Positions 1-64,000 of a stretch of 64,000 nt of DNA are shown in pieces. How positions within the stretch are numbered: the first letter of the stretch is position 1; the number at the start of each line of letters is the position of its first letter. The notes below the pieces were generated by a model. That model was not told where the DNA came from. It saw nothing but the letters and a program-made list of their open reading frames with translations, and made no database searches. The stretch is taken from positions 1,178,001 through 1,242,000 of the forward strand of contig NZ_CP119787.1 in NCBI RefSeq assembly GCF_029338255.1, written 5' to 3'. The position numbers and the translations under genes are program-made. Source of the stretch: Haloarcula halobia. Its GTDB lineage: Archaea; Halobacteriota; Halobacteria; Halobacteriales; Haloarculaceae.

Positions 1-1
1 T

Positions 2-904
2 TACCCGGCGATCACCGACAAGATAGAGAAGGCAATCGAGGTCACCAAGCACGGCCTCGAGGAGTACCAGAACCCGGTCGTCATGTGGACCGGCGGGAAA
101 GACTCGACGCTGACGCTGTACTTCGTCAAGGAGGTCGCCGACCGCTTCGACCTCGAGGTGCCCCCGGTCGTCTTCATCGACCACTACCAGCACTTCGACG
201 AGCTCATCGAGTTCGTCAAGCACTGGGCCGACGAGTGGGACCTGGACGTCATCTGGGCGCGCAACACCGACGTCGGTGACTACGTCGACGAGCACGGCCT
301 CGAACCGGGCGACGACATCCCCATCGACGCCCTCTCCGAGCACAACCAGCACCACGTGCGCAACATCTTGGAGTACGAGGAAGATTCCTTCCCGTTCCTG
401 CTCGACACCTACGTCGGCAACCACCTGCTGAAGACCGTCGCGCTCAACGACACCATCGAGGAGTACGACGTCGACGGCATCCTCTCGGGGATCCGCTGGG
501 ACGAACAGGAGTCCCGCGCCGACGAGACGTTCTTCTCGCCGCGGCACAACCCCGACATCTACCCGCCCCACGACCGAATCCAGCCGATACTCCAGTTCGC
601 CGAGGCCGACGTCTGGGAGGCCTTCTGGCACTTCGTCGTCCCCGACACCGTTTCCGGCTACCCCGAGGAAGGGTACGTCCCGCAGGGCTTCGACGACCTG
701 CCCGAGGGCATCGAACAGGACGACATCCCGGTCTCCCCGAAGTACTTCGAGGGCTTTCGCTCGCTGGGCAGCGAGGTCTCGACGAAGAAGTCCGACGACG
801 ATCCCGCCTGGCTGCAGGACATGGCGAACACGACCGAGCGCGCCGGCCGCGCCCAGGACAAGGAGGACCTGATGGAGCGCCTGCGCGACCTCGGCTACAT
901 GTAA
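2..904 (+). CDS. PAPS reductase-family protein (5' end outside window)
   Basis: The reading frame is open to the left edge, so the true start lies upstream; the visible part is 300 residues. A GGKDST P-loop (positions about 95-112) marks the adenine-nucleotide alpha-hydrolase fold used by PAPS/APS reductases and sulfurylases. Downstream are SGIRWDEQESRADE (about 493-534) and R-H-N-P-D-I-Y-P-P (about 541-567), matching the SG-R-x-x-E-S-x-x-R substrate region of PAPS reductases. The likely role is cytosolic sulfonucleotide binding or assimilatory sulfur metabolism. Haloarchaea carry several paralogues, so neither reductase nor sulfotransferase activity can be fixed from the sequence. No downstream gene is co-oriented closely enough to suggest an operon. 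Confidence 0.85.
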   Translation, partial: YPAITDKIEKAIEVTKHGLEEYQNPVVMWTGGKDSTLTLYFVKEVADRFDLEVPPVVFIDHYQHFDELIEFVKHWADEWDLDVIWARNTDVGDYVDEHGLEPGDDIPIDALSEHNQHHVRNILEYEEDSFPFLLDTYVGNHLLKTVALNDTIEEYDVDGILSGIRWDEQESRADETFFSPRHNPDIYPPHDRIQPILQFAEADVWEAFWHFVVPDTVSGYPEEGYVPQGFDDLPEGIEQDDIPVSPKYFEGFRSLGSEVSTKKSDDDPAWLQDMANTTERAGRAQDKEDLMERLRDLGYM

Positions 905-1038
905 CCCCCGGCGTCACCCACGGGTAATTTCGACGCCCGTCTCACTCCGTTCCGGTTTCTCACGCACTGACCGTCTGTTCAGTGTCCGGTCCGGCTCTAC
1001 GAGCGGGATCCGGGCGACTGTGGGTTCGTCGATTGTCG

Positions 1039-1050
1039 TATAAAAATTTA
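1039..1050 (+). promoter_or_regulatory. TATA element of the small zinc-ribbon gene
   Basis: TATAAAAATTTA stands out in GC-rich surroundings and is centred about 32 nt before the ATG at 1077. That spacing predicts a transcript with a leader of only a few nucleotides, typical of haloarchaea. Confidence 0.7.
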
Positions 1051-1076
1051 GTAGCCGTCGAAATATAGGGTGACGT

Positions 1077-1190
1077 ATGTCAGTTCGAGCCTACGACTGT
1101 CCCGACTGCGGCGAGCCGATGAGTTACGAGACGACGAAACACCGCGGGTGTCAGAACTGCGGATTCGTGCCGGCACACGGCGCAGAGTAG
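1077..1190 (+). CDS. 37-residue CPxCG zinc-ribbon protein
   Basis: The gene encodes 37 residues beginning MSVRAYDCPDCGEPM, with a second pair in GCQNCGF. The two CxxC pairs form a one-domain zinc ribbon of the kind described as haloarchaeal CPxCG small proteins. The TATA element about 30 nt upstream, GC-rich third positions and an in-frame stop at 1188 support a real gene despite its size. No other domain is present. The partner or function is unknown; such proteins are thought to act through protein or nucleic-acid contacts. It stands alone between two unrelated genes. Confidence 0.75.
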   Translation: MSVRAYDCPDCGEPMSYETTKHRGCQNCGFVPAHGAE

Positions 1191-1282
1191 CGACCGCGGG
1201 GACGAACGACCGGTCCCCGGGTCGTAGTCGACCGAGCGGTCCGTAGAGACGGGTCGTTTCGGCACCGCGATCTCTCCTCTCG

Positions 1283-1972
1283 CTACTCCTCGCTCGCCAG
1301 CTGCTCGACCAGGTCCCGGAGCGTCGCCAGGTCGTACTGGCCCGGTGCCGTCGCCACAGCGGGGTCGACCGGCGCGTACCCGATCTTCGACCCGTAGAGC
1401 GGCGCCACTGCCCGTGAGTGGCGCCCGGCTTCGCCCATGCACATGGTGGCGACGCGCTCGCCGGCGGTGGTCAGCACCCGGGTCGCGGCCAGCACGGCCA
1501 GCACGTCGTCGGGGGTGTGGGCCGTCGTCGCTACCTTCCCGACGTCCCCGACCGCACAGGCCCGTTCCAGCCGGTCGACGAGTGTCGCACGGTCGGGGGT
1601 CGCCTCGAAGTCGTGCGCCGAGACGACCACCGACGCCCCGCGGTCGCGGGCGTGGGCCGCAACCCGGCTCGCATCGTGGTCCCCTTCCCCCTCGAGTGCC
1701 GCGAGTTCCAGGTCGACCGCCTCGACGGCGTCGAACTCGACGGCCGTCTCCAGTGTGTCGAGTCGCTCGGCCGTGTCCGCCGTCCCGCCACCCTCCCACT
1801 CGACGCGGTTGGTCACGAGCACCGGGAGCTCGCCGTCGTAGGCCTCGAGCTGGGCCAGTGGCGCCTCGGCCATGTCCATGCGCAGTTCGACCCCGTCGGC
1901 GTCCTCGCGGGCGGCCGGTTCGATCCCCAGGTCGTCGCCGGCCGCGAGCAGTGTAAACGAGCTGAAGTCCAT
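1283..1972 (-). CDS. aroD: 3-dehydroquinate dehydratase, type I
   Basis: The 229-residue protein has the type I dehydroquinase pattern: ELRMD near residue 30, VVVSAHDF with the catalytic His (about 115-122), GKVATTAHTPDD with the Schiff-base Lys (about 144), and MCMGEAGRHSR followed by the C-terminal substrate loop. It removes water from 3-dehydroquinate in the shikimate pathway in the cytosol. The length suits the haloarchaeal family. The methyltransferase gene upstream on the same strand ends 22 nt before this start, so the two may be co-transcribed although functionally unrelated. Confidence 0.93.
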   Translation of the reverse strand: MDFSSFTLLAAGDDLGIEPAAREDADGVELRMDMAEAPLAQLEAYDGELPVLVTNRVEWEGGGTADTAERLDTLETAVEFDAVEAVDLELAALEGEGDHDASRVAAHARDRGASVVVSAHDFEATPDRATLVDRLERACAVGDVGKVATTAHTPDDVLAVLAATRVLTTAGERVATMCMGEAGRHSRAVAPLYGSKIGYAPVDPAVATAPGQYDLATLRDLVEQLASEE

Positions 1973-1994
1973 ACCGGGCGTTCGCCGCGCCGGC

Positions 1995-3035
1995 CTAAAA
2001 CGTCCCTGCCTCGATGGGTGCGTGGGTCGCCCGGTACCCCTCGCCGGTCGCGTCGACCTCGTCGACGGCGTACAGGCGGATCTGTTCCTCCTGTCTGGTG
2101 TTGACCGCGAAGTCGTAGTGTTCGGCCTCGTAGCCCGGTTTCTCGCCGGCCTCGCGACGGGCCCGGACCCACTCGCGGTGAGCGATCAGGCGATCGCGGG
2201 CCACCCCCGCCGAGCGCTCGGGGACGTCGGCGACTCGCCGGTCGAGCGCGGCGACCAGGTCAGCGTCTCGCTCGACGCCCACGGAGTTCCGTCCGGCGAC
2301 CATCGCCGCGAGCGTCGTCGTCCCCGTCCCCAGGAACGGGTCGAGCACGGTGTCGCCGTACACCGAGAACATCGACAGCAGGCGGTACGGGACTTCGAGC
2401 GGATAGGCTCCCGACCGGTCGCGGACACCCTCGTCTAGGTCCTGGACCTCGCCGGGGAACTCCCAGAGGTCCGAGAACCACTCGTTGCGCTCCTCCCAGA
2501 AGTACGCGCTCTCGTAGCGCCGGTCGGCGCCGGGTTCCAGTCGACGGCGCTCGCCGTTGCGGAAGATGAGCACGTGCTCGTGTTCGAGCGTCGGGTAGGC
2601 GTTGGGCGGGACCATCCCCGAGCCCATGAACTTCGCGCCGCTGTTGGTCGGCTTGCGCCAGAGGATGTCCGGCAGCGCCCGCAGGCCACGCGCTGTCAGT
2701 CGGGACGTTATCTCGGCGTGGTTCGGGTACGAGCGGAAGCCGTCGGACAGCGAGCGGGTCGCGTCGCCGACGTTGATGCAGGCGATGCCCCCGGGCGCGA
2801 GGACGCGGTCTACCTCGGCCCAGACCTCGTCCAAGACGTCGTGCATCAGCGAGAAGGCGCGGTCGCCGTCGCCGGCCGCGAGGGCGTCCGCGATGGCCGG
2901 GTCGAGGGCCCCGAAGATGTCGTCCCACATCTCTATCATCGGATAGGGTGGGGACGTGACGACGAGTTCCACGCTGTCGTCCGGCAGCGGAATCTCGCGG
3001 GCGTCCCCCGTGACGATCCGATGTGTCGTCTCCAT
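1995..3035 (-). CDS. zim: Orphan DNA methyltransferase, probably CTAG N4-cytosine-specific
   Basis: The protein has 346 residues. VTSPPYPMIEMWDDIF near residue 30 is the catalytic SPPY motif typical of N4-cytosine methylases. DPFLGTGTTTLAAMVAGRNS near residue 225 is the FxGxG S-adenosylmethionine motif. This catalytic-then-SAM order is the beta-class arrangement. No endonuclease or specificity gene is adjacent, so it is an orphan. From memory, the closest known protein is the conserved haloarchaeal Zim (HVO_0794), which modifies CTAG; an AglD-like gene lies nearby here as it does in Haloferax. CTAG is about tenfold under-represented in this window, which fits. A minus-strand TATA-like element, at 3100-3093, lies at the edge of the neighbouring palindromic repeat. 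Confidence 0.85.
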   Translation of the reverse strand: METTHRIVTGDAREIPLPDDSVELVVTSPPYPMIEMWDDIFGALDPAIADALAAGDGDRAFSLMHDVLDEVWAEVDRVLAPGGIACINVGDATRSLSDGFRSYPNHAEITSRLTARGLRALPDILWRKPTNSGAKFMGSGMVPPNAYPTLEHEHVLIFRNGERRRLEPGADRRYESAYFWEERNEWFSDLWEFPGEVQDLDEGVRDRSGAYPLEVPYRLLSMFSVYGDTVLDPFLGTGTTTLAAMVAGRNSVGVERDADLVAALDRRVADVPERSAGVARDRLIAHREWVRARREAGEKPGYEAEHYDFAVNTRQEEQIRLYAVDEVDATGEGYRATHAPIEAGTF

Positions 3036-3086
3036 ATCAACGGTCGAGACGGGGGCGGGACTCGGTTCTTGCGGTTGTCGCCAGTT

Positions 3087-3422
3087 GTAGTGTTTATATT
3101 ATGAGGAATCGGGTTAGAGAGCCAGAAAGCCCCCGCGCTCCCAACTCCCGCGGCTCGCTGCGCGCTTCCTTCGCTCACTTCGCTCGCTCAGTCCAGTGCT
3201 TACGTCGCCGGGGTTCGCTGAGAGCGCGGCCCCTTTCAGTCCCGCCCATGCTGGCTGACCAACCGGCATGGGTGGGACTGAAAGGGGCGGCTGGCTCCGG
3301 GAAGGCGGCCGACGCAAGCACCGCAACGAACGTAGTGAGTGAGGAGCGCAGCGAGGCCCCCGACTGGAGCCAGCCGGGGCTTTCTGGCTGTTCGCACTTA
3401 CAATCGCGTAACTAAACACTAC
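3087..3422. repeat. Palindromic MITE-like intergenic element
   Basis: This 336-bp interval is built of nested inverted repeats. The outer 10-nt arms are GTAGTGTTTA (3087-3096) and its complement (3413-3422). The next arms are AGCCAGAAAGCCCC (3120-3133) and its perfect complement (3376-3389). At the centre, 23-nt arms (3229-3251 and 3266-3288) differ at one position around a 14-nt loop. Imperfect complementarity continues between the arms, for example 3152-3216 against 3309-3355. It encodes no convincing protein. The sequence GGGACTGAAAGGGGC and the GAACGTAGTGAGTGAGGAGCG string resemble dispersed haloarchaeal intergenic repeats. I saw no target-site duplication. Confidence 0.75.
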
Positions 3423-3447
3423 CTCGCGCCGCGACCTCTTTCCTAGG

Positions 3448-4413
3448 TCAGGCGACCGGCAGGTCCTGCTCGGCTTCCAGCAGCTCGTGGTACCGGTTGC
3501 GGATGGTGACCTCTGAGATGTCGGCGACCTCGCTGACGGCTGCCTGCGTGGTCTTCTCGTTGGTCAGCAGGGCGGCGGCGTAGACGGCCGCGGCGGCCAG
3601 GCCGACCGGTGACTTCCCGGAGTGGACGCCCTGTTCCTTGGCGTTCTGGAGGAGCTGGCGCGCGCGGTGCTCGGCCTCGTCGGACAGTTCCAGCGAGGAG
3701 GCAAAGCGGGGGACGTAGCTCTCGGGGTCGGCCGGCGCGACCTCCAGGCCAAGTTCGCGGACGACGTAGCGGTAGGTCCGGGCGATCTCGCTCTTCTCGA
3801 CGCGGGAGACCTCGGTGATCTCGTCGAGCGAGCGGGGGACGCCGGCCTGGCGGGCGGCGGCGTACACCGAGGACGTCGAGACCCCCTCGATGGAGCGGCC
3901 GGGCAGGAGGTTCTCGTCGAGCGCGCGCCGGTAGATGACGCTCGCAGTCTCGCGGACGTTCTCCGGGAGGCCGAGTGCCGAGGCCATGCGGTCGATCTCG
4001 CCGAGCGCCTGCTTGAGGTTGCGCTCCTTGGAGTCGCGGGTGCGGAACCGCTCGTTCCACTTCCGGAGGCGCTGCATCTTCTGGCGCTGCTTGTTCGACA
4101 GGGAGTTGCCGTAGGCGTCCTTGTCGCGCCAGTCGATGTTCGTCGAGAGGCCCTTGTCGTGCATCATGTTCGTCGTCGGCGCGCCGACGCGGGACTTCTC
4201 GTCTTTCTCACTTGAGTCGAACGCGCGCCACTCGGGGCCGCGGTCTATCTCGTCGGACTCGACGACGAGGCCACAGTCCTCACAGACCGTCTCGCCGTGC
4301 TCGTCGTCCATGACGAGCGAGCCGCTACATTCAGGGCAGGCGGTCGCAGTCGATTCGGTCGACTCCGTGGTCGTTTCCTCGGTTCGCTGTCGCAGTCGTG
4401 TATGGTCACTCAT
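3448..4413 (-). CDS. tfb: Transcription initiation factor IIB (TFB)
   Basis: The 321-residue protein has an N-terminal zinc ribbon (CPEC at about 27-30 and CEDCG at about 46-50), the B-reader/linker block with GPEWRAFD and GAPTTNMMHD, and two cyclin repeats (about 125-220 and 225-310). The second repeat ends in an HTH with EVADISEVTIRNRYHEL. TFB binds the TBP-TATA complex and BRE and recruits RNA polymerase. I chose the ATG at 4413 (MSDHTRLRQR) because an upstream in-frame start at 4500 adds a 29-residue Pro/Gly stretch not seen in TFBs. Haloarchaea have several tfb paralogues, so the number cannot be given. It ends 26 nt from the palindromic repeat. Confidence 0.96.
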   Translation of the reverse strand: MSDHTRLRQRTEETTTESTESTATACPECSGSLVMDDEHGETVCEDCGLVVESDEIDRGPEWRAFDSSEKDEKSRVGAPTTNMMHDKGLSTNIDWRDKDAYGNSLSNKQRQKMQRLRKWNERFRTRDSKERNLKQALGEIDRMASALGLPENVRETASVIYRRALDENLLPGRSIEGVSTSSVYAAARQAGVPRSLDEITEVSRVEKSEIARTYRYVVRELGLEVAPADPESYVPRFASSLELSDEAEHRARQLLQNAKEQGVHSGKSPVGLAAAAVYAAALLTNEKTTQAAVSEVADISEVTIRNRYHELLEAEQDLPVA

Positions 4414-4696
4414 TGGTTGCGAGGGCGGGTGCTCACCGGGCTGGAAGCTTCCCGAGAAACCCGGCGGCTGTCGGTAAACCTTCCTGCGTTCGAAAGCCAT
4501 TTAAACGCTCTGGTATCGCGACGGAGAACACCGTTTCACCCGTCGACGCCCGCGTCTGTGTCACTTTCTCACGACCATTCAAAAAGCACACGTGCGGGCC
4601 CGAACGCCCGGTATCACACGTGCGCTGCGTGCATCTGTGTCGCTACCGACCGGGCGGTGACCCGCGGCCACGCACTCACACCCGTCGCGGGCCCGC

Positions 4697-5002
4697 TCAC
4701 TCGACCGTGTCGGACTGGTGGCGCCCGCGCGTCTGGACGTCGACGAAGTGGTGCCGGGCCGCGTCGCCGACGACGCCGGCGAACGACCGGGCCGTCTCGT
4801 CGTCGCCGTAGACCTCCTCGGCCGCACGGAGTCCGTTCTCGGCCAGTCGCGCCGACACTGCGTCGGGCACCGGATCCCCACCGCTGACGTCCAGGATGAG
4901 CAGTCGGTCGGTGAAACTCTTCGCGAGGAAGGCGTCGACGACGCCGTCGGACGCCCGGAGGTCGGCTGCCAGCTGGCTGAGTTTCGCCGTCCGGTCGGTC
5001 AT
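4697..5002 (-). CDS. Conserved haloarchaeal hypothetical protein, about 101 aa
   Basis: I do not recognise a named family. The frame has haloarchaeal codon bias and an acidic, single-domain composition. It begins MTDRTAKLSQLAADLRAS, followed by VDAFLAKSFTDRLLILDVSG, an alpha-beta pattern, and ends TRGRHQSDTVE. The in-frame ATG at 5047 would add 15 residues; the ATG at 5002 suits a normal N-terminus better. It has no membrane segments and no cysteines. It is divergent from the small gene at 5100, and the roughly 100-nt gap probably holds both promoters. Confidence 0.65.
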   Translation of the reverse strand: MTDRTAKLSQLAADLRASDGVVDAFLAKSFTDRLLILDVSGGDPVPDAVSARLAENGLRAAEEVYGDDETARSFAGVVGDAARHHFVDVQTRGRHQSDTVE

Positions 5003-5099
5003 ACCCCACTCTCGGGCCGGACGGACCGTAGTCCCCGTCGCGAACATCTCCGGGTCGCCGACGGCGTGGCTTTATTTTCCGTGGGGCGTTCGCCTACGC

Positions 5100-5360
5100 A
5101 TGCCAGACCACACGGACGACTCGCTCGACGCGGTCCCCGCCGACCTCTCGGGCGACGCCGAGACCCTCGACGACATCTCCGAGGACGTCTCGGACGACAT
5201 CGAGATCGTCGAGTACACGCGCGAGGACTGCACGTACGTCGGCTACGCCGTCGAGAAGACTGATCCCAGTTTCGACGCCGAGCGGTCGGTGGTCACGGCC
5301 TTCCGGGTCCCACGCGGCGAGGCCGAGTCTCGGGACGTGACCGACGAGTACTCGGGATGA
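5100..5360 (+). CDS. Small acidic haloarchaeal protein, 86 aa
   Basis: The protein starts MPDHTDDSLDAVPADLSG and is extremely acidic in its first 45 residues. A compact beta-rich segment follows, with IEIVEYTREDCTYVGYAVEK and VVTAFRVPRGE. A TATA-like CTTTATT (about 5069-5075) sits roughly 28 nt before the ATG, consistent with a leaderless transcript; this favours this start over in-frame upstream ATGs. The function is unknown. It converges with the AglD-like gene, whose stop lies 37 nt away. Confidence 0.7.
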   Translation: MPDHTDDSLDAVPADLSGDAETLDDISEDVSDDIEIVEYTREDCTYVGYAVEKTDPSFDAERSVVTAFRVPRGEAESRDVTDEYSG

Positions 5361-5397
5361 CGACCACCACTCGACCACGCGAAGCGGGTCGACCGAG

Positions 5398-7218
5398 TCA
5401 ATCGTCCGCTTCGACCTCCACGTCCCCCGCGCTCTGTGACTCCTCGACTGCCTTCGTCAGCGAGACGTTGAGCCACGCCATCGAGGCCACCCCGCCGGCG
5501 ATGGTGACGACGTTCTTGACCGCGTGGTCGACGATGGCAATAGAGAGCGCGGCGGCGACGCCGACCGGGGTCAGCGCGGCCACGATGAGCGTGAACGCCC
5601 CCTCGTAGAGGCCGACGCCGCCGGGCGTCAGCGGGAGCACCTTCGCCAGGTTCCCGACGCTGACAGCGAAGAAACCGACCGCGACGATGGCGGGCGTCAC
5701 TTCGATGCCGAAGGCGGCGAAGACGACCAGCGCCGTCACCACGTCCAGCGACCAGATGAGGAGGCTCGCACCGCCCACGCGGCCGAAGGCCGAGGCGTCC
5801 GCGGCCACCGTCTGGACGTCGCCGACGAACCGCTCGACGACGCCGGCGACGTAGTCGGCGTAGGAGTCTTGGCTCAGCGCCCCGACAGTCCGGCGGACGA
5901 AGTTCCGGTCGGTGCGTGCGCTGGCGACGATGGCCGCTACCGCAGTGATGGCGGCCAGTCCCACCCCGGCGGCGACGGTGATGGCGGTCCGCCCGCTGGT
6001 GGCCGTGTCGCCCCCGACGGCCCCGTCGGTCAGGGCCACGAGCAGCTGGTCGGCCGACCCCGTCGCCGCGAGGGCCACCAACACCACGCCGGCCAGCAGC
6101 GTGATGGTCAGCAGGTCGAAGACGCGCTCGACCGCCAGCGAGGCAAAGCCCGTCGGGTATGGGATCGAGCGCCGGGCCTTCACCACGTAGGCCCGGACGG
6201 CGTCGCCCGCGCGGGCCGGGAAGACGAGGTTCCCGGTCTGGCTGATGAAGACCGCGCCGGTCAGGAAACCCCAGCGCTCCCGGTACCCCATCGACGAGAG
6301 GATGTCGCGGTAACGGGAACCACGGAGCGGCCACGAGAGCAGGTAGACGAGCGCGCTCGCCAGCACGATAGCGGGGTCGGCGCCGGCCATCCGGGTCAGC
6401 ACCGCCTGGGGGTCGAGGTACTGGGTCATCAACACGAGCGCCAGGACGACAAGCATCGTTCCCGCCCCCAGCGACACCCGGCGGGTGATGCGGGGGCTGA
6501 CCGACAGCTCCCAGAAGGTCCGCAGGATCTGGCTCCCCATCCCGAAGACGTCGCGGACGATATCGACCTTCGAGTCGCCCTTGGGCGTCCAGTCGACGGG
6601 GAACTCCTTGACCCGGTAGCCCCGGCGCTGGGCCTTCACCAGCACCTCGGTGTCCCAGAACCAGTGCTCGTCGCCGACCGCGGGCAACAGCGACTCCAGC
6701 ACAGCCCGGTCGAAGGCCTTGAAGCCACACTGGTGGTCTCGCAGGTCCGACCGGAGGACCGTCCGGACGAGCGTGTTGTACCCGAAGCTCGGGATGCCCC
6801 GCTTCGCGGGCCGGTCCGCGCGGTTCTCGGGCATCCAGCGCGACCCCGTCGCCACGTCGTACCCCTCCGTCCGGACGGACTCGACCAGTTCCTCGAGGTG
6901 GCGCATGTCCGTCGCGAGGTCCGTATCGAAGTAGACAAGCGTCTCGCCGGCCGCCCGCTCGAAGGCGTACTCGAGTGCACCGCCACGACCCAGGCGCTCG
7001 TCGCTGTGGACGTGCCGAACCCTGTCGTCCTCGCTGGCGAGTCGCGCCGCGATCTCGGGAGTCCTGTCGGCACAGCCGTCTTCGGCGACGATGACCTCGT
7101 AGGATCCTGCGGGCAGGAAGGAGTCGAGCGTCTCGAGCGTGACGCTGACGGTCCGCTCGATGGTGTCGGCCTCGTTGTAGGCGGGGAGGACGACGCTCAC
7201 ATCGACTCCGTCGCTCAT
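5398..7218 (-). CDS. aglD: AglD-like dolichol-phosphate mannosyltransferase with C-terminal membrane domain
   Basis: This 606-residue protein fuses two domains. Residues about 5-230 are a GT2 glycosyltransferase: VSVVLPAYNEADTIERT, VIVAEDGCADRT, and YFDTDLATD carrying the DxD metal/sugar-nucleotide motif. Residues about 255-590 form a multi-pass membrane domain of the lysylphosphatidylglycerol-synthase/UPF0104 type, with PLTPGGVGLYEGAF near the end. This layout is that of Haloferax AglD, which charges dolichol phosphate with the last mannose of the S-layer N-glycan. The zim-like gene nearby echoes the Haloferax neighbourhood. Dolichol-phosphate mannose synthesis at the cell membrane is the likely job; sugar specificity is inferred. 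Confidence 0.85.
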   Translation of the reverse strand: MSDGVDVSVVLPAYNEADTIERTVSVTLETLDSFLPAGSYEVIVAEDGCADRTPEIAARLASEDDRVRHVHSDERLGRGGALEYAFERAAGETLVYFDTDLATDMRHLEELVESVRTEGYDVATGSRWMPENRADRPAKRGIPSFGYNTLVRTVLRSDLRDHQCGFKAFDRAVLESLLPAVGDEHWFWDTEVLVKAQRRGYRVKEFPVDWTPKGDSKVDIVRDVFGMGSQILRTFWELSVSPRITRRVSLGAGTMLVVLALVLMTQYLDPQAVLTRMAGADPAIVLASALVYLLSWPLRGSRYRDILSSMGYRERWGFLTGAVFISQTGNLVFPARAGDAVRAYVVKARRSIPYPTGFASLAVERVFDLLTITLLAGVVLVALAATGSADQLLVALTDGAVGGDTATSGRTAITVAAGVGLAAITAVAAIVASARTDRNFVRRTVGALSQDSYADYVAGVVERFVGDVQTVAADASAFGRVGGASLLIWSLDVVTALVVFAAFGIEVTPAIVAVGFFAVSVGNLAKVLPLTPGGVGLYEGAFTLIVAALTPVGVAAALSIAIVDHAVKNVVTIAGGVASMAWLNVSLTKAVEESQSAGDVEVEADD

Positions 7219-7327
7219 TACTTCGGGATGTGCGAGCGGCGCAAAAGTACCTTCTGTTCGCTTCGACCGCAGTCACGGCGACGGGCCGACTGGGCGGTCG
7301 CGTTCCCGCCCGCGTCGGTCGGGCCGT

Positions 7328-9091
7328 TCAGTCCGCCTTCGGCGGCGGCCGGGCGGTGACGAACCTCGCGAGGTCCTCGCCGACCTCCGAGACCGACTGG
7401 TAGGGTCGACCGACGACGATGTCGCCCGCGCGACTCTTGCCGACGCCGGGGATCGTCGCGAGTTCACCCATCGACGCCGAGTTCAGGTCCAGCGGGTAGG
7501 GCACGCCGGTGACCGAGCGGTAGCCGTGCCCCGTGATGGCCACGTCCAGCGTCGTCCCGAGGTCGCGCTCGCCCGGAAGCCCCACGAGCAGCGGGTAGGT
7601 GCCCAGTTGCCGGCCGAAGGTCTTGCCGTCCTGGTGGTACTCCAGGTGGACGTCCGGCAGGACCGTTCCCGGCGGCGCGACGCGCTTGAGCATCGGGTTG
7701 TCGATGGTCTCCCGGACTTCCCGCTTGTACTGCTTGAACAGTTTCTTGTGGTCGTGGGCGATCTCCGCGCCGGTCTCGGCCATGTCGGTTCCCTCGAAGG
7801 CCATCACCTGCCGGATGTTCACCCGGCGCAGCATCAGGCCCGCGTCGTAGACCCGCTGGAGGAACCGCTTGTTGTGCTCGAAGGTCTCCCTGGTCTCGCC
7901 TTTCAGCCCGTGGACGAGGTTGATGCCCGGCAGGAGTTTGGGCAGGCGACGGGCGGCGTCCTCGCCGTGGTTGGGCGCCGAGTCTCTCGCTCGCGGCGAT
8001 GCCGCTCGCGTGTCCGACCCGCGTAGCGGGTCGCCGTCCCCGCCCGGTCTGAAGCCGGCCACCTCGTTGACCACCTTCACCGCCTCGAAGCACTCGTCGG
8101 CGGTGACGTTGAGGTTGTTGTCGCTCATCACGTTCGGGTCGGCCGACTCGAGGCCGAACGCGGCGGTGTCGCCGGGGGTGTTGTGCTCGGCGATGATGCG
8201 GATCCCCTCGCGGGCCTTCTCTGGCCACTTCACGACGGTGATGGGGTTCATGTTGTCGAGATGGAGCGTCTCCAGGTCCGGAGCCACCTCGCGGATGCCG
8301 CCGTACAGCCGCCGCAGGGCGTCTGGATTGGGAGCCTCGCCGTCGCCGCCGTAGGCGAGGATGTCGGCCTGCCGGCCCAGGCGGAAGTGCCTCACGCCGC
8401 GGTCCGAGAGGGCGTCCACCTCGTCGACGACGCTCTCGGGCGGCCGGAAGTCGGGGTTCCCGTACATCGGCTCCGTGCAGAACGAACAGCGGTACGGACA
8501 GCCCCGGGAGGTCTCCATCTCGCAGATGAGGTAGTCGGGGTGGTTGGGGTGCTGTTCGACGACGAACGCGCCGGCACGCGCCCAGCGGGTCTCCTCCTCG
8601 ACGTCGCGATACCGGTCGTTGAACCCCTCAAGGCCGGACTCGACGAGGTCGTAGACGGCCGCCTCGACGTCGGCCATCGCCAGGAAGTCGAAGTCCAGAT
8701 CGTCGCGGGCCGTCTCGCTGGCCCCCTCGTTGGCCTCGCCGACGCCGAAGCGGACGGGCCCGCCGATGATGGAGGTGCCGTCGGCCGTCCAGGCCAGTTC
8801 CCGGACCTCGTCGGGTTCGGCGGGCGTCCCGCCGACGTACTTGCCGGGGACGGTCATCCCCCCGACGTAGACCATGAGGTCGGCCTCCTCGACGTCGCGC
8901 CACAGGTGGCGGTCCTCCCGGAGCGCGTCGATCGTGTGGTACGTGATCTGCTCGCGGGGGACCCCGGCGTCGACCAGCGCGCCGGCGGCGTAGCGCGGGT
9001 AGGTCGAGACGTAAGGCGGGACCCCGAAGTGCGCGGGTTCGTCGACGTAGCCGTCGACGATGGTCACCGAGAGGGTGTCGGGGTCGGTCAT
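7328..9091 (-). CDS. Radical SAM protein with C-terminal helix-hairpin-helix
   Basis: The 587-residue protein has a B12-binding-like N-terminal region (about 1-190), then SRGCPYRCSFC at about 202-212, the CX3CX2C cluster of radical SAM enzymes. A TIM-barrel region follows. The C-terminus holds DLNSASMGELATIPGVGKSR (about 540-560), a helix-hairpin-helix that suggests nucleic-acid or partner binding. This resembles a group of archaeal radical SAM proteins of unknown reaction. About 20 residues (roughly 350-371) look like an in-frame insertion encoded by palindromic repeat DNA; they are arginine-rich and unlike the surroundings. Confidence 0.85.
   Translation of the reverse strand: MTDPDTLSVTIVDGYVDEPAHFGVPPYVSTYPRYAAGALVDAGVPREQITYHTIDALREDRHLWRDVEEADLMVYVGGMTVPGKYVGGTPAEPDEVRELAWTADGTSIIGGPVRFGVGEANEGASETARDDLDFDFLAMADVEAAVYDLVESGLEGFNDRYRDVEEETRWARAGAFVVEQHPNHPDYLICEMETSRGCPYRCSFCTEPMYGNPDFRPPESVVDEVDALSDRGVRHFRLGRQADILAYGGDGEAPNPDALRRLYGGIREVAPDLETLHLDNMNPITVVKWPEKAREGIRIIAEHNTPGDTAAFGLESADPNVMSDNNLNVTADECFEAVKVVNEVAGFRPGGDGDPLRGSDTRAASPRARDSAPNHGEDAARRLPKLLPGINLVHGLKGETRETFEHNKRFLQRVYDAGLMLRRVNIRQVMAFEGTDMAETGAEIAHDHKKLFKQYKREVRETIDNPMLKRVAPPGTVLPDVHLEYHQDGKTFGRQLGTYPLLVGLPGERDLGTTLDVAITGHGYRSVTGVPYPLDLNSASMGELATIPGVGKSRAGDIVVGRPYQSVSEVGEDLARFVTARPPPKAD
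7984..8036. repeat. Short hairpin repeat inserted in frame in the radical SAM gene
   Basis: Two short hairpins with 3-nt loops lie side by side: GCGGC-GAT-GCCGC (7993-8005) and an 8-bp stem CGACCCGC-GTA-GCGGGTCG (8015-8033). They encode a low-complexity segment (DPLRGSDTRAASPRARDS on the minus strand) between otherwise conserved radical SAM blocks. The 3-nt loop design recurs in sufD at 39061-39099, and related strings occur at 3120-3390 and 42631-42860. Confidence 0.6.
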
Positions 9092-9255
9092 GGACGCGGG
9101 TTGTCGCCCGACGCCTAAAACGGTGTCTGGTCGCCCTCGCCGCCCGTGGAACGCATCGTCCCTGTGGGGCCCTCTCTCGGGACGAGTGTCACCGTCGGAC
9201 GGTCCGCCTCCCTGGACGGGCAGGTCGCTCCGACGACGGGCGCCCGCGCCGCGAT

Positions 9256-10053
9256 TCAGACGTAGATGTGGCCCTCGGCGTCGGGGCCGACCGGGTCGGG
9301 CCGGGACCCGTCACAGACCCGCGCGGCCGAGACGACGGCGGCGAGCGAGTCCAGCGCGTCGTGGCTCTCGAGGTACGTCCCGCGGTGGTCGCCGACGGTC
9401 ACGCTGCAGGCCTCGACCGTCCGGAGGTTGTGTGCCCGCCGCTCGCTGGCGCCGTCGACGTTCTTGTACCCCTCGCGGTAGCACCCGAGCCAGCCGAACG
9501 TCGCCGCCGGATACACCTCACAGACCCTCGTCGCGGCGTCGTCGCCCTGCATCGGGACGACGGCCGTGTCCTCGCGGGGCGCGAGGCGACCCAGAACCTC
9601 CCGCGCCCCGTGGTAGGTCATGCTTCGGACGCGATTGGTGTAGGGACACAGCGCCGCGCGCTGGAGGTCAGTTTCCCGGCGCACGTCGCGCGCGCCGGTG
9701 AGCGCCTCGGCGCGCTCCCGGCACCGCGAGGAGCACGCCGCGGGGTCGGCCGGGCCCGTGCTCCCCGCGACCCACTCGAGAAAGCCCGTCCAGTCGCCAC
9801 CACACAGGTCCTCCAGCAGCACCTGCGGGAGACTGAACGGGAAGTCCAGGCCGACGGTCGTCACGTCGTCGTCGGTGATTCGCTCGACGAGGCCCTCGTA
9901 GGCGGACTCGCGGTCCCGACCCCACACGTCGCTCGCACGGTAACAGTCCTCGACGACCAGTCCGGTCGCCGTGTGGTTCGCCTCCGTCACCCAGAGTGCG
10001 TCCCCTGCCCCCCTGGCACCGCTGAAGTCCACGCCCAGCACACCGGAACCCAT
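9256..10053 (-). CDS. DUF429 family protein
   Basis: The 265-residue protein begins MGSGVLGVDFSGARGAGDAL, the glycine/aspartate nucleotide-like motif at the start of DUF429 proteins. It contains TTVGLDFPFSLP (about 65-76), the second acidic motif. DUF429 has an RNase H-like fold and is predicted to be a nuclease, but no activity is established. The ATG at 10053 puts the conserved motif at the N-terminus; upstream in-frame codons read into unrelated sequence. The distal part has VCEVYPAATFGWL and HDALDSLAAVVSAA, usual for the family. It is divergent from the zinc-ribbon/Hsp20 pair. Confidence 0.85.
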   Translation of the reverse strand: MGSGVLGVDFSGARGAGDALWVTEANHTATGLVVEDCYRASDVWGRDRESAYEGLVERITDDDVTTVGLDFPFSLPQVLLEDLCGGDWTGFLEWVAGSTGPADPAACSSRCRERAEALTGARDVRRETDLQRAALCPYTNRVRSMTYHGAREVLGRLAPREDTAVVPMQGDDAATRVCEVYPAATFGWLGCYREGYKNVDGASERRAHNLRTVEACSVTVGDHRGTYLESHDALDSLAAVVSAARVCDGSRPDPVGPDAEGHIYV

Positions 10054-10149
10054 AGACGAGTTGTTAGGTCCCGCTATTATCAATGTTTGGAACTGGACGG
10101 TTCGAACGCGTCCGAAAGCGGTTTGTCCGGGACGTGCCAACAGAATGGT

Positions 10150-10308
10150 ATGCCCGCGACCCTGGAACTCGTCTGCAACAACGACGACTGTACGCTGGAC
10201 ATGTTCGAACTCCACTACACCTACGACATGCCCGACGAGACCGGCGTGTCGGACTTCCACTGCCCGTACTGCGGCGAGACGGAGACCCTGGAGGCCATCG
10301 AGGTATGA
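10150..10308 (+). CDS. 52-residue zinc-ribbon protein
   Basis: The protein begins MPATLELVCNNDDCTLDMFE and ends with FHCPYCGETETLEAIEV. The VCNNDDC and CPYC pairs form a four-cysteine zinc ribbon. I associate it with a haloarchaeal domain of unknown function (DUF7559, from memory). An ATG 6 nt upstream is in a different frame and is ignored. Its TGA overlaps the ATG of the following Hsp20-like gene, so the two are translationally coupled. The close coupling to a small heat-shock protein may be meaningful. Confidence 0.75.
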   Translation: MPATLELVCNNDDCTLDMFELHYTYDMPDETGVSDFHCPYCGETETLEAIEV

Positions 10309-10742
10309 TGCGAGATATCGGCGAGTCCATCGGCAACGCCATCTTCGGCAACCTCGGGCGCGCGTCAAGTCGCGTCCAGGAGAACAAGCCCCTGCCAGCC
10401 GACCTGCTCGAGGCCGACGACGCCTATCTGGTCGTCTTCGACGCCCCGGGCGCGGTGTCGAGCGACGTGCAGGTGCGCTACGTCGACGACCGCGTCGAGG
10501 TCCGAATCGACCGGTTCCGGGACTTCCACGAGGGGTTCGAGATGCGCTATCCGGGTCGCGGCCTGGCGCTCGACGGCTCTGTCACGCTGCCCGAGGACGC
10601 CGTCGTCGACCCCGAGGCGGCGACGGCCACGCTGAAGCAAAACGGGACGCTGCAGGTCACCATCCCGAAAGACGGGGCCGTCGAGACGGCCGACTACGAC
10701 GCCGACACGGTCCACGACGACGCGGCGGACGACGAGGCCTGA
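10305..10742 (+). CDS. Hsp20/alpha-crystallin-like protein
   Basis: The 145-residue protein has an alpha-crystallin-type beta sandwich (about 30-125). ADDAYLVVFDAPG is the entry strand, FEMRYPGRGLALDGSVTLPE matches the LPxxV region of small heat-shock proteins, and LKQNGTLQVTIPK corresponds to the GVLxIxxPK signature. The acidic tail is haloarchaeal. Such proteins hold unfolding proteins in the cytosol. The start codon overlaps the stop of the upstream zinc-ribbon gene. The canonical C-terminal I-x-I anchor is not evident, so oligomerisation may differ. Confidence 0.82.
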   Translation: MMRDIGESIGNAIFGNLGRASSRVQENKPLPADLLEADDAYLVVFDAPGAVSSDVQVRYVDDRVEVRIDRFRDFHEGFEMRYPGRGLALDGSVTLPEDAVVDPEAATATLKQNGTLQVTIPKDGAVETADYDADTVHDDAADDEA

Positions 10743-10770
10743 GCGCTCGGTCAGGACGTCTGGGCGCCCC

Positions 10771-11877
10771 TTATTCCCAGTCGCGGGTCGGGTCGCCGAG
10801 CGCGTCGAACGGCTCGGTCCCGTCGAACCGCGTCGGGTCGAGGCGGGCCGCGACCCGTGCGTCGATTGGGTGTGTGGTCCCCAGGACGCGACTGGCCAGA
10901 TACTCGCCCATCGCCGGCGCTCGCATGAGCCCGTGGCCCTGCCACCCCGTCGCGACCCAGAGTCCGTCGGCGACCCGACCCACGAGCGGATCCCGGTCGG
11001 GCGTGGCGGTACACAGACCGGCCCACGAGCGAGCGACACCCGGGTCCAGCGTCGTCGTCGCGCCGAGGCGACCCAGCGCCGACTCGAGGAACGAGGGGTC
11101 GGCGTCGCGGTTCCACCCGTCGGGTGACGCTTCGTGGGCGCCGTCGCCGACGAGCAGGCCGCCGCCCCGCGGCCGCCAGTAGAACTCCCGGGTCGCGTCG
11201 TACAGCGACGGGAGCGTCGCGTCCACCGGCGTCGTCTCGAGCACCTGTGCCCGGTAGGTCTTCAGTGCGATTGCGACGTCGGCGGCGGCGAGCAGTCGCC
11301 TCGTGGCCCACCCCGCGGCGACGACGACGGCGTCGAACCGCTCCTCGCCGGCGGGCGTCGAGAGCGTCCGCGGGTCGGCCGCCGAGAGCGACACCGGCGT
11401 CCCGGACTCGAGTGTCGCGCCGGCCTCGCGAGCGCGGGCGGCGAGCGTCTCGACCACTCGCTCCGGGTCGAGGAGGCCCGCGTCGGTGGCGACGCCCGCC
11501 GCGGTTATCGTTTCGGTCTCCAGCGCGGGGTAGCGGTCGGCCAGCGTCGCACCGTCGGCGTGGTCGACGGCACGGCCCAGGGCTTGCATCCGGTCGACTT
11601 GTTCCCGGACTGCTCGCGCGTCGGCGTCGTCGCGGGCGACCCAGACGTACGGACACGGTTCCAGCAGGCCCCACTCGCGGTAGCGGGTCAGCGCCCGGTC
11701 GGCGACGGCGGCGTCGAGCGGGTCCGCGAAGGCGTCGTAACAGATGCCGGCGGCCCGCCCCGTCGCCCCGCTCCCGAGCTCGCCGCGCTCGTAACAGACG
11801 ACGGCGGCGTCGCGGCGGGCCAGGTCGGCGGCGGCGACGAGTCCGACCGCCCCACCGCCGACGACGGCGACGCGCAT
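10771..11877 (-). CDS. FAD-dependent oxidoreductase (D-amino-acid oxidase/glycine oxidase family)
   Basis: The 368-residue protein starts MRVAVVGGGAVGLVAAADLA, a GxGxxG Rossmann motif for FAD. Next comes the GATGRAAGI segment, then a substrate domain of the DAO family. Near the end, GLCTATPDRDPLVGR and GWQGHGLMRAPAMGEYLA form the conserved FAD-closing region. It probably oxidises an amine or amino acid; the substrate is unknown. The ATG (11877-11875) overlaps the last base of the upstream Nudix stop codon, so the two are co-translated. Confidence 0.88.
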   Translation of the reverse strand: MRVAVVGGGAVGLVAAADLARRDAAVVCYERGELGSGATGRAAGICYDAFADPLDAAVADRALTRYREWGLLEPCPYVWVARDDADARAVREQVDRMQALGRAVDHADGATLADRYPALETETITAAGVATDAGLLDPERVVETLAARAREAGATLESGTPVSLSAADPRTLSTPAGEERFDAVVVAAGWATRRLLAAADVAIALKTYRAQVLETTPVDATLPSLYDATREFYWRPRGGGLLVGDGAHEASPDGWNRDADPSFLESALGRLGATTTLDPGVARSWAGLCTATPDRDPLVGRVADGLWVATGWQGHGLMRAPAMGEYLASRVLGTTHPIDARVAARLDPTRFDGTEPFDALGDPTRDWE

Positions 11878-12494
11878 CACACCTGGTCGCGGACGCTCGG
11901 CGGCAGGTCGTCGTCCGGGCCGGTGTAGCGGTCGGGTTCGGGCGGCATCCGCCAGTCGGTCGTGAGTTCGAGCAACTGGACGAGCATCCGCGCGGTCGCC
12001 CCCCAGACGGTGTAGCCGTCGACGTAGAAGAAGTGCAGGCGGATCTCCCCGTAGTAGGGGTGGTCGCGCTGTTCGGACTCGTAGTTGTCCGGGTCGGTGA
12101 GGTCGGCGACCGAGAGGGTGACGACCTCCGCGACCTCCTCGTCGTTGGGGAGGTACTCGCGGTCGGGGATGCGCGCGACGAACGGGCGGACCGAGTAGTG
12201 GGTTATCGTCCGGATGTCGTCGAGGCGGCCGACGACGTTGACCGCCATCGGGTCGAGGCCGATCTCCTCGTTGGCCTCGCGGATGGCCGTCGCCAGCAGG
12301 TCGTCGTCCTCCGGTTCGCGCCCGCCCCCGGGGAACGACATCTGTCCGGGGTGGTCGGTGAGGTGGTCGGCCCGCTTGGTGAACAGAATCGCGGGCCCCT
12401 CCGGACGCGTGACGACCGGCGCGATGACGGCGGCTTCCCGCTGCTCGTCCTCGACGACGATTGGGTCGTATGCCGCCACCCGGTCGAAGTCCAT
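11877..12494 (-). CDS. Nudix hydrolase, CoA pyrophosphatase-like
   Basis: The 205-residue protein carries a Nudix box from GGGREPEDDDLLATA to REANEEIGLD (about 56-80), matching GX5EX7REXXEEXGX. The preceding DHPGQMSFPGG is characteristic of the CoA/ADP-ribose pyrophosphatase subgroup (NudL). It likely cleaves CoA-type pyrophosphates in the cytosol. I chose the ATG at 12494 (MDFDRVAAYD); the frame remains open further upstream but runs through non-homologous sequence over the next gene. It overlaps the FAD oxidase start by one base. Confidence 0.88.
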   Translation of the reverse strand: MDFDRVAAYDPIVVEDEQREAAVIAPVVTRPEGPAILFTKRADHLTDHPGQMSFPGGGREPEDDDLLATAIREANEEIGLDPMAVNVVGRLDDIRTITHYSVRPFVARIPDREYLPNDEEVAEVVTLSVADLTDPDNYESEQRDHPYYGEIRLHFFYVDGYTVWGATARMLVQLLELTTDWRMPPEPDRYTGPDDDLPPSVRDQV

Positions 12495-12519
12495 GCTAGA
12501 CCGGATGGTGCGGACGCTC

Positions 12520-13026
12520 TTAATTCCGTTCGTGCTCCCCGCTGTCCCGGGCCTCGCAGACGCTGTCGAGTCGCTCGCGGATGCCGTCGACGGCGACGGG
12601 ACCCCAGGCGTCCAGGTCGTAACTGATATCCACCAGTTCGGCGACGCGCTCGCGGTCCTCGGCCTTGGCCGCGAGCATCGCGTCCTCCTGGAACCGGTCC
12701 TCGGCGGCCGCGACGACGGCGTCCCGGTCGAGGGCACGCTCCGGCACGTCGAGGATGTGCGGGAGGTCACCGGCCCCGTCCGGGAGCGTCGCGAAGGCCG
12801 TCGGGCCAGCCACGAGCAGGGGCGCGTCGACGTCGGCGTCGTGGTCAGTGACCGCGACGAGGTGGTAGGACGCGACGGCGTCGTCGATACTGGACTCGAA
12901 CGCGTCGGCGTCGACCCGGTCCCCGCGCTTGAAGGCCAGCTCCGCACAGGCCTGGCCGAGTTCGGCACGGGTCAGCGCCCCGAACAGGTCCACCACGCCC
13001 GCGAGTTCGTCGGGTGTCGGGTCCAT
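12520..13026 (-). CDS. Haloarchaeal conserved protein (DUF7109-like)
   Basis: The 168-residue acidic protein begins MDPTPDELAGVVDLFGALTR and is mostly alpha-helical. The first half resembles a helical DNA- or protein-binding module (ALTRAELGQACAELAFKRG). Downstream are LLVAGPTAFATLPDGAGDLP and a helical end. I link it from memory to DUF7109, a haloarchaeal family without known function. It lies 25 nt upstream of the Nudix start on the same strand and probably heads a three-gene operon with the Nudix hydrolase and the FAD oxidase. Confidence 0.7.
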   Translation of the reverse strand: MDPTPDELAGVVDLFGALTRAELGQACAELAFKRGDRVDADAFESSIDDAVASYHLVAVTDHDADVDAPLLVAGPTAFATLPDGAGDLPHILDVPERALDRDAVVAAAEDRFQEDAMLAAKAEDRERVAELVDISYDLDAWGPVAVDGIRERLDSVCEARDSGEHERN

Positions 13027-13107
13027 ACCTGCTCACCCGTGGGCGAAGGGCTTCAGACTGTTGGACGTCCGACCGGGGTGCGAGGGGTGTTGCTCACCGC
13101 CAGCCGG

Positions 13108-14280
13108 TCATCCCTGCACGCTCGTGGGGAGGCGGCCGCCGGCGTACAGCACGAGCAACGCGCCGGTGAGCACGACCAGGCCGGCACCCATCGCGCCGAA
13201 GATAGCCGGGAATGAGACGCTGGCGTCCAGGAGCGTCCCGACGACGACGCTCCCGAGCGACTGTATCAGCATCATCCCGCCGCTGTAGGCCGCGTAGGCA
13301 CTGGCCCGGTGCTGGTTCGGGAGCGAACCGAGAAGGTAGGTGTCGGCTGCCGGGAAGATGCTGTGACTGACGAAGCCCAGTACGGCGCTGAACGCCACCA
13401 GCGGCCAGCGACCGCCGACGGCCGGCAACACCAGGATACAGCCGGTGAAAGCCACGATGAGCGCGAGGAGGTACGGAACGTTCGGGAGGCGGTCGGCCAG
13501 TCGGCCGCTGACGTAGAACGCGGGGACGCCCGCCGCGAAGACGACCAGCAGCATGAGCCGTCCCGTCTCCCCGGAGAGCGACAGCGTTCCCAGGTACGTC
13601 ACGTAGAAGTTGAACACGCCGTTCCAGACCAACGTCGTCGCGCCGATGGCCAGGACGCCGGTGAGGACGAGGCGCCACTGGGCCCGAACCGCGGCCGCGA
13701 AGTCGGTGTCCTCGGCGCCCGCGGCCGGGAACTCGGCCCGCCGCGCGACGAGCGTGAAGACGACGGTCATGAGTGCCGCCGCTACCGCCAGCCCCCGGAG
13801 GGTCGTCCGCCAGGTGCCGACCACGAGCGCCACGGAGACGAGTGGGGGCGCGACCACGGCGGCCACCTGGGCGGCCACACCGTGCTGCCCCAGGGCCCGG
13901 CCTGGGCGCTCGGGGAACAGCTCGGTGATGAGCGGGTTCGCCGCGATGAGATAGACGCCGCTCGCGAGCCCCATCGTGAACCCACCGACCAGCAGCAGTC
14001 CCGGGTCGGTGGTCAGGGCCATGAACGTCGCCCCGGCGGTCAGGACGACGCCCGACCCAAACACCACCGTCGGCCGGCTGACCCGCGTCAGGAGGTACCC
14101 GGTCGGGAGCCGCGGAAGTGCGCTCCCGGCCCAGACCAGCGTCGCCAGGAGACCGAGAGTGGCGTCGCCCGCGCCCGTCGCGGCCCGGATGGGTTCGATG
14201 AGCGGGGCGAAGACGACGCGGGCGAGGTTGACCAGGAAGACCAGGCCGAGGAGGGAGCCAAAGACTGTCCGTCGGGACAC
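13108..14280 (-). CDS. Major facilitator superfamily transporter
   Basis: The 390-residue protein has about 12 hydrophobic segments in two halves. The first loop region holds GSALPRLPTGYLLTRVSRPT, the MFS motif A position. Further signatures are the membrane segments LLLVGGFTMGLASGVYLIAA and LLVVFAAGVPAFYVSGRLAD. The start is probably the GTG at 14280 (VSRRTVFGSLLG), which places the first helix directly at the N-terminus; an ATG at 14355 would add a Pro-rich extension overlapping the promoter of the divergent gene. The substrate cannot be predicted. It is a cytoplasmic-membrane protein. Confidence 0.85.
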   Translation of the reverse strand: MSRRTVFGSLLGLVFLVNLARVVFAPLIEPIRAATGAGDATLGLLATLVWAGSALPRLPTGYLLTRVSRPTVVFGSGVVLTAGATFMALTTDPGLLLVGGFTMGLASGVYLIAANPLITELFPERPGRALGQHGVAAQVAAVVAPPLVSVALVVGTWRTTLRGLAVAAALMTVVFTLVARRAEFPAAGAEDTDFAAAVRAQWRLVLTGVLAIGATTLVWNGVFNFYVTYLGTLSLSGETGRLMLLVVFAAGVPAFYVSGRLADRLPNVPYLLALIVAFTGCILVLPAVGGRWPLVAFSAVLGFVSHSIFPAADTYLLGSLPNQHRASAYAAYSGGMMLIQSLGSVVVGTLLDASVSFPAIFGAMGAGLVVLTGALLVLYAGGRLPTSVQG

Positions 14281-14359
14281 GACTGGGCCTGGTTCGGCGA
14301 AGACAAGAAGCGTTCCGGAAGGGCGGGGGCTTTTTGTCCGCTGGTGACAGAGCACGGGT

Positions 14360-14530
14360 ATGGATTCGGTCAGGAAGGCGCTTCGCGCCGGGGACGTCGA
14401 GAAAGACAGCTACGGGCGCCTCTCGTGTACGAACTGCGGAGAGACGCTCTCGACGGAGAGCCGCCCGGACGAGGTCTGGAAGGTCCGGGTCTGTCCCGAG
14501 TGTGGCACCGAGTGGAAGGAGATCGGATAG
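14360..14530 (+). CDS. HVO_0758-type zinc finger protein, 56 aa
   Basis: The protein begins MDSVRKALRAGDVEKDSYGR and has LSCTNCGETL and VRVCPECGTEW, two CxxC pairs forming a zinc ribbon. From memory this matches the HVO_0758 family of haloarchaeal zinc-finger proteins almost throughout its length. The function is unknown; small CPxCG proteins have been tied to regulation and stress phenotypes. It ends immediately before the stop codon of the convergent aldo/keto reductase, with no intergenic space. Confidence 0.82.
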   Translation: MDSVRKALRAGDVEKDSYGRLSCTNCGETLSTESRPDEVWKVRVCPECGTEWKEIG

Positions 14531-15616
14531 CTACTCGAAGACGGCGTCGAAGGCGTTCGCGCCAAGCGGTTCGTACCGTCCCGCGTCGACGTTCTCGCCG
14601 ACGTGGTCCGGGGTCCCCATCCCGACCAGTGACGACGTCACGCCCGGGGCGCTCCGGGCGAAGTTGATTGCGCGCTGGACCCGCGTCTCCCCGTCGACTT
14701 CCGCCGCGACGGCCTCGGGCATCTCCGTCACCAGTCGCCCCTGCATGATTGAGGCGCTCGTGAACACGTCCAGGCCCGCCTCGTGGGCGAACCACAGCGC
14801 CGACTGGGCGCCCTCGGCACCGCGGTGGGCCTCGACCGTGAAGGCGTCGGCCATGAACACGTTGAAGGGCAGCTGTATCGCCCGCAGGTGCGTCGCGGCG
14901 TTGTCCGCGGCCGACGCGGCCGACCGCGCCCGCTCGACGACCTCCGGGAGCGAGAGGTACCGCTCGTGGTCGGCCGGGACGCGGAAGGCGTCCCACGTCG
15001 CGACCCCGTAGTGGGAGATGTCCCCGTCGCTGGCCCGGCGTTCGAGGACCTCGAAGGCCGCCTCTATCCGGTCGTAGACGGTCTCGCGGGCGTTCTCTGC
15101 CAGCTGTGTCTCGGGGTTGTGCAGGTAGTAGAGGTCGATGGCGTCGAGGCCGAGGTTCGCGAGCGAGCGGTCGACCTGGTCGTCGACGAACCCCGGCGCG
15201 AGACAGTGCTGGCCGCCGACGAGGTCTTCGGGGTCGGCGAGGCCGGTGTCGACGTACTCGGACTGGACGAACGCCTCCGGGTTCGCCGGGCGCTCGCCGT
15301 CGAAGGGGACGAACCCGCCCTTCGTCGCGACGAGGACGGCGTCCCGGTCGACGTCCGTGTCGGCGACGGCCTCTCCCACGGCCCGCTCCGAGCGCTGGTG
15401 CCGGTAGTTGATGGCCGTGTCGACGACGTTGATCCCCGATTCCAGCGCGCTCCGGATGGCCCCGCGGTAGGCCGCGTCGCGTTCGTCGGTCGGGTCACCG
15501 AGGTAGGTGCCGACGCCGATGCTGGAGACGACGCCCGCACCGAACCGCCGGAAGTACGTCCGCGCGAAGTCGTCGTGGTCGTCCCGGTACGCCCAGGTCG
15601 CCTCCCGTGTCACCAT
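14531..15616 (-). CDS. Aldo/keto reductase
   Basis: The 361-residue protein shows the AKR TIM barrel: GINVVDTAINYRHQRSERAV (catalytic Asp and Tyr), VLVATKGGFVPF (catalytic Lys), and IDLYYLHNPE (His). The long insertion after the Lys and the C-terminal SAPGVTSSLVGMGTPDHVGEN (NADP-binding) match a haloarchaeal/bacterial AKR subgroup. It likely reduces aldehydes or ketones with NADPH in the cytosol. The ATG at 15616 (MVTREATWAY) is preferred over the ATG at 15643, which adds nine residues. It abuts the zinc-finger gene convergently. Confidence 0.87.
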   Translation of the reverse strand: MVTREATWAYRDDHDDFARTYFRRFGAGVVSSIGVGTYLGDPTDERDAAYRGAIRSALESGINVVDTAINYRHQRSERAVGEAVADTDVDRDAVLVATKGGFVPFDGERPANPEAFVQSEYVDTGLADPEDLVGGQHCLAPGFVDDQVDRSLANLGLDAIDLYYLHNPETQLAENARETVYDRIEAAFEVLERRASDGDISHYGVATWDAFRVPADHERYLSLPEVVERARSAASAADNAATHLRAIQLPFNVFMADAFTVEAHRGAEGAQSALWFAHEAGLDVFTSASIMQGRLVTEMPEAVAAEVDGETRVQRAINFARSAPGVTSSLVGMGTPDHVGENVDAGRYEPLGANAFDAVFE

Positions 15617-15664
15617 ACCCGCAGGTTCGGGCCCACGGGACAAAAGGGGCGAGATTCCGGGCCG

Positions 15665-16864
15665 TCAGCGCTCGCCGCCCATCGCCTCGAACAACCGCTC
15701 GGCCAGCTCGTCGCGGGAGATGCCCTCGCCGGGTCCGAGACCGTTCATGTACTCGACGGAGATTTTCCCCCCGCCCATCCGGGCGTGGCCGCCCCCTTCC
15801 GCCATCGGGATGTCGTCGGTGACCGCCTCGATGGCGCGGCCGATGTGGACCCGGTCGTCCCGTGACCGCCCCGCCAGGCGTATCGTGCCGTCCTTCTCGC
15901 CGACGACCACCACGGCGGAGACGCCCTCGAGCGTCTCGAGTTCGTCCGCGGCCTGTGGAATCGCGTCCGAATTCGAGACCGAGCCCACGTCGCTGACGGC
16001 ATAGGGGGCCCGGACGTCCCGTTCGGTTATCGCGCGTGCCTTTACCTCTAAGACCTCGGCGTCTATCTGGGGGTTCGCGATGCGGTTCAGCAGGTCGCCG
16101 TCCATCCCGTCGTAGAGGTACGCGGCCGCCGAGAAGTCCGCGGGCGCACAGCCGTTGGTCAGCGATCGGGTGTCAGACTGGATGCCGTAGACGAGCCCCG
16201 TCGCGACGTGGCTCGGGACGCAGGCGTCGGGGATGTCCTGCAGGTCGGGTCCGTCGTTGGTCGGGTCCACGTCGACCTCCCGGAACTCCCAGTCCAGGTC
16301 GCTGAAGTAGTCGGCGAAGATGGTCGCACAGGCACCGGTCTCGTTCCTGACGTCGGTGAACCGCCTGCCGGTCCCGCCGCCGGGGTGGTGGTCGACGACG
16401 GCGATCGGGTCGACGTTGCTGGCGCCCGCGAACCCGCGCGGTTCGTTGTGGTCGACCAGCACCACGGCGCCGCTTTCGATGTCGCTGCGGGTCTCGATCC
16501 GGTCGAACTCGAGGTTGAGGACCGTCTCGAACGCGCGGTTCTCCGGGCGGCGTATCTCCCCCGAGTACAGCAGCGACGCCGAGGTGTCGACCGCCCGAGC
16601 CAGTCGCTCGACGGCCAGCGCACAGGACATCGCGTCCGGGTCGGGGTTGGGGTGCATCAGCACCGCCACCTCGTCGTACCCCGCGAGGACCGATTGGAAC
16701 CGCTTGACCACGGGTCGTGTGAGGTACCGGTACAGCCACGCAGCGCCGCCGCCGAGAACGAGCGCCCCGACGAGGATGCCGGCAGCGAGCAGCGGGTTCG
16801 ACGTGGTGAACCCGAGCACCGCCCCGACTATCGACTCGGGGAGCCCCGCGGCCACCAGTAGCAT
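15665..16864 (-). CDS. Membrane-anchored DHH/DHHA1 phosphoesterase
   Basis: This 399-residue protein has one or two N-terminal membrane segments (about 10-45, including LLAAGILVGALVLGGGAAWL). The DHH domain follows, with HPNPDPDAMSCALA (about 71-84), VVLVDHNEP, AVVDHHPGGG and GIQSDTRSLTNG. The DHHA1 domain ends with EGGGHARMGGGK. DHH enzymes are Mn-dependent phosphodiesterases or exonucleases. With a membrane anchor plus DHH-DHHA1, a c-di-AMP phosphodiesterase (GdpP-like) role is a reasonable guess, but RecJ-like or nanoRNase activity is also possible. The ATG at 16864 is taken because upstream residues add nothing conserved. Confidence 0.86.
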   Translation of the reverse strand: MLLVAAGLPESIVGAVLGFTTSNPLLAAGILVGALVLGGGAAWLYRYLTRPVVKRFQSVLAGYDEVAVLMHPNPDPDAMSCALAVERLARAVDTSASLLYSGEIRRPENRAFETVLNLEFDRIETRSDIESGAVVLVDHNEPRGFAGASNVDPIAVVDHHPGGGTGRRFTDVRNETGACATIFADYFSDLDWEFREVDVDPTNDGPDLQDIPDACVPSHVATGLVYGIQSDTRSLTNGCAPADFSAAAYLYDGMDGDLLNRIANPQIDAEVLEVKARAITERDVRAPYAVSDVGSVSNSDAIPQAADELETLEGVSAVVVVGEKDGTIRLAGRSRDDRVHIGRAIEAVTDDIPMAEGGGHARMGGGKISVEYMNGLGPGEGISRDELAERLFEAMGGER

Positions 16865-16909
16865 ACCTTGGGATGCTTCGGGCACCGATAAGAAGGTTCC
16901 CCTGACTTC

Positions 16910-17794
16910 TCAACCCGTGCAGAACGTGTCGATCGCGGCGCGATACCCCTCCCGGAACGTCGGGTAGGCAAACTCGTAGCCCAGGTCCTGCAGCCGGTCG
17001 TTCGAGCACCGCTTGCTGGTCTGTATGCGACGGCGGGCGGTCGACGATAGCGTCTCGTCGTCCAGTCGCTCCGCTTTCGTCTGCTTGGGCGGGCGGGAAA
17101 CGCCACACTGGTCGGCCAGCCAGTCGGCAAACGCCCACTTCTCGACCGGTTCGTCGTCGACCACCAGGACCACCTCGTCGCGGTGCCCGCCTTCGAGCAG
17201 GAACCGGACCGCCCCCGCCGCGTCGTCGCGGTGGACCATGTTGAGATAGCCCTCCGTGACGGGGCCGTCGAGATAGCGCTCCAGCCGGTAGCGCTCGGGG
17301 CCATAGAGGCCGGCGAACCTGGCGACGGTGCCGTGGCCACCCCGAGCAGCCGGTCGCTCGCGAGCGACGCGCTCTGCCGCCGCGAGCACTTCGGTCTTCT
17401 CGGTCTGTGGGGCCAGCGGGGTCGTCTCGTCGACCCAGTCGCCGCCGTGGTCGCCGTAGACGCCGGTGCTCGACGTGTAGACCAGCCGGTCGGGGGCGTC
17501 CGCGCGGGCCCAGAAGTGGTCGATAGCCGTCCGCAGGCCCTCGACGTACACCTCGCGGGCCGCCTCGGCACCCCGGCCACCCGAACTCGCGGCGAACACC
17601 ACCCAGTCGGCGTCGGGCACGGCCTCGAGCGCCGCCGGGTCGGTGACGTCCGCCCGCACGCCGTCGAACCCGGCGTCCTCGATGGCTTGTACGCCCGCTT
17701 CGGAGCGACGAACGCCGACGACGTCGTGGGCCGGTGTCAGCTGCCGACCCAGCTCGAGGCCGACGTACCCACAGCCCAGTATCGCGACCCGCAT
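16910..17794 (-). CDS. NAD-dependent epimerase/dehydratase (extended SDR)
   Basis: The 294-residue protein starts MRVAILGCGYVGLELGRQL, a GxGxxG Rossmann motif. It has VVFAASSGGRG, then YTSSTGVYGDHGGDWVDE with the active-site Tyr in an ST/Y arrangement, and RFAGLYGPERY. It resembles YeeZ-type atypical SDRs found across haloarchaea. The substrate is unknown, possibly a nucleotide sugar or a quinone/terpenoid intermediate. It begins 2 nt after the stop of the upstream DUF5791 gene, so they form a two-gene operon. Confidence 0.86.
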   Translation of the reverse strand: MRVAILGCGYVGLELGRQLTPAHDVVGVRRSEAGVQAIEDAGFDGVRADVTDPAALEAVPDADWVVFAASSGGRGAEAAREVYVEGLRTAIDHFWARADAPDRLVYTSSTGVYGDHGGDWVDETTPLAPQTEKTEVLAAAERVARERPAARGGHGTVARFAGLYGPERYRLERYLDGPVTEGYLNMVHRDDAAGAVRFLLEGGHRDEVVLVVDDEPVEKWAFADWLADQCGVSRPPKQTKAERLDDETLSSTARRRIQTSKRCSNDRLQDLGYEFAYPTFREGYRAAIDTFCTG

Positions 17795-17796
17795 CG

Positions 17797-18225
17797 TCAG
17801 TGCGCCGCGCTCTCGATGTGCTGGTGGAGGACGGCGTACTCGGCGACGGTCATCGGGTGACGTCCCTCGATCTTCTGCTGTATCTCCTTCGGTTCCATCG
17901 CGTCGTCGATGCCCGACGCCAGCGATTCGACGTCCATCACCGCCGTCGTCATCCCCATCAGGAGGATGTCCTGGGCCTCGGCCTGGATGGCGTCGGCGTC
18001 TGGCCGCTCCGGGTCCGTCGCGAGCACGGCGGCGGCGTCGGACAGCGAGAGGTCGGCCGCGTCGCCGGCGCCGACGGCCTCGACCGTCTCCGGGTCGAGC
18101 CCCGTCGCCTCGACGACTCGTTCGACGCCGACCGATTCGACGGTGTCCGCGAGCACGGCCTCGTAGGCCGCGAGCAACTCCTCGGCCGTCCGCTCGCCCG
18201 CGTCCGGGAACTCGGCTCTGAGCAT
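17797..18225 (-). CDS. DUF5791 family protein
   Basis: The 142-residue protein begins MLRAEFPDAGERTAEELLAA and has the highly conserved stretches LLMGMTTAVMDVESLASGI and EPKEIQQKIEGRHPMTVAEY, which I recognise as DUF5791. The central part, VVEATGLDPETVEAVGAG, resembles a helix-turn-helix. The function is not established; the pattern of a small helical protein with an HTH-like core would fit regulation. It is directly followed by the epimerase gene on the same strand. Confidence 0.8.
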   Translation of the reverse strand: MLRAEFPDAGERTAEELLAAYEAVLADTVESVGVERVVEATGLDPETVEAVGAGDAADLSLSDAAAVLATDPERPDADAIQAEAQDILLMGMTTAVMDVESLASGIDDAMEPKEIQQKIEGRHPMTVAEYAVLHQHIESAAH

Positions 18226-18266
18226 ACCGCTGGTAGGGTCGGGGGGTATTTGTGATTTGAGTCCCG

Positions 18267-21200
18267 TCACGGGCCGGGCGTTGGCCACCCCGCCGACGTT
18301 TCGACGGCCTGGCCGTCCTTGTCACCGACGCCCCGCGGCCGTGGCGGCACCACGACCACGACGCCCGTTTCGGCCCTGAACGAGACGCGGCTGGCGGTCC
18401 CCAGTCGCTCGGGGTCGCCGTCGCCGTCCACGTCGAGTCGGACCGGGTCGCCGTCGCGGACGTACGACGTCGTGGCGCCCGGTGTGGCCGGTGACCCGTA
18501 CGGTGCCGTCACGCGAAAGCGTGCGTACTCCCCCCGCACGGAGACCCACCAGACGTTCGCCGTCGCGTACCACGCCGACAGCGGCGGGGCGAGCGGCAGG
18601 CCGGACGGGAGCGTACTGGTGCCGACACGGCGCTCGACGGTCCGCTCTACCTGCGTTCGGCCTGCGTCCGCGAGCGCTCTGGTCGCCTCCTTCCGGGCGA
18701 CCGACCGCACCGCCGTCGCGGTCCTGTTCACCGCGCTCGCCCGCGGGCGCACCTCTGACCGTTCGAGCGTGTCGGCGACGGCTCCCCGGAGACGCACGCC
18801 GAGCCAGTCCCGTTCCGTCGTCGAGAGAGCGAGTCTGGTCGCCGCGACGCGGGCGACACGCCGCGGCGCCGACCCGTTCGCGAGGGCCAGTCCCCGCGTG
18901 GCCGTCCCGTTCCAGTCCCTCAACGCGGCGGCGACGATCGCCCGACTCGCCCGGGCGTCGGTGCCGGTGGTCTCCCCGATCGTCGCCGCCATGGCGCGTG
19001 CGGCCGCTTCGTTGGTCTCGGCGACCTGTGCTGCCAGCCGCCCTCGCCCGACCACGCCGGACCCGTTCGCCGACTCGCTTGCCGTCCGGTCGGCTGCAGC
19101 GAGTGTCCGGGCCGCCGTCGCGAGCCGCGCCCGTCTGGCCGACCTCCCGAGTCCGTCCGTGACCGCCGCGGCGGCGTCGCCGTACGGGACGGCGAAGACG
19201 TTGACGTTGCGGGCCACCAGCGGGTGTTCGCGTCCCTCGACCGCCGGGAAGTTACGCTCCGACAGCGCGGCCCGGGTGAGGTACTGCGGGCTCGCGTCGA
19301 CCCGGAGGTCGACCGGTCCCGCGGGGCCCGTCGGCGTCGGGCGGGGCTGTGGTTGCTGTGTCGCGCGGGCCGCTAGTCCGCGCCTGAGGTCGGTCAGTGA
19401 GCCGCCGGTACGATTCCGGACGACCCGTCCGAGCTTCTCGCCGGCACGGCTGCGCCGGCGGACACGATCGTCGAGTCGGCGTTCGACCGCGTTCAGGTAC
19501 GCGATGCGGGCCGCCACCTTGGCCTTCTCGGCCGTGCTCCCGTAGGTCTCGGGGGCGGCGGTCAGGTTCTGACGCCGCTCTGTCACCCGCTGGCGGAGTC
19601 GTCGCGCGGGATTCGTCTCGAAGGTCCCGACGGGACCTCGCTCTGCCGAGACGGAGACGTTGCGCAGGCGTTCGCGGAGGGCAGCGAGGTCACGGTATAC
19701 CCACGCCCGCAGTCTGTCTGGACGCTCGCCGTAGACGGTGATCGCCGCCGTCTCGAGGTCACCGCGCACGGCCCGCTTCGCGAGGACGTCTCTGCCGCCC
19801 GCCCGACGCACCAGGTGTCGATCTGCCCTGGCCGCGACGTCTGCGAGGTTCGGACCCGAGAGGGGACCGGCACCGCGCTCGTGGGCCGTCCGTATCGGCC
19901 GTGGCGGGGCGATCGACTCCCCCTCGTGGCGACCGAGGACGGCGACGGACACGCGCCAGCGCGCCGTACTCGTCGTCGCCGTCGTCCGCGTCTCGTTCCC
20001 GGTCTCCCAGACGGCCCTCCGGGTGTACTCGCGGACGACGACGCGGCCGAAGTTGTCCAGTGTGTGCCAGCCGTCGGGGCCGGTGACGTCCGGAGGTGCC
20101 GGGCCGGCAACCGTCGTCCGCCTGGTCGTCTCCTCGTCGGCGAGCGTCCAGTCGGGTCCGGGCGACGGTGGCCGCCCCGGTGGCCCGCCGCTCACGCGCT
20201 CGGTCGCCGCGGCCAGTCGGACGTCGACGCTGTAGGCCGCGCGAAGCGTCCGATCGAGCTGTGCCGGGGCTGCGACAGTGCGGAAGCCGTCGACCGCGGT
20301 CTCCTCGAGCCCGATGCGGACCGGCGTCTCCGGGCCGGGCGCATCCGTCGGCCGGTCCAGGGTGCTGATGGCTTCGGCCGCCGGCCGGTACTCGGCCCTG
20401 TCGAGTACGCGGCCGGCGAGCGCCGCCCCGTCGCTCCCGCGGACGACGTCCTCGATCCCCGTCACCGCAGTCGCCTCGGTGAGCGCCCGGCGGCCGTCGG
20501 GGTCGCTCCGGCCGATGGTCGACCGCTGGACGCCCAGCAGCGCCCCGTTCGCGGCCAGCGCGACGTGGCGGTTCGCGACGACGTTCTCGAGGGGTGCGCC
20601 GCCGTACTGGGCGTAGCCGCGCGCCCACGCGATCGGGTAGAGACGCGCTGTCAGACGGCGGCTCAGCCCCGCCCTCCCGAGGCCAGCGTTCAGCTGCTCC
20701 TCGTAGGCCGCCACGCGGTCGTGGAGCAGGAGGACGGGCGTCGGCACGACGACGCTGGGCGAGCGGACGCGCCTCGTGACGGTCCGCCCGCCTCGGCTGA
20801 CGGTGAGCGTGACGTTCTCGACCGTCGCGCGCGTCGCGGTTCCGTTCGGGCCGGCCCGGGCCAGGTGGACGCGCTCGATGGCCTCCCGGACGTCGCTGGC
20901 GTTCTCGACCGGGGGCAACCGCGCCGTCGCGGTGGTACCCTCGCTCGTCTCCGACACGCCGGCGAGTCGCCGGCGAACCTGCAGGTACGCCCGCAACCGG
21001 AGCGCGTCGCGGAACGGTGTCGACTCGTTCAGGACCCGGCCGACGGTGGTGTTGGCGGGCCGTGTCACCGGATTCGCCGCAGCGCGGTGGGCGGCCGTCG
21101 CCACGCCGTCCCGGACGGCCGTCTGTGTCTCGGCCGTCGTCTCGTCGAGGACTCGCTCGACTGCCGTCTCGGTCGGTGGCGCGGTCGGTGCGAGCGTCGG

Positions 21201-21278
21201 CGCGAGCGAGAGGCTGCTCACGAGCAGCAACACGCCCAGCAGTGCGAACGGGACCCGGCCGCGCGTGTCGGCGATCAC
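18267..21278 (-). CDS. Giant membrane-anchored protein of the Tad-like operon (DUF7286-like, 1003 aa)
   Basis: This is the last gene of the pilus-like operon. The GTG start at 21278 overlaps the previous TGA as GTGA; the frame stays open far upstream but that part overlaps the preceding genes. The N-terminus has IADTRGRVPFALLGVLLLV, a short basic segment with RG before a hydrophobic helix, reminiscent of a pilin or TadE-type anchor. The remaining roughly 960 residues are Ala/Arg/Thr-rich, predicted extracellular, with several NxT/NxS sequons (for example NTT, NVT, NVS, NRT). A Trp/Tyr-rich segment at about 940-960 and a DVDGDGDPERLG repeat-like acidic patch precede the end. I link it from memory to DUF7286. 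It may be a large pseudopilin or tip/adhesin; this is inference. Confidence 0.8.
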   Translation of the reverse strand: MIADTRGRVPFALLGVLLLVSSLSLAPTLAPTAPPTETAVERVLDETTAETQTAVRDGVATAAHRAAANPVTRPANTTVGRVLNESTPFRDALRLRAYLQVRRRLAGVSETSEGTTATARLPPVENASDVREAIERVHLARAGPNGTATRATVENVTLTVSRGGRTVTRRVRSPSVVVPTPVLLLHDRVAAYEEQLNAGLGRAGLSRRLTARLYPIAWARGYAQYGGAPLENVVANRHVALAANGALLGVQRSTIGRSDPDGRRALTEATAVTGIEDVVRGSDGAALAGRVLDRAEYRPAAEAISTLDRPTDAPGPETPVRIGLEETAVDGFRTVAAPAQLDRTLRAAYSVDVRLAAATERVSGGPPGRPPSPGPDWTLADEETTRRTTVAGPAPPDVTGPDGWHTLDNFGRVVVREYTRRAVWETGNETRTTATTSTARWRVSVAVLGRHEGESIAPPRPIRTAHERGAGPLSGPNLADVAARADRHLVRRAGGRDVLAKRAVRGDLETAAITVYGERPDRLRAWVYRDLAALRERLRNVSVSAERGPVGTFETNPARRLRQRVTERRQNLTAAPETYGSTAEKAKVAARIAYLNAVERRLDDRVRRRSRAGEKLGRVVRNRTGGSLTDLRRGLAARATQQPQPRPTPTGPAGPVDLRVDASPQYLTRAALSERNFPAVEGREHPLVARNVNVFAVPYGDAAAAVTDGLGRSARRARLATAARTLAAADRTASESANGSGVVGRGRLAAQVAETNEAAARAMAATIGETTGTDARASRAIVAAALRDWNGTATRGLALANGSAPRRVARVAATRLALSTTERDWLGVRLRGAVADTLERSEVRPRASAVNRTATAVRSVARKEATRALADAGRTQVERTVERRVGTSTLPSGLPLAPPLSAWYATANVWWVSVRGEYARFRVTAPYGSPATPGATTSYVRDGDPVRLDVDGDGDPERLGTASRVSFRAETGVVVVVPPRPRGVGDKDGQAVETSAGWPTPGP

Positions 21279-22147
21279 GGCGACCACGTCCTGACGGTGA
21301 TGTGGACGGTCTCCGTGTCGACGGCCGCTGTGGCCGCCGCCGGTGACTCGAAGCGGGAGCGCAGGTCCGCGGTCAGCAGATCCGTCAGCGCCACCGTCAG
21401 CTCGCGGTTCGTCGCCGCCACGGACTGGCCACCGACGTCGAGCGGATCCACACCGGTGATCCGACCGACTCGCCGGTAGCGCCGAGCGACCACTGCGTCG
21501 TCCGGATAGTCCCCCTGGAGGGCGACGCGGCTCCGGTCTGGAGGGAAGAGCCCGTCGACGACCGTCTTGGCGACGGCGCGTGCGACGCCGCGGTAGCCGG
21601 CCTCTCGTGTTGCTACCCGTGTGCTGCTCGTCGCGTTGCCCAGGCCGCTCGCGACGGTGACCGTGGCCGCGCGCACGTCGGCCGACGCCGGCGGTCGCGG
21701 ACCGAGCCTGAACCTGCCCGTCACCGGCGCGCCGGGATACAGGGTCCACGTCACACGGACGCTCGTCCGGTAGCGCCGGTCCGCGAGTCGTCGCCCGACG
21801 GTCGCACCGACCTGCTGCTCGAACCGTCGGCCCGCGAGCGAGACGCGCGTCCCGTCGATGCGGACGCGACTCATCGCCGCCTCGCCGAGCAACGCCGCGA
21901 GCGTCCCGTGAGCGGTCCGCTGGCGCCTGGCAGACGCGTCACCGACCCACGAGGGTTCGGGGCCCGGCACGACGAGTTCGTAGTCGACGGCCGCGGTACT
22001 CGTCGCGAGCAGTTCCCCCCGCTCGCTCGCGGGGTTCCCGGCTGGCGGCCCCTCGACGGTGGCGCCCCCGACGAGCGCCGCGGCCGCCGCCCCGACAAGC
22101 AGCAGGAACAGCGCCACGTCCAGGACGGTACTCGTCGCGCGCGTCAT
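21275..22147 (-). CDS. Membrane-anchored pseudopilin-like protein (DUF7284-like)
   Basis: The 290-residue protein begins MTRATSTVLDVALFLLLVGA, a basic start followed directly by one hydrophobic helix. The rest is predicted outside the membrane: PEPSWVGDASARRQRTAHGT, VRVTWTLYPGAPVTGRFRLG, and a helical C-terminus ending TVHITVRTWSP. The start codon overlaps the upstream stop (ATGA), and the stop overlaps the next GTG start. The strict coupling within the pilus-like operon implies a structural or assembly partner. No enzyme motif is visible. The DUF number is from memory. Confidence 0.8.
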   Translation of the reverse strand: MTRATSTVLDVALFLLLVGAAAAALVGGATVEGPPAGNPASERGELLATSTAAVDYELVVPGPEPSWVGDASARRQRTAHGTLAALLGEAAMSRVRIDGTRVSLAGRRFEQQVGATVGRRLADRRYRTSVRVTWTLYPGAPVTGRFRLGPRPPASADVRAATVTVASGLGNATSSTRVATREAGYRGVARAVAKTVVDGLFPPDRSRVALQGDYPDDAVVARRYRRVGRITGVDPLDVGGQSVAATNRELTVALTDLLTADLRSRFESPAAATAAVDTETVHITVRTWSP

Positions 22148-22533
22148 CGCCACACCCGGACCGTGAGACGGCCACGACGAATCACTCCCGCCCCCAGTCG
22201 GACACTCACCACGCGTGTCGCCGTGTCGGCGGCGGGCGGCGGCGTCGGCCCGACAGCCCACCGCTGTGCGCTCTCCAGGGTCACGTTCCCCTCGTATCCC
22301 GACGGTATCGCTTCGCGAACGCTCGCGAGGCGGCCGGGCGAGACGATCCCAGCCGGCGCGAGGTGCCGCTCGACGGCGTCCGCGGTGGCCGCGGCCCGGT
22401 TTCGCGTCCCCGTCGCGTCCGCCACGGCCTCGTCGAGGACGCCCGCGTACAGCGACAGACCGAGCGCGACGGCTGTCACGGCGACCAGCGCCGCTGTCGG
22501 CTCTACCGCGCCCCTAGCCGACGAGCGTGACAT
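22144..22533 (-). CDS. TadE-like pseudopilin candidate (DUF7285-like)
   Basis: The 129-residue protein begins MSRSSARGAVEPTAALVAVT. The RG-AVE stretch before a hydrophobic helix resembles the N-terminus of TadE-type pseudopilins (RG-x-x-x-E). Residues 12-35 are the helix; the exported part follows, with a central helix (ADAVERHLAP) and a beta-rich end (TRVVSVRLGAGVI, RLTVRVW). Its first 20 nt overlap the upstream gene and its stop overlaps the next ATG. A processed pilin subunit is a plausible role, but the cleavage site is not a textbook match. Confidence 0.78.
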   Translation of the reverse strand: MSRSSARGAVEPTAALVAVTAVALGLSLYAGVLDEAVADATGTRNRAAATADAVERHLAPAGIVSPGRLASVREAIPSGYEGNVTLESAQRWAVGPTPPPAADTATRVVSVRLGAGVIRRGRLTVRVWR

Positions 22534-22975
22534 CGCTCCCTCCCCAGACGACGTGTCTGACGGTCAGTCGGTCGGGCGCCGGACGCCACCTGCCGGTGGC
22601 AGTCGTGCCCCGGCGCACCGCTCGCCTGAACGCCGTCGGCGACGTGAACACCTGCCCGGGTGTCCCCTCGCGGAGCACCTGTCTGAGCGGTCCGGTACCG
22701 ACCGGGACGGCTCGCCGGGTGAGCCGTGCGTGGGCTGTCCCGCCATCGTTTCGCAGTCCGAGCCGTCGCCCGTCCAGGCGCCACGAATCGGCGGCTAGCG
22801 GTCGGCGACGGACCGACCCCGGCGGGCTCGTCGTCACTTCGTCGATGGTCGCTGCCATCCCCGCGGCGTCGGGCGGCGCCGTCGTCGGCACGTTCCCGAC
22901 GACGCCGAGCACGGCGACGGCGACGGCGCCGAGTGCGATCCAGAGCAGCAGCGTATCGACCGGTGTCTCGAACAC
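22514..22975 (-). CDS. Membrane-anchored small protein of the pilus-like operon (DUF7283-like)
   Basis: The 153-residue protein begins MFETPVDTLLLWIALGAVAV with a single membrane helix (about 8-28). An exported domain follows, containing DSWRLDGRRLGLRNDGGTAH, TPGQVFTSPTAFRRAVRRG and a beta-strand end, VWGGSDVTLVG. It follows the GspF-type gene after a 33-nt gap, the only real gap in the operon, so an internal initiation or processing point may lie there. Its own stop lies inside the next gene. Confidence 0.78.
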   Translation of the reverse strand: MFETPVDTLLLWIALGAVAVAVLGVVGNVPTTAPPDAAGMAATIDEVTTSPPGSVRRRPLAADSWRLDGRRLGLRNDGGTAHARLTRRAVPVGTGPLRQVLREGTPGQVFTSPTAFRRAVRRGTTATGRWRPAPDRLTVRHVVWGGSDVTLVG

Positions 22976-23008
22976 AGCGGACCTGGTCCCGCTCTCGGAT
23001 ATAAACCT

Positions 23009-24721
23009 TCAGACGATCAGCCGGGTCGCGAGGACGGCCGCCACGTACGTCGCCGTCGCCGAAAGGAGTGCCGTCCCGACGCGGTACCCCACGCGCGCCC
23101 TGTCGACCCCGTATCGCAACCCGGTCGAGAGCGCTGTCAGGACGCCCGCGAGGACGAGGACGTACCAGCCGACGACGAGGCCCACCGACTCGACGGGTGG
23201 CCCTCCGAGGGGGCCTGCGGTCCCCATCGTCCCTGCGAGCGCGACGGTCGCACCAGCCACGAGCGGCCCGAACAGGGCGGCCGTGTTCGACAGCGTCCCG
23301 GTGACCTGTGCCAGGTCGCGGCGCAGGTCCCGCTCCACGCTCCGGAGTGCCGACAGGTGCTCCCCCAGTGCCGAGAGCGAGTCAGCAGCGGGCGGCCCGA
23401 TAGTGGCTGCGGCCCCGAGCAACGTGGCTGTCTGGCGCGTCCGTGGACTCGGGACCGTCGCGAGCGCGCCCCGGTGAGCCAGGAACGCCGTCTCGACGTC
23501 GACACCCAGGACCGCCTGTCGCTCTGTGGCCTGCTGGAGTATATCTGTCAGTGGGCCGGACTGTGTCTCCGCGACGTCGGCGAGGGCTGCCTCGACGGAC
23601 TGGCCGCGGTCGATCCGGTCGGCGACGGCCGTCAGGGCGTCCGGGAGACCGCGCTCGATGGCGGTCACGCGCTCGCGGACCCGTCGCGCCGGTCGGTGGT
23701 GGACGACAAGTGCGGCTCCGAGACCCGCCCCCAGCACGACGATCGGAACTGCCCACGCCAGGCCGATGGCGTGGACGAAGGCGCCAGCGGCACCACTCGC
23801 ACCGATGCCAGCGCCCGCCGCTCGCCGGCGCCCGTCCGGGACGGCAGGGTGGCTCTGGGGCACCGCTGCGGTCGGGAACGCGACGGGGCGCTGGCAGAGG
23901 AGCCACCCGCTCGCGAGACAGAGCGCAGCCGGGAGGACCACCCCGTAGGCAGCGACGAGGAGCGGCGTCCCCACCGGGACGCCGGCCGCGCTCGCCGCCG
24001 GGAGCATCGAGACCAGCGCCAGCGGCAGCAAGACGCCGAACGCGTAGAGCCCCGTGGCCGGTGCACGGAGCCCGGCGGCGAACGCACTCGTCTCCTGGCG
24101 GACCCCCTCGAGGACACACTGGCGAGCGGATCCGAGCGTCGTCGTTCTCTCGTCCGGTGGTCGGGCGGTCGCCCGATCGATTCGCTGGACTGCGTCCGGT
24201 AGCGCCGGCATCGACTCGTCCCACTGGCTGGCGAACGCGTCCAGCCCACTCCGTGGCGTTCCCGCTGCGCGTCGAGCGTGGGCGGCGAGGGAATCGGCGA
24301 GCGGCCGGTCGGTGGCCCGCGTGGCGAATTCCGTCGCCCGCTCGCTGCTCCCCCACAGCGCCGCTCCGAGAGTGAGCATCGTCACCAGCGACGGCGCGGC
24401 GCTCAGCATCCGGAGGCGTTTCGCCCGGGCCACGACGGGGACCCCGTACCGGACGACCAGCGCGAGCGCCGACGAGAGGAGGAGTGCCGCGAGGCCGGTG
24501 ACGGCGACGAACTGAGCACCTCCGAGCGCGACGAGCACCACTCCGACGACCGTTCCGACCGTCGCGACGGTGTACACGGCCGCGAGCAGGGACGCCGGCC
24601 ACACCGGCAGCTGGAGCAGGTCGCAGGCCCGGCGAAACGCGGGCGGGACGTCGACGGACCACGGCCAGGCACTCGCACACGGTTCGACGACCCGCGAGAG
24701 CAGGCCGGTGCTCCCGCTCAC
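23009..24721 (-). CDS. Type IV pilus/T2SS platform protein (GspF/PilC/TadC family)
   Basis: The GTG start (VSGSTGLLSRVVEP) overlaps the upstream ATPase stop as GTGA, giving 570 residues. Several membrane helices alternate with two cytoplasmic T2SSF-type domains, the archaeal PilC duplication. The first (about 105-240) is weakly conserved. The second (about 350-500) has ERGLPDALTAVADRIDRGQS, LAHRGALATVPSPRTRQTAT and AADSLSALGEHLSALR. It would be the inner-membrane platform that the ATPase drives to assemble pili. The weak first domain hints at specialisation. Confidence 0.87.
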   Translation of the reverse strand: MSGSTGLLSRVVEPCASAWPWSVDVPPAFRRACDLLQLPVWPASLLAAVYTVATVGTVVGVVLVALGGAQFVAVTGLAALLLSSALALVVRYGVPVVARAKRLRMLSAAPSLVTMLTLGAALWGSSERATEFATRATDRPLADSLAAHARRAAGTPRSGLDAFASQWDESMPALPDAVQRIDRATARPPDERTTTLGSARQCVLEGVRQETSAFAAGLRAPATGLYAFGVLLPLALVSMLPAASAAGVPVGTPLLVAAYGVVLPAALCLASGWLLCQRPVAFPTAAVPQSHPAVPDGRRRAAGAGIGASGAAGAFVHAIGLAWAVPIVVLGAGLGAALVVHHRPARRVRERVTAIERGLPDALTAVADRIDRGQSVEAALADVAETQSGPLTDILQQATERQAVLGVDVETAFLAHRGALATVPSPRTRQTATLLGAAATIGPPAADSLSALGEHLSALRSVERDLRRDLAQVTGTLSNTAALFGPLVAGATVALAGTMGTAGPLGGPPVESVGLVVGWYVLVLAGVLTALSTGLRYGVDRARVGYRVGTALLSATATYVAAVLATRLIV

Positions 24722-26574
24722 GGTGTCGACCCCGCACTGTCGTCCGCACTGGTTTCCTCGCCACGGTGGCACTCGAAGGTCCCCGTTCGGTCGTCGACGG
24801 TCGCCAGCACGGACTCGTAGGACTCCCCCGGGCCCCGAAGCGCGTCGACCAGGTGGCTCGTGCCCCGGGCGAGCCGGCCCGTCGCAATCGCCGTCGCGCC
24901 GTCGCGCTCGTAGAGCGTCTCGAACCGGGCCCCGGATTCGGTCCCGACGACCTCCTGGACGCGCTCGACGCCGCGGCCCGCACTGGAAGTGGGGGGCGCG
25001 AGTGTCACCACCAGGTCGGTCGCCGCGAAGGACCGTGGCGGGACCCCGAGGTCGGTGACGAGTCGTTCGCGGACCGCCTCGGACCCGTCGCCGTGTATCG
25101 TCCCCAGGACGGCTCCGTCGCCGCCGCCGACGCGCATCGCCTCGTAGAGGACGCTCGCCTCCTCGCCGCGCACCTCGCCGACGACGAGCGCGCCCTCGCC
25201 GAGGCGGAGTGCCGTCCGCAGCGCCTCGTCCGGTGCCACCGAGGGACCGTCGCCGGTGGTCGTCCGCAGCGCCTGGACGTCCCGTTCCGCGGCCTGCAGG
25301 TCGTCGACGGGCAGTTCCGGGGTGTCTTCGATGACGAGGGTCCTGACCGACCGGGGGAGTTCCCACAGGAGCGCGCCCAGGAGCGTCGTCTTCCCGGCAC
25401 CGCGCGGCCCGGCGACGAGACATGCGCTCCCCCGCTCGACGGCCACCGACAGCAGCCCGGCCACGGCGGGCGGCATCGACCCGGCCGCGACCAGGTCCCG
25501 CAGATCCCAGCACTCCTCGTCCTGTGCGCGGAACGCGAACGCGAGGCCGTCGCTGACCGGTTCGGTGACACCCGCCACCCGGATCTGCCGGTCGGCCACC
25601 GTCGCCGTCGCGTCCAGCGTGGGACTCGCTCGGGAGAACGAGCGGCCGCTCGTCCGGCGGAAGGTGGACGCGAGCGCCTTGGCCCCCACGTCCGTGAGGC
25701 GGACGTTCGTCCGGCGCGTCGCACCGTCGACGCGCACGCGGAGCGCGTTCTCCGCGACCGGTGCGGTGGCGAAGACGTCCGAGACGCGCGGGTCGGCAAA
25801 GAGGTCCTCGAGGATACCGAGGCCGGCCGTGTGCTTTGCCAGCACCGCCCCCACGGCCGCTGCCGTCTCGCCGTCCGTACAGACCGCTCTGGCCGCACGT
25901 CTGGGGGTCGTCTGCTCGTCGCCGATGGCGCACACCAGTCGCTCGTGTGCGCGCTGGAGCGTCGCCGTGGCCGACTCGTCGAACCGCTGTTCCCGTGGTT
26001 CGACGTGGTACGCGTCCAGCCGACCGGACGGCGTCGCGTACCGTCTGGCCACCGCGCCCGTCTCGAGGGTCTCGCGGTCCTGCAGTGTCGCCTCGGGCGG
26101 CGGCGCGGTGCCGACGCGCGCGTCGCTCACTGCGGGCCCGGTGTGACAGGAAAGCGCCCTGTCGTAGTCGTCGGCCCGCTCGGCCAGCAACGCGAGTCCC
26201 GTCTCGGCGGCCAGGTCCGCGACGGTGCCGGTCCGGCCCGCCGCCTCGCTGGCCGCGGCGAGGGGGTCGCGCTTCGCCCGACGCGCTACCCGCTCGTCGA
26301 TGGGCGCCACGCGGGTGGCGAACCGGCCGGCGGCGACCAGGAGGGCCGCGGCGTCGTCGCAGTAGGCACGCTCGGTCCCTGCGCGTTCGACGACCACACT
26401 GTCGACGTCGGTCCCCCCGAGCGCGTCGACCACCGTCGCTCGACAGGCCGACGCTGTCGCGAGGGCACCCGACCCCGGACAGGCCGACGCGTCGACGGTC
26501 AGGGTGTCCCGGTCGAAGGCGACCGCACACTCGCAGTCGGCCGGGGCCGCCGACCCGGGTGACGTCTCACTCAT
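24718..26574 (-). CDS. Type IV pilus/T2SS/Tad assembly ATPase (GspE/PilB)
   Basis: The 618-residue protein has a divergent N-terminal region (about 1-200) and a GspE core. Walker A is GPRGAGKTTLL (about 389-399), the Asp box TLVIEDTPELP (about 412-422), Walker B GALVVGEVRGEEA (about 461-473), and the His box GTIHGDGSEAV (about 491-501). It would power pilin polymerisation or secretion at the membrane together with the next gene. The N-terminal cysteines (CECAVAF, ACPGSG, CDDAA) might bind a metal but form no clear motif. The start overlaps the upstream stop by 8 nt. Confidence 0.92.
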   Translation of the reverse strand: MSETSPGSAAPADCECAVAFDRDTLTVDASACPGSGALATASACRATVVDALGGTDVDSVVVERAGTERAYCDDAAALLVAAGRFATRVAPIDERVARRAKRDPLAAASEAAGRTGTVADLAAETGLALLAERADDYDRALSCHTGPAVSDARVGTAPPPEATLQDRETLETGAVARRYATPSGRLDAYHVEPREQRFDESATATLQRAHERLVCAIGDEQTTPRRAARAVCTDGETAAAVGAVLAKHTAGLGILEDLFADPRVSDVFATAPVAENALRVRVDGATRRTNVRLTDVGAKALASTFRRTSGRSFSRASPTLDATATVADRQIRVAGVTEPVSDGLAFAFRAQDEECWDLRDLVAAGSMPPAVAGLLSVAVERGSACLVAGPRGAGKTTLLGALLWELPRSVRTLVIEDTPELPVDDLQAAERDVQALRTTTGDGPSVAPDEALRTALRLGEGALVVGEVRGEEASVLYEAMRVGGGDGAVLGTIHGDGSEAVRERLVTDLGVPPRSFAATDLVVTLAPPTSSAGRGVERVQEVVGTESGARFETLYERDGATAIATGRLARGTSHLVDALRGPGESYESVLATVDDRTGTFECHRGEETSADDSAGSTP

Positions 26575-27040
26575 CGGCGGCCTCCCGTGAACGGTTCCCC
26601 GCCAGCCGCCGGACGGTCACGACCGGTGCGCCGTCGCGGCCGGCCAGTTCGAACGCGAGCCGGTGTGTGCCGGCCGCCGCCAGCGTGAGCACGCCACCGA
26701 CTGGACGTAGTGGGACGTCGACAAGCAGCTGCCGGCCGCGGTGGCCCGCCCCGACCTGCCAGGTCACGACGCCTACCCCATCGCGGTCGTGGAAGGTGAC
26801 TCGATCGACGCGGGCACTGGTCAGCGACCGCCCGGGCAGGCGCAGCGTCGCCACCACTCGCGCGCTCGCTCCCCGGCCTGGGTCGTCCGCGGCGACCAGG
26901 TGCCCGAGTCGGTCCGACAGCGCCCCGAGTTGCCGTTCGAGCGTCGCGTCAGTGCGCTCGACGCCCGCCGCCGAGATAGCGGGCGTGCTCACCGCGAGTA
27001 GCGCCCCCGTCACGACGGCCGCCAGCACCAGGCGAACCAT
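26567..27040 (-). CDS. Secreted/anchored accessory protein of the pilus-like operon (DUF7311-like)
   Basis: The 157-residue protein begins MVRLVLAAVVTGALLAVSTP, a Sec-type signal peptide with likely cleavage after AISAAG. The mature part holds ARVVATLRLPGRSLTSARVD, VGVVTWQVGAGHRGRQLLVD, and a beta-rich C-terminus. The ATG at 27040 overlaps the upstream TGA by one base. The ATPase gene starts before this stop. It is probably extracytoplasmic and specific to this machine. The DUF number is from memory. Confidence 0.75.
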   Translation of the reverse strand: MVRLVLAAVVTGALLAVSTPAISAAGVERTDATLERQLGALSDRLGHLVAADDPGRGASARVVATLRLPGRSLTSARVDRVTFHDRDGVGVVTWQVGAGHRGRQLLVDVPLRPVGGVLTLAAAGTHRLAFELAGRDGAPVVTVRRLAGNRSREAADE

Positions 27041-27675
27041 CACAGGTACGCCCGTATCCGGGCGAGCACTCCGGGCTCGTCGGCCGCGTCCGGGTCCCGG
27101 TCGGACGCTCCCTCCGTGAGCGACGTGAGGTCGTCCGTGTCGTGACCGCCCCCACTGCCGGCCGGCGCGCTGTCGAACTCGGTGGAATCCTGCGCGTGCG
27201 CTGGCCGCCCGTCCGGAGGTCGGATTTCATCTGCCGCGTCACAGCGCTGGTCGACAGAGTCCGGTCCGCGCTGTCCGGTCAGCGTGTCTTCCACCCCGTT
27301 CTGCCCGGCGACTGTCTCGTCCGGGCCGCCCTGTCCGGTCGGCGTGCCGTCACCCACCGGGGCGGTCCTGCCCCGCCCGGGCAGCTCCTCGTCCAGTCGC
27401 CGTTCCAGTCGGTCGGTCGCAGCGAGGGCCGCGTCGGCGCGCTGTTCGACGTCCTCGTTGACCGAGCGGACGTTCCCGACGTACCCGCGGAGCGCCTGGG
27501 TCGCCGCCTCCAGTTCGGTCGTCCGGTCGTCGATGTCCGCGACGCGGTCCTCCAGCGCCTCGATGCGCGTCTCCAGGTCGGCGAGTGCCGTCGCGTCGGG
27601 GAACTCGCTCTCGCCGTCGGTGACGGCCCGTTCGACGGTCCGGACGCGCTCTGCCAGCGTTTCGAGGTCGGTCAT
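27040..27675 (-). CDS. Coiled-coil protein at the head of the pilus-like operon (DUF7310-like)
   Basis: The 211-residue protein begins MTDLETLAERVRTVERAVTD. Residues 1-95 form a heptad-rich coiled coil (ALADLETRIEALEDRVADID, LERRLDEELPG). A long disordered acidic region follows, with Thr-Gly-Gln-rich repeats around 110-140 (PTGQGGPDET, TLTGQRGPDS). It ends EPGVLARIRAYL, a short amphipathic tail. There is no signal peptide, so it is cytosolic, perhaps regulating the ATPase. It is the first gene of the eight-gene operon. Confidence 0.75.
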   Translation of the reverse strand: MTDLETLAERVRTVERAVTDGESEFPDATALADLETRIEALEDRVADIDDRTTELEAATQALRGYVGNVRSVNEDVEQRADAALAATDRLERRLDEELPGRGRTAPVGDGTPTGQGGPDETVAGQNGVEDTLTGQRGPDSVDQRCDAADEIRPPDGRPAHAQDSTEFDSAPAGSGGGHDTDDLTSLTEGASDRDPDAADEPGVLARIRAYL

Positions 27676-27881
27676 GGCCGGGGGTGGTCCCGTCCCCGTA
27701 CTTGAACCCTCGGACGCGGCGCTCCCGAGGGTTTATGCCGTATCCGGGGGCAAGCGACGCTCGTGTCCGGAACCGACCAGAGGAAGGCGGCGTTCGAGCC
27801 CTACCGCCGGACGGCCGCCGGCGACCACTTTCACCGCGCTCGCGACACCTCTTTACGCGGGGCTGGCGTACGCCACGGCAA

Positions 27882-29219
27882 ATGACACGGGTGATACACA
27901 CCGGTGACACCCACATCGGGTACCAGCAGTACCACGTGCCCGAACGCCGCCGGGACTTCCTCGCGGCGTTCCGGCAGGTCGTCGACGACGCCGTCGACGA
28001 CGACGTCGACGCGGTGGTACACGCCGGCGACCTGTTTCACGATCGCCGGCCGACGCTCACCGACATCCTGGGGACCCTCGAGGTGCTCGAGACGCTGGAC
28101 GAGGCCGGAATCCCGTTTCTCGCCGTCGTCGGCAACCACGAGGCGAAACGGGACGCCCAGTGGCTCGACCTCTACGAGTCGCTGGGACTGGCGACGCGGC
28201 TCGGCGCCGACCCTACCGCCGTCGGCGACACGGCGTTCTACGGGCTCGATTTCGTCCCGCGGTCCCAGCGCGAGGACCTCGCGTACGAGTTCGCGCCGTC
28301 CGACGCCGAGCACGCGGCGCTCGTCACGCACGGCCTCTTCCAGCCGTTCGACTACGGCGACTGGGACGTGAGCGAGGTGCTCTCGGCGGCCACCGTCGAC
28401 TTCGACGCGATGCTGCTGGGCGACAACCACGCGCCGGGCAAACAGCGCGTTGAGGGCGCCTGGGTCACCTACTGCGGGTCGACCGAGCGCGCGAGCGCGA
28501 GCGAACGCGACGACCGGGGGTACAACATCGTCACCTTCGACGGCGAGGTCCGCATCACGCGCCGTGGCCTGGAGACCCGCGAGTTCGTCTTCGTCGACGT
28601 CGAACTCGACGGCGAGGAGGGGGCAGACCGCGTCCGTCGCCGCGTCGGACAGCACGACCTCGAGGACGCCGTCGTCGTCGTGACAATCGACGGCGAGGGC
28701 GACCCGATCGCCCCCGCGAGCGTCGAGGAGTTCGCGCTCGACGCCGGGGCGCTCGTCGCTCGCGTCACCGACCACCGGGAACTCGCGACCGAGGACCGCG
28801 AGACGAGCGTGAGCTTCGCCGACCCGGACGAGGCCGTCACCGAACGGGTCCGCGAACTGGGGCTGAGCGGGGCCGCCCGCGACATCGACGAGACGGTCCG
28901 CGCGTCGAAGGTCGCCGACTCGAACGTCGCCGACACCGTCGAACAGCGGGTCCGCGACCTCGTGGAGGCGGACCCGGACGCCCTGACCGCGGCGGTCGAC
29001 CGGTCGAGCGAGGACGCCGAGACGGGCGTCGAGGACAGGGGCCCGGCCGGAGACGACGCTGACGCACAACCCGACGGGAGCGACGCGTCGACGGGCGGCG
29101 CGGAGGCGCGCGCTGCGGAGACCGACGCCCCGGCGGACGGGTCCGACGCACCAGCGGAGGAGGTCGACGCATCGGCACCCCGTTCCGACAGCCAGGCCGA
29201 CATGGGGGAGTTCCTGTGA
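27882..29219 (+). CDS. mre11: DNA double-strand break repair nuclease Mre11
   Basis: The 445-residue protein has the calcineurin-like phosphoesterase motifs: [12 protein letters not shown] (about 4-15), [13 protein letters not shown] (about 46-58), [11 protein letters not shown] (about 80-90), LVTHGLFQP, and [10 protein letters not shown] in place of the usual GHxH. These bind two Mn ions. With Rad50 it processes DNA ends. The C-terminal 100 residues are a disordered acidic Ala/Asp tail ending [13 protein letters not shown]-like CTCTTTACG about 28 nt upstream fits a leaderless transcript. The rad50 start follows 13 nt after the stop. Confidence 0.94.
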
Positions 29220-29232
29220 CGGGGGGCCGCCG

Positions 29233-31902
29233 ATGAGGTTCCAGCGGGTCCGCCTGGAGAACTTCAAGTGCTACGACGACGCCGACCTGCGACTCGACCG
29301 CGGCGTGACCGTCATCCACGGCCTCAACGGGAGCGGGAAGTCCTCGCTCCTGGAGGCCTGTTTCTTCGCGCTCTACGGCTCGAAGGCCATCGACGAGACC
29401 CTCGAGGAGGTAGTCACCATCGGTGCCGAGGACTGCACCATCGAACTCTGGTTCGCCCACGGCGGCACGGAGTACCACCTCACCCGCCGCGTGCGCAACA
29501 CGGGCGAGCAGGCCCAGACGGCAAAGTGCGTCCTCGAGACGCCGGAGGGGACCTTCGAGGGGGCCCGCGACGTCCGCGGGCGCGTCACCGAACTGCTCCG
29601 GATGGACGACGAGGCGTTCGTCAACTGCGCGTACGTCCGCCAGGGCGAGGTCAACAAGCTCATCAACGCCTCGCCACGCGAGCGCCAGGACATGCTCGAC
29701 GACCTCCTCCAGCTCGGGAAGCTCGAGACCTATCGGGAGCGCGCGAGCGACGCCCGTCTCGGGGTCGGGCGCGTACGCGACGACAAACAGGGGGCACTCT
29801 CGCAACTGGACGAACAGATCGCAGAGAAAGCGGACAAGGACCTCCACGAGCGACTGAACTCCCTGGAGACGCGCCGGAGCGAGGTCAACGAGAAGATAGA
29901 GCAGTTCACCGAGCAGCGAGAGCAGGCCCGGGAGACCCTCGAGCAGGCCACCACCGTCCTCGAGGAACACGCGGAGAAACGCGAGGAGCTCGCCGCGCTC
30001 GAGGACGACGTCGCGTCGCTCCGGGAGGCGATAACCGAGACCGAGACCGAGCGGACGCGGCTCAAGGACCGCATCTCGGACGTGCGCACCGAGCGCGAGT
30101 CGCTCGAGGCGGACCTCGAGGAGACGCTCGCGGACACGGAGCTGGCGGCGGCGGACCCCGACGCCGTCGCAGGTCGCCTCGAGACGCTCGAGGAGCGCGA
30201 CGAGGAGCTCCAGGCCAGGATCGAGGACGAGCGCGTCGAGGCACAGAAACACAGCGGCGAGGCCGACTCGCTGGCCGAGACGGCGACCGACCTCGAATCG
30301 CGGGCCGAGTCCAAGCGGTCCGAGGCCGACGCGCTGGCCGAGGAGGTCGAGGCGGCCCGCGAGACCATCGCCCAGCGCCGCGAGAAGCTCGACGACATCG
30401 ACGACGACATCGCTAGTCTGGAGGCACGATTCGAGTCGGCGTCCGTCGGTCGTGACGAGGTCGGGAGCCACCGCGACGACGTCGCGGCGGAGCTGCGCGA
30501 GGCGCGACAGCGCGTGACCGAGCTGGAGACCACCCTGGACAAGGAGCGCGAGTCGCTGGCGGAGGCCGAGGCGCTGCTCGAGGCCGGCAAGTGCCCCGAG
30601 TGTGGCCAGGACGTCGAGGACTCGCCCCACGTCGACTCAATCGAGGACGACCGGGAGCGTGTCGCCGACCTGGAGGCCGACCTCGAAGCCGCCCGGGAGA
30701 CGGTCGCGGAACTCGAGGCCGACCTCGAGGACGCCGAGGCGCTCGTCGAGGCGGCCGACGACCTGGCGACGCTCGAGACCAACCGGGAGAACGTCGCCCA
30801 GCTGGTCGCCGAGAAGGAGCGCGGTATCGACGACGACCAGGAACGCATCGAGACGCTGCGCGAGGCGGCCGCGGAGCTGGAGTCGCGGGCCGAGAGAAAG
30901 CGCGAGGCCGCCGCCGAGGCACGCGAGGAAGCCGAGGCGTGCCGGTCGGTCGTCGCCGAGTGCAACCAGGAGCGCCAGACCGTCAAGTCGGCCCTCCAGC
31001 GACTCGAGCGCGTCGAGGAGTTGCTCGGTGAGATAGCGGAGCGCGAGGAGACGGCCGAGCGCCTGCGCGAGAGACGCGAGCAGCAGGCCGAGCTGAACGA
31101 CCAGCGCCGCGAGCGACTGGCCGACAAGCGGGAGCGAAAGGAGGAACTGGAGGCCGAGTTCGACGACGAGCGCATCGACCAGGCCCGCTCGCAGAAGGAA
31201 AATGCCGAGGCCTACATCGAGAAGGCCGACGGGAAACTCGACGAGCTCCGGGCGACGCGCGACGACCTCCAGAACGCCATCGGCGGCGTGCGAAACGAAC
31301 TCGAGGAGCTCGAGACACTCCGCGAGCGGCGCGAGGACCTGGAGACGACCCTGGCGAACCTCGAGGCACTCTACGACGAGACCGAAGACCTCCAGGAGAT
31401 GTACGGGCGCCTCCGTGCGGAACTGCGCCAGCGCAACGTCGAGACTCTCGAGCGGATGCTCAACGAGACGTTCCGGCTCATCTACCAGAACGACTCGTAC
31501 TCCCACATCGAACTCGACGGCGAGTACGAGCTGACGGTGTACCAGAAGGACGGCGACCCGCTGGAACCCGGCCAGCTGTCCGGCGGGGAGCGGGCGCTGT
31601 TCAACCTGAGCCTGCGCTGTGCCATCTACCGCCTGCTCGCGGAGGGCATCGAGGGGTCGGCTCCGATGCCGCCGCTCATCCTGGACGAACCGACGGTGTT
31701 CCTCGACTCGGGCCACGTCACGCAGTTGCTGGACCTGGTGGCGTACATGCGCGACGAGGTTGGCGTCGAGCAGATTCTCGTCGTCAGCCACGACGATGAG
31801 CTCGTCGGCGCGGCCGACGACCTGGTCCGCGTCGAGAAAGACGCCACCTCGAACCGCTCGCGGGTCGACCGGGTCGAAGCGTCGGTGGCGGAGTTAGTCT
31901 GA
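29233..31902 (+). CDS. rad50: DNA double-strand break repair ATPase Rad50
   Basis: The 889-residue SMC-like protein has Walker [10 protein letters not shown] (about 30-38), the Q-loop region with [11 protein letters not shown] (about 136-146), a long coiled coil, and the zinc hook [10 protein letters not shown] with Cys454 and Cys457. The coil returns to the signature [10 protein letters not shown] (about 782-791) and Walker [14 protein letters not shown] (about 812-824), then a D-loop/His switch VVSHDDEL. It bridges broken DNA ends with Mre11. The last 9 nt overlap the convergent regulator gene. Confidence 0.96.
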
Positions 31903-32325
31903 CGACGGCGCGAGGACCTCGAGCGCCTCGCGGGTCGTCTCGGTCGCGTCGTAACCGCGCCGCCCGCCAGCGTCGGCTGCCTCGACGAGGCCCGCCGCGC
32001 GAAACTCCGCCAGCAGGCCGTGCAGGTCGCTCTCACAGAGGTCGTAGGCGTCGAGCAGTTCGTGAACGGACAGCGGGCCGCGGGCGTCCAGTTCGACGAG
32101 CAGGCCGAGCGCGCGGTCGTCGTGGACCGCCGAGAGTACGCGCCGGACGGGCGCAGGGACGCCACGCGCGGCGGTCACGAGCGGGGACTCGCCCTCGACC
32201 GGTTCGAGCTCGTCGTTGGGGAGGTGTCGCTGGGTGCCCGTCTCCGGGTCGCGGACGAGGCTGGCGTCGCTCGAGGTCTTCACCAGAAGATAGCGACGCC
32301 CGGACGCGTCTCGAACCGTTCGCAT
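31894..32325 (-). CDS. Winged-helix regulator-like protein (DUF7346-like)
   Basis: The 143-residue protein begins [20 protein letters not shown], a small beta domain that reads a conserved [11 protein letters not shown]-terminal winged helix follows, with [20 protein letters not shown] and [20 protein letters not shown]. It is widespread next to haloarchaeal repair genes, as far as I recall. A transcriptional role is inferred from the HTH only. It is convergent with rad50 and overlaps its 3' end by 9 nt. Confidence 0.75.
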
Positions 32326-32350
32326 GCCTTCGTGTAGCCGTCCGGCGTGG

Positions 32351-32782
32351 TTAGCCGTTGTGGTCGCCGCGGCGAGCGACGGCCGTCCCGCCGTCCGAGT
32401 CGCCGGCGTCGACCCCTTCTCCGTCACTCGTCTCGTCATCCCCGGCCCCGGTGTCGTCGGTGTCTCGTCTGGTGAACTGGAGGTACTCGTAGGTGCCATA
32501 GCCGAAGAAGACGACGCCGACCAGGAAGACGCGGCTCCCCAGGTCGACCTGGCCACGGAAGTACGCCAGCATCGGACCGAGCGCCAGTGCGAGCAACGCG
32601 ACGTTGAACACGACGACGAGTTTGACGAACAGGCCGGCGACGTCGCTCTGGTAGTCGGCCCCGCTGGGCGTTGGCGTCGGCGGGCCGAGGCTTTCGGGGT
32701 CGAACTCCTCGGGTTCGTGTTTGCTCTTTTGGGTGAAGACGTTCCCGCTCACGTCGGGGTCGTCGTCGCCGGGGATGTCCAC
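32351..32782 (-). CDS. Two-helix membrane protein, haloarchaeal hypothetical
   Basis: The 143-residue protein has an acidic N-terminal part (about 1-50) with PESLGPPTPTPSG. Two membrane helices follow (about 56-78, GLFVKLVVVFNVALLALALG; about 88-107, RVFLVGVVFFGYGTYEYL). The tail is acidic and disordered. I chose the GTG at 32782 (VDIPGDDDPD): a T-rich, TATA-like stretch (complement of 32807-32813) lies about 28 nt upstream, and the frame further upstream has no conserved features. The function is unknown. Confidence 0.65.
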   Translation of the reverse strand: MDIPGDDDPDVSGNVFTQKSKHEPEEFDPESLGPPTPTPSGADYQSDVAGLFVKLVVVFNVALLALALGPMLAYFRGQVDLGSRVFLVGVVFFGYGTYEYLQFTRRDTDDTGAGDDETSDGEGVDAGDSDGGTAVARRGDHNG

Positions 32783-32823
32783 TACCGGGGGGTACGTGGC
32801 GCCGTCGAAAAAAGCGTTCGCAG

Positions 32824-33015
32824 TCAGTTCACGTCCTGGAGCCTGACCACAGTGTCGGTCTGGAGCCACGCGAGCGGGTTCTCCGCGTCGTAGAATACCG
32901 TCCCCTCGTCGGTCTCGTAGGTCTCGGTCGTCTGCACGGCCGCCGGCAGTGCCGGCTCCGACCGGAGCGCTTCGGACCTGTCCGCCTCGCCGTCGGGGGA
33001 TGCGTGGTGCGACAT
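32824..33015 (-). CDS. Small acidic haloarchaeal protein, 63 aa (DUF7331-like)
   Basis: The protein begins MSHHASPDGEADRSEALRSE, disordered, and ends with the conserved YETDEGTVFYDAENPLAWLQ and TVVRLQDVN. I associate the C-terminal block with DUF7331. It carries no cysteines and no membrane segment. A minus-strand AT-rich element about 35-45 nt upstream (33049-33060) is a candidate TATA box. It lies between the divergent polB gene and the two-helix membrane protein. The function is unknown. Confidence 0.72.
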   Translation of the reverse strand: MSHHASPDGEADRSEALRSEPALPAAVQTTETYETDEGTVFYDAENPLAWLQTDTVVRLQDVN

Positions 33016-33141
33016 GGGGTCGTCGCCTATGGGTATGGCACACCTTCACAAATACTTTCTGCCCGTGCCAGATGTTGTCACTCCCCCCGCTATCGGGTCG
33101 GTCTCGTGGGGGAGGCCACGCCAGGCCGCCGACCGCCGGTG

Positions 33142-33148
33142 TTTTTAT
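33142..33148 (+). promoter_or_regulatory. TATA element of polB
   Basis: TTTTTAT lies 26 nt before the polB ATG at 33174. This is the usual distance for a leaderless haloarchaeal transcript and decides that start against an earlier in-frame ATG at 32949. Confidence 0.65.
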
Positions 33149-33173
33149 CGGGCATCTCGAAGGGTGGAGACGA

Positions 33174-35984
33174 ATGACCGACGAGAGCCAGCGAGCCCTC
33201 GGCGATTTCGCCGGGGGAACTGCGGGTGGGGACGACCGCCCCGTCGCCGACGAGGCGGCGGCCGTCGCCGGCAACGGGGGCGGCGGGGCCGCGGTCGTCG
33301 ACGTCGACGACCAGCAGTTCCCGGCCGTCGAGGAGACGACGGAGTTCGTCGTCACGCAGGTCGACTACACCGTCGAGGGAAGCGGCGACGACGAGCACCC
33401 GGTCGTCCACGTCTTCGGCCGGACCGACGACCGCGAGGCCGTCCACGCCCGCGTCTACGACTTCAAGCCGTACTTCTACGCACCTGCCGACAGCGCCACG
33501 CCGGACCGACTGCGCCAGTACGACCGCATCACCGGCTGGGAGGAGGCCGACGCCGACGGCGACCCCTACGAGTCCATCCGGGGCGAGCGCCTGATGAAGA
33601 TCTTCGGCCAGACGCCCCGTGACGTCGGGCAGATGCGCGACGACTTCGACCACTACGAGGCCGACATCCTCTTTCCCAACCGCCTGCTCATCGACAAGGA
33701 CATCACGAGCGGCGTCCGCGTTCCGGCCCGCGAACTCGACGACGGGAGTCTGAAGGTCCATCACCGCGAGATTACCCCGGTCGAGGCCAGTGCCGCCCCG
33801 CGGGTCAACACGTTCGACATCGAGGTCGACGACCGCTCCGGGTTCCCCGAGGAGGGAGAGGAACCCATCCTCTGTCTCACCTCCCACGACTCCTACGACG
33901 ACGAGTACGTCGTCTGGCTCTACCAGTCGCCGGACGGCATCGACGGCCCAGAGGCGCTCGCGGGCTACGACCCAATCCGCCAGGACGCCGATTTCGATGC
34001 CGACGTGCGAATCTTCGAGGAAGAGGAGGCGATGCTCGAGGCGTTCGTCGACTACATCGTCGAGACCGACCCGGACGTCCTGACCGGCTGGAACTTCGAC
34101 GACTTCGACGCCCCTTACCTGCTGGACCGCCTCGACGTCCTCCAGGACTACGGCCACGACTACGACCTCGACGTGGACCGTCTCTCGCGGGTGAACGAGG
34201 TCTGGCGCAGCGACTGGCAGGGCCCGGACATCAAGGGCCGGGTCGTGTTCGACCTCCTGTATGCCTACAAGCGAACGCAGTTCACCGAACTCGAGTCCTA
34301 CCGCCTCGATGCCGTCGGTGAACAGGAACTCGGCGTCGGCAAGGAACGCTATTCGGGCGACATCGGCGACCTCTGGGAGCAGGACCCCGAGCGCCTGCTG
34401 GAGTACAACCTCCGTGACGTCGAACTCTGCGTGGAACTCGACCGCGAGCAGGACATCATCGACTTCTGGGACGAGGTGCGTACGTTCGTCGGCTGTAAGT
34501 TAGAGGACGCCACGACGCCCGGCGACGCCGTCGACATGTACGTCCTGCACAAACTCTACGGTGAGTTCGCGCTCCCCTCGAAGGGCCAACAGGCGAGCGA
34601 GGACTACGAGGGTGGGGCCGTCTTCGACCCGATTACGGGCGTTCGCGAGAACGTAACTGTTCTAGATCTGAAAAGTCTGTATCCCATGTGCATGGTTACC
34701 ACGAACGCGAGCCCGGAGACGAAGGTCGACCCGGAGACCTACGACGGCGAGACGTACCGTGCGCCCAACGGGACCCACTTCCGGAAGGAACCGGACGGCG
34801 TCATCCGGGAGATGGTCGACGAACTCCTGACCGAGCGCGAGGAGAAGAAGGAACGCCGGAACAGTTTCGACCCCGAGAACCCGGAGTACGAGCGCTTAGA
34901 CCGCCAGCAAGCGGCGGTTAAGGTGATAATGAACTCGCTTTACGGCGTTTTGGGGTGGGACCGGTTCCGCCTCTACGACAAGGAGATGGGTGCGGCGGTC
35001 ACCGCCACCGGTCGGGAGGTCATCGACTACACCGACGAAGTCGTCGAAAACGAAGGGTACGAGGTCGTATACGGGGATACTGACTCAGTGATGCTCCAAC
35101 TCGGCGACATCGGCCCGGACGACGTCGAGGGCGACATCTCAGTCACCGACGAGATGCGCGAGAAGCACCCCGAGATGGACGAGCGAGAACTGACGACGCT
35201 CGCGGCGACCATCGCGAAAGGGTTCGAACTCGAGGACACTATCAACGCCTCCTACGACGAGTTCGCGACCGAACAGCTGAACGCGACCGACCATCGCTTC
35301 CAGATCGAGTTCGAGAAGCTCTACCGGCGGTTCTTCCAGGCGGGCAAGAAGAAACGGTACGCGGGCCACATCGTCTGGAAGGAGGGCAAGCACGTCGACG
35401 ACATCGACATCACGGGCTTCGAGTACCAGCGCTCGGACATCGCACCGATCACCAAGCGGGTCCAGAAGGAAGTCATCGACCGCATCGTCCACGGCGAGGA
35501 CGCAGAGAGCATCAAGACGTACGTCGGCGAGGTTATCGAGGACTACCAGGCCGGGAACGTCGACTTCGACGACGTGGGCATCCCGGGCGGTATCGGGAAG
35601 CAACTGGACAACTACGACACCGACACCGCGCAGGTCCGGGGCGCGAAGTACGCCAACCTCCTGCTGGGGACGAACTTCCAGCGCGGGTCGAAGCCCAAGC
35701 GCCTGTATCTCGACCGGGTCCACTCGGATTTCTTCGAGCGCATCGAGGACGAGGAGGGACTCGACCCGGCACAGGACCCCCTCTACGGCGAGTTCCGACG
35801 GGACCCCGACGTCATCTGCTTCGAGTACGCCGACCAGATCCCCGAGGAGTTCGAGGTCGACTGGGACAAGATGCTAGAAAAGACCCTGAAAGGCCCCATC
35901 GCCCGCATCCTAGAGGCGCTGGACATCTCCTGGGACGAGGTCAAGAGCGGCCAGGAACAGACCGGACTCGGGCAGTTCATGTGA
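33174..35984 (+). CDS. polB: Family-B DNA polymerase I, intein-free
   Basis: The 936-residue protein has a disordered N-terminus (about 1-45), the N-terminal domain, a 3'-5' exonuclease (NTFDIEVDD; TGWNFDDFDAPYLLDR), and the polymerase core. Motif A is VLDLKSLYPM (about 496-505), motif B KVIMNSLYG (about 582-590), and motif C YGDTDSV (633-639). It replicates or repairs chromosomal DNA. In many archaea these three motifs hold inteins; here all are uninterrupted. The codons around each motif are unusually AT-ending (GTA ACT GTT CTA GAT; GTT, ATA, CTT, GTT; GTA, GAT, ACT, TCA), unlike the rest of the gene. Confidence 0.96.
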   Translation: MTDESQRALGDFAGGTAGGDDRPVADEAAAVAGNGGGGAAVVDVDDQQFPAVEETTEFVVTQVDYTVEGSGDDEHPVVHVFGRTDDREAVHARVYDFKPYFYAPADSATPDRLRQYDRITGWEEADADGDPYESIRGERLMKIFGQTPRDVGQMRDDFDHYEADILFPNRLLIDKDITSGVRVPARELDDGSLKVHHREITPVEASAAPRVNTFDIEVDDRSGFPEEGEEPILCLTSHDSYDDEYVVWLYQSPDGIDGPEALAGYDPIRQDADFDADVRIFEEEEAMLEAFVDYIVETDPDVLTGWNFDDFDAPYLLDRLDVLQDYGHDYDLDVDRLSRVNEVWRSDWQGPDIKGRVVFDLLYAYKRTQFTELESYRLDAVGEQELGVGKERYSGDIGDLWEQDPERLLEYNLRDVELCVELDREQDIIDFWDEVRTFVGCKLEDATTPGDAVDMYVLHKLYGEFALPSKGQQASEDYEGGAVFDPITGVRENVTVLDLKSLYPMCMVTTNASPETKVDPETYDGETYRAPNGTHFRKEPDGVIREMVDELLTEREEKKERRNSFDPENPEYERLDRQQAAVKVIMNSLYGVLGWDRFRLYDKEMGAAVTATGREVIDYTDEVVENEGYEVVYGDTDSVMLQLGDIGPDDVEGDISVTDEMREKHPEMDERELTTLAATIAKGFELEDTINASYDEFATEQLNATDHRFQIEFEKLYRRFFQAGKKKRYAGHIVWKEGKHVDDIDITGFEYQRSDIAPITKRVQKEVIDRIVHGEDAESIKTYVGEVIEDYQAGNVDFDDVGIPGGIGKQLDNYDTDTAQVRGAKYANLLLGTNFQRGSKPKRLYLDRVHSDFFERIEDEEGLDPAQDPLYGEFRRDPDVICFEYADQIPEEFEVDWDKMLEKTLKGPIARILEALDISWDEVKSGQEQTGLGQFM

Positions 35985-36094
35985 TGACGTGGCTGCTGGG
36001 CGGGCACGCGGACAGAAACCGCTGGAAGTCGGTCGTATTCCCGAATCGAAAAAACATCTTTTCGAATCGAGAACGAGGCCAGTGAAACCCGAAA

Positions 36095-36133
36095 CTATTA
36101 TCAGCGTCTCCGCCTAGGTTTCGGTTGACCTAA
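36095..36133 (+). promoter_or_regulatory. sufC promoter with DtxR/IdeR-like dyad
   Basis: A TATA-like CTATTAT (36095-36101) precedes the predicted start point near 36123. An inverted repeat TAGGT-N8-ACCTA (36115-36132) covers that point, 10 nt before the sufC ATG at 36143. The half-sites equal those of IdeR/DtxR iron boxes (TAGGT-N7-ACCTA), with one extra central base. Repression by an iron-responsive DtxR-type regulator is inferred, not shown. Confidence 0.5.
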
Positions 36134-36142
36134 TAGATAACT

Positions 36143-37069
36143 ATGGCAGTACTCGAAATCAACAATCTCCACGCCGAAGTCGCCGAAGAGGACGGTGAGC
36201 AGATCCTTCGCGGTGTCGACCTCGAAGTGCAGTCGGGCGAGATCCACGCCCTGATGGGCCCGAACGGGTCGGGCAAGTCGACCACAGCGAAGGTCATCGC
36301 CGGGCACCCCGCCTATCGAGTCACCGACGGTGAGGTGCTCATCCACCTCGAGGACGACGAGTTCGGCGAGGACTTCGAGATCCCCGAGGACATGCGGACC
36401 TGGAATCTCCTCGATCTCGAGCCCAACGAGCGCGCCGCCCTGGGCGTCTTCCTCGGCTTCCAGTACCCCGCCGAGATAGAGGGCGTCACGATGGTGAACT
36501 TCCTCCGCACGGCGCTCAACGCCAAGCTCGAAGAGCGCGAGGAGCTCTTCGAGGAGGACGACGAGGAGGACGCTGAGGCCGAGGACACCAACGAGGACGC
36601 CGCCGGCTACGACACCTCGCCGATGGAAGGGAACGTCGAAGAGGGCGAGGTCGGTGTCGCCGAGTTCCAGCAGATCCTCCAGGAGAAGATGGAGCAACTG
36701 GACATGGACGAGAAGTTCGCCTCCCGCTATCTGAACGCCGGCTTCTCCGGCGGGGAGAAGAAACAGAACGAGGTCCTCCAGGCCGCCATCCTCGAGCCGT
36801 CCATCGCCGTGCTCGACGAGATCGACTCTGGGCTGGACATCGACCGCCTGCAGGACGTCTCGAACGGCATCAACGCGCTCCGCGACGAGCAGGGCGCCGG
36901 CATCCTCCAGATCACCCACTACCAACGCATCCTCGACTACGTCGAACCCGACCACGTCCACGTGATGCTCGACGGCAAAATCGCCAAGTCCGGCGGCGCC
37001 GAACTGGCCGAGCAACTCGAGGACGAAGGCTACGACTGGGTCCGCGAGGAAGTCTACGAGGCCGCGTAA
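36143..37069 (+). CDS. sufC: Fe-S cluster assembly ATPase SufC
   Basis: The 308-residue ABC-type ATPase has Walker A GPNGSGKST (about 39-47), the SufC-specific EGVTMVNFLR region, the signature FSGGEKKQNEV (about 203-213) and Walker B AVLDEIDSGLDID, then ITHYQRIL with the switch His. An acidic insertion (about 135-165, EEDDEEDAEAEDTNEDAAGY) is typical of haloarchaeal versions. It drives the SufBD scaffold in Fe-S cluster biogenesis. It is the first gene of sufCBD, behind an iron-box-like dyad. Confidence 0.96.
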   Translation: MAVLEINNLHAEVAEEDGEQILRGVDLEVQSGEIHALMGPNGSGKSTTAKVIAGHPAYRVTDGEVLIHLEDDEFGEDFEIPEDMRTWNLLDLEPNERAALGVFLGFQYPAEIEGVTMVNFLRTALNAKLEEREELFEEDDEEDAEAEDTNEDAAGYDTSPMEGNVEEGEVGVAEFQQILQEKMEQLDMDEKFASRYLNAGFSGGEKKQNEVLQAAILEPSIAVLDEIDSGLDIDRLQDVSNGINALRDEQGAGILQITHYQRILDYVEPDHVHVMLDGKIAKSGGAELAEQLEDEGYDWVREEVYEAA

Positions 37070-37100
37070 CGCCCATCAGTCCACACCACATAATCCAATC

Positions 37101-38531
37101 ATGAGCTCAGACCAAGACCACCTCAAAGAGACCGACACCGAAGCCCGCTTCGAGTTCAAGAAGGAGGAGAAATCCGCCTTCCAGACCGAGAAGGGCCTGA
37201 CCGAGGAGACCATCCGGGTCATCTCGGAAGATAAGGACGAACCCGAGTGGATGCTCGAGCGTCGTCTGCGCGCCCTAGAGCAGTTCCGGCAGATGCCGAT
37301 GCCCGAGGGCTGGCCGGGCGCACCCGACCTCTCGGAGGTCGACATCGAACAGATCGTCCCGTACATCCGTCCCGACATCGAGACGCGCGGCGGCGCGGAG
37401 TCCTGGGAGGACCTCCCCGAGGAGATCAAAGACACCTTCGACAAACTGGGCATCCCCGAAGCCGAGAAGAACGCCCTCTCGGGCGTCGGCGCGCAGTACG
37501 AGTCGGAGATCGTCTACCAGAACATGCAGGAGCGCTGGGAGGAGAAGGGCGTCATCTTCTGTGACATGGACAAGGCCGTCCAGGAACACGAGGACCTCGT
37601 CCGCGAGCACTTCATGACGAAGTGCGTCCCTCCGAGCGACAACAAGTTCGCCGCGCTCCACGGTGCCGTGTGGTCCGGCGGGTCGTTCGTCTACATCCCC
37701 GAGGACACCACCGTCGAGATGCCGGTCCAGGCGTACTTCCGAATGAACAGCGAGGGGATGGGCCAGTTCGAGCACACGCTCATCATCGCCGAGGAGAACT
37801 CCGAGGTCCACTACATCGAGGGCTGTTCGGCCCCGAAGTACTCGGCGTTCAACCTCCATTCGGGCGGCGTCGAGGTGTTCGTCGGCGAGAACGCCCACGT
37901 CCAGTACTCGACCGTCCAGAACTGGTCGAAGAACACGTACAACCTCAACACCAAGCGCGCCATCTGCGAGGCCGACGGCACGATGGAGTGGGTCTCCGGC
38001 AGCATGGGCTCGAAAGCCACGATGCTGTACCCCTCCACCGTCCTCAAAGGGCCCGGCGCGACGGACAACCACATCACCATCGCCTTCGCGGGCGAGGGCC
38101 AGGACATCGACACCGGCGCGAAGGTCTACCACAACGCGCCCGACACGAAGTCCACCATCGAGTCCAAGTCCATCAGCAAGGACGGCGGCCGCACGAACTA
38201 CCGCGGCCTCGTCCACATCGCCGACGGCGCCGAGAACTCCTCGACGTCCGTCGAGTGTGACGCGCTGATGTTCGACAACGAGTCGACCTCCGACACCATG
38301 CCGTACATGGAGATCCAGGAGAACAAGGTCGACGTCGCCCACGAGGCGACCGTCGGCAAGATCGGCGACGAGGACGTCTTCTACCTCCAGAGCCGCGGCC
38401 TGGACGACGACGACGCCAAGCAGATGATCGTCGCGGGCTTCATCGAGCCAATCACGGAGGAACTGCCCATCGAGTACGCCGTCGAACTGAACCGCCTCAT
38501 CGAACTGGAGATGGAGGGGTCGCTCGGATAA
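37101..38531 (+). CDS. sufB: Fe-S cluster assembly scaffold SufB
   Basis: The 476-residue protein carries the SufB signature: RPDIETRGGAESWEDLPEEI, the beta-helix core with YIEGCSAPKY (the conserved Cys) and WVSGSMGSKATMLYPSTVLK, and the C-terminal AHEATVGKIGDEDVFYLQSR with MIVAGFIEP. It forms the SufBC2D scaffold on which clusters are built. The 31-nt gap from sufC and 2-nt gap to sufD show one operon. Confidence 0.96.
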   Translation: MSSDQDHLKETDTEARFEFKKEEKSAFQTEKGLTEETIRVISEDKDEPEWMLERRLRALEQFRQMPMPEGWPGAPDLSEVDIEQIVPYIRPDIETRGGAESWEDLPEEIKDTFDKLGIPEAEKNALSGVGAQYESEIVYQNMQERWEEKGVIFCDMDKAVQEHEDLVREHFMTKCVPPSDNKFAALHGAVWSGGSFVYIPEDTTVEMPVQAYFRMNSEGMGQFEHTLIIAEENSEVHYIEGCSAPKYSAFNLHSGGVEVFVGENAHVQYSTVQNWSKNTYNLNTKRAICEADGTMEWVSGSMGSKATMLYPSTVLKGPGATDNHITIAFAGEGQDIDTGAKVYHNAPDTKSTIESKSISKDGGRTNYRGLVHIADGAENSSTSVECDALMFDNESTSDTMPYMEIQENKVDVAHEATVGKIGDEDVFYLQSRGLDDDDAKQMIVAGFIEPITEELPIEYAVELNRLIELEMEGSLG

Positions 38532-38533
38532 CA

Positions 38534-39787
38534 ATGAGCACGCAGGTACACGCAAATCTCACAGCGAGCCAGGTCGAACAGATCTCCGAGGACTTGGGCG
38601 AGCCCGAGTGGCTGCTCGAGACCCGGAAGGACGCTCTTGGGGCGCTCGACGACCTCGAGATGCCCGACGTCATCCGGACCCCGGGCCGCAAGTGGACGAA
38701 CCTCGACGCGCTGGACTACGAGACGCTGGTCGACCCGCTCGACTACGCCCAGGAGAAAGACCGCATCGACGCCGAGGGCGTCGACGTGCTCTCGTGGTCC
38801 GAGGCGCTCGACCAGCACGGCGACCGCATCGAGGAACACTTCGGCAGCGTCGTCGACCCGCAGCGCGACTACCTCACCGCGCTGTCGACAGCGCTGTTCT
38901 CCGCGGGGACGGTCGTCTACGTCCCCGAGGGCGTCGACGCCGAGGACGTGAAGATCCGGACGACGATGAACAGCCGGTCGCTGTTCAACTACACGCTCGT
39001 GATCGCCGAGGACTCGGCCTCGGTCACCATCTTGGAGCGCCAGACCACGGGCGAGGACAGCGAGGCGCGGAGCGCCTCGGACGCGAGCGGTGGAACCGCG
39101 AGCGAGGGCGCACGATACTACTCGGGCGTCGTCGAGGCCGTCGCCGGCGAGAACGCCTACGTCCAGTACGGGACGCTCCAGAACCTCTCGGAGGAGAGCT
39201 ACAACTACCAGGTCAAGCGCGCCCACGCCGACACCTACGCCACGGTCGACTGGATCGAGGGCAACATCGGTTCGCGCCTGACCAAGTCCAACGTCGAGAC
39301 GCGCCTGCTGGGTGACTCCAGCGAGTCCAAGATCGTCGGCGCGTTCTTCGGCCACAACGACCAGCACTTCGACATCGCCTCGCGAGTCTGGCACGAGGCC
39401 GAACACACCGTCGCCGACCTCGTCACCCGCGGCGTGCTCGACGACGAGTCCCGCTCGGTCTACGAGGGCGTCCAGGACGTCGGCCGCGAGGCCTGGGACA
39501 CCTCCTCGTACCAGCGCGAGAACACGCTGATGCTCTCCGATGAGTCCGAGGCCGACGCCTCGCCGAAGCTCATCATCAACAACCACGACACAGAGGCCTC
39601 CCACTCCGCGACGGTCGGGCAGGTCGACGACGAGGACATGTTCTACATGACCTCCCGTGGTGTCGACCCCGAGCGCGCGAAGAACATGCTCGTCGAGGGC
39701 TTCTTCGTGCCCGTCTTAGAGGAGGTCGCGGTCGACGAACTGCGCGAGGACCTCGACGCCCTCATCGTCGAGCGCCTGACCGCCTGA
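38534..39787 (+). CDS. sufD: Fe-S cluster assembly protein SufD
   Basis: The 417-residue SufB paralogue has VVYVPEGVDAEDVKIRT, the beta-helix with YTLVIAEDSASVTILERQT and VKRAHADTYATVDWIEGN, and the C-terminal SHSATVGQVDDEDMFYMTSR. It pairs with SufB. Residues about 176-189 (EARSASDASGGTAS) look like an insertion encoded by two consecutive short hairpins and break the link between two core strands. The gene starts 2 nt after sufB. Confidence 0.95.
   Translation: MSTQVHANLTASQVEQISEDLGEPEWLLETRKDALGALDDLEMPDVIRTPGRKWTNLDALDYETLVDPLDYAQEKDRIDAEGVDVLSWSEALDQHGDRIEEHFGSVVDPQRDYLTALSTALFSAGTVVYVPEGVDAEDVKIRTTMNSRSLFNYTLVIAEDSASVTILERQTTGEDSEARSASDASGGTASEGARYYSGVVEAVAGENAYVQYGTLQNLSEESYNYQVKRAHADTYATVDWIEGNIGSRLTKSNVETRLLGDSSESKIVGAFFGHNDQHFDIASRVWHEAEHTVADLVTRGVLDDESRSVYEGVQDVGREAWDTSSYQRENTLMLSDESEADASPKLIINNHDTEASHSATVGQVDDEDMFYMTSRGVDPERAKNMLVEGFFVPVLEEVAVDELREDLDALIVERLTA
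39061..39099. repeat. Two tandem short hairpins inserted in frame in sufD
   Basis: CGAGGCGC-GGA-GCGCCTCG (39061-39079) is followed by GCGGT-GGA-ACCGC (39087-39099). Both have 3-nt GGA loops and encode a Ser/Ala-rich patch. The design is like that in the radical SAM gene at 7984-8036. Confidence 0.6.
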
Positions 39788-39900
39788 GCCCGGACTCCCG
39801 TTTCATCCACCTGCCGTCGTCTCTATCGACTGGTCGGACGTGCCACCCGATCGGCTGTGCTCGCCTCGGCGTCGGTGTGGGTAGTCGCGGGCCGGCCCTT

Positions 39901-41532
39901 TTACCGGTCGCTCTTGTCGCCCCGCAGCCAGACGTACTCACAGGGCCCGAGTGAGAACGTCACGCCGCCGTCCGCGACGTGATACCCGCCCGCGCCGACC
40001 TGCTGGGTGGTATCCGCGTCGGGGACCTCCCACTGGAGGACCGCCTCGCGGGGCTCGTGGGCGAAGTTGTGCGCGAAGATGAGCGCCACGTCGTCGGTGT
40101 CGACGCGGTGGACCATCACGTCCTTGTGGCCCGAGTCGGCCATGTGGAAACTGCCGTCGCTTATCTCGGTGTTGGCGTGGCGGGCGTCGATGACCCGCTG
40201 GATGCGCGAGAGCAGGGAGTCGGGGTCGCCGCGCTGGTCGGCGACGTTGACGTGTGTGAAGTCGTACTCCGTGCCGACGACGGGCGGGTTGTAGCAGTCC
40301 TCGCGGTCGGCCGTCGAGAAGCCGCCGTTCTCGCTGTCGTCCCACTGCATCGGCGTCCGGACGGACTCGCGCTCCTCGAGCCAGAGGTCAGAGCCCATGC
40401 CGATCTCGTCGCCCGAGAGCACGACCGGCGTGCCGGGATACGAGAACAGCAGGCTGTGGGCCATCGCGATGCGGTCGTGGTCGTGGTCGTAGAGGTCCGC
40501 CAGGCGCAGGCGGTGGCCGCGGCCGAATATCCACGAGGAGCCGTCGTCGGGCCCGAAGTACTCCCTGGCGTGCTCTAAGGTCTCCTGGGGGAGCTTCAGC
40601 AGGTTCCACTCGTCGTGGTTGCGCAGGAAGTTCGCCCACTGGCCGACCCCGGAGATGTCGGGCAGAATCTCGTCGGCCCGGCGGAGCGGCCAGACGTCCT
40701 CGACGCCGATGCCATAGACCATGTGGGCGTTGAGGACGAAGTTGAACATCAGGTCGAACGCCTCGCCGTCCGCGAAGTAGTAATCGAGGTGCTCGGGCTG
40801 GTCGTCGGCCTCCGCCAGCAGGACGGCGTCCGTCTTCTCGGCGCGGACGACGTCTTTCATCTCGACGAAGATGTCGATGTCCTCGGTGGTGGCGTCGTGT
40901 CCCTTCTCGATGAGCATCGGGTGTGCGGCGTCGATGCGGAAGCCGTCGGCGCCCTTCTCGAGCCAGAAACGGAGGATATCGTGCATCTCGTCGCGCACGG
41001 CCGGGTTCGAGACGTTGAGGTCGGGCTGGTGGTGGTAGAACTGGTGGAAGTAGTGTTTCCCGGCCACCTCGTCGTAGGACCAGACGCCGTCCTCGTACTC
41101 CGGGAAGATGTTCGAGGTGTGGTAGGCGTCCTCGAGGTGGCTGGTCCAGAGGTAGTAGTCGTGGTACTTCGACTCGGGGTCCTCGCGGGCCCGCTGAAAC
41201 CACTCGTGGTCGATGGAGGTGTGGTTCAACACGAGGTCCGTCAGCACGCGTATGTCCCGGTCGTGGGCCTTCTCGGCGAGTTCCTCGAAGTCCTCGAGGG
41301 TGCCCAGGCGGTCGTCGACGTCGCGGTAGTCGGCCACGTCGTACCCGTTGTCACGCAGGGGGCTCGGGTAGAAGGGGCGGAGCCAGAGGCAGTCGACGCC
41401 GAGTTCCTCGAGGTAGTCGACTTTCTCGATGAGTCCCCGGAAGTCGCCCCAGCCGTCACCGTCACTGTCGTTGAACGTCTTTACGTCGAGCGAGTAGATG
41501 ACAGCGTCCTCGTGCCAGTCGGGCTCGGTCAT
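39901..41532 (-). CDS. GH13 enzyme of the trehalose synthase type
   Basis: The 543-residue protein begins MTEPDWHEDAVIYSLDVKTF and has the GH13 regions. Region I is VLTDLVLNHTS, region II DGFRIDAAHPM with the nucleophile Asp, region III VLLAEADDQPEHL with the acid/base Glu, and region IV FLRNHDEWNLL. The wording of these regions is close to trehalose synthase (TreS). A beta-rich C-terminal domain (about 460-543) is present but there is no maltokinase domain. It probably interconverts maltose and trehalose, a compatible solute, or hydrolyses alpha-glucosides. The ATG at 41532 is preferred over an ATG 42 codons upstream that adds a basic stretch. Confidence 0.85.
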   Translation of the reverse strand: MTEPDWHEDAVIYSLDVKTFNDSDGDGWGDFRGLIEKVDYLEELGVDCLWLRPFYPSPLRDNGYDVADYRDVDDRLGTLEDFEELAEKAHDRDIRVLTDLVLNHTSIDHEWFQRAREDPESKYHDYYLWTSHLEDAYHTSNIFPEYEDGVWSYDEVAGKHYFHQFYHHQPDLNVSNPAVRDEMHDILRFWLEKGADGFRIDAAHPMLIEKGHDATTEDIDIFVEMKDVVRAEKTDAVLLAEADDQPEHLDYYFADGEAFDLMFNFVLNAHMVYGIGVEDVWPLRRADEILPDISGVGQWANFLRNHDEWNLLKLPQETLEHAREYFGPDDGSSWIFGRGHRLRLADLYDHDHDRIAMAHSLLFSYPGTPVVLSGDEIGMGSDLWLEERESVRTPMQWDDSENGGFSTADREDCYNPPVVGTEYDFTHVNVADQRGDPDSLLSRIQRVIDARHANTEISDGSFHMADSGHKDVMVHRVDTDDVALIFAHNFAHEPREAVLQWEVPDADTTQQVGAGGYHVADGGVTFSLGPCEYVWLRGDKSDR

Positions 41533-41678
41533 TCTCTGGACTACTCCTCTGGGGCGGGACAGGTTAGCGTTTCGACTCTCACCGTGGCTGTGGCCCACAG
41601 GGAACGGCTTAAGTCGCCGCCTCCCGGATGTGCGAGCATGATCGAATCGCCCCGTCACCGCCGACCGGAGGGGTCCCG

Positions 41679-42152
41679 ATGAGTCTCCGTGCCCCCATCG
41701 CGTCGGACCACCAGCTGGCGCGCCTCCTCCAGATCGGCATCGTCCTCGAGGAGGTCGTCGAGGCCCGTGCCGAGAAACACGCCGAGGCGACCCAGGACGC
41801 CGAGGTGGTCGCGATGCTCGAGGGCGCCGTCGAGGAGTCGGCCGAGCACCGCGAACGACTGGAGACCATTATCGCCGACCTCAACGCGGAGACGGTCCCC
41901 TTCGACGAGATACAGACGCTCGTCGAGGCCCAGTACGAGGCCGACCAGGACTTCGACGGCATCCTCTATGACCAGCTGTGCAACGAGGAGACCGCCTACA
42001 AGTTCTACGACGACCTCATCGGCGCCCTCGAGGCCTCGGACGCCGACTTCGGGGTCGACCGGGCGCACCTGCTGTCGGTCCTCGAGACCATCCGCGACGA
42101 GGAGGCCGAAGGCGTCGAAGCAGTCACCGAACTCATGGAGGACTATCGATGA
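41679..42152 (+). CDS. Ferritin-like/rubrerythrin-related protein paired with SirR
   Basis: The 157-residue, mostly helical acidic protein begins MSLRAPIASDHQLARLLQIG. It has repeated E-x-x-H-like pairs (ARAEKHAEATQ, EESAEHRERLE) at positions expected for ferritin-like helices. The GGAGGGG stretch 6 nt before the ATG is a clear Shine-Dalgarno-like sequence. The stop overlaps the ATG of the DtxR-type regulator (ATGA), so metal handling and metal-responsive regulation are coupled. Four-helix bundle metal binding is inferred; the ligand set is incomplete by eye. Confidence 0.75.
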   Translation: MSLRAPIASDHQLARLLQIGIVLEEVVEARAEKHAEATQDAEVVAMLEGAVEESAEHRERLETIIADLNAETVPFDEIQTLVEAQYEADQDFDGILYDQLCNEETAYKFYDDLIGALEASDADFGVDRAHLLSVLETIRDEEAEGVEAVTELMEDYR

Positions 42153-42583
42153 ATACACAGGCTCAGTATCTCAAGGCCATCTACCTCGCACAGCAACAGG
42201 CGGACGGCCCCGCCTCGACGGGTGCCGTCGCTGACTTCCTCGACGTGAGTCCGGCCAGCGCGAACGAGATGATCGGGAAACTGGAGTCCCGCGGCCTCCT
42301 CGAACACGAGAAGTACAAGGGCGTCGACCTCACCGACGAGGGGATTCAGCAGGCCCGCGACGCCCTCCAGAACTACTGTATCATCGAGCGGTTCCTCGTC
42401 GAGGTCCTGGAGGTCGAACAGTTCCGCACGGAGGCCAAACAGCTCGAGGGCGTCATCGACGAGACGGTGGCCGAGCGCCTCGACACCATCATCGACCGCG
42501 AACCGCAGTGTCCGGACTGCTTCGACGCCGAGGGAGACGTCTGTGGCCTGCTTGACGTCGAGGCCGAAGTCACCGGCGACTGA
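42149..42583 (+). CDS. sirR: DtxR/SirR-type metal-dependent regulator
   Basis: The 144-residue protein begins MNTQAQYLKAIYLAQQQADG and has an N-terminal winged helix (ASTGAVADFLDVSPASANEM, IGKLESRGLLEHEKYKGVDL). The dimerisation/metal-binding helices follow (FLVEVLEVEQFRTEAKQLEG). It lacks the SH3/FeoA-like third domain. The C-terminus instead holds CPDCFDAEGDVC, three cysteines that could bind a metal. It probably represses iron or manganese genes, and the dyad before sufC is a candidate target. It is translationally coupled to the ferritin-like gene. Confidence 0.87.
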   Translation: MNTQAQYLKAIYLAQQQADGPASTGAVADFLDVSPASANEMIGKLESRGLLEHEKYKGVDLTDEGIQQARDALQNYCIIERFLVEVLEVEQFRTEAKQLEGVIDETVAERLDTIIDREPQCPDCFDAEGDVCGLLDVEAEVTGD

Positions 42584-42630
42584 CTGGTCTCGAAGCGTTC
42601 AAGTACGTTCCGGCGAACGATACCGATAGC

Positions 42631-42661
42631 GTCCCGCAGTCTCGCGGGACGAGCGCAGCGA
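42631..42661. repeat. Palindrome and hairpin-family string just before tRNA-Gln
   Basis: GTCCCGC-N6-GCGGGAC (42631-42650) is a perfect 7-bp inverted repeat. It is followed by GAGCGCAGCGAA, a string shared with the MITE-like element at 3345-3356. The palindrome also matches the acceptor arm of the adjacent tRNA (AGTCCCG), so read-through RNA could misfold or be processed there. Confidence 0.5.
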
Positions 42662-42764
42662 AGTCCCGTGGTGTAGTGGCCAATCATAAGGGCCTTTGGA
42701 GGCGTTCGGGGTCGCCGTTCGTCGAAGACAGCCCTTGACGGCGGTTCGAATCCGCCCGGGACTA
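42662..42764 (+). tRNA. tRNA-Gln (anticodon TTG) with an intron of about 30 nt
   Basis: The acceptor stem AGTCCCG pairs with CGGGACT, with discriminator A at 42764 and no encoded CCA. The D-arm is TGGTGTAGTGGCCAATCAT. The anticodon stem AGGGC (42689-42693) pairs with GCCCT (42731-42735), and the TTG anticodon is at 42696-42698. The T-arm is GGCGGTTCGAATCCGCC. An intron of 30 nt (about 42700-42729) sits at the canonical 37/38 position and contains a GGCG/CGCC hairpin, consistent with archaeal splicing-endonuclease processing. The variable loop is 4 nt. A TATA-like TTCAAGTA (about 42599-42606) lies upstream. Confidence 0.85.
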
Positions 42765-43130
42765 TCCTGCTGCGAACGACTTCGTGAGCGGCAGGTATCT
42801 TCGGCGGTTCGAACCCTGGAAACCGAACGAAGTGAGAGTTCCTCCGGTTCGAATCCGCTCGGGTGCAGGACGTCCCGTCGCCCGGAGGCCGTCGGACCAC
42901 CGGCCGAGCCGGCTGCGCTCGAGGGACCTGCAGTCGCCGGACGAGCCCCGAAACGGGGGTTATCGAATTCGAAAACGAGTGACCTGTTCAAAGGAGTTCA
43001 CGAGCGCGGATTTCACAGAGGCACTACAGCACTCTCTAGAGCACCGTATCGGGTGAAACTGGATCCGAGAGCGACAGTCATCGTGGTGATACTGAGGGCG
43101 AACTGAGACGACATTCCCACGACAGATAAC
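42765..43130. other. Non-coding stretch with repeated tRNA T-arm-like fragments
   Basis: No open frame here looks coding. Sequences resembling tRNA T-arms recur: CGGCGGTTCGAACCC (42802-42816) and CCGGTTCGAATCCGCTCGG (42844-42862), the latter followed by GCAGGA, which complements TCCTGC at 42765-42770. Between them are hairpin-repeat strings (GCGAACGACTTCGTGAGCGG; CCGAACGAAGTGAGAG). This looks like remnants of tRNA duplication or of an element that used the tRNA-Gln 3' end as an attachment site. The part from about 42960 to 43130 is more AT-rich and featureless. Confidence 0.45.
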
Positions 43131-43139
43131 TCCAGTTAA

Positions 43140-43147
43140 TTTTATAA
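43140..43147 (+). promoter_or_regulatory. TATA element of the coiled-coil gene at 43189
   Basis: TTTTATAA lies about 45 nt before the chosen ATG, predicting a start point near 43170. This excludes the earlier ATG at 43162 as the main start. Confidence 0.6.
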
Positions 43148-43188
43148 CATTACAGGATGACATGTGTCATACACCTGGCAACAGAACA

Positions 43189-44433
43189 ATGATTTCTGAT
43201 AACAAAACGGCAACCGTCTCGGCGAACGGCATCCTCGTCGAACGGACGCTTTCCGTGGAGGACGGGTGGGTCGTCGGTACCATCCAGGTCGAGTCAATCA
43301 GCCAGCGGCGGGACGTGGTGCACGTCGTCGAGGAGTTGCCCGACGACCTGCCGGTCGAGAGCGTCGGGTTCAAACGCGACGACCCGCCCAGCGACGGGGA
43401 GATAACGTGCGAACGCGTGTCGGTGCGGCTCCCGGTCGAGGGCGACGCCGTCAGTGTCGACTTCGGTATCGAACTGGCCGACCCGGTGAGCGACGTGGCG
43501 TTCGAGGAACCGCGAATCGAGCGCGTCGATGCCGCCGACCCGTCGGACTCGGTCGCACAGACCGACGGCGGCGAGAACCCCGCCGCCCAGACCGACGGCG
43601 ACGCGCCCACCGCCAGACCCCAGAGCGCCGACGGAAGTGGGGCCACCGGGGACACGGACGCGCCGGAGGGGGCCGGCGGGGCCCCGCCCTCGGCCTCGGC
43701 TGGGGGTCAGCAGGGTGTCTCCGTGTCGTCGACGTCCGTGAAAGACGTCATCCGGGGGACCGACGCGGACGACTCCGAGGAGGAGGACGGCACGGGCGAG
43801 GCCACGCAGGGGCAATCGCCGCGGCGGAGCGTCGAAGCGCGACTCGACTACCTCTCGTCGCGGGTCGACGAGTTCGCCGCCTACACCACCGCGCTGGAGT
43901 CGTTCTTGGACGAACAGGGGACGGCCCAGGAGTTCATCGACCGGATCGACGAGGAGGTGGCCGAGCTGGGGACCGCGGTCGAGGCGGTCTCCGAGGAGGT
44001 CGACGCCGTCCGGGAGACGAACCAGGACCTCGGTGACGAACTCCGGCGCCGGACCGACGACTTGGAGGCGCGCATCGAGGACGCGCACGGGTCCCTCGAG
44101 GACGACCTCGACGACGTCAGGACCCGGCTCGACGACGACGTGGCGCGCCTCGACGGGAGTCTCGACGACCAGGCCGAGGACCTCGACTCGCTGCGCGCCG
44201 ACTACGAGGCGCTCGAGGCCCGCGTCAGCGACATCGAAGCGGAGATAGAGCGCAACGCAGAGACCGTCGACTCGGTCGAGGCGAGCGTCTCGGACGTCGC
44301 CGACGACGTCGACGTGCTGCGAGCGGAGGTCGAGACGCTCCGTGGCGACGTCGAGGGGCTCAGCGAGTTCCGGGCGTCGCTGGCCGACGCCTTCGGCGGC
44401 TCCGCGGGGCCCGCCACGCCCGCCGAGGAGTAG
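43189..44433 (+). CDS. Haloarchaeal coiled-coil protein, 414 aa
   Basis: The protein has three parts. Residues about 1-110 form a beta-rich domain (GILVERTLSVEDGWVVGTIQ, RVSVRLPVEGDAVSVDFGIE). Residues about 110-210 are a disordered Gly/Ala/Asp linker. Residues about 220-400 are a long coiled coil (EARLDYLSSRVDEFAAYTTA, LDDDVARLDGSLDDQAEDLD). I do not recognise a named family. The architecture resembles structural or scaffold proteins. There is no signal peptide or membrane segment. The TATA box at 43140 supports the start at 43189. Confidence 0.75.
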   Translation: MISDNKTATVSANGILVERTLSVEDGWVVGTIQVESISQRRDVVHVVEELPDDLPVESVGFKRDDPPSDGEITCERVSVRLPVEGDAVSVDFGIELADPVSDVAFEEPRIERVDAADPSDSVAQTDGGENPAAQTDGDAPTARPQSADGSGATGDTDAPEGAGGAPPSASAGGQQGVSVSSTSVKDVIRGTDADDSEEEDGTGEATQGQSPRRSVEARLDYLSSRVDEFAAYTTALESFLDEQGTAQEFIDRIDEEVAELGTAVEAVSEEVDAVRETNQDLGDELRRRTDDLEARIEDAHGSLEDDLDDVRTRLDDDVARLDGSLDDQAEDLDSLRADYEALEARVSDIEAEIERNAETVDSVEASVSDVADDVDVLRAEVETLRGDVEGLSEFRASLADAFGGSAGPATPAEE

Positions 44434-44522
44434 CGACACCCCACCCGCATGCTAACGGGTGCCATTCCCAGTCCGCGAGAAACCACGGGCCGGTTATAGT
44501 GAATGATATCTTACCTTTAGAT

Positions 44523-44723
44523 ATGCTCTATGAAACACTGTTCCCGTCGGTCCTCGGCGAAGTGGCACCGGCTACGCTCACTCTAGACGTCGCCATCGGC
44601 GTCCTCGTCGCGGTGGTCCTCTTTGCCCTCTATTATAAACTGATACTTCTCCGGGCAAAGCGGGGTCGTGGGCGGGACGGGCCGAACGACGGCGGCTCGT
44701 CGAGGCGCGATACAGGGAACTAG
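44523..44723 (+). CDS. Small single-helix membrane protein, 66 aa
   Basis: The protein begins MLYETLFPSVLGEVAPATLT. One membrane helix (about 22-43, VAIGVLVAVVLFALYYKLIL) is followed by a basic, Gly/Arg-rich tail. An in-frame GTG at 44499 is possible, but a TATA-like GGTTATAG (about 44491-44498) lies about 28 nt before the ATG at 44523, favouring a leaderless start there. Its TAG stop shares a CTAG palindrome with the stop of the convergent GNAT gene. The function is unknown. Confidence 0.62.
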   Translation: MLYETLFPSVLGEVAPATLTLDVAIGVLVAVVLFALYYKLILLRAKRGRGRDGPNDGGSSRRDTGN

Positions 44724-45448
44724 AGGTAGGCGGCGTCCCAGCGGAGGGGCTTGCGGACGTTCCCGCAGCTGTCACACTCGATGCGCCCCATCGAATCCAT
44801 GGCGTTGGCCAGGGTGTTGCAGTTACTGCAGAAGTACCCGTAGCGGTCGTCGCCCTCCTCGTCGGCAAAGACCACCTGGAAGGGTGCGACCGAGCCGCGT
44901 TCGGTGTTGTCGTGATCGATGTAGACGGTACGGCCGTCCCCCGTCTCGATGGGTTCCCGGCCCCACTGTTCGGTCTCGGTGTAGATGTTCTCGACGTAGG
45001 TCCGCCCGTCGATCTCGACCTCGTCGGTCCCGACCTGTTCGAACCCGCGCTCGGTGTAGAAGGTGTTCCCCTCGACGTTGTCCGCGAGGACGCGCCCGTC
45101 GAGGTGCGCCGCCCCGAGGTCGGACAGGTGGGCACGGGTCTCCTCGAACAGGTCAGAGGCGATGCCCTCCCCGCGGTAAGCCGGGTCGACGTGCAACCAC
45201 AGGAGGGTCCCGGTGTTGTCTGCCGAGACGACGCTCTCGGAGAAGGCGACGACCTGCTCGTCCTCCTCGGTGACCAGCATCTTGTGGTCCTCGTCGTGCA
45301 TGATCTCCGCCAGGCGGTCCTCGTCGTACCACTCCTCGATGGCGCTGGTGATCGCTTGCGGACCCAGCGAGTACGAGGCCTGCAGCGACCGCCGGGCGAC
45401 GTCTCTGATGGCCGGTCTGTCCGCGGGTTTGGCCGTTCGGATGTCCAT
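44720..45448 (-). CDS. GNAT acetyltransferase with C-terminal zinc ribbon
   Basis: The 242-residue protein begins MDIRTAKPADRPAIRDVARR. The GNAT fold (about 1-150) has LLWLHVDPAYRGEGIASDLF, the acetyl-CoA pyrophosphate loop, and NTFYTERGFEQV. A C-terminal zinc ribbon follows (YFCSNCNTLANAMDS and IECDSCGNVR). It probably acetylates a protein N-terminus or side chain, with the ribbon recognising the substrate. A minus-strand TTTATG TATA-like element (about 45472-45479) lies 27 nt before the ATG, so the transcript is leaderless. Confidence 0.85.
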   Translation of the reverse strand: MDIRTAKPADRPAIRDVARRSLQASYSLGPQAITSAIEEWYDEDRLAEIMHDEDHKMLVTEEDEQVVAFSESVVSADNTGTLLWLHVDPAYRGEGIASDLFEETRAHLSDLGAAHLDGRVLADNVEGNTFYTERGFEQVGTDEVEIDGRTYVENIYTETEQWGREPIETGDGRTVYIDHDNTERGSVAPFQVVFADEEGDDRYGYFCSNCNTLANAMDSMGRIECDSCGNVRKPLRWDAAYL

Positions 45449-45571
45449 ACTCTCATTCTGTGTGCCGACCGGCATAAACGTACAGTCCCGACGACCGGGT
45501 CCGCACTGTGCCTTAAATCTGTTAATACCTCCTGTGAGAATCGATACTCTTCGATGAATAGCGTAGGAAAG

Positions 45572-45937
45572 TTTATATTCCCACCTGTTTGAATAGCAAA
45601 TGCGCTTGGAGGTGGACAATTAAGAATAACCTTGCCCAGTTCCCGACCGCCTGTGTTCGACGTGTCGAGCCAACGTCCGTCTGTGCATGTGTGGCCCCCA
45701 CAGCGACCTTGTACCTTCCATGCGGGTTCGATCGCTCAACCATCCCCGTGGGGGCCGCGCCTCGGTGCCGTTTCTGTCAGTCCCGTCCAGCGACGAGCGT
45801 CCCCCCTTCGTCCCCGTCGCGGTCAGCTGTATCCTCTGCCCGTCCGAGGCGGATTCTCCCTGTCGTAACGCTAAAGAGTCGAACGTACCTTTCTACCTGT
45901 AAGATGATTATTGGACCCTCTCTGCGGAGGTGGTGTT
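45572..45937 (+). other. Structured leader or small RNA region upstream of the HD gene
   Basis: A strong TATA-like TTTATATT (45572-45579) lies 28 nt before an ATG (45600) that opens a seven-codon frame, MRLEVDN (45600-45623). The next 310 nt have no codon bias in any frame. They contain a nested stem: GGCCCCCAC (45693-45701) with GTGGGGGCC (45748-45756), enclosing AGCGA (45702-45706) with TCGCT (45732-45736). The 3' end holds a perfect Shine-Dalgarno-like GGAGGTG (45926-45932). A long regulatory leader or independent small RNA is possible; neither is proven. Confidence 0.4.
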
Positions 45938-46660
45938 GTGGGCATCGAGATTAAGGAGTCGCCGGTCTCCGACGAGGAGTTCGAGGCGATGAAGGAGTTC
46001 GTCCACGACTACCTCGCCGCGAGCGTCGAGAACGAAGGCGAGGGCGGACGGATGCGCTGGTACCCATGGCACTCAGCCGAATACCGGTTCAACCACATCC
46101 TCAACGTGGTCGACATCTCGACGAAGATCGCCCGCCGCGAAGGGGCAAACGAGGACGTCACCAGAGTCGCGGCGCTGTTTCACGACATCGCGAAACTGGA
46201 GGCCGAACAGGACGTCCACGCCGAGGCCGGCGCGCGCATCGCCCGCGAGTACCTCGTCAGTCACGGCGACTACCCCGACTCGTTCGTCGACCAGGTGTGT
46301 ACCGCCATCGAGGACCACTCCTACCAGGGCGACCTCACCGACCTCTCGCTGGAGACCCGGTGTCTCATCGAGGCCGACATCCTGGACAAGGTCGGCGCCA
46401 ACGGGACGGCGCTCATGCTGTTACGGATGGGCTACGAGGCCCGCACTCACATGGACACGGCCGAGATGGTCGAACGCGTCATCGAACGCGGGCAGGACGC
46501 CCGCGACCGCATCGTCAGCGACACGGCCGACTCGCTCATCCACCAGCGCCTGAAGCGGACTCGCTGGTTCCAGGAGTGGCTGGAGGTCGAGGTCGCCGAG
46601 ATGGCTGCCGACGAGGAGGACCAGCTCGACGACGTCGCCACCGGCATGGGCGAGTCATAG
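45938..46660 (+). CDS. HD-domain phosphohydrolase
   Basis: The 240-residue protein starts at a GTG preceded at 5 nt by GGAGGTG, the best ribosome-binding site in the window; this decides the start over the ATG at 45911. The HD domain has HILNVVDISTKIARREG, AALFHDIAKLEAEQDVHAEA with the metal-binding His-Asp pair, and AIEDHSYQGDLTDLSLETRC followed by EADILDKVGANG. HD proteins are metal-dependent phosphohydrolases acting on nucleotides; the substrate is not predictable. Its end overlaps the convergent LysE gene by 6 nt. Confidence 0.88.
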   Translation: MGIEIKESPVSDEEFEAMKEFVHDYLAASVENEGEGGRMRWYPWHSAEYRFNHILNVVDISTKIARREGANEDVTRVAALFHDIAKLEAEQDVHAEAGARIAREYLVSHGDYPDSFVDQVCTAIEDHSYQGDLTDLSLETRCLIEADILDKVGANGTALMLLRMGYEARTHMDTAEMVERVIERGQDARDRIVSDTADSLIHQRLKRTRWFQEWLEVEVAEMAADEEDQLDDVATGMGES

Positions 46661-47359
46661 CCCCAGGGACCGGGCGAGAAAGAGGACGCCGGTGGCCGCG
46701 AGCACCGCCGCACTCGCCCACGCGACGACGGGCGCGAGTCGCTCGACGCGCTGCCTGGCGGCGACGATCGTCGCCGGGAACCCCGTTATCCAGAGGACGA
46801 TTCCGCCGAACAGCCCTGCGACCAGCAGCGGGTGGCCCGTCCGGACCACGAGGACGTTCGCGAGGTCCGCCCCGACTACCGGGAGGACCGCCAGGACGTC
46901 CACCTGGCCGGGTTCGAGCAGGCCGACGCCGACGGTGAGCCAGAAGACGACCTGGTAGGGGTTGGTCAGGGCCAGCACGAACGCCTTCCGGAAGCCGCGA
47001 CTCCCCCCGTCGTCGGCTTCGACCGACGAGAGCGCCGTCGCGTCCTTGACCGCGCCGTAGGCGAACCACAGCATCAGGAGGCCACCGACGCCGACCATCG
47101 CCCGCCGCAGGACTGGCATCGACCGCACTACCGTCGCCACGCCGGCGAGCGCCAGCACGAAGAAACAGGCGTCGGCCACCATCGCGCCGAGGCCGGCCGC
47201 GAACCCCGACCGCCACCCCCGGACCGCGCTCTCCTCGGCGATGATGGCGTTCATCGGTCCCGGCGGTGCCGCGAGCGCGAGGCCGAAGACGGCCCCGCCG
47301 ACGACTGTCGGGAGAAGCGAGATGAGTCCGGTCTGGGCGAGTGCGGGCCAATGAAGCAT
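46655..47359 (-). CDS. LysE/RhtB family exporter
   Basis: The 234-residue protein has about six membrane helices. It carries the family motif GLALAAPPGPMNAIIAEESA near residues 25-45 (the conserved PGP-N element), and further on FRKAFVLALTNPYQVVFWLT with the conserved NP. LysE-type proteins export basic or other amino acids across the cell membrane. The substrate is unknown. It converges with the HD gene. Confidence 0.87.
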   Translation of the reverse strand: MLHWPALAQTGLISLLPTVVGGAVFGLALAAPPGPMNAIIAEESAVRGWRSGFAAGLGAMVADACFFVLALAGVATVVRSMPVLRRAMVGVGGLLMLWFAYGAVKDATALSSVEADDGGSRGFRKAFVLALTNPYQVVFWLTVGVGLLEPGQVDVLAVLPVVGADLANVLVVRTGHPLLVAGLFGGIVLWITGFPATIVAARQRVERLAPVVAWASAAVLAATGVLFLARSLGL

Positions 47360-47397
47360 CTATCGGAGTGGAGAACGGAGAGAAGAAAACGTCGACG

Positions 47398-48288
47398 TTA
47401 CAGCTTGCCGGCCTTCTGCAGCTTCATCAGGTCCTCGGTGTCGAGGGTCTCGCCTTCCTTGAACTTCTGGTAGATTTCCTCGGCCTCCTCGCGGGCGGCC
47501 TCCTGCTTTTCCTCGCGCTGGGAGCGCTCTTCTTGCTCCTCTTTCTTGTCGAGCTCGCGCAGGCGCTTCTGGACGCGGACGAAGTCCTCGTGGTGCTGGT
47601 CGGCGGCCTCCTGGGCCTCGACGAACTCCTCGTGTTTCTCGTCGGCCTCGTCGCGGATCTCGTCGGCCTCCCGGTAGGCCTCGATCATCTTGTTGTGGTG
47701 CTTCTGGGCCTCGTCTGCGAGCTCCGTGACCTTCTTGTGGTGCTTGGACGCCTCGGAGCGGACCTCCTCGGCCTCGGCCTTCAGCTCCTCTAAGTCACCG
47801 CTCTGGTCGAGCTTCTCGGTCTTCTCCTGGAGCTTCTCGCGCTTGTTCTCGATTTTCTCGATGAGCTCTTTCTCGTCCTCGGAGGAGAGCACCTCGGTCT
47901 GCTGTTTGAACTCGAGCTCTTCGATCTCCTCTTTGAGCTCCTCGACCGAGGTCCCCTCGTCGAGTTCCAGGTCGTTTTTGAGCTTGTCGACCTTGTCGAA
48001 CAGCTCGTTGGCCTTCGCGTTGAGCTCGTTTCGCTTGTCCTTGTGCTCCTGGACCTGCTCGTTGAGCTCGTCGCGCTTCTCGCGGTGCTCCTGGGCCTCG
48101 TCGACCTTCTCGCGCGTCTCGGCGTTCAGGTCGTCGCGGGCGGAGGCCCGCTCGCTCGCCATCTGGTTCAGCTCGTTGCGTCGGTCGCGCAGCTGGCCCG
48201 CGAGCTTGATGAGCTCGCCTTTGGACTTGTTTTCGAGATCCTCTTCGGTTACTGTAACGTTCTTTGATTCGTCTATCGAGTCTGCCAT
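47398..48288 (-). CDS. Long coiled-coil protein, 296 aa
   Basis: The protein begins MADSIDESKNVTVTEEDLEN and is almost entirely helical coiled coil. It is rich in Lys and Glu, for example LIKLAGQLRDRRNELNQMAS and ADEAQKHHNKMIEAYREADE, and its Lys content is unusually high for a haloarchaeon. It ends EDLMKLQKAGKL. It is widely conserved in haloarchaea and methanogens, as I recall, often described only as a coiled-coil protein. It has no membrane or signal segment. A TATA-like CCTTATTATT (minus strand, about 48355-48365) lies roughly 70 nt upstream. It resembles ribosome- or translation-associated coiled-coil proteins, but I cannot confirm this. Confidence 0.8.
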   Translation of the reverse strand: MADSIDESKNVTVTEEDLENKSKGELIKLAGQLRDRRNELNQMASERASARDDLNAETREKVDEAQEHREKRDELNEQVQEHKDKRNELNAKANELFDKVDKLKNDLELDEGTSVEELKEEIEELEFKQQTEVLSSEDEKELIEKIENKREKLQEKTEKLDQSGDLEELKAEAEEVRSEASKHHKKVTELADEAQKHHNKMIEAYREADEIRDEADEKHEEFVEAQEAADQHHEDFVRVQKRLRELDKKEEQEERSQREEKQEAAREEAEEIYQKFKEGETLDTEDLMKLQKAGKL

Positions 48289-48534
48289 TGTTGAAACCTC
48301 TATGCCATCACCGCTTCTGCACAGACAGCGAGTCCGCTCGTGAGGGGCTGACGCCAATAATAAGGATTCCCTCTCATGTTGGGCGGAAGGCGATACTGCC
48401 TGAACGCGGAAGCGTTCTGGTGACTATTACTATCGGGCGGTTGTGTTTAAATATTGCGGTACACTGGATGCCGCGACAACCGCTCTCATGCCTCTGTGTG
48501 CCCGCGTGAAGAGTTACCACGACTCCGATGCCAC

Positions 48535-50406
48535 CTATATATTACTCGCTATCTGGTAGGTCGATTTCACGACGCGGTCCCCGACGGCGACGGCCAGCGT
48601 CACCTCGTCGCCGGCCGACAGGTCCAGCGACCCGGCGGTCACGCGTCCGTGGGGCCCGACGGTGTGTTCGGCCTGTTCGCGGGCGCCCTCGTGATCCCAC
48701 TCGACGGTCACCGTCTCGGTGGCCCCGCCGTCGTGGAGGAGGACGACGTCGCTCGGCCCGGGCGTCGGGTCGGCGAGGACGACCCGCGTCGGTTCGTAGG
48801 CGTCGGCCAGCGCGTCGAAGGCCGGTTTCGCCGCCCCGTCGGCGGCCAGGACGCCCATCCCGGCGTCGGCCACGTCACGCAGCGTCTCGAGGACGACGAC
48901 GCCGGTCCCGCGCTCGCGGAACCCCTCGGCGACCGTCCGGACGAGGCGGGCCTGGTAGGCTTGTGAGGCCTCGCGGCCGTCGTCGACGTACCGCTCGTGG
49001 GCGCGGCGGTCGAACCCCGCCTCGTCGGCCGGGTCGTCGGTCCCCAGCGACCCCGCGCCGAACCCGCCGACCATCCCGGTCCCGCCGTACCGGTCACAGA
49101 GCCACTCGAGGTCCGTCGCCCGCCCGTACTCCCACCCGGGAAACAGCGTGAGGGCGTCGGAATCGATACCGGGCGGGCCGACCACGGGCACGGTCGGGAC
49201 GGTCTCGACGGCGTCTGCGACGCGCTCGGCCGCCGTCGCGTCGTAGGCCGCCCGCCAGGCCCGGAAGCGAAAGCGCAGGCGGTCGAGCGGTCCCGACCCG
49301 AGGCCCGACGCGTAGGCCCCGACGGGCGCGTCGTGGACGCCAACGGCGGCGAGACTCGGGCGGTGATCGTAGGTGTCGACGAGCGACGCCGCGAGGTCGG
49401 CCCCGCGCTCGGCGTCGAAGCCGCCGGCGCCGGTCAGCGGGAGGTCCTGCCACAGCAGGACGCCGTGACGGTCACACGCGGCCGCCACGGCCGGCGGCGC
49501 TCCCTGGGCACGGACCCGGACGAGGTTGGCGTTCGCCGCGGCGGCCCGTTCGACGTCGTCGGCCGTCGGGTCCAGCAGCGTCACTCCACGGGCCGGGACG
49601 CGCTCGCCGTTGACCCGGAAGCCAGCGTCTCCCGTCTCGACGGTCCGCAGTCCCGTGGTCACCGCGTGGGCGTCGTCGCCGACCTTCGCACGGACCACGT
49701 AGCGGGCCTGCTCGCCCCTGTCGTGGGGCCACCACAGCGCCGGGTCGCGGACCTCGATGGTGTGTGAGACGGTCGCCGTCCCGCTCCCGGCGGTGACCTG
49801 CGAGCGCGACATCGTCCCGCCGCCCCGACTCGCCCCCTCCGGTCGCAGGGTGACCGTCAGTCGGTCGTCGATGGCGTCTGTCGTCAGCACGTCGGCGGTG
49901 ACGTCGACGGCCGCGCCGTCGTCGGTCAGGCGTGGCGCCACCCGGACGTCGTCGACGTACGGGTCCGGTCGGGCCTCGACGGCGGCGCGCCACCAGATGC
50001 CGGGCACACGCCGCTCGGCCGGGAGGGCGTCGGTGGCGTGCAACCCGCCGAAGCGGTCCTCGGGCGCGCGGCACTCGACGACGACGCGGTACTCGTCTGC
50101 GTCGGGCAACCTGACGCGGAGCGGCGCGAAGTAGGCGTCGTGGGTCGCGACGCGCTCCCCGTTGCACCACACGCGTGCGTGTGCGAACGTGCCGTGCAGG
50201 ACGAGACGGGCGTGCTCCTCGCCGGGTCCTCGCGGGTCAGCGAACTTCGTCTCGTAGGCGACGGCGTCGGCGCCAGCGAACTGCGGCGGTCGGCCCGGGA
50301 TCGTCACCGGGTCCCACGCGTCCGGCGTCGGCGGGGTGCCGTCCGGTGTGACCGCCGCGGCGCGCCACGATAGCGACATACCCGGTGAGGTGTCCGCCGG
50401 AGACAT
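48535..50406 (-). CDS. GH2-fold protein lacking the catalytic glutamates
   Basis: The 623-residue protein has the GH2 layout: a jelly-roll domain (about 15-165; HARLVLHGTFAHARVWCNGE), an immunoglobulin-like domain, and a barrel opening with GFRVNGERVPARGVTLLDPT and HGVLLWQDLPL. In true GH2 enzymes a GNE triplet supplies the acid/base. Here the equivalent RPSLAAVGVHDAPV has HD, and the nucleophile region reads MVGGFGAGSLG without Glu. It is probably a non-catalytic or altered-function member, or a sugar-binding protein. The N-terminus has no signal peptide. The ATG at 50406 is one of two plausible starts; the other is at 50379. Confidence 0.72.
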   Translation of the reverse strand: MSPADTSPGMSLSWRAAAVTPDGTPPTPDAWDPVTIPGRPPQFAGADAVAYETKFADPRGPGEEHARLVLHGTFAHARVWCNGERVATHDAYFAPLRVRLPDADEYRVVVECRAPEDRFGGLHATDALPAERRVPGIWWRAAVEARPDPYVDDVRVAPRLTDDGAAVDVTADVLTTDAIDDRLTVTLRPEGASRGGGTMSRSQVTAGSGTATVSHTIEVRDPALWWPHDRGEQARYVVRAKVGDDAHAVTTGLRTVETGDAGFRVNGERVPARGVTLLDPTADDVERAAAANANLVRVRAQGAPPAVAAACDRHGVLLWQDLPLTGAGGFDAERGADLAASLVDTYDHRPSLAAVGVHDAPVGAYASGLGSGPLDRLRFRFRAWRAAYDATAAERVADAVETVPTVPVVGPPGIDSDALTLFPGWEYGRATDLEWLCDRYGGTGMVGGFGAGSLGTDDPADEAGFDRRAHERYVDDGREASQAYQARLVRTVAEGFRERGTGVVVLETLRDVADAGMGVLAADGAAKPAFDALADAYEPTRVVLADPTPGPSDVVLLHDGGATETVTVEWDHEGAREQAEHTVGPHGRVTAGSLDLSAGDEVTLAVAVGDRVVKSTYQIASNI

Positions 50407-50492
50407 ATCAGTTACTCCGCTGTCGATTTCCACTTTCACTTTCACTCCGGGGATGGCTCGCATTCAGGTGGGAGGGGGCACTTATCGGACGT

Positions 50493-50663
50493 ATGTTCGA
50501 GGAGTTACTCGACGACGCGCCCCACTGTGACGGCCACGACTGCGACCGGCCGCTCGCGGACCCGGCGCTGGTGTTCGAGACGGACGCCGGCCGCCGGGCG
50601 GCCTACGAGTGTGCGTGCGGTGCGGTGACGGTCACCGTCTGCCGGCCCGAGTCGTCTCGCTGA
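50493..50663 (+). CDS. 56-residue four-cysteine protein
   Basis: The protein begins MFEELLDDAPHCDGHDCDRP and has a pair of cysteines at CDGHDC and another in YECACGAVTVTVC. A zinc ribbon-like fold is likely. It ends 25 nt before the DUF371 gene, same strand. Codon bias is haloarchaeal. The function is unknown. Confidence 0.68.
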   Translation: MFEELLDDAPHCDGHDCDRPLADPALVFETDAGRRAAYECACGAVTVTVCRPESSR

Positions 50664-50688
50664 AGTACCCTGCCCGTCGAGGGGGCGT

Positions 50689-51114
50689 ATGCACATCGAG
50701 GAGACCGTCCACGCGGCGGGCCACGAACACGTCACCGCCGAGCACGCCAGTACCCTGGAACTGACGAGCGACGACTTCCTGACGCCCGCCGGGGACTGCA
50801 TCCTCGGCATCGAGGCCCACCAGGTCCCGAGCGAGTTCGACGCCGACTTCGTCGCGGCCTGCCGGGACGCCGACGCGACAATCACCGCCACCCTCCAGGC
50901 GGCCGGCCACACCGCGACGGTCACCGGGTCCGGCCACCCGGACCTGACCTTCGAGAGCGACCGCAGCCACGTTCTGCGGACGAGCGACTACGTCGACGAG
51001 CGGACGGTGATGGTCGGGGCCGACGCCGCCGCCGCCGACATCGACCGCGACCTCGTAGCCGCGGTGGCCGACGGCGCTGACCTGACGATGACTCTGCGCG
51101 TCGCCGGCGACTGA
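50689..51114 (+). CDS. DUF371 family protein
   Basis: The 141-residue protein begins MHIEETVHAAGHEHVTAEHA and has LTPAGDCILGIEAHQVPSEF and LTFESDRSHVLRTSDYVDER, matching the archaeal DUF371 family in length and order. The fold is beta-rich. The HAAGHEH and TAEHA histidines may bind a metal. The function is unknown. It is followed after a 51-nt gap by the endonuclease III gene on the same strand. Confidence 0.85.
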   Translation: MHIEETVHAAGHEHVTAEHASTLELTSDDFLTPAGDCILGIEAHQVPSEFDADFVAACRDADATITATLQAAGHTATVTGSGHPDLTFESDRSHVLRTSDYVDERTVMVGADAAAADIDRDLVAAVADGADLTMTLRVAGD

Positions 51115-51165
51115 GCGGTCGGTCGTCTCGACGCCTCTTTGGGGTTCGCGGCCCACCGTCGGGAC

Positions 51166-51966
51166 ATGGACGACCCCGAACCCGACCGGAACATCAGCGG
51201 CGGCGAGACGGGTGGCGGCACGGCGCGAGCGTTCGACCACGGGACCGACGCCACCCGCGCCGAGGCCGTCGTCGACCGACTGGGCGACCTCTACTGGCAG
51301 AAGACCTACGGCGGCCAGCCCGCCTTCGAGTGTCTGGTCCGGACGATCCTCAGTCAGAACACCTCCGACGCCGCCAGCCAGCCGGCCAACGACGCGCTGC
51401 TGGAGGCCTACGGCGACGAGGACCTGGCGGCGTCGCTCGCCGGGGCAGACCAGCAGCGGGTGGCCGAGACCATCGAGTCGGCGGGCCTGTACAACCAGAA
51501 GTCGGCGCGCATCGTCGCGCTGGCCGAGCTGGTGGTCGACGAGTACGGCGGCGCCGACGGCTTCGACGAGTACGTCAAGACGAGTGACTCCGGTGCGGTT
51601 CGGGACTGCCTGCTCGAGTTGAACGGCGTCGGCCCGAAGACCGCCGACTGCGTCCTGCTGTTCGCGGGCGGTCGCCCGGGCGTCTTCCCCGTCGACACGC
51701 ACGTCCACCGCATCGCCCGGCGGATGGGGCTCGCCCCGGCTGACGCGGACCACGAGACCGTTCGCGAGCACCTGGAGCGGGCCATCCCCGGCGAGAAGTG
51801 CGGCTTCGGACACACGGCGATGATCCAGTTCGGGCGCGAGTACTGTACCGCGCGGAAGCCGGCGTGTCTGGACGACCCCGACGCGTGTCCGCTGGCGGGG
51901 CTCTGTGACCAGGTGGGTGTCTATCCGACCGCCGGCGAGGTCGTCGACCCGAGCGAGACAGACTAG
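51166..51966 (+). CDS. nth: Endonuclease III-like DNA glycosylase
   Basis: The 266-residue protein has the helix-hairpin-helix LELNGVGPKTADCVLLF (about 147-163) with the catalytic Lys, and VFPVDTHVHRIARR with the catalytic Asp. It ends with a [4Fe-4S] cluster of spacing C-X6-C-X6-C-X5-C (YCTARKPACLDDPDACPLAGLC region), where classic endonuclease III has X2 in the middle. The LVRTILSQNTSD helix is present. It removes oxidised pyrimidines in base excision repair. The ATG at 51166 (MDDPEPDRNI) is taken; upstream residues are not conserved. Confidence 0.92.
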   Translation: MDDPEPDRNISGGETGGGTARAFDHGTDATRAEAVVDRLGDLYWQKTYGGQPAFECLVRTILSQNTSDAASQPANDALLEAYGDEDLAASLAGADQQRVAETIESAGLYNQKSARIVALAELVVDEYGGADGFDEYVKTSDSGAVRDCLLELNGVGPKTADCVLLFAGGRPGVFPVDTHVHRIARRMGLAPADADHETVREHLERAIPGEKCGFGHTAMIQFGREYCTARKPACLDDPDACPLAGLCDQVGVYPTAGEVVDPSETD

Positions 51967-51975
51967 ATTCCGTTC

Positions 51976-52320
51976 TCAGGCGCGCCCGGTGATGGAGATG
52001 GTGCCGTGGTCGATGCGGACGTCGAATCCCTCGTACCGGAAGGAGACGGAGGCGTTCGCCAGGCCGGCGCGGTGGTCGCCAAAGAGCATATCCAGGGCGT
52101 CGGGGTCGATGACGTCGTAGACCACCGGCAGGTCGCACGGGTCCACACCCTTCCGGTCGGCGACGAGCGCGGTGACCGCCATGCTCGGGACGCCGTCGGC
52201 CGGGTCGAACTCCGCGGTGGTCGTGCCCGTGGCTTCGTCCGTCGTGAGCGTCGCGAAGGAGAACATCCCACCCTCCGCTATCGCCTCCAGACCAGTCTCC
52301 CTGTCAGATAACTCGTCCAT
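51976..52320 (-). CDS. HalOD1 output-domain protein
   Basis: The 114-residue protein has the HalOD1 core with PSMAVTALVADRKGVDPCDL, VVYDVIDPDALDMLFG and RYEGFDVRIDHGTISI. HalOD1 is a haloarchaea-specific domain of signalling proteins thought to act as an output module. It stands alone with no sensor domain. It converges with nth (10-nt gap). The adjacent frameshifted regulator also points to signalling. Confidence 0.85.
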   Translation of the reverse strand: MDELSDRETGLEAIAEGGMFSFATLTTDEATGTTTAEFDPADGVPSMAVTALVADRKGVDPCDLPVVYDVIDPDALDMLFGDHRAGLANASVSFRYEGFDVRIDHGTISITGRA

Positions 52321-52396
52321 GCTCGTACGGAATCTGTCTACGAGAATGCCAGATACGGTTGACTATGTAATCCGTTTATTACGACAGCGTGGCGAG

Positions 52397-53031
52397 TCAT
52401 CCGGTTTCGGACAGCATCTTGCGGATGAGCGCCCGGTGGCCGCGCCGCAGGCGGTTCGCGACGGCCTGTCGGGAGATGTCGAGTCGGGCTGCGATGTCCT
52501 CCAGCGTCGCCGCCCTTGGTTCGTCGAAGTACCCCATCTCGTATGCCAGCAGGAGTGCCTCGCGTTGCGGCGCCGTCAGCTCGGACGTCGCCGGGTCGGT
52601 GCCCGAGGAGAGCTCGTGCAGTTCCGTCAGCGTGAGTCTCTGCACGCCCCGTCGAACTTGGCGATGGCCCCGGATTCGATGCCGCGGACCTGAATCGTCC
52701 ATCCCTGGACGGTCCCGTTGGTCGCCAGCAGATTGACGCCGGTCTCGACTATTGCACTCAGAACCCCGTCGTAGGAGGTGACGTACTCGCACCGGAAGAG
52801 CGTCCGTTCGCTGACCTGGTCGATGACGCCCACGTTCGACAGGGCGGGCGACTTTGAGAGTATCTCGAGGGTCTCGTCTCCGTGGGGACTCCTGATCCAG
52901 ACGTAGGGGAGGACGGCGTCCCCGGTCGGAATCAGCCGCTCGATCTCGATGGTCGCGTCAGGAAACGACTCGAAGACGCTGTCGAACGGGAACGCACCTT
53001 GCTCGATGGTGAACTCCGCGAGCGTCGCCAT
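52397..53031 (-). pseudogene. Frameshifted bat-like HTH_10 regulator
   Basis: The N-terminal part (53031-52627) is MATLAEFTIEQGAFPFDSVF through VQGWTIQVRGIESGAIAKFD and ends early at SR. The C-terminal part, in the next frame (about 52650-52397), begins about LTLTELHELSSGTDPATSEL and contains the bat-type HTH (LTAPQREALLLAYEMGYFDE; LEDIAARLDISRQAVANRLR). Together they make one 210-residue bacterio-opsin-activator-like protein. A one-base shift near 52630-52650 separates them. Loss of function, a sequencing error, or programmed frameshifting cannot be told apart from one sequence. Confidence 0.75.
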
Positions 53032-53092
53032 TGCAGGTACTATCTCCCTCTGTTGATGTAAGAACGGTGGTAGTATTCACACTAGGGGTGAA

Positions 53093-53728
53093 TTACCGGC
53101 GGTGGCCCCAGCGCTGGCCGTCGTCGGCGTACCGGGCGCTGACGATGCGGTTGAACTGGTCGTCGGACAGCGAGACGTCGACGGCGCCGACGTTCTCCGC
53201 GAGCTGGTCCGTGGTCCGCGCGCCGACGATGGGCACGCAGGTGACCTCCGGCTGTTCGACGAGCCAGCGCAGCGCCACCTGAGCCGCCGTCGCGTCGAGC
53301 TCCTCGGCGACGGTCTCGATCGCCTCGAGGACGTGCCACCCGCGCTCAGAGAGGTAGTACTCATCGAAGGAGTCGTAGATGTCCCCCCGGGAGCCCGCCG
53401 GCCCCTCGAACGCCGTCGGGTCGTCGGGGTCGGCCCGCTCGTACTTCCCGGTGAGGAAGCCGCCGGCCAGCGGCGAGTACGGACAGACCGCCAGGTCCTG
53501 GTCGGCACAGACGTCGAGGTAGTCCTTCACGTCGTCGCGGTAGCCGGCGTGAAAGAGCGGCTGGGTGACCCCGAAGCGCTCGAGGCCCTCGACGTCGCTC
53601 GTCCACAGCGCCTTGGTCAGTTGCCAGGCGGCCATCGTCGACGCACCCAGGTAGTGGATTTCGAGGTAGTACGACAGCGAGCGGTCCCAGTCGCGCCGGG
53701 GTTCGAGGTGCCAGACGTGGTCGGCCAT
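53093..53728 (-). pseudogene. N-terminally truncated aldo/keto reductase
   Basis: The visible protein is the C-terminal two thirds of an AKR: HYLGASTMAAWQLTKALWTS, VCADQDLAVCPYSPLAGGFL, VTCVPIVGARTTDQLAENVG. The catalytic Asp-Tyr-Lys-His half of the barrel is absent. It begins with an unrelated stretch (MADHVWHLEPRRDWDRSLSY) and the homology breaks at HYLGAS. No remaining N-terminal half is found in the 120 nt upstream. A deletion or recombination in the past is the simplest explanation; the remnant is unlikely to be active. Confidence 0.75.
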
Positions 53729-53850
53729 CGACAGCGTGAGTTCGCGGTCGGGGGAGTCAGCCTCGCGCCCCGACTCGAGGCAGTAGACCCCTCACAGCCA
53801 CACGTCAGCGCCTGCTCCGGCCGTCGGTGAAGTGAGACGGCGGTGTCAGG

Positions 53851-55764
53851 TCACCGGAAGCGGAACGTCTCTAGGTTCTCCGGGGCGAAGGTCCGCAGGT
53901 TGTGCTCGTGGTACAGCCCCGAGGAGAGGTCCTGCGTCGCGGACTCGTCGCCGTGGACACAGAGGACCTTCTCCGGGCGCGGACTCATCGTGTTGACGAA
54001 GTTCTCGAGGCCCTGCCGGTCGGCGTGGCCCGAGAAGCCGTCGAGGGTCTCGACGCGCAGCGACAGGTCGACCGTCTCCCGGCTGCCGTTGCGCGCCGGG
54101 GCCGCTCGCTGCCCGTTCTGGATGCGCCGGCCCGGCGTCCCCTTCGCCTGGTAGTCGAGGAAGGTGAGCGCCGAGTCGGGGTCGGGGCCGACGTGTTCGA
54201 GCCACGAGCGGACCGGGCCCCGGGTGAGCATCCCGGACGGGGCGAGGACGATGGCCGGGTCGCCCCCGGCGATTGCCTGCCGTTCCGCGTCGTCGCCGTC
54301 GAAGGCGTGGAACTGGTCGGAGAGGAAGGGGTTCGCCTCGGCGTCGAAGATGCGGTCCGCCAGGTCGTCGCGGAGGAACTCGGGGTAGGTCGTGTGGACG
54401 GCCGTCGCCTCCCAGACCATCCCGTCGAGGTAGACGGGCAGGTCGGGAATCTCCCCCTCGCGCATGGCCTCGGCGAGGACCAGCATGACCTCCTGGGCCC
54501 GGCCGACGGCCTCCGTCGGCACCAGGACCGTCCCGCCGCGGTCGGCGGTGTCGCGGACGACCTGTTTGAGCTTCCGCTCGGAGTCGTTCTGGTCGGTCTG
54601 GTAGTCGTTGCGGCCGCCGTAGGTCGACTCGAGGACCAGCGTCTCGACGCGGGGGAACTGGTTGACTGCCCCGTCGAGCAGGCGGGTGTCGCTGTAGTGG
54701 ACGTCCCCGGAGAAGGCGACGTTGTACAGGCCCTCGCCGACGTGGAAGTGGACGACGGAACTGCCCAGGACGTGGCCGGCGTTGTGCAGGGTGAGCTTGA
54801 CGTCCGGCGCGATGTCGGTGACGTCGCCGTACTCCAGCGTGATGGTGTGCTTGATGGCCTCGCGGACCATCTTGGAGTCGTAGGGCGGCGTCCGGCCGTC
54901 GGCGTTCGCGCTGTCGATGTAGTCGAGCGTCAGCAGACCCAGCAGGTCGCGGGTGGGTTCGGTACAGTAGATGGGGCCGTCGTAGCCCCGTTCGTACAGC
55001 AGCGGGACCAGCGCGGCGTGGTCGAGGTGGGCGTGTGTCAGGACGACGGCGTCGATGGTCGACGCCCCGGACCCGAGCGCCTCGGGCACGTCGAGATACG
55101 GCGTCTCGCCGTCGGCCCCGGGTTTCTCGCCGCAGTCGACCAGGATTCGCGTGTTGGGCGTCGAGATGACGAACGCGGCACGCCCCACCTCGCGACAGCA
55201 CCCGAGCGAGGTGATGCGGACCCACTCGTCGTCGGACATCGGTTCGCGGTGGATCTGTCGCCCGACGCGCTCGAGGATGGTCCGGCGCTCCTCGCGCTCC
55301 TCGCCGAGGAAGCTGCGGACGTTGTCGACCGTCGAGGACTCGATGGGGGCGCTGCGGACGACCTCGGGTGTCCAGCCCACTGCCGCGGTGATCTCGCGGC
55401 GCGTCTCGCCGCCGCGGCCGATGACGGCGCCCGGATTCCGGGCCTCGATGCGGACCTCGCCGGTCTCGCGATCGAACTCGATGTCGGTCACGCCGGCGTC
55501 GTCGGGGACGACGTCCCGGATGACGCTCTCCGCGTCCTCGGGACGCGTGAGGGCGCTCGGGTCCGGACGGACCGTGATCCGCTTGCGGAGCTTGGAGGCG
55601 AGCTGCCGGACGAGTTCGGTGTCGGCCGCGAACTCCGCCGGGTCTCGCGTGTAGATGACCAGCTCCGGTCCCTCGTAGGTCACATCCGAGACGGAGATCC
55701 GTCGCGGGACGACGTCGTCTATCGTTGCCTTCACGCCTTCGAGCTGCTTGTCTACCGTACTCAT
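53851..55764 (-). CDS. fttA: Transcription termination factor FttA (aCPSF1), KH/beta-CASP RNase
   Basis: The 637-residue protein has N-terminal KH domains (about 1-145, including NPGAVIGRGGETRREITAAV). The metallo-beta-lactamase core follows with LTHAHLDHAALVPLL, NAGHVLGSSVVHFHVG and FSGDVHYSDTRLL, and the beta-CASP motifs LVLESTYGGRN, TVLVPTEAVGRAQE, GFSGHADRQGLENFV and CVHGDES. It cleaves nascent RNA 3' ends and drives transcription termination. All metal-binding histidines are present. It starts MSTVDKQLEGVKATIDDVVP. A minus-strand AT-rich element (GATATACAAAC, 55863-55873) about 100 nt upstream is the likely promoter. Confidence 0.96.
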   Translation of the reverse strand: MSTVDKQLEGVKATIDDVVPRRISVSDVTYEGPELVIYTRDPAEFAADTELVRQLASKLRKRITVRPDPSALTRPEDAESVIRDVVPDDAGVTDIEFDRETGEVRIEARNPGAVIGRGGETRREITAAVGWTPEVVRSAPIESSTVDNVRSFLGEEREERRTILERVGRQIHREPMSDDEWVRITSLGCCREVGRAAFVISTPNTRILVDCGEKPGADGETPYLDVPEALGSGASTIDAVVLTHAHLDHAALVPLLYERGYDGPIYCTEPTRDLLGLLTLDYIDSANADGRTPPYDSKMVREAIKHTITLEYGDVTDIAPDVKLTLHNAGHVLGSSVVHFHVGEGLYNVAFSGDVHYSDTRLLDGAVNQFPRVETLVLESTYGGRNDYQTDQNDSERKLKQVVRDTADRGGTVLVPTEAVGRAQEVMLVLAEAMREGEIPDLPVYLDGMVWEATAVHTTYPEFLRDDLADRIFDAEANPFLSDQFHAFDGDDAERQAIAGGDPAIVLAPSGMLTRGPVRSWLEHVGPDPDSALTFLDYQAKGTPGRRIQNGQRAAPARNGSRETVDLSLRVETLDGFSGHADRQGLENFVNTMSPRPEKVLCVHGDESATQDLSSGLYHEHNLRTFAPENLETFRFR

Positions 55765-56028
55765 GAGTCAGAAGGGGTCGGTGTCACCGACAGGCGGGCC
55801 CCGCCCTCGCTGGCGGTCGGCCCGGCACCTGCGGGATGAACGCTGTCTACGGGTGTCATACAGTTTGTATATCTCTCCGGAACGGAACTCCGCCCGGAAA
55901 ATCGGCCTCTACCCGAGGTATTCCCCTCACAATATAAAAGGCTTCGCACTACGTGGGCCTGTTGGGCCGGGGACAGGAATCCCGGTTCCGGCACAAGGCG
56001 TATGCTCCCGCCACGCGACGGCACCCCC

Positions 56029-56517
56029 ATGCGCGTCACCCCCACCGTCGTCCGCGAGGAGTACGCGTGGATTCGCGACCGGCGGTCGGTCGTGGTTCCG
56101 CTGATCAACGACACCCGCGAGCACCTGGGCGAGCAGTTCGACGTCGACGTCGCCACCGTCACGGACACGCAGTACGACGAGGCCGTCGCGGCGGTGTTCG
56201 CGGACGGGGACCGGGCGGTCAACGTGGCCGCCCTCTCCCGGTTGCTCCGGGACTTGGACGTCGAGGGGGACTACCCGGGTTTCGTCGTCGACGAGCTGCT
56301 GGGCCGGGAACTCGCCGCCGTCGTGGCCGGCGACCAGCCGCTCCGCCTCCTCGCGGAGGCGACGTTCCACGTCGCGGACGTCCGGACGCACGGCGCCAGC
56401 GAGGACCCCGCCGGCGCGGACGACCTGGACGCGGCGCTGGCCGCGGGCGTCCAGACGCGGCTCCCCGGCTGGCCCTGGCAGGAGACCCCGAGCCCATTCG
56501 CCCTAGAAGGAGAGTGA
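56029..56517 (+). CDS. Haloarchaeal hypothetical protein, 162 aa
   Basis: I do not recognise the family. The protein begins MRVTPTVVREEYAWIRDRRS and has VAALSRLLRDLDVEGDYPGF, AVVAGDQPLRLLAEATFHVA, and an end WPWQETPSPFALEGE. It is acidic with no membrane or metal motif. A TATA-like AATATAAAAG (55931-55940) lies about 95 nt upstream, so a leader of roughly 65 nt is predicted; an in-frame ATG at 56002 is also possible. Its last 15 nt overlap the convergent lipoprotein gene. Confidence 0.6.
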   Translation: MRVTPTVVREEYAWIRDRRSVVVPLINDTREHLGEQFDVDVATVTDTQYDEAVAAVFADGDRAVNVAALSRLLRDLDVEGDYPGFVVDELLGRELAAVVAGDQPLRLLAEATFHVADVRTHGASEDPAGADDLDAALAAGVQTRLPGWPWQETPSPFALEGE

Positions 56518-57552
56518 CGGCGTCCCGAGGAAGGCCGTCTCGTATCCCTCGTGTCTCGAGACCTGCGGCGGGGCCACCACGTCGACGGTCACCGAGGGTT
56601 CGGCCGCCGCCGTCGGCACCACAGCGCCGTAGTGGTAGCCGACGCCCGGGTGGAGCGCCGCCCGCAGGGCGTCCTCGAAGACCGTCTCGCCGTCGGCCTC
56701 GACGGCACCGTCGAGCGACATCATCGGGAGCGGCACCCGGTTGTACGGGGTGCGGACCGATACGGCGAGGTAGGACTCGCCGTCGCCGAGGAACGGCGCG
56801 TCACGCATCCAGAGGGCCACGTACTCCGCGTCGCTCCCACTGGCGGTCCCGAGCACCGTCCCGGGTAGCGACCCGGGGGCGGGGACCTGCGAGGTCGGTA
56901 TCATCTCCATCTCCATCAGGTCGAGGGCGGCCCGCTCGCCCTGCGTCTCGGGGAACTCCTCGTAGGCGAGCCCCTCGAGCGCGGCGTCGGCGAAGTCGAA
57001 CTCCACGGTGGCCTCGCCGGCCTCGCCGAAACGACCCTCGAAGGCGTCGAGGCGGCGTTCGGTCATCCCCTCGACGCGCACGGTGAGCTGGTAGACCCCC
57101 TCGCCGTCGAGGGCGTAGTTGTCGCCGTAGTGAAAGCCCATGTTCTGGGAGACCATCGGCCAGGGCTGCTTGTCGGCGACCGTCTCGCCGTCGCGTTCGA
57201 CCGAGATCGAGACGCCCGCGGAGACGGGCAGGACGGTCCCGCTCTCGGGGTCCCAGACGCTCGCCATCAGGTGGAGGCTGTCTTCCTCGCGGATGTCGAC
57301 GCGCTCGGCGTCCGTCCCGGTCACCGTCCAGAACCGGTGGGGAAACGAGTAGGTCAACCCGACCATGTAGTCGCCGGCCTCGCTCATCCCGACCATGTCC
57401 ATCCCTTCCCTGTGGGTGGGGCGGTAGGTGGCGTCGGGACGGGCTTCGACCAGCGGCGGCGCGCGCGCCGACTGCGAGCGCAGTGACCCACACCCCGCCA
57501 CCAGCGACGCCCCGGCGGCGCCGGCACCGGCGAGGAACTGTCGTCTGTTCAT
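56503..57552 (-). CDS. Tat-exported lipoprotein of the iron-transport type (DUF7350-like)
   Basis: The 349-residue protein begins MNRRQFLAGAGAAGASLVAG, a Tat signal with RRQFLAG, followed by a Cys lipobox (LVAGC). The mature domain has MVGLTYSFPHRFWTVTG, HLMASVWDPESGTVLPVSAG and a duplicated beta fold resembling the P19/Tp34 family of periplasmic iron-binding proteins. Met/His-rich positions (EGMDMVGMSEAGDYM, MGFHYGDNY) could bind metal. The adjacent DyP-related gene makes an EfeO/EfeB-like pair plausible. The role is inferred. Confidence 0.75.
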   Translation of the reverse strand: MNRRQFLAGAGAAGASLVAGCGSLRSQSARAPPLVEARPDATYRPTHREGMDMVGMSEAGDYMVGLTYSFPHRFWTVTGTDAERVDIREEDSLHLMASVWDPESGTVLPVSAGVSISVERDGETVADKQPWPMVSQNMGFHYGDNYALDGEGVYQLTVRVEGMTERRLDAFEGRFGEAGEATVEFDFADAALEGLAYEEFPETQGERAALDLMEMEMIPTSQVPAPGSLPGTVLGTASGSDAEYVALWMRDAPFLGDGESYLAVSVRTPYNRVPLPMMSLDGAVEADGETVFEDALRAALHPGVGYHYGAVVPTAAAEPSVTVDVVAPPQVSRHEGYETAFLGTPSLSF

Positions 57553-57634
57553 GTACGTCCCTATCTACCTCTCGTGAAAGACGGTTCTGGTACGCGGGGC
57601 GAAAACGACCAGCCCGGGTCCGCCCGGTTGCGAG

Positions 57635-58909
57635 TTACTGCGACGGGTCGGCCGGCGGCAGGGCCCGCAGCGACCGGGGCGGCAGCAGGTAGTTGCCCCG
57701 CCGCTCGACGCGCATGTACTGGAGGATGCCGTTGTTGACGCGCTGCCCGACTGCCGAGTTCTCCGAGACGTCGGTGCCGTTCATCGCCTGCCTGGTCTCG
57801 ACGAAGTCGGCGATGGAGCCCTGCAAGGAGAGGAAGTGCAGGCCCGCCTCGCCGCCGTCCGTCGAGTCGAAGTCCCGGCGGAGGATGCGCGGGCTGTCCT
57901 CGTCGTCGCGTGCCTGGGCGGCCTTCTGGGCGTGACCGACGACGCCCTCGCGGCGACTGCTCTCGACGACGTCCTCGGGGCACTCGCCGACCCCGCTGTC
58001 GGTCCCGAGGTTCTCGCCGACCCCCTCCACCCGGTCCTCGGCCGCGTGGGCCGGGCAGAACATCTTCGAGACGCGCTGGTCCCTGGAGTCCTGTTCGTAC
58101 CACTGCTGGAGCTGCAGGCGGATAACGGAGAGGTGCTCGGTGGACCCACCGGCGAAGGGGCCGTCGTCGATGGTCACCCGGTCCTCGGTGGCCTGGTTGC
58201 CCTTGAACCCCGATTTGAAACCCATGAACAGGGGGGCGTCCTCGGAGACGGGTTCGGAGTCCGGGATGCCGTCGACGTCCTGGTTTGCGGCGGGGAGGCC
58301 GGCCCCGACGAACCCGGTCCGGCGGTCGGCCGTCTCGAAGACGCCGTCGAACGCCGCCGCCATCTCGTGGCCGTTCGCGGTGTCGGTCTCGCCTTTCAGC
58401 GCCTCCTCGGCCGCGAGCACGGCCCGCTCGTCGTCGCTCGCGAGGTGGAGCAGTGCGTCGGGCGTGTCCGGGTCGGGGTCCTCGAAGGGTGCCAGCGCCT
58501 CGGGGGCCGGCAGGTCTATGCCCGCGGGCGTCCCCGTCTCGAACCGCTCGAAGTACGTCGGGCCGTATGCCAGCGTAAAGAGCAGGCCCTCGTTGCTCCA
58601 CTCGTAGGCGCGTTCGAGCGACGTCAGCGCGTCCTCGACCTGCGCCCGCTCCGTGTCGGTGGGCGTCCCCTCGCCAGCGTACTCGAGCAGCAACAGCACG
58701 TGGTGGCGCGCCATCCGGGGGTTGCCCGCGTCGTCGGTGGCCAGGGCGGCGTCCCAGGCGTGCTGGCGCTCGGGCAGCCTCGACGGGTCGTCGGTCCCCG
58801 CCGGTATCGATCCGGCGCCGCGGTCCAGACAGGCGGCGAGCGCGGCGGCCCCGCCGATGGCGACGGCACTCTTGGCGAACTCGCGACGGGAGATTCCGCG
58901 TCCGGTCAT
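57635..58909 (-). CDS. Tat-exported DyP-related protein (DUF7405-like)
   Basis: The 424-residue protein begins MTGRGISRREFAKSAVAIGG, a Tat signal with RREFAKS, ending at a Cys lipobox (ALAAC). The mature part has HHVLLLLEYAGEGTPTDTER, LLFTLAYGPTYFERF and FMGFKSGFKGNQATEDRVTI, features I associate with a haloarchaeal family related to dye-decolourising (EfeB-type) heme peroxidases. The expected heme His and GXXDG motif are not clear by eye. An ATG nine codons upstream (58936) is equally possible. It lies 82 nt upstream of the iron-lipoprotein gene on the same strand. Confidence 0.7.
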   Translation of the reverse strand: MTGRGISRREFAKSAVAIGGAAALAACLDRGAGSIPAGTDDPSRLPERQHAWDAALATDDAGNPRMARHHVLLLLEYAGEGTPTDTERAQVEDALTSLERAYEWSNEGLLFTLAYGPTYFERFETGTPAGIDLPAPEALAPFEDPDPDTPDALLHLASDDERAVLAAEEALKGETDTANGHEMAAAFDGVFETADRRTGFVGAGLPAANQDVDGIPDSEPVSEDAPLFMGFKSGFKGNQATEDRVTIDDGPFAGGSTEHLSVIRLQLQQWYEQDSRDQRVSKMFCPAHAAEDRVEGVGENLGTDSGVGECPEDVVESSRREGVVGHAQKAAQARDDEDSPRILRRDFDSTDGGEAGLHFLSLQGSIADFVETRQAMNGTDVSENSAVGQRVNNGILQYMRVERRGNYLLPPRSLRALPPADPSQ

Positions 58910-58970
58910 CACGCTCGCTAGCCGCTGCGTTCGCATGACGATTGTGGTACGCCGCTCGAAACCGGTCGCC

Positions 58971-59474
58971 TCACGTCCCCTCGAGGAGCTGGTCGAGCAG
59001 GCGCTCGAAGCGGTCGGTGAGGCGTCCGGCGAACGAGGGTTCGACGGTCCGGAGCAGGCCGGCCGTCGCCGCGGGCCGACGGAGCGACAGGGTGACCCGG
59101 TTGCCCGCCCGGCGCTTCGCGACGACGCCGGCCGAGACGAGGCCCTCGAGGTGGTGTTCGAGCGTGCTCCGGGCGACGCCCAGTTCCTCGGTGACCGCCG
59201 CCGGCGACGCCTGGCCCGCCGCCAGCAACAGTACGACGACGTCCCGTGCCGTCTCCCGTCTGAGATACGCCAGCGTCCGCCGCTCCCACGGTCCGTATCC
59301 CGCCGGGTAGTAGTGGGTGCGGCCGTTGCAGCGCTGTTCGGTGACCGACTCGAGGCGCTTGAGGTGGTACTGGACCTGTCCCGTCGCGAGGTCAAGCGCG
59401 CGGGTCAGCTCCCGGAAGTGGACGCCCGGGTTGGCCTCGATGTGCCGGTCGATGCGGTCGCGCGTCTCGCTCAT
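58971..59474 (-). CDS. Double winged-helix transcriptional regulator
   Basis: The 167-residue protein begins MSETRDRIDRHIEANPGVHF. It has two HTH units: one near residues 10-40 (HFRELTRALDLATGQVQYHL) and one near 85-125 (VTEELGVARSTLEHHLEGLV). This is the tandem wHTH pattern of haloarchaeal regulators. The start overlaps the upstream membrane-protein stop (ATGA). The neighbouring Tat genes suggest it may control them, perhaps in response to iron or redox; this is inference. Confidence 0.82.
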   Translation of the reverse strand: MSETRDRIDRHIEANPGVHFRELTRALDLATGQVQYHLKRLESVTEQRCNGRTHYYPAGYGPWERRTLAYLRRETARDVVVLLLAAGQASPAAVTEELGVARSTLEHHLEGLVSAGVVAKRRAGNRVTLSLRRPAATAGLLRTVEPSFAGRLTDRFERLLDQLLEGT

Positions 59475-59806
59475 GCGTCTCCCTCCAGTCGCCGCTCGAC
59501 GGTGCGGGCGTAGTAGACGGCACCGAGGACCAGCACCACGACGACGGCGTCGATAGCGTGTTCGAGCAGGTGGTGTGTCTCCGGCGAGACCAGCGACGTC
59601 GCCGAGAGGGCGCCGACGAGCGGTCGGGCCACGAGGGCCGCGAGGGCGAGGGCGACGAGCAGGTACGCTCGCGAACGGCGACGGTGATAGGCCGCCACGC
59701 CGAGCGCACACAGCACCCCAGTCGCCACGGCCGACACCGCGAGGACGAAGACGACGTCCGTCTGCAGGCCGCCGGCCTGGACGTCCAGGGGGAGGGGCCA
59801 AACCAT
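59471..59806 (-). CDS. Small membrane protein, 111 aa, coupled to the regulator
   Basis: The protein begins MVWPLPLDVQAGGLQTDVVF and has three hydrophobic segments (about 18-38, 46-62, 80-101), including AYLLVALALAALVARPLVGA and HAIDAVVVVLVLGAVYYART. It ends VERRLEGDA. Its stop overlaps the regulator ATG, so the two form a translationally coupled pair like many sensor-regulator genes. I link it from memory to DUF7471, a family that co-occurs with wHTH regulators. A sensory role is inferred. Confidence 0.7.
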   Translation of the reverse strand: MVWPLPLDVQAGGLQTDVVFVLAVSAVATGVLCALGVAAYHRRRSRAYLLVALALAALVARPLVGALSATSLVSPETHHLLEHAIDAVVVVLVLGAVYYARTVERRLEGDA

Positions 59807-59884
59807 GCCGGAGCTCGGGACTCGATGCACCTCACTCGTTCGGTTCTGGCGGACTTTTTTCACCTCGCCCTGCGACCCCGGGGT

Positions 59885-60595
59885 ATGGACCGCATCGGGT
59901 TCCTCTGTGAACCGGCCCACCCCACGTTCTGGCCCGTCGCCGAGCGACTCTCGGCGCGCGGATTCAAGATCCGGTTCCTGGACCCGACGGACCTGGTGGC
60001 ACGCGACGACGTGGACGCCCTCGATGCGCTGGTCGGGGCGACTCTCGGCCGGACGTCCTTCGAGGTGCTGCGCTACGCGGACCGGGTGGGCGTCGAGACC
60101 TGGAACGGGTTCGTCCCGACGACGGCCCTGGCCTCGCGCCTGGTCGCGCTCGAGGCCCTGGAGGCCGTCGACTGTCCGGTCCCCGAAGTGCGGGCGGACC
60201 CGCCGGTGCGCCCCGACGAGTACGTCGAGCGGGGGTGCTACCGGTGGGACGCCGGTGCCGACACGTTCTACCAGCGCCGGCTCGACGCCGACCCGGTCAC
60301 CCAGCGGTACTACGCGGTCGACGACGGCCGGGAGACACACGTCCGGGCCGTGACCGTGCGCTCGGAACTCTCGGGCCTCGAGGACCTGATCGCCACCACA
60401 GACGTCGAAGTGGGGCCGGCGACGCGAGTCCGCGAACTCCTGAGCCGGTTTGGCGCCCGGGCCGTCGCCGTCGATTTCGTCCGAGCGGACGACGCCTACG
60501 CCGTGGACGTCGACCCCGCGCCGACGTTCGCCGGGGCCCGGATGGACCAGCACGTCGCCGACGCCGTCGCGTCGCTGACGACCATCGGCGCGTGA
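59885..60595 (+). CDS. RimK/ATP-grasp-related protein, short form
   Basis: The 236-residue protein begins MDRIGFLCEPAHPTFWPVAE. It has a preATP-grasp-like Rossmann region (about 1-75), a WNGFVPTTALASRLVALEAL region typical of RimK-type enzymes, and the end FGARAVAVDFVRADDAYAVD followed by VDPAPTFAGARM, resembling the metal-binding D-N-E part of ATP-grasp ligases but short. About 60-80 residues of a full ATP-grasp core, including the ATP-binding lysine loop, appear to be missing. It may be a non-catalytic homologue. proS starts 45 nt after its stop. Confidence 0.65.
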   Translation: MDRIGFLCEPAHPTFWPVAERLSARGFKIRFLDPTDLVARDDVDALDALVGATLGRTSFEVLRYADRVGVETWNGFVPTTALASRLVALEALEAVDCPVPEVRADPPVRPDEYVERGCYRWDAGADTFYQRRLDADPVTQRYYAVDDGRETHVRAVTVRSELSGLEDLIATTDVEVGPATRVRELLSRFGARAVAVDFVRADDAYAVDVDPAPTFAGARMDQHVADAVASLTTIGA

Positions 60596-60639
60596 CGCGA
60601 ACGGGGAGTTTATTACCGGCACCGGCCACGAATCCGACA

Positions 60640-62094
60640 ATGAGTGGCGAGCAGGAACTCGGCATCACGGAGAGCAAGGAGCATTCACCCGGCGAGTGGT
60701 ACGCCGAGGTCGTCCAGAAGGCCGGCCTGGCGGACTACGCCCCCATGGGCGGGTTCATCGTCACGCGGCCACGCGGGTACGCCATCTGGGAGCGACTCAA
60801 GGGCCACCTCGACGGCTGGTTCAAGGACACCGGAGTCACGAACGCCTACTTCCCGCTTTTCATCCCGGAGTCGTACCTCGAACGGGAGAAAGACATCGTC
60901 GAGGGGTTCGATCCCGAGGTGGCGTGGGTCACCCACGGCGGCCACGAGGAACTCGAGGAGCGACTGGCGGTCCGGCCGACCAGCGAGTCCATCATCGCGC
61001 CGTTCATGGCCAAGTGGACCCGCTCGCACCGTGACCTGCCGCTTCGCCTGAACCAGTGGTGTTCGGTCGTCCGGTGGGAGGCCACCGAGACCAAGCCGTT
61101 CTTCCGCACCAAGGAGTTCCTCTGGCAGGAGGGCCACACCGCCCACGCTGACGAGGCGGGCGCGTGGGACGAGACGATGACCCGTCTCGACCAGTACCGC
61201 CGCCTCTACGAGGACGTGCTGGCGATGCCGGTGCTCGAGGGACGCAAGCCGGCCCACGACAAGTTCCCCGGCGCCCACACCACGACCACCGTCGAGGCGC
61301 TGATGCCCGACGGCAAGACCGTCCAGGGAGCGACCTCACACTACCTGGGGACCTCCTTCGCCGAGGCCTTCGACCTCACCTACGTCGACGAGGACGAAGC
61401 CCAAAAGACGGCTCACACCACGTCGTGGGGCCTCTCCTGGCGGGCGATGGGCGCGCTCATCATGACACACTCCGACGACCAGGGCCTCGTGCTCCCGCCC
61501 GCGCTCGCCGAGACCCAGGTCGTCGTCGTCCCCATCTGGCAGGAGGACACCAAAGACGAGATACTCGAGTACTCGGCGGACCTGGCCGCGGAACTCGAGG
61601 CGGCCGGCGTCCGGGTCGAACTCGACGACCGCGAACACCGCAACCCCGGCTTCAAGTACAACGAACACGAGCTCAACGGCGTCCCCCTGCGCGTCGAGGT
61701 CGGGCCCCACGAGGTCGAGGACGGGGAAGCGACGCTGGTCCACCGCCCCGACGGCGAGACCGCGACGGTCGACCGCGAGGGCATCGCCGACGCCGTCGCC
61801 GAGCACCTCGATACCGTCCACGCCAAGCTGTACGCCAGCGCCGAAGAGACGCTGGAAGGCGAGATCCGGGAGGCCGCGTCCCGCGAAGAGATTCTGGGCA
61901 CCATCGGCCAGCACGGCGGCTACGTGAAAGCCGGCTGGTGTGGCGACGAGGAGTGCGAGGATCCGATCAAGGAGGCCATCGCTGCCGAGATCGTGATGGT
62001 CCCGCTGGACCGCGACGAGGAGCCCATCCACGAGGCGTGTGCCATCTGTGGCGAGACCGCCGAAGAGACGGCGTACTTCGCGAAGAGCTACTGA
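60640..62094 (+). CDS. proS: Prolyl-tRNA synthetase (archaeal/eukaryotic type)
   Basis: The 484-residue class II synthetase has VRPTSESIIAPFMAKW (motif 2 region), FFRTKEFLWQEGHTAHA, TTTTVEALMPDGKTVQ, and the motif 3 region GLSWRAMGALIMTHSDDQGL. The anticodon-binding domain (about 285-400) follows. A C-terminal zinc-binding domain has WCGDEEC and ACAICGETAEE, typical of the archaeal type. It charges tRNA-Pro. A TATA-like TTTATTA (60609-60615) lies about 28 nt before the ATG, fitting a leaderless transcript. Confidence 0.96.
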   Translation: MSGEQELGITESKEHSPGEWYAEVVQKAGLADYAPMGGFIVTRPRGYAIWERLKGHLDGWFKDTGVTNAYFPLFIPESYLEREKDIVEGFDPEVAWVTHGGHEELEERLAVRPTSESIIAPFMAKWTRSHRDLPLRLNQWCSVVRWEATETKPFFRTKEFLWQEGHTAHADEAGAWDETMTRLDQYRRLYEDVLAMPVLEGRKPAHDKFPGAHTTTTVEALMPDGKTVQGATSHYLGTSFAEAFDLTYVDEDEAQKTAHTTSWGLSWRAMGALIMTHSDDQGLVLPPALAETQVVVVPIWQEDTKDEILEYSADLAAELEAAGVRVELDDREHRNPGFKYNEHELNGVPLRVEVGPHEVEDGEATLVHRPDGETATVDREGIADAVAEHLDTVHAKLYASAEETLEGEIREAASREEILGTIGQHGGYVKAGWCGDEECEDPIKEAIAAEIVMVPLDRDEEPIHEACAICGETAEETAYFAKSY

Positions 62095-62442
62095 GCGCGG
62101 CCGAACGCACTCGCGACCGCGTCCCTGGTTTCGACGTTTCGGAAGACGGTTTTGGGGAGGGAGCGTGTGACGTTTCTCCGTGCCCCCGTGAGTGCATCGG
62201 ACACCGGTGTATATAAATCGGCGTCAGACTCCGGTCATACAATCGGCAGACCGGGGTCGATTTCTTGTTGTCTCTACAATGGTTTCGCTGCCTTCGACGG
62301 CCTGGTTCTCGCACCGTGGCGACTGTTCACGAACTATCATCATGGTCATTATATATGTGTCAATATACCTTATATCCCCTAGTTTGGCATTAACAGCCCC
62401 TTAGCCTTAGAGGGACACGCTCTTGTACCAGTAGTCGTAAGA
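62095..62442. promoter_or_regulatory. AT-rich intergenic region and gltB promoter
   Basis: These 348 nt hold no convincing gene. One TATA-like TATATAAAT (about 62209-62217) is followed by an inverted repeat CCGGTC (62231-62236)/GACCGG (62249-62254). A second AT-rich stretch (about 62348-62377, with ATTATATATG and CTTATATCC) is the likely gltB promoter, giving a leader of about 45 nt. The leader includes CCCCTTAGCCTTAGAGGG, an imperfect dyad. A small RNA from the first promoter is possible but not supported further. Confidence 0.5.
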
Positions 62443-64000
62443 ATGGTTCACATGGTTGAGCGACCTACTGGCGAGTCTGCGAGCGGGGCCGGGCTCGTAG
62501 ACCCCACGGACACGCGGTCGAACTGCGGTGTCGGGGTGGTCATGGACCTCGACGGCGGCAGCGACCACTGGGTAGTATCGGACGGGCTCGAACTGCTCGA
62601 GAACCTGGAACATCGCGGGACGACGGGCGCCGAGGAGAACACCGGCGACGGGGCCGGTATCATGCTCCAGGTGCCCCACGAGTTCTTCGCCGATGAGGTC
62701 GACGCCGACCTGCCGGCCCCGGGCGAGTACGCCGTCGGCACGCTCTTTCTGCCACAGGACGACGGCGCCGCCGCGGACCTGAAAGCCCTCGTCGAGACGG
62801 AACTGGCCGCCGAGGGGCTCGATGTCGTCGCCTGGCGGACGGTTCCCACGGACAATTCGGACCTCGGACAGACGGCGCTCGATTCGGAACCCGACGTCGT
62901 CCAGTGTTTCGTCACGTCGACGTCCGGGTGGACGGGCCAGGATTTCGAGAACCAGCTGTACGTCGGCCGCCGCGCCCTCGAGACCACCGTCAAGAACGAG
63001 CGGCCCGAGGGCCACGAGCGGTTCTACGTCGTCTCGCTGGCCACCGACGTCGTCGTCTACAAGGGCCTCCTGAAGGCCGAGCAGCTCCCCGACTACTATC
63101 CCGAACTCTCCGACGAGCGCATGCGGTCGACGTTCGCGATGGTCCACGCCCGTTTCTCGACGAACACGCTCGGCGCCTGGCACCTCGCACACCCCTACCG
63201 CCGAATCATCCACAACGGCGAGTTCAACACCATCCAGGGCAACATCAACTGGATGCGCGCCCGCGAGACGGACATCGCGAGCGACCGGTTCGGGGGCGAC
63301 TTAGAGAAGGTAAAGCCCATCATCGACGACCCGGAGCAGTCCGACACCGCGAGCGTCGACAACGCGCTCGAACTCCTCCTGCAGGGCGGCCGTGACCTCC
63401 CGCACGCGCTGCGGATGCTCATCCCCGAGGCCTGGCGCGGCGAGATGAACGACGTGACCGGCGACCGGCGCGACTTCTATGACTACCACGCCTCGCTGGT
63501 CGAACCGTGGGACGGCCCCGCGCTGGTGGCGGCGACCGACGGCGAGCGTATCGGCGCGGTGCTGGACCGCAACGGCCTGCGCCCGTGCCGGTACGACATC
63601 CTCGAGGACAACACGCTCGTGATGTCCTCCGAGGCGGGTGCGCTGGACCACGACGCCAGCGAGATCACCGAACGCGGCCGCCTCCAGCCCGGCCAGTGTT
63701 TCCTCGCCGACCCCGAGGAGGGACGGGTCATCCCCGACGAGGAGGTCTTCGAGGACATCTCCGACGAGAAGTACGGCGAGTGGGTCGCCAGGGAACAGGT
63801 CGACATCGCCGACATCACCGACCGTGCGGACAACACCCCCCAGCACTCGGTCGACCGGCTGCGCAGCTACCAGGCGATGTACGGCTACACCTACGACGAG
63901 GTGGACCACCTGCTGGAGCCGATGGCCGAGAAGGGGAAAGACCCCGTCGGCTCGATGGGCGACGACACGCCGCTGTCGGTGCTCTCGCAGTTCAACCGGC
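62443..64000 (+). CDS. gltB: Glutamate synthase large subunit (3' end outside window)
   Basis: The visible 519 residues begin MVHMVERPTGESASGAGLVD, then SNCGVGVVMDLDGG, whose Cys becomes the N-terminal nucleophile of the class II glutamine amidotransferase after a propeptide of about 28 residues is removed. Further on are LEHRGTTGAEENTGDGAGIM, FAMVHARFSTNTLGAWHLAH, RIIHNGEFNTIQGNINWM, and DGERIGAVLDRNGLRPCRYD. The enzyme transfers the amide of glutamine to 2-oxoglutarate in ammonium assimilation. The frame runs off the right edge. A second in-frame ATG lies at 62452. Confidence 0.95.
   Translation, partial: MVHMVERPTGESASGAGLVDPTDTRSNCGVGVVMDLDGGSDHWVVSDGLELLENLEHRGTTGAEENTGDGAGIMLQVPHEFFADEVDADLPAPGEYAVGTLFLPQDDGAAADLKALVETELAAEGLDVVAWRTVPTDNSDLGQTALDSEPDVVQCFVTSTSGWTGQDFENQLYVGRRALETTVKNERPEGHERFYVVSLATDVVVYKGLLKAEQLPDYYPELSDERMRSTFAMVHARFSTNTLGAWHLAHPYRRIIHNGEFNTIQGNINWMRARETDIASDRFGGDLEKVKPIIDDPEQSDTASVDNALELLLQGGRDLPHALRMLIPEAWRGEMNDVTGDRRDFYDYHASLVEPWDGPALVAATDGERIGAVLDRNGLRPCRYDILEDNTLVMSSEAGALDHDASEITERGRLQPGQCFLADPEEGRVIPDEEVFEDISDEKYGEWVAREQVDIADITDRADNTPQHSVDRLRSYQAMYGYTYDEVDHLLEPMAEKGKDPVGSMGDDTPLSVLSQFNR

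Follow-up and report, generated by a model that had tools for sequence, protein, structure and literature searches.

An eight-gene operon of Haloarcula halobia encodes a machine of the type IV filament superfamily with a giant prepilin-like protein

An operon of eight genes in a 64,000-nucleotide stretch of Haloarcula halobia contig NZ_CP119787.1 (the window) encodes a machine of the type IV filament superfamily. The preliminary description of this DNA had suggested a machine of this type, and it was borne out by matches to the T2SSE and T2SSF families together with prepilin-type sites. We consider it fairly likely that the operon builds a short filament, either a pilus or a pseudopilus, on the cell surface. 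The same description had called the system undescribed, which does not hold. Because cetZ2 and an epimerase gene neighbour the operon in relatives, the locus is very probably the one already catalogued as the pilB2/pilC2 regulon of PMC9856176. Our literature search returned no functional test of the pilB2/pilC2 locus and no publication on the DUF family names of the operon.

The eight genes are all intact and run in the same direction on the minus strand, from 27675 to 18267 (Table 1). Start and stop codons overlap at g1/g2, g2/g3, g3/g4, g5/g6, g6/g7 and g7/g8. The g4/g5 junction has no overlap and is a 33-bp gap that carries a TATA-like box; the genes are therefore locked by overlaps, as was first claimed, at six junctions and not at this one. 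Gaps of −4 or −1 nucleotides recur among 80 named loci (g1/g2 in 46 of 68, g6/g7 in 55 of 80, g7/g8 in 60 of 80), and these recurrent overlaps far exceed chance. A TATA-like box sits approximately 24–31 nucleotides before g5 in 57 of 80 relatives, and before g6, g7 or g8 in 0 of 80. The TTTATAT motif is a likely leaderless promoter for a second transcription unit, g5–g8. Since the box at g4/g5 is conserved, there are probably two transcription units, g1–g4 and g5–g8. A scan for sigma-70-type promoters and terminators gave no result, as expected in an archaeon. Purifying selection acts on all eight genes: dN/dS is 0.15–0.42 for all genes against Halomicroarcula SYNS111 and 0.15–0.47 across all eight against two relatives. 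The identity of g8 to its counterpart in Halomicroarcula sp. SYNS111 is 88%.

Table 1. Genes and sequence features of the operon and its downstream neighbours (positions in the window).
Feature	Position	Strand	Description	Pfam match (E value)
g1	27040..27675	-	DUF7310, 211 aa, cytoplasmic coiled coil	PF23991 (1.2e-29)
g2	26567..27040	-	DUF7311, 157 aa, N-terminal helix	PF23993 (1.6e-31)
g3	24718..26574	-	PilB2-type assembly ATPase, 618 aa	T2SSE, PF00437 (6.1e-19)
g4	23009..24721	-	PilC2-type membrane platform, 570 aa	T2SSF, PF00482 (3.3e-4)
TTTATAT, TATA-like box	22999..23005	-	24–30 nucleotides before g5 start	
g5	22514..22975	-	DUF7283, 153 aa, N-terminal helix	PF23954 (3e-43)
g6	22144..22533	-	DUF7285, 129 aa, prepilin-like	PF23956 (1.5e-30)
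g7	21275..22147	-	DUF7284, 290 aa, prepilin-like, alpha/beta body	PF23955 (1e-80)
g8	18267..21278	-	DUF7286, 1003 aa, prepilin-like giant	PF23957 (0)
g9	17797..18225	-	DUF5791, downstream neighbour of g8	PF19104 (1.2e-48)
NAD-dependent epimerase gene	16910..17791	-	beyond DUF5791	PF01370 (1e-11)

Six of the products had been put down as proteins of unknown function; each matches its own Pfam DUF family. The assembly ATPase g3 matches PF00437 above the cut-off, and its nearest PDB sequences are the GspE-type 2oap, CpaF and FlaI. NCBIfam gave generic sub-threshold matches only, with the TadA family first. In a tree, the g3 orthologues form a clade separate from the PilB3 and PilB4 ATPases (support 0.999), and g3 carries a cysteine-containing N-terminal extension. 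The PF00482 match of the platform g4 is weak in the protein search (21.1 bits; cut-off 25.2) and clears the threshold when the genome is searched (25.4 bits). In nearly all relatives, g4 adjoins g3. The g1 protein probably corresponds to the coiled-coil subunit that has been reported for clade 4F in Halobacteria. A single Peptidase_A24/Arc_PepC_II protein was found in the genome, at C1:567412, distant from the operon, in agreement with the earlier remark that no prepilin peptidase gene is nearby.

Archaeal prepilins have a basic residue and a Gly or Ala immediately preceding the helix (PMC4371748). We found this [KR][GA] signature before the single N-terminal helix in 73 of 82 distinct homologues of g6, 57 of 88 of g7 and 59 of 75 of g8; the third of g7 homologues without the site is counted against the filament model. 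The same motif scan scores yes on pilin-like proteins encoded at other loci of the genome. A prepilin-type site was present in 0 of 60 homologues of g5 and in only 10 of 61 of g2, which is probably exported. With a slash before position +1, the site reads RG/AVEP in g6 (family pattern R[GA]/QxEP), RA/TSTVLD in g7 (R[AG]xSTVxD) and RG/RVPFALLGV in g8 (R[GA]RVPFA). The +1 residue of g8 is Arg in 59 of 60 anchored sequences. Because Arg at this position is unusual, cleavage of g8 is uncertain, and this is also counted against the filament model. The RG sites first noted on the 129- and 1003-residue proteins are thus present. The initial picture of four exported, pseudopilin-like partners fits g6, g7 and g8. 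The fourth, g5, can be included only through a weakly matching methanogen counterpart, and its N-terminus, described as short and basic, is acidic (MFETPVD). With g2 probably exported too, the exported proteins are not confined to these four, and in haloarchaea three of the four, not all, have the prepilin-type site.

Judged by its sequence, g6 is a candidate for the main filament subunit and g8 for a tip or stalk protein; at 1,003 residues, the latter has the appearance of a pilin-type subunit of unusual, giant size. A reading of g8 as an S-layer protein was held to be less likely, its sequence having no visible C-terminal membrane helix. Sub-threshold matches of g6 to pilin-like families (DUF7287 for 7 of the 33 members, DUF7263 for a single one) involve families that sit in the genome's other, pilB-type pilus loci. 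No PilA-type major pilin was recognised in the operon, and PDB-sequence profile searches with the g5–g8 families yielded chance-level matches only. The AF2 model of g7 (pLDDT 91.6) has an N-terminal helix at residues 5–26 followed by an α/β body. The g8 model (pLDDT 79) has an N-terminal helix at residues 9–29 and several mixed domains. Neither model had a PDB match at E≤0.001; Foldseek and VIA-align yielded nothing meaningful for either, and absence from those lists shows little. The best VIA-align Z scores were to unrelated proteins, 6.4 for g7 (a ribosomal protein domain, not meaningful) and 5.5 for g8. Structure comparison of the models found no known pilin fold for DUF7284 or DUF7286, an observation counted against the filament model.

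Our best guess is a short filament of g6 in which g7 and g8 are minor or tip subunits. The three proteins would be inserted by Sec with the N-terminal helix in the membrane, clipped at the [KR][GA] site by the genome's single, distant PibD-type peptidase, and extruded by g3 and g4 as a helical bundle. In this bundle, g6 would be the small repeating subunit, and g7 and the giant g8 would provide a contact function. The g2 and g5 proteins, which resemble methanogen prepilin-like proteins without having the site, could act as membrane-anchored assembly partners. The coiled-coil g1 may be an intracellular regulator or adaptor of the ATPase, possibly together with the CetZ2 tubulin. Adhesion or cell contact would be the likely output. 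Alternatively, g6–g8 could form the piston of a type II-like secretion pseudopilus that exports a substrate and is never an external fibre. The locus has no PilA-type major pilin, and its five helix-anchored proteins, one of them very large, resemble GspG–K of the T2SS in number. However, they match GspG–K in neither sequence nor fold, neither a secretin nor a linked substrate gene was seen, and haloarchaea lack the outer membrane that a piston would have to cross. We regard this alternative as unlikely.

A CetZ-motif gene is divergent from g1 in most related loci. The CetZ copies of Haloferax and of locus L050 are closest in sequence to PDB 4b45, which we take to be Haloferax CetZ2. This neighbourhood and the 4b45 match, together with the coiled coil of g1, could indicate that the machine is coupled to the CetZ2 cytoskeleton and serves to shape the envelope or to guide surface sensing, a fibre, if there is one, being secondary. 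Cells deleted for cetZ2 have an altered shape at an early stage of biofilm growth (PMC10606840), which is in line with such a role. However, CetZ genes adjoin DUF5791 without pilus genes in many genomes, and adjacency is not interaction. The operon of this window has no cetZ2 gene beside it, and Mre11/Rad50-like genes lie upstream. A primarily cytoskeletal role is therefore quite improbable, and we retain the surface filament as the preferred reading.

DUF7286 is present in 299 of 391 genomes of the class and in 66 of 86 genera; the machine is thus carried by about three quarters of the sampled Halobacteria. Haloferax volcanii, a named control, has DUF7286, DUF7284 and DUF7311. The usual order is g1–g8 followed by DUF5791 (in 80 named loci and in another 24 genomes). 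In some lineages, the g1–g4 and g5–g8 units are separated in the genome, yet they co-occur. Both g2 (DUF7311) and the g3 orthologue are absent in 31 of 31 genomes without DUF7286, and both are found in 19 of 20 genomes with it, unlinked cases included. The exception, G045, keeps g6–g8 without g2 and g3 (locus L072). The parts are therefore not strictly interdependent, and this genome is counted against the filament model.

DUF7286 and DUF7284 also co-occur in methanogens of the same phylum, including the named control Methanosarcina acetivorans; that the counterpart genomes are methanogens is deduced in part from this control. In two of these loci (L083, L084) the order is coiled coil, g2-like, g5-like, g6, g7, g8 and then a secreted protein of approximately 200 residues, and the ATPase and platform are encoded elsewhere (L208–L210). 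In the tree, a methanogen ATPase groups as sister to the g3 clade of haloarchaea (support 0.998). The ATPases of L208–L210 contain 17–20 Cys and two to three CxxC motifs, whereas scanned paralogues have no CxxC and no more than 7 Cys. Alignment of haloarchaeal and methanogen profiles with hhalign gave 99.7% for g6, 95.5% for g2 and a weak 44.9% for g5, the last being counted against the filament model. The methanogen g2-like and g5-like proteins carry a Gly/Ala site ahead of their helix, and for this reason the haloarchaeal forms may have lost a prepilin-type site. In the PDB-sequence search, the methanogen g2 profile weakly matches the type IV pilin PilE1 (E=0.025). Methanogen DUF7286 reading frames span approximately 930–1,460 residues, compared with approximately 1,000 in haloarchaea. 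Because most parts have methanogen relatives, the system is probably older than Halobacteria.

We looked for remnants of the operon between the cetZ and DUF5791 genes. Residues 1–32 of g1 are fused to 621–1009 of g8 in L076, and residues 3–108 of g1 to 786–1008 of g8 in L079. L236 retains remnants of g1 and g8 (766–1008), L237 those of g1, g2 (1–73) and g8 (964–1008), L238 one of g8 (934–1008), and L239 a broken g8. In L241 and L242, a g3 fragment abuts DUF5791. No CetZ gene was visible in the stretch examined for L238, L241 and L242. DUF5791 is retained even where pilus genes were lost and is probably not part of the machine. As the breakpoints differ across several genera, the remnants point to repeated independent deletion of pilus genes in haloarchaea and not to a recent gain. 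PMC9856176 suggests, from a patchy distribution that our genome counts also display, that a mobile pilus cassette was recently acquired next to cetZ2. Loss remnants of differing breakpoints at the cetZ2–DUF5791 site and a related gene set in methanogens speak against this, and we consider it highly improbable.

The pilB2/pilC2 cluster was already known from the literature catalogue. The present analysis adds the remnant evidence for loss, which replaces recent gain by repeated loss as the evolutionary interpretation, as well as the conserved second promoter ahead of DUF7283, the g8 prepilin signature with its non-standard +1 Arg, the co-occurrence of unlinked parts, and the methanogen set. With likely subunits and a methanogen counterpart named, six DUF families become a model that can be tested in an archaeon amenable to genetics. 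More speculatively, DUF7286 might be a truly processed giant type IV prepilin, with Arg at +1, that tops a short filament of DUF7285. The CetZ2 tubulin cytoskeleton would position the assembly of this filament, and the system would be ancestral to Halobacteria and the carrier methanogens and repeatedly lost in haloarchaea. We put this forward tentatively, as a combination that is rather unlikely as a whole. If true, it would be a cytoskeleton-guided archaeal pilus far beyond the usual pilin size range.

Among named systems, Tad/CpaF machines are similar in that TadA is the best-scoring NCBIfam model for g3, which lies near CpaF among PDB sequences and is accompanied by a small RG-type pilin-like protein. 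The operon differs in having no TadE/TadF match, no TadZ gene and a single platform gene. No Pfam match to TadE was obtained at E≤0.1 in 33 g6 homologues, and the TadA model TIGR03819 gives g3 123.5 bits, far under its cut-off of 373. The Tad identity initially given to the operon was rejected on these grounds. The PilB3/C3 and PilB4/C4 systems of Haloferax volcanii share the ATPase/platform superfamily, class III prepilins and one common prepilin peptidase, but they use other pilin families (DUF7287/7288/7289 in the pilB4-type locus), and the g3 clade is separate. Clade 4F of PMC4858521 has a Cys-rich N-terminal ATPase domain prominent in methanogens and a coiled-coil protein, arCOG07564, in Halobacteria. 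The operon fits this clade in the methanogen Cys-rich ATPase N-termini, a halobacterial coiled-coil protein and the FtsZ-like neighbour, although the PilA-family major pilins proposed for it were not recognised here. The clade label is unsettled, as PMC6491452 puts PilB2 in clade 4C. For the pilB2/C2 regulon, PMC9856176 gives cetZ2 adjacency in Haloferacales/Halobacteriales and lists a sugar epimerase (arCOG03095) and arCOG04674 as neighbours; here, g8 is followed by DUF5791 and then an epimerase gene. The copy in this window departs from that regulon in not having cetZ2 beside it, and our remnants indicate loss where recent acquisition was proposed. Both combine an ATPase and a platform with several predicted pilins and a single surface protein, and in relatives the operon is neighboured by cetZ2, the epimerase and a small hypothetical gene.

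Cut-down or fused pieces of the pilus operon were found in relatives at loci L076, L079, L236, L237, L238, L239, L241 and L242. Wherever both genes are visible, these remnants lie in the interval between the CetZ gene and the DUF5791 gene, and their breakpoints differ; one example is an in-frame fusion of the g1 (DUF7310) N-terminus with the g8 (DUF7286) C-terminus. The remnants point to scars of repeated, independent loss. The upstream side of the operon is occupied by cetZ2 in most relatives outside the genus of H. halobia, and by Mre11- and Rad50-like genes in the window.

Genome G045 keeps g6-g7-g8 (L072) with two CetZ-like genes as neighbours, and g2 and g3 orthologues were not found in this genome. 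This reads as an orphan pilin module, with another PilB as a possible partner. In one haloarchaeal family (L078, L080, L081), g5-g8 are separated from g1-g4, and DUF7283 (g5) is larger, at about 310–360 aa. The system is duplicated in genome G058 (C1:840230 and C1:1036424), which carries two g2/g3 pairs and two DUF7286 loci.

Positions of related loci and neighbouring genes
Feature	Position	Location
Further pilus locus (L094)	L094:3872-10753; C1:1156500-1172000	Same genome as the window, upstream of it
Tandem cassettes (L086)	L086:13086-19425	Methanosarcina-like genome
Mre11- and Rad50-like genes	window 27831-31902	Upstream of the operon

At L086, a full-length DUF7286 precedes tandem cassettes of stand-alone DUF7286 C-terminal copies (about 270–310 aa) and paralogues of a secreted protein of roughly 200 aa with a YYND motif, for which no Pfam family was found.

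The L094 pilus locus has its own divergent ATPase and platform, with the prepilin-like proteins DUF7261, DUF7262 and DUF7263. Two pilB4-type loci are present in the same genome: L092, with the class III proteins DUF7287/7288/7261/7266/7289, and L093, with a DUF7289 and similar RG-type proteins.

Follow-up and report, generated by a model that had tools for sequence, protein, structure and literature searches.

A conserved palindrome over the predicted sufC start of Haloarcula halobia is a candidate operator of a haloarchaeal DtxR-type iron regulon

How is Fe-S cluster assembly controlled at a haloarchaeal locus where the suf genes are followed, 6 kb away, by a gene for a DtxR-family regulator, and which DNA site would such a regulator read? 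The window, which is the whole 64,000-nt stretch of Haloarcula halobia DNA that we analyzed, contains sufC, encoding the Fe-S assembly ATPase (36143..37069; TIGR01978, 296 bits against a cut-off of 212.8), and two genes for SufBD core proteins that were named by their order as sufB (37101..38531; PF01458, 288 bits) and sufD (38534..39787; PF01458, 230.3 bits). All three are on the plus strand, as is the regulator gene (42149..42583), whose product matches PF01325 (61.1 bits) and PF02742 (40.2 bits), both above cut-off; the initial annotation had named a DtxR-type regulator at this distance, and it is indeed there. Iron-linked control of sufC by this gene is well supported on sequence grounds. 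We consider it rather probable that the 14-bp palindrome TTCGGTTGACCTAA at 36120-36133 is a single-dimer operator of a haloarchaeal DtxR-type iron regulon, read by the 42149-42583 protein and acting to repress sufCBD.

The initial annotation had placed a different element over the sufC start, a dyad of the form TAGGT-N8-ACCTA, and had described its half-sites as those of the bacterial iron box, spaced by one additional central base. This dyad, TAGGTTTCGGTTGACCTA, is present at 36115-36132 (no strand assigned), with the sufC ATG at 36143, 10 nt further on. It is also above chance in the window, where the single match compares with a shuffle mean of 0.02 and only 2 of 100 shuffles contained one. 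However, a scan of the 3.48-Mb genome for TAGGT-N6-9-ACCTA gave 2 places compared with 5 for the reversed control, and the dyad therefore shows no enrichment. Its geometry was wrong: the real site is the overlapping palindrome TTCGGTTGACCTAA (36120..36133, no strand assigned), which has the form TTNGG-N4-CCNAA and reads TTCGG-N4-CCTAA. A single mismatch, in the variant arm TTCGG, separates it from TTAGGNNNNCCTAA (TTAGG-N4-CCTAA), and it is the sole stretch in the window within one mismatch of that sequence. The right arm of the dyad is that of the palindrome, while its left arm (36115-36119) is incidental, leaving the dyad as drawn out of phase. Upstream, the CGAAA and TATTAT sequences at 36090..36102 on the plus strand are predicted to form the BRE/TATA region of the sufC promoter, an assignment that we make by archaeal promoter rules. 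Together with archaeal spacing, they would presumably set the sufC start at approximately 36123-36127, under the box. A 19-bp double-dimer box was considered and rejected, as inspection by eye revealed no second unit in the sufC upstream sequence.

Conservation within the genus supports this phasing. Full-length sufC was recovered from 30 of 32 genus genomes, with two (G026 and G028) yielding no full-length sufC or sufS. The sequence TTCGG[GT]TGACCTAA, in which one central base varies, is found in 29 of the 30 sufC promoters, and the thirtieth (L013) carries TTAGGATGACCGAA, with the arm variants swapped. The 29 promoters other than L013 were aligned by anchoring on the element, so the agreement at columns 36119-36133, where the window base is present in 93-100% of rows, is expected from the alignment itself; the evidence lies in the 29/30 count and in the loss of agreement over the dyad's left arm, as at columns 36115-36118 the window base appears in only 7-21% of the 29 rows. 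Lack of conservation upstream of sufC in relatives, which the initial annotation had named as a ground for refutation, therefore counts against the dyad as drawn, but within the genus the overlapping palindrome is conserved. With its left arm unconserved and its motif unenriched in the genome, the 18-bp TAGGT-N8-ACCTA phasing was rejected. The promoter flanks and TATA region diverge across the genus, with the exception of CGAAA, which is invariant in 29/29 rows.

The perfect form of the palindrome is widespread. TTAGGNNNNCCTAA was found in all 292 haloarchaeal class genomes examined (292/292), with 301 matches compared with 14 in the control for 16 rows of the same genus (summed by hand) and 8 compared with 0 in the H. 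halobia genome itself. In the available excerpt of a study of Saccharopolyspora IdeR, TTAGGNNNNCCTAA is proposed as the redefined IdeR/DtxR consensus in a 14-bp, single-dimer form (PMC8464063). The half-sites and spacing of that operator are the same as those of the form enriched across haloarchaea, whereas the candidate suf copy described here has one variant arm (TTCGG) and sits in an archaeal promoter.

The gene context of the perfect boxes points to iron in one relative. Genome G020 has 27 perfect boxes and none in the control. Of the 27, 11 have an IucA_IucC or Peripla_BP_2 gene (siderophore, ferric transport) no more than ~320 nt away, and one is followed after 43 nt by a NifU-domain gene (L270 6002-6381), a second hint of Fe-S assembly within the regulon; the rest stand ahead of a mixed set of genes or lack a clear target. 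In H. halobia, one perfect box precedes an SBP_bac_6 / BPD_transp_1 / ABC_tran-TOBE_2 operon, and two boxes precede the RGP-domain gene immediately ahead of that operon. The loose pattern TTNGGN4CCNAA gives 22 matches in this genome compared with 9 in the control, several of them with no evident iron link. A search for the suf-type variant TTAGGNNAACCGAA that allowed up to one mismatch returned exact matches at two places, sufS and sufC, and two places with one mismatch, one of which is the transporter box; by itself, this variant is not enriched in the genome, the control count being equal (2).

Several further features of the boxes were observed. Boxes also come in pairs with starts 34-36 bp apart, both in H. 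halobia (C1:865287 and C1:865323) and in several genomes of other haloarchaea, an arrangement that suggests a promoter bound by two dimers. At C1:1977199 (L136 1500-2999), a box is followed by a shortened lipoprotein ORF, a short permease-like ORF and an ABC ATPase, and the locus looks like an iron-transport operon with internal loss. A perfect box at C1:1874800 (L134 2801) has a ferritin-domain (Dps-like) gene on one side and a DUF7547 gene on the other, and in G020 a box is likewise found ahead of a DUF7547 gene (L269 13922). The same loose-pattern match is present in two near-identical stretches of a small contig (C2:20802 and C2:96401; L142, L143) that look by eye like insertion-sequence copies.

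Which protein would read the sufC box? Only two proteins in the H. halobia genome give strong DtxR matches. Of eight weaker matches, two marginal PF01325 matches were read, and these were set aside as Lrp/AsnC-type by eye. An orthologue of the 42149-42583 protein is present in 19/19 named genomes searched (L109 left out), and in all 17 testable genomes, meaning those with both genes on one contig (L096 and L118, with the genes on different contigs, were left out), it is encoded downstream of sufC on the same strand at a distance of 4.2-25.6 kb. The gene directly upstream of the regulator in the window (41628-42152) appears ferritin-like by eye and has no Pfam match. In an alignment of the 42149-42583 protein with 5zr4, the positions that we take to be the D, H, H, E and H metal ligands of DtxR read Q, Y, R, K and G, and two glutamates are kept; across 21 suf-linked orthologues most classical ligand positions are changed in the same way. 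Four cysteines (C77, C121, C124 and C132) are invariant in 21/21 sequences, one of which is a second Halococcus copy. The protein is thus DtxR-family by fold but, with most of the classical metal ligands changed, may not be a classical Fe(II) sensor.

The second strong match, a three-domain MntR-like protein (C1:2084267), is, of the two, closer to the classical DtxR/MntR proteins, having a full classical ligand set and an FeoA domain, and it could be proposed that the box is real but is read by this paralogue in place of the suf-linked protein. We regard this as unlikely. Its gene overlaps one for a GDT1-family cation antiporter, which suggests manganese, and because it also keeps the classical ligands it is the likelier manganese regulator; moreover, the suf-linked gene is co-linear with suf in 17/17 testable genomes.

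The suf-linked gene is probably the orthologue of TroR. Haloferax massiliensis has three DtxR genes 42 and 293 kb apart, a spacing that at ~1 kb per gene fits the Haloferax volcanii locus tags HVO_0863 (TroR), 0819 and 0538 given in the available part of the source (PMC11349517). Mapped in silico, the HVO_0863 primers (PMC6801745) did not place in the H. massiliensis suf region, so the TroR identity was not confirmed by this route. The Haloferax sufC loci in our set also differ from the H. halobia locus in lacking the box.

This difference is part of a wider pattern. We compared 80 named haloarchaeal sufC loci (the best 80 of 319), which are phylogenetically related, so that counts do not represent independent events. 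The palindrome lies within 80 nt upstream of sufC in 27 of these 80 loci compared with 0/80 for the reversed control, and the remainder of the same loci contains 13 in 510,486 bases. Three further loci, from Halapricum (2) and Halorhabdus (1), have near misses ending CCTAG, and the other 50 of the 80 have neither box nor near miss. A search for a cryptic degenerate box in the 53 loci without an exact one returned best matches with at least 2 mismatches in all cases, and the reversed control did better. The box is absent from all Haloferax, Natrinema and Halococcus sufC loci among the 80, although the suf-linked regulator is retained in those members of the three genera that the orthologue search covered. 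Where the palindrome is present, its arms change symmetrically across lineages, reading TTCGG..CCTAA in Haloarcula, TTAGG..CCGAA in Halosimplex and TTGGG..CCGAA in Haloglomus, with TTTGG..CCGAA also among the variants and the perfect TTAGG..CCTAA in Halorientalis and Halorussus. Measured from a CGAAA-type element, the box starts 30 nt downstream in 21 of the 27 loci and 40 nt downstream in the other 6, and the two positions are therefore 10 bp, or one helical turn, apart.

A conserved stretch that covers the predicted start, at a fixed 30 nt from CGAAA in most of these loci, might instead be a core-promoter, start-site or 5'-leader element, such as an initiator or an RNA element, and not an operator. 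This explanation is quite unlikely, as the same palindrome moves 10 bp downstream in 6/27 loci, is found ahead of other genes (for example at -48 of sufS), is missing from 50/80 of the sufC promoters (best 80 of 319), and varies symmetrically in its arms. That a DtxR-type dimer recognises TAGGT-N8-ACCTA is very improbable, since this exact dyad, for all that it exceeds chance in the window, has a left arm that few genus rows match and no enrichment genome-wide.

The box at sufS is related to that at sufC and has a more complicated record. In H. halobia, TTAGGCGAACCGAA is located at C1:80761, 34 nt before the sufS ATG (C1:80809). Among the 30 genus sufS loci, the palindrome is found at -48 or -47 in 13, CTAGG..CCGAA is found in another 13, and neither is found in 4; the palindromes read TTAGG..CCGAA or, in 5/13, TTTGG..CCAAA, with both arms changed. 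In the sufS genes of 30 named genomes the palindrome is present in 5, one of which (Salinigranum) has it at a different position, -13. The right arm of the sufS box falls on the same bases as a core promoter element, ACCGAAGG, which occurs with or without the box in the 30 named genomes, and for this reason the sufS site is weaker evidence.

Taken as a predicted site, a DtxR-type box over the sufC start, as the initial annotation had suggested, is well supported by conservation, the class-wide motif and synteny, although not in the geometry first given. With TTCGGTTGACCTAA as the operator, the suf-linked DtxR-family protein, the probable TroR orthologue, would be the most likely reader of 36120-36133. 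A dimer bound to the 14-bp box, whose centre falls on the predicted start, would, we infer, prevent sufCBD initiation while iron or Fe-S clusters are abundant, and would leave the box when they are scarce, freeing initiation. The related box over the sufS core promoter, elsewhere in the genome, could couple the sulfur donor to the scaffold. Since one arm remains imperfect in the suf boxes of this genus, repression of suf may require a higher regulator activity than repression of the uptake genes.

The scarcity of classical ligands and the four invariant cysteines raise the possibility, which we put forward only tentatively, that the suf-linked protein is an Fe-S cluster sensor through which sufCBD and sufS would come under feedback control; a zinc site at the four cysteines would also fit. 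Known regulators of this kind, SufR, IscR and RisR, have conserved cysteines and act on suf or isc operons (SufR, PMC11218638; RisR, PMC9973013), and RisR is encoded beside suf (PMC9973013), much as the haloarchaeal regulator is suf-linked. In the excerpts available, however, these proteins are of the ArsR or Rrf2 type, and because the 42149-42583 protein has DtxR domains it would be at most their functional analogue. According to the excerpted text, SufR has been tied to Fe-S assembly in Gram-positive bacteria, though not in Archaea (PMC11218638).

A further parallel is found in corynebacteria, where DtxR is linked to Fe-S assembly genes (PMC12327846, PMC1382209). There too, in the parts of these reports at hand, a DtxR-type site is tied to Fe-S cluster assembly, although the system is bacterial, with 19-bp sites and a DtxR that binds Fe(II) through ligand positions most of which are changed in the haloarchaeal protein. 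We recognised no haloarchaeal suf site of this type in the literature searched, in which coverage of archaeal regulons is partial, and one may already be in print; the novelty of suf as a target is accordingly uncertain. The more unusual part is the clade of cysteine-bearing, ligand-poor DtxR proteins tied to suf.

If the operator is as we propose, it would make Fe-S cluster assembly part of the iron regulon in one haloarchaeal branch, with the lineages that lack the box serving as natural controls. The invariant cysteines make it possible to propose, in concrete terms, what signal a DtxR-type regulator of archaea detects. Were the cluster-sensing idea true, the protein would be a SufR/IscR counterpart from archaea with a DtxR fold, and the iron regulon of the haloarchaea would respond to Fe-S status and not to free Fe(II).
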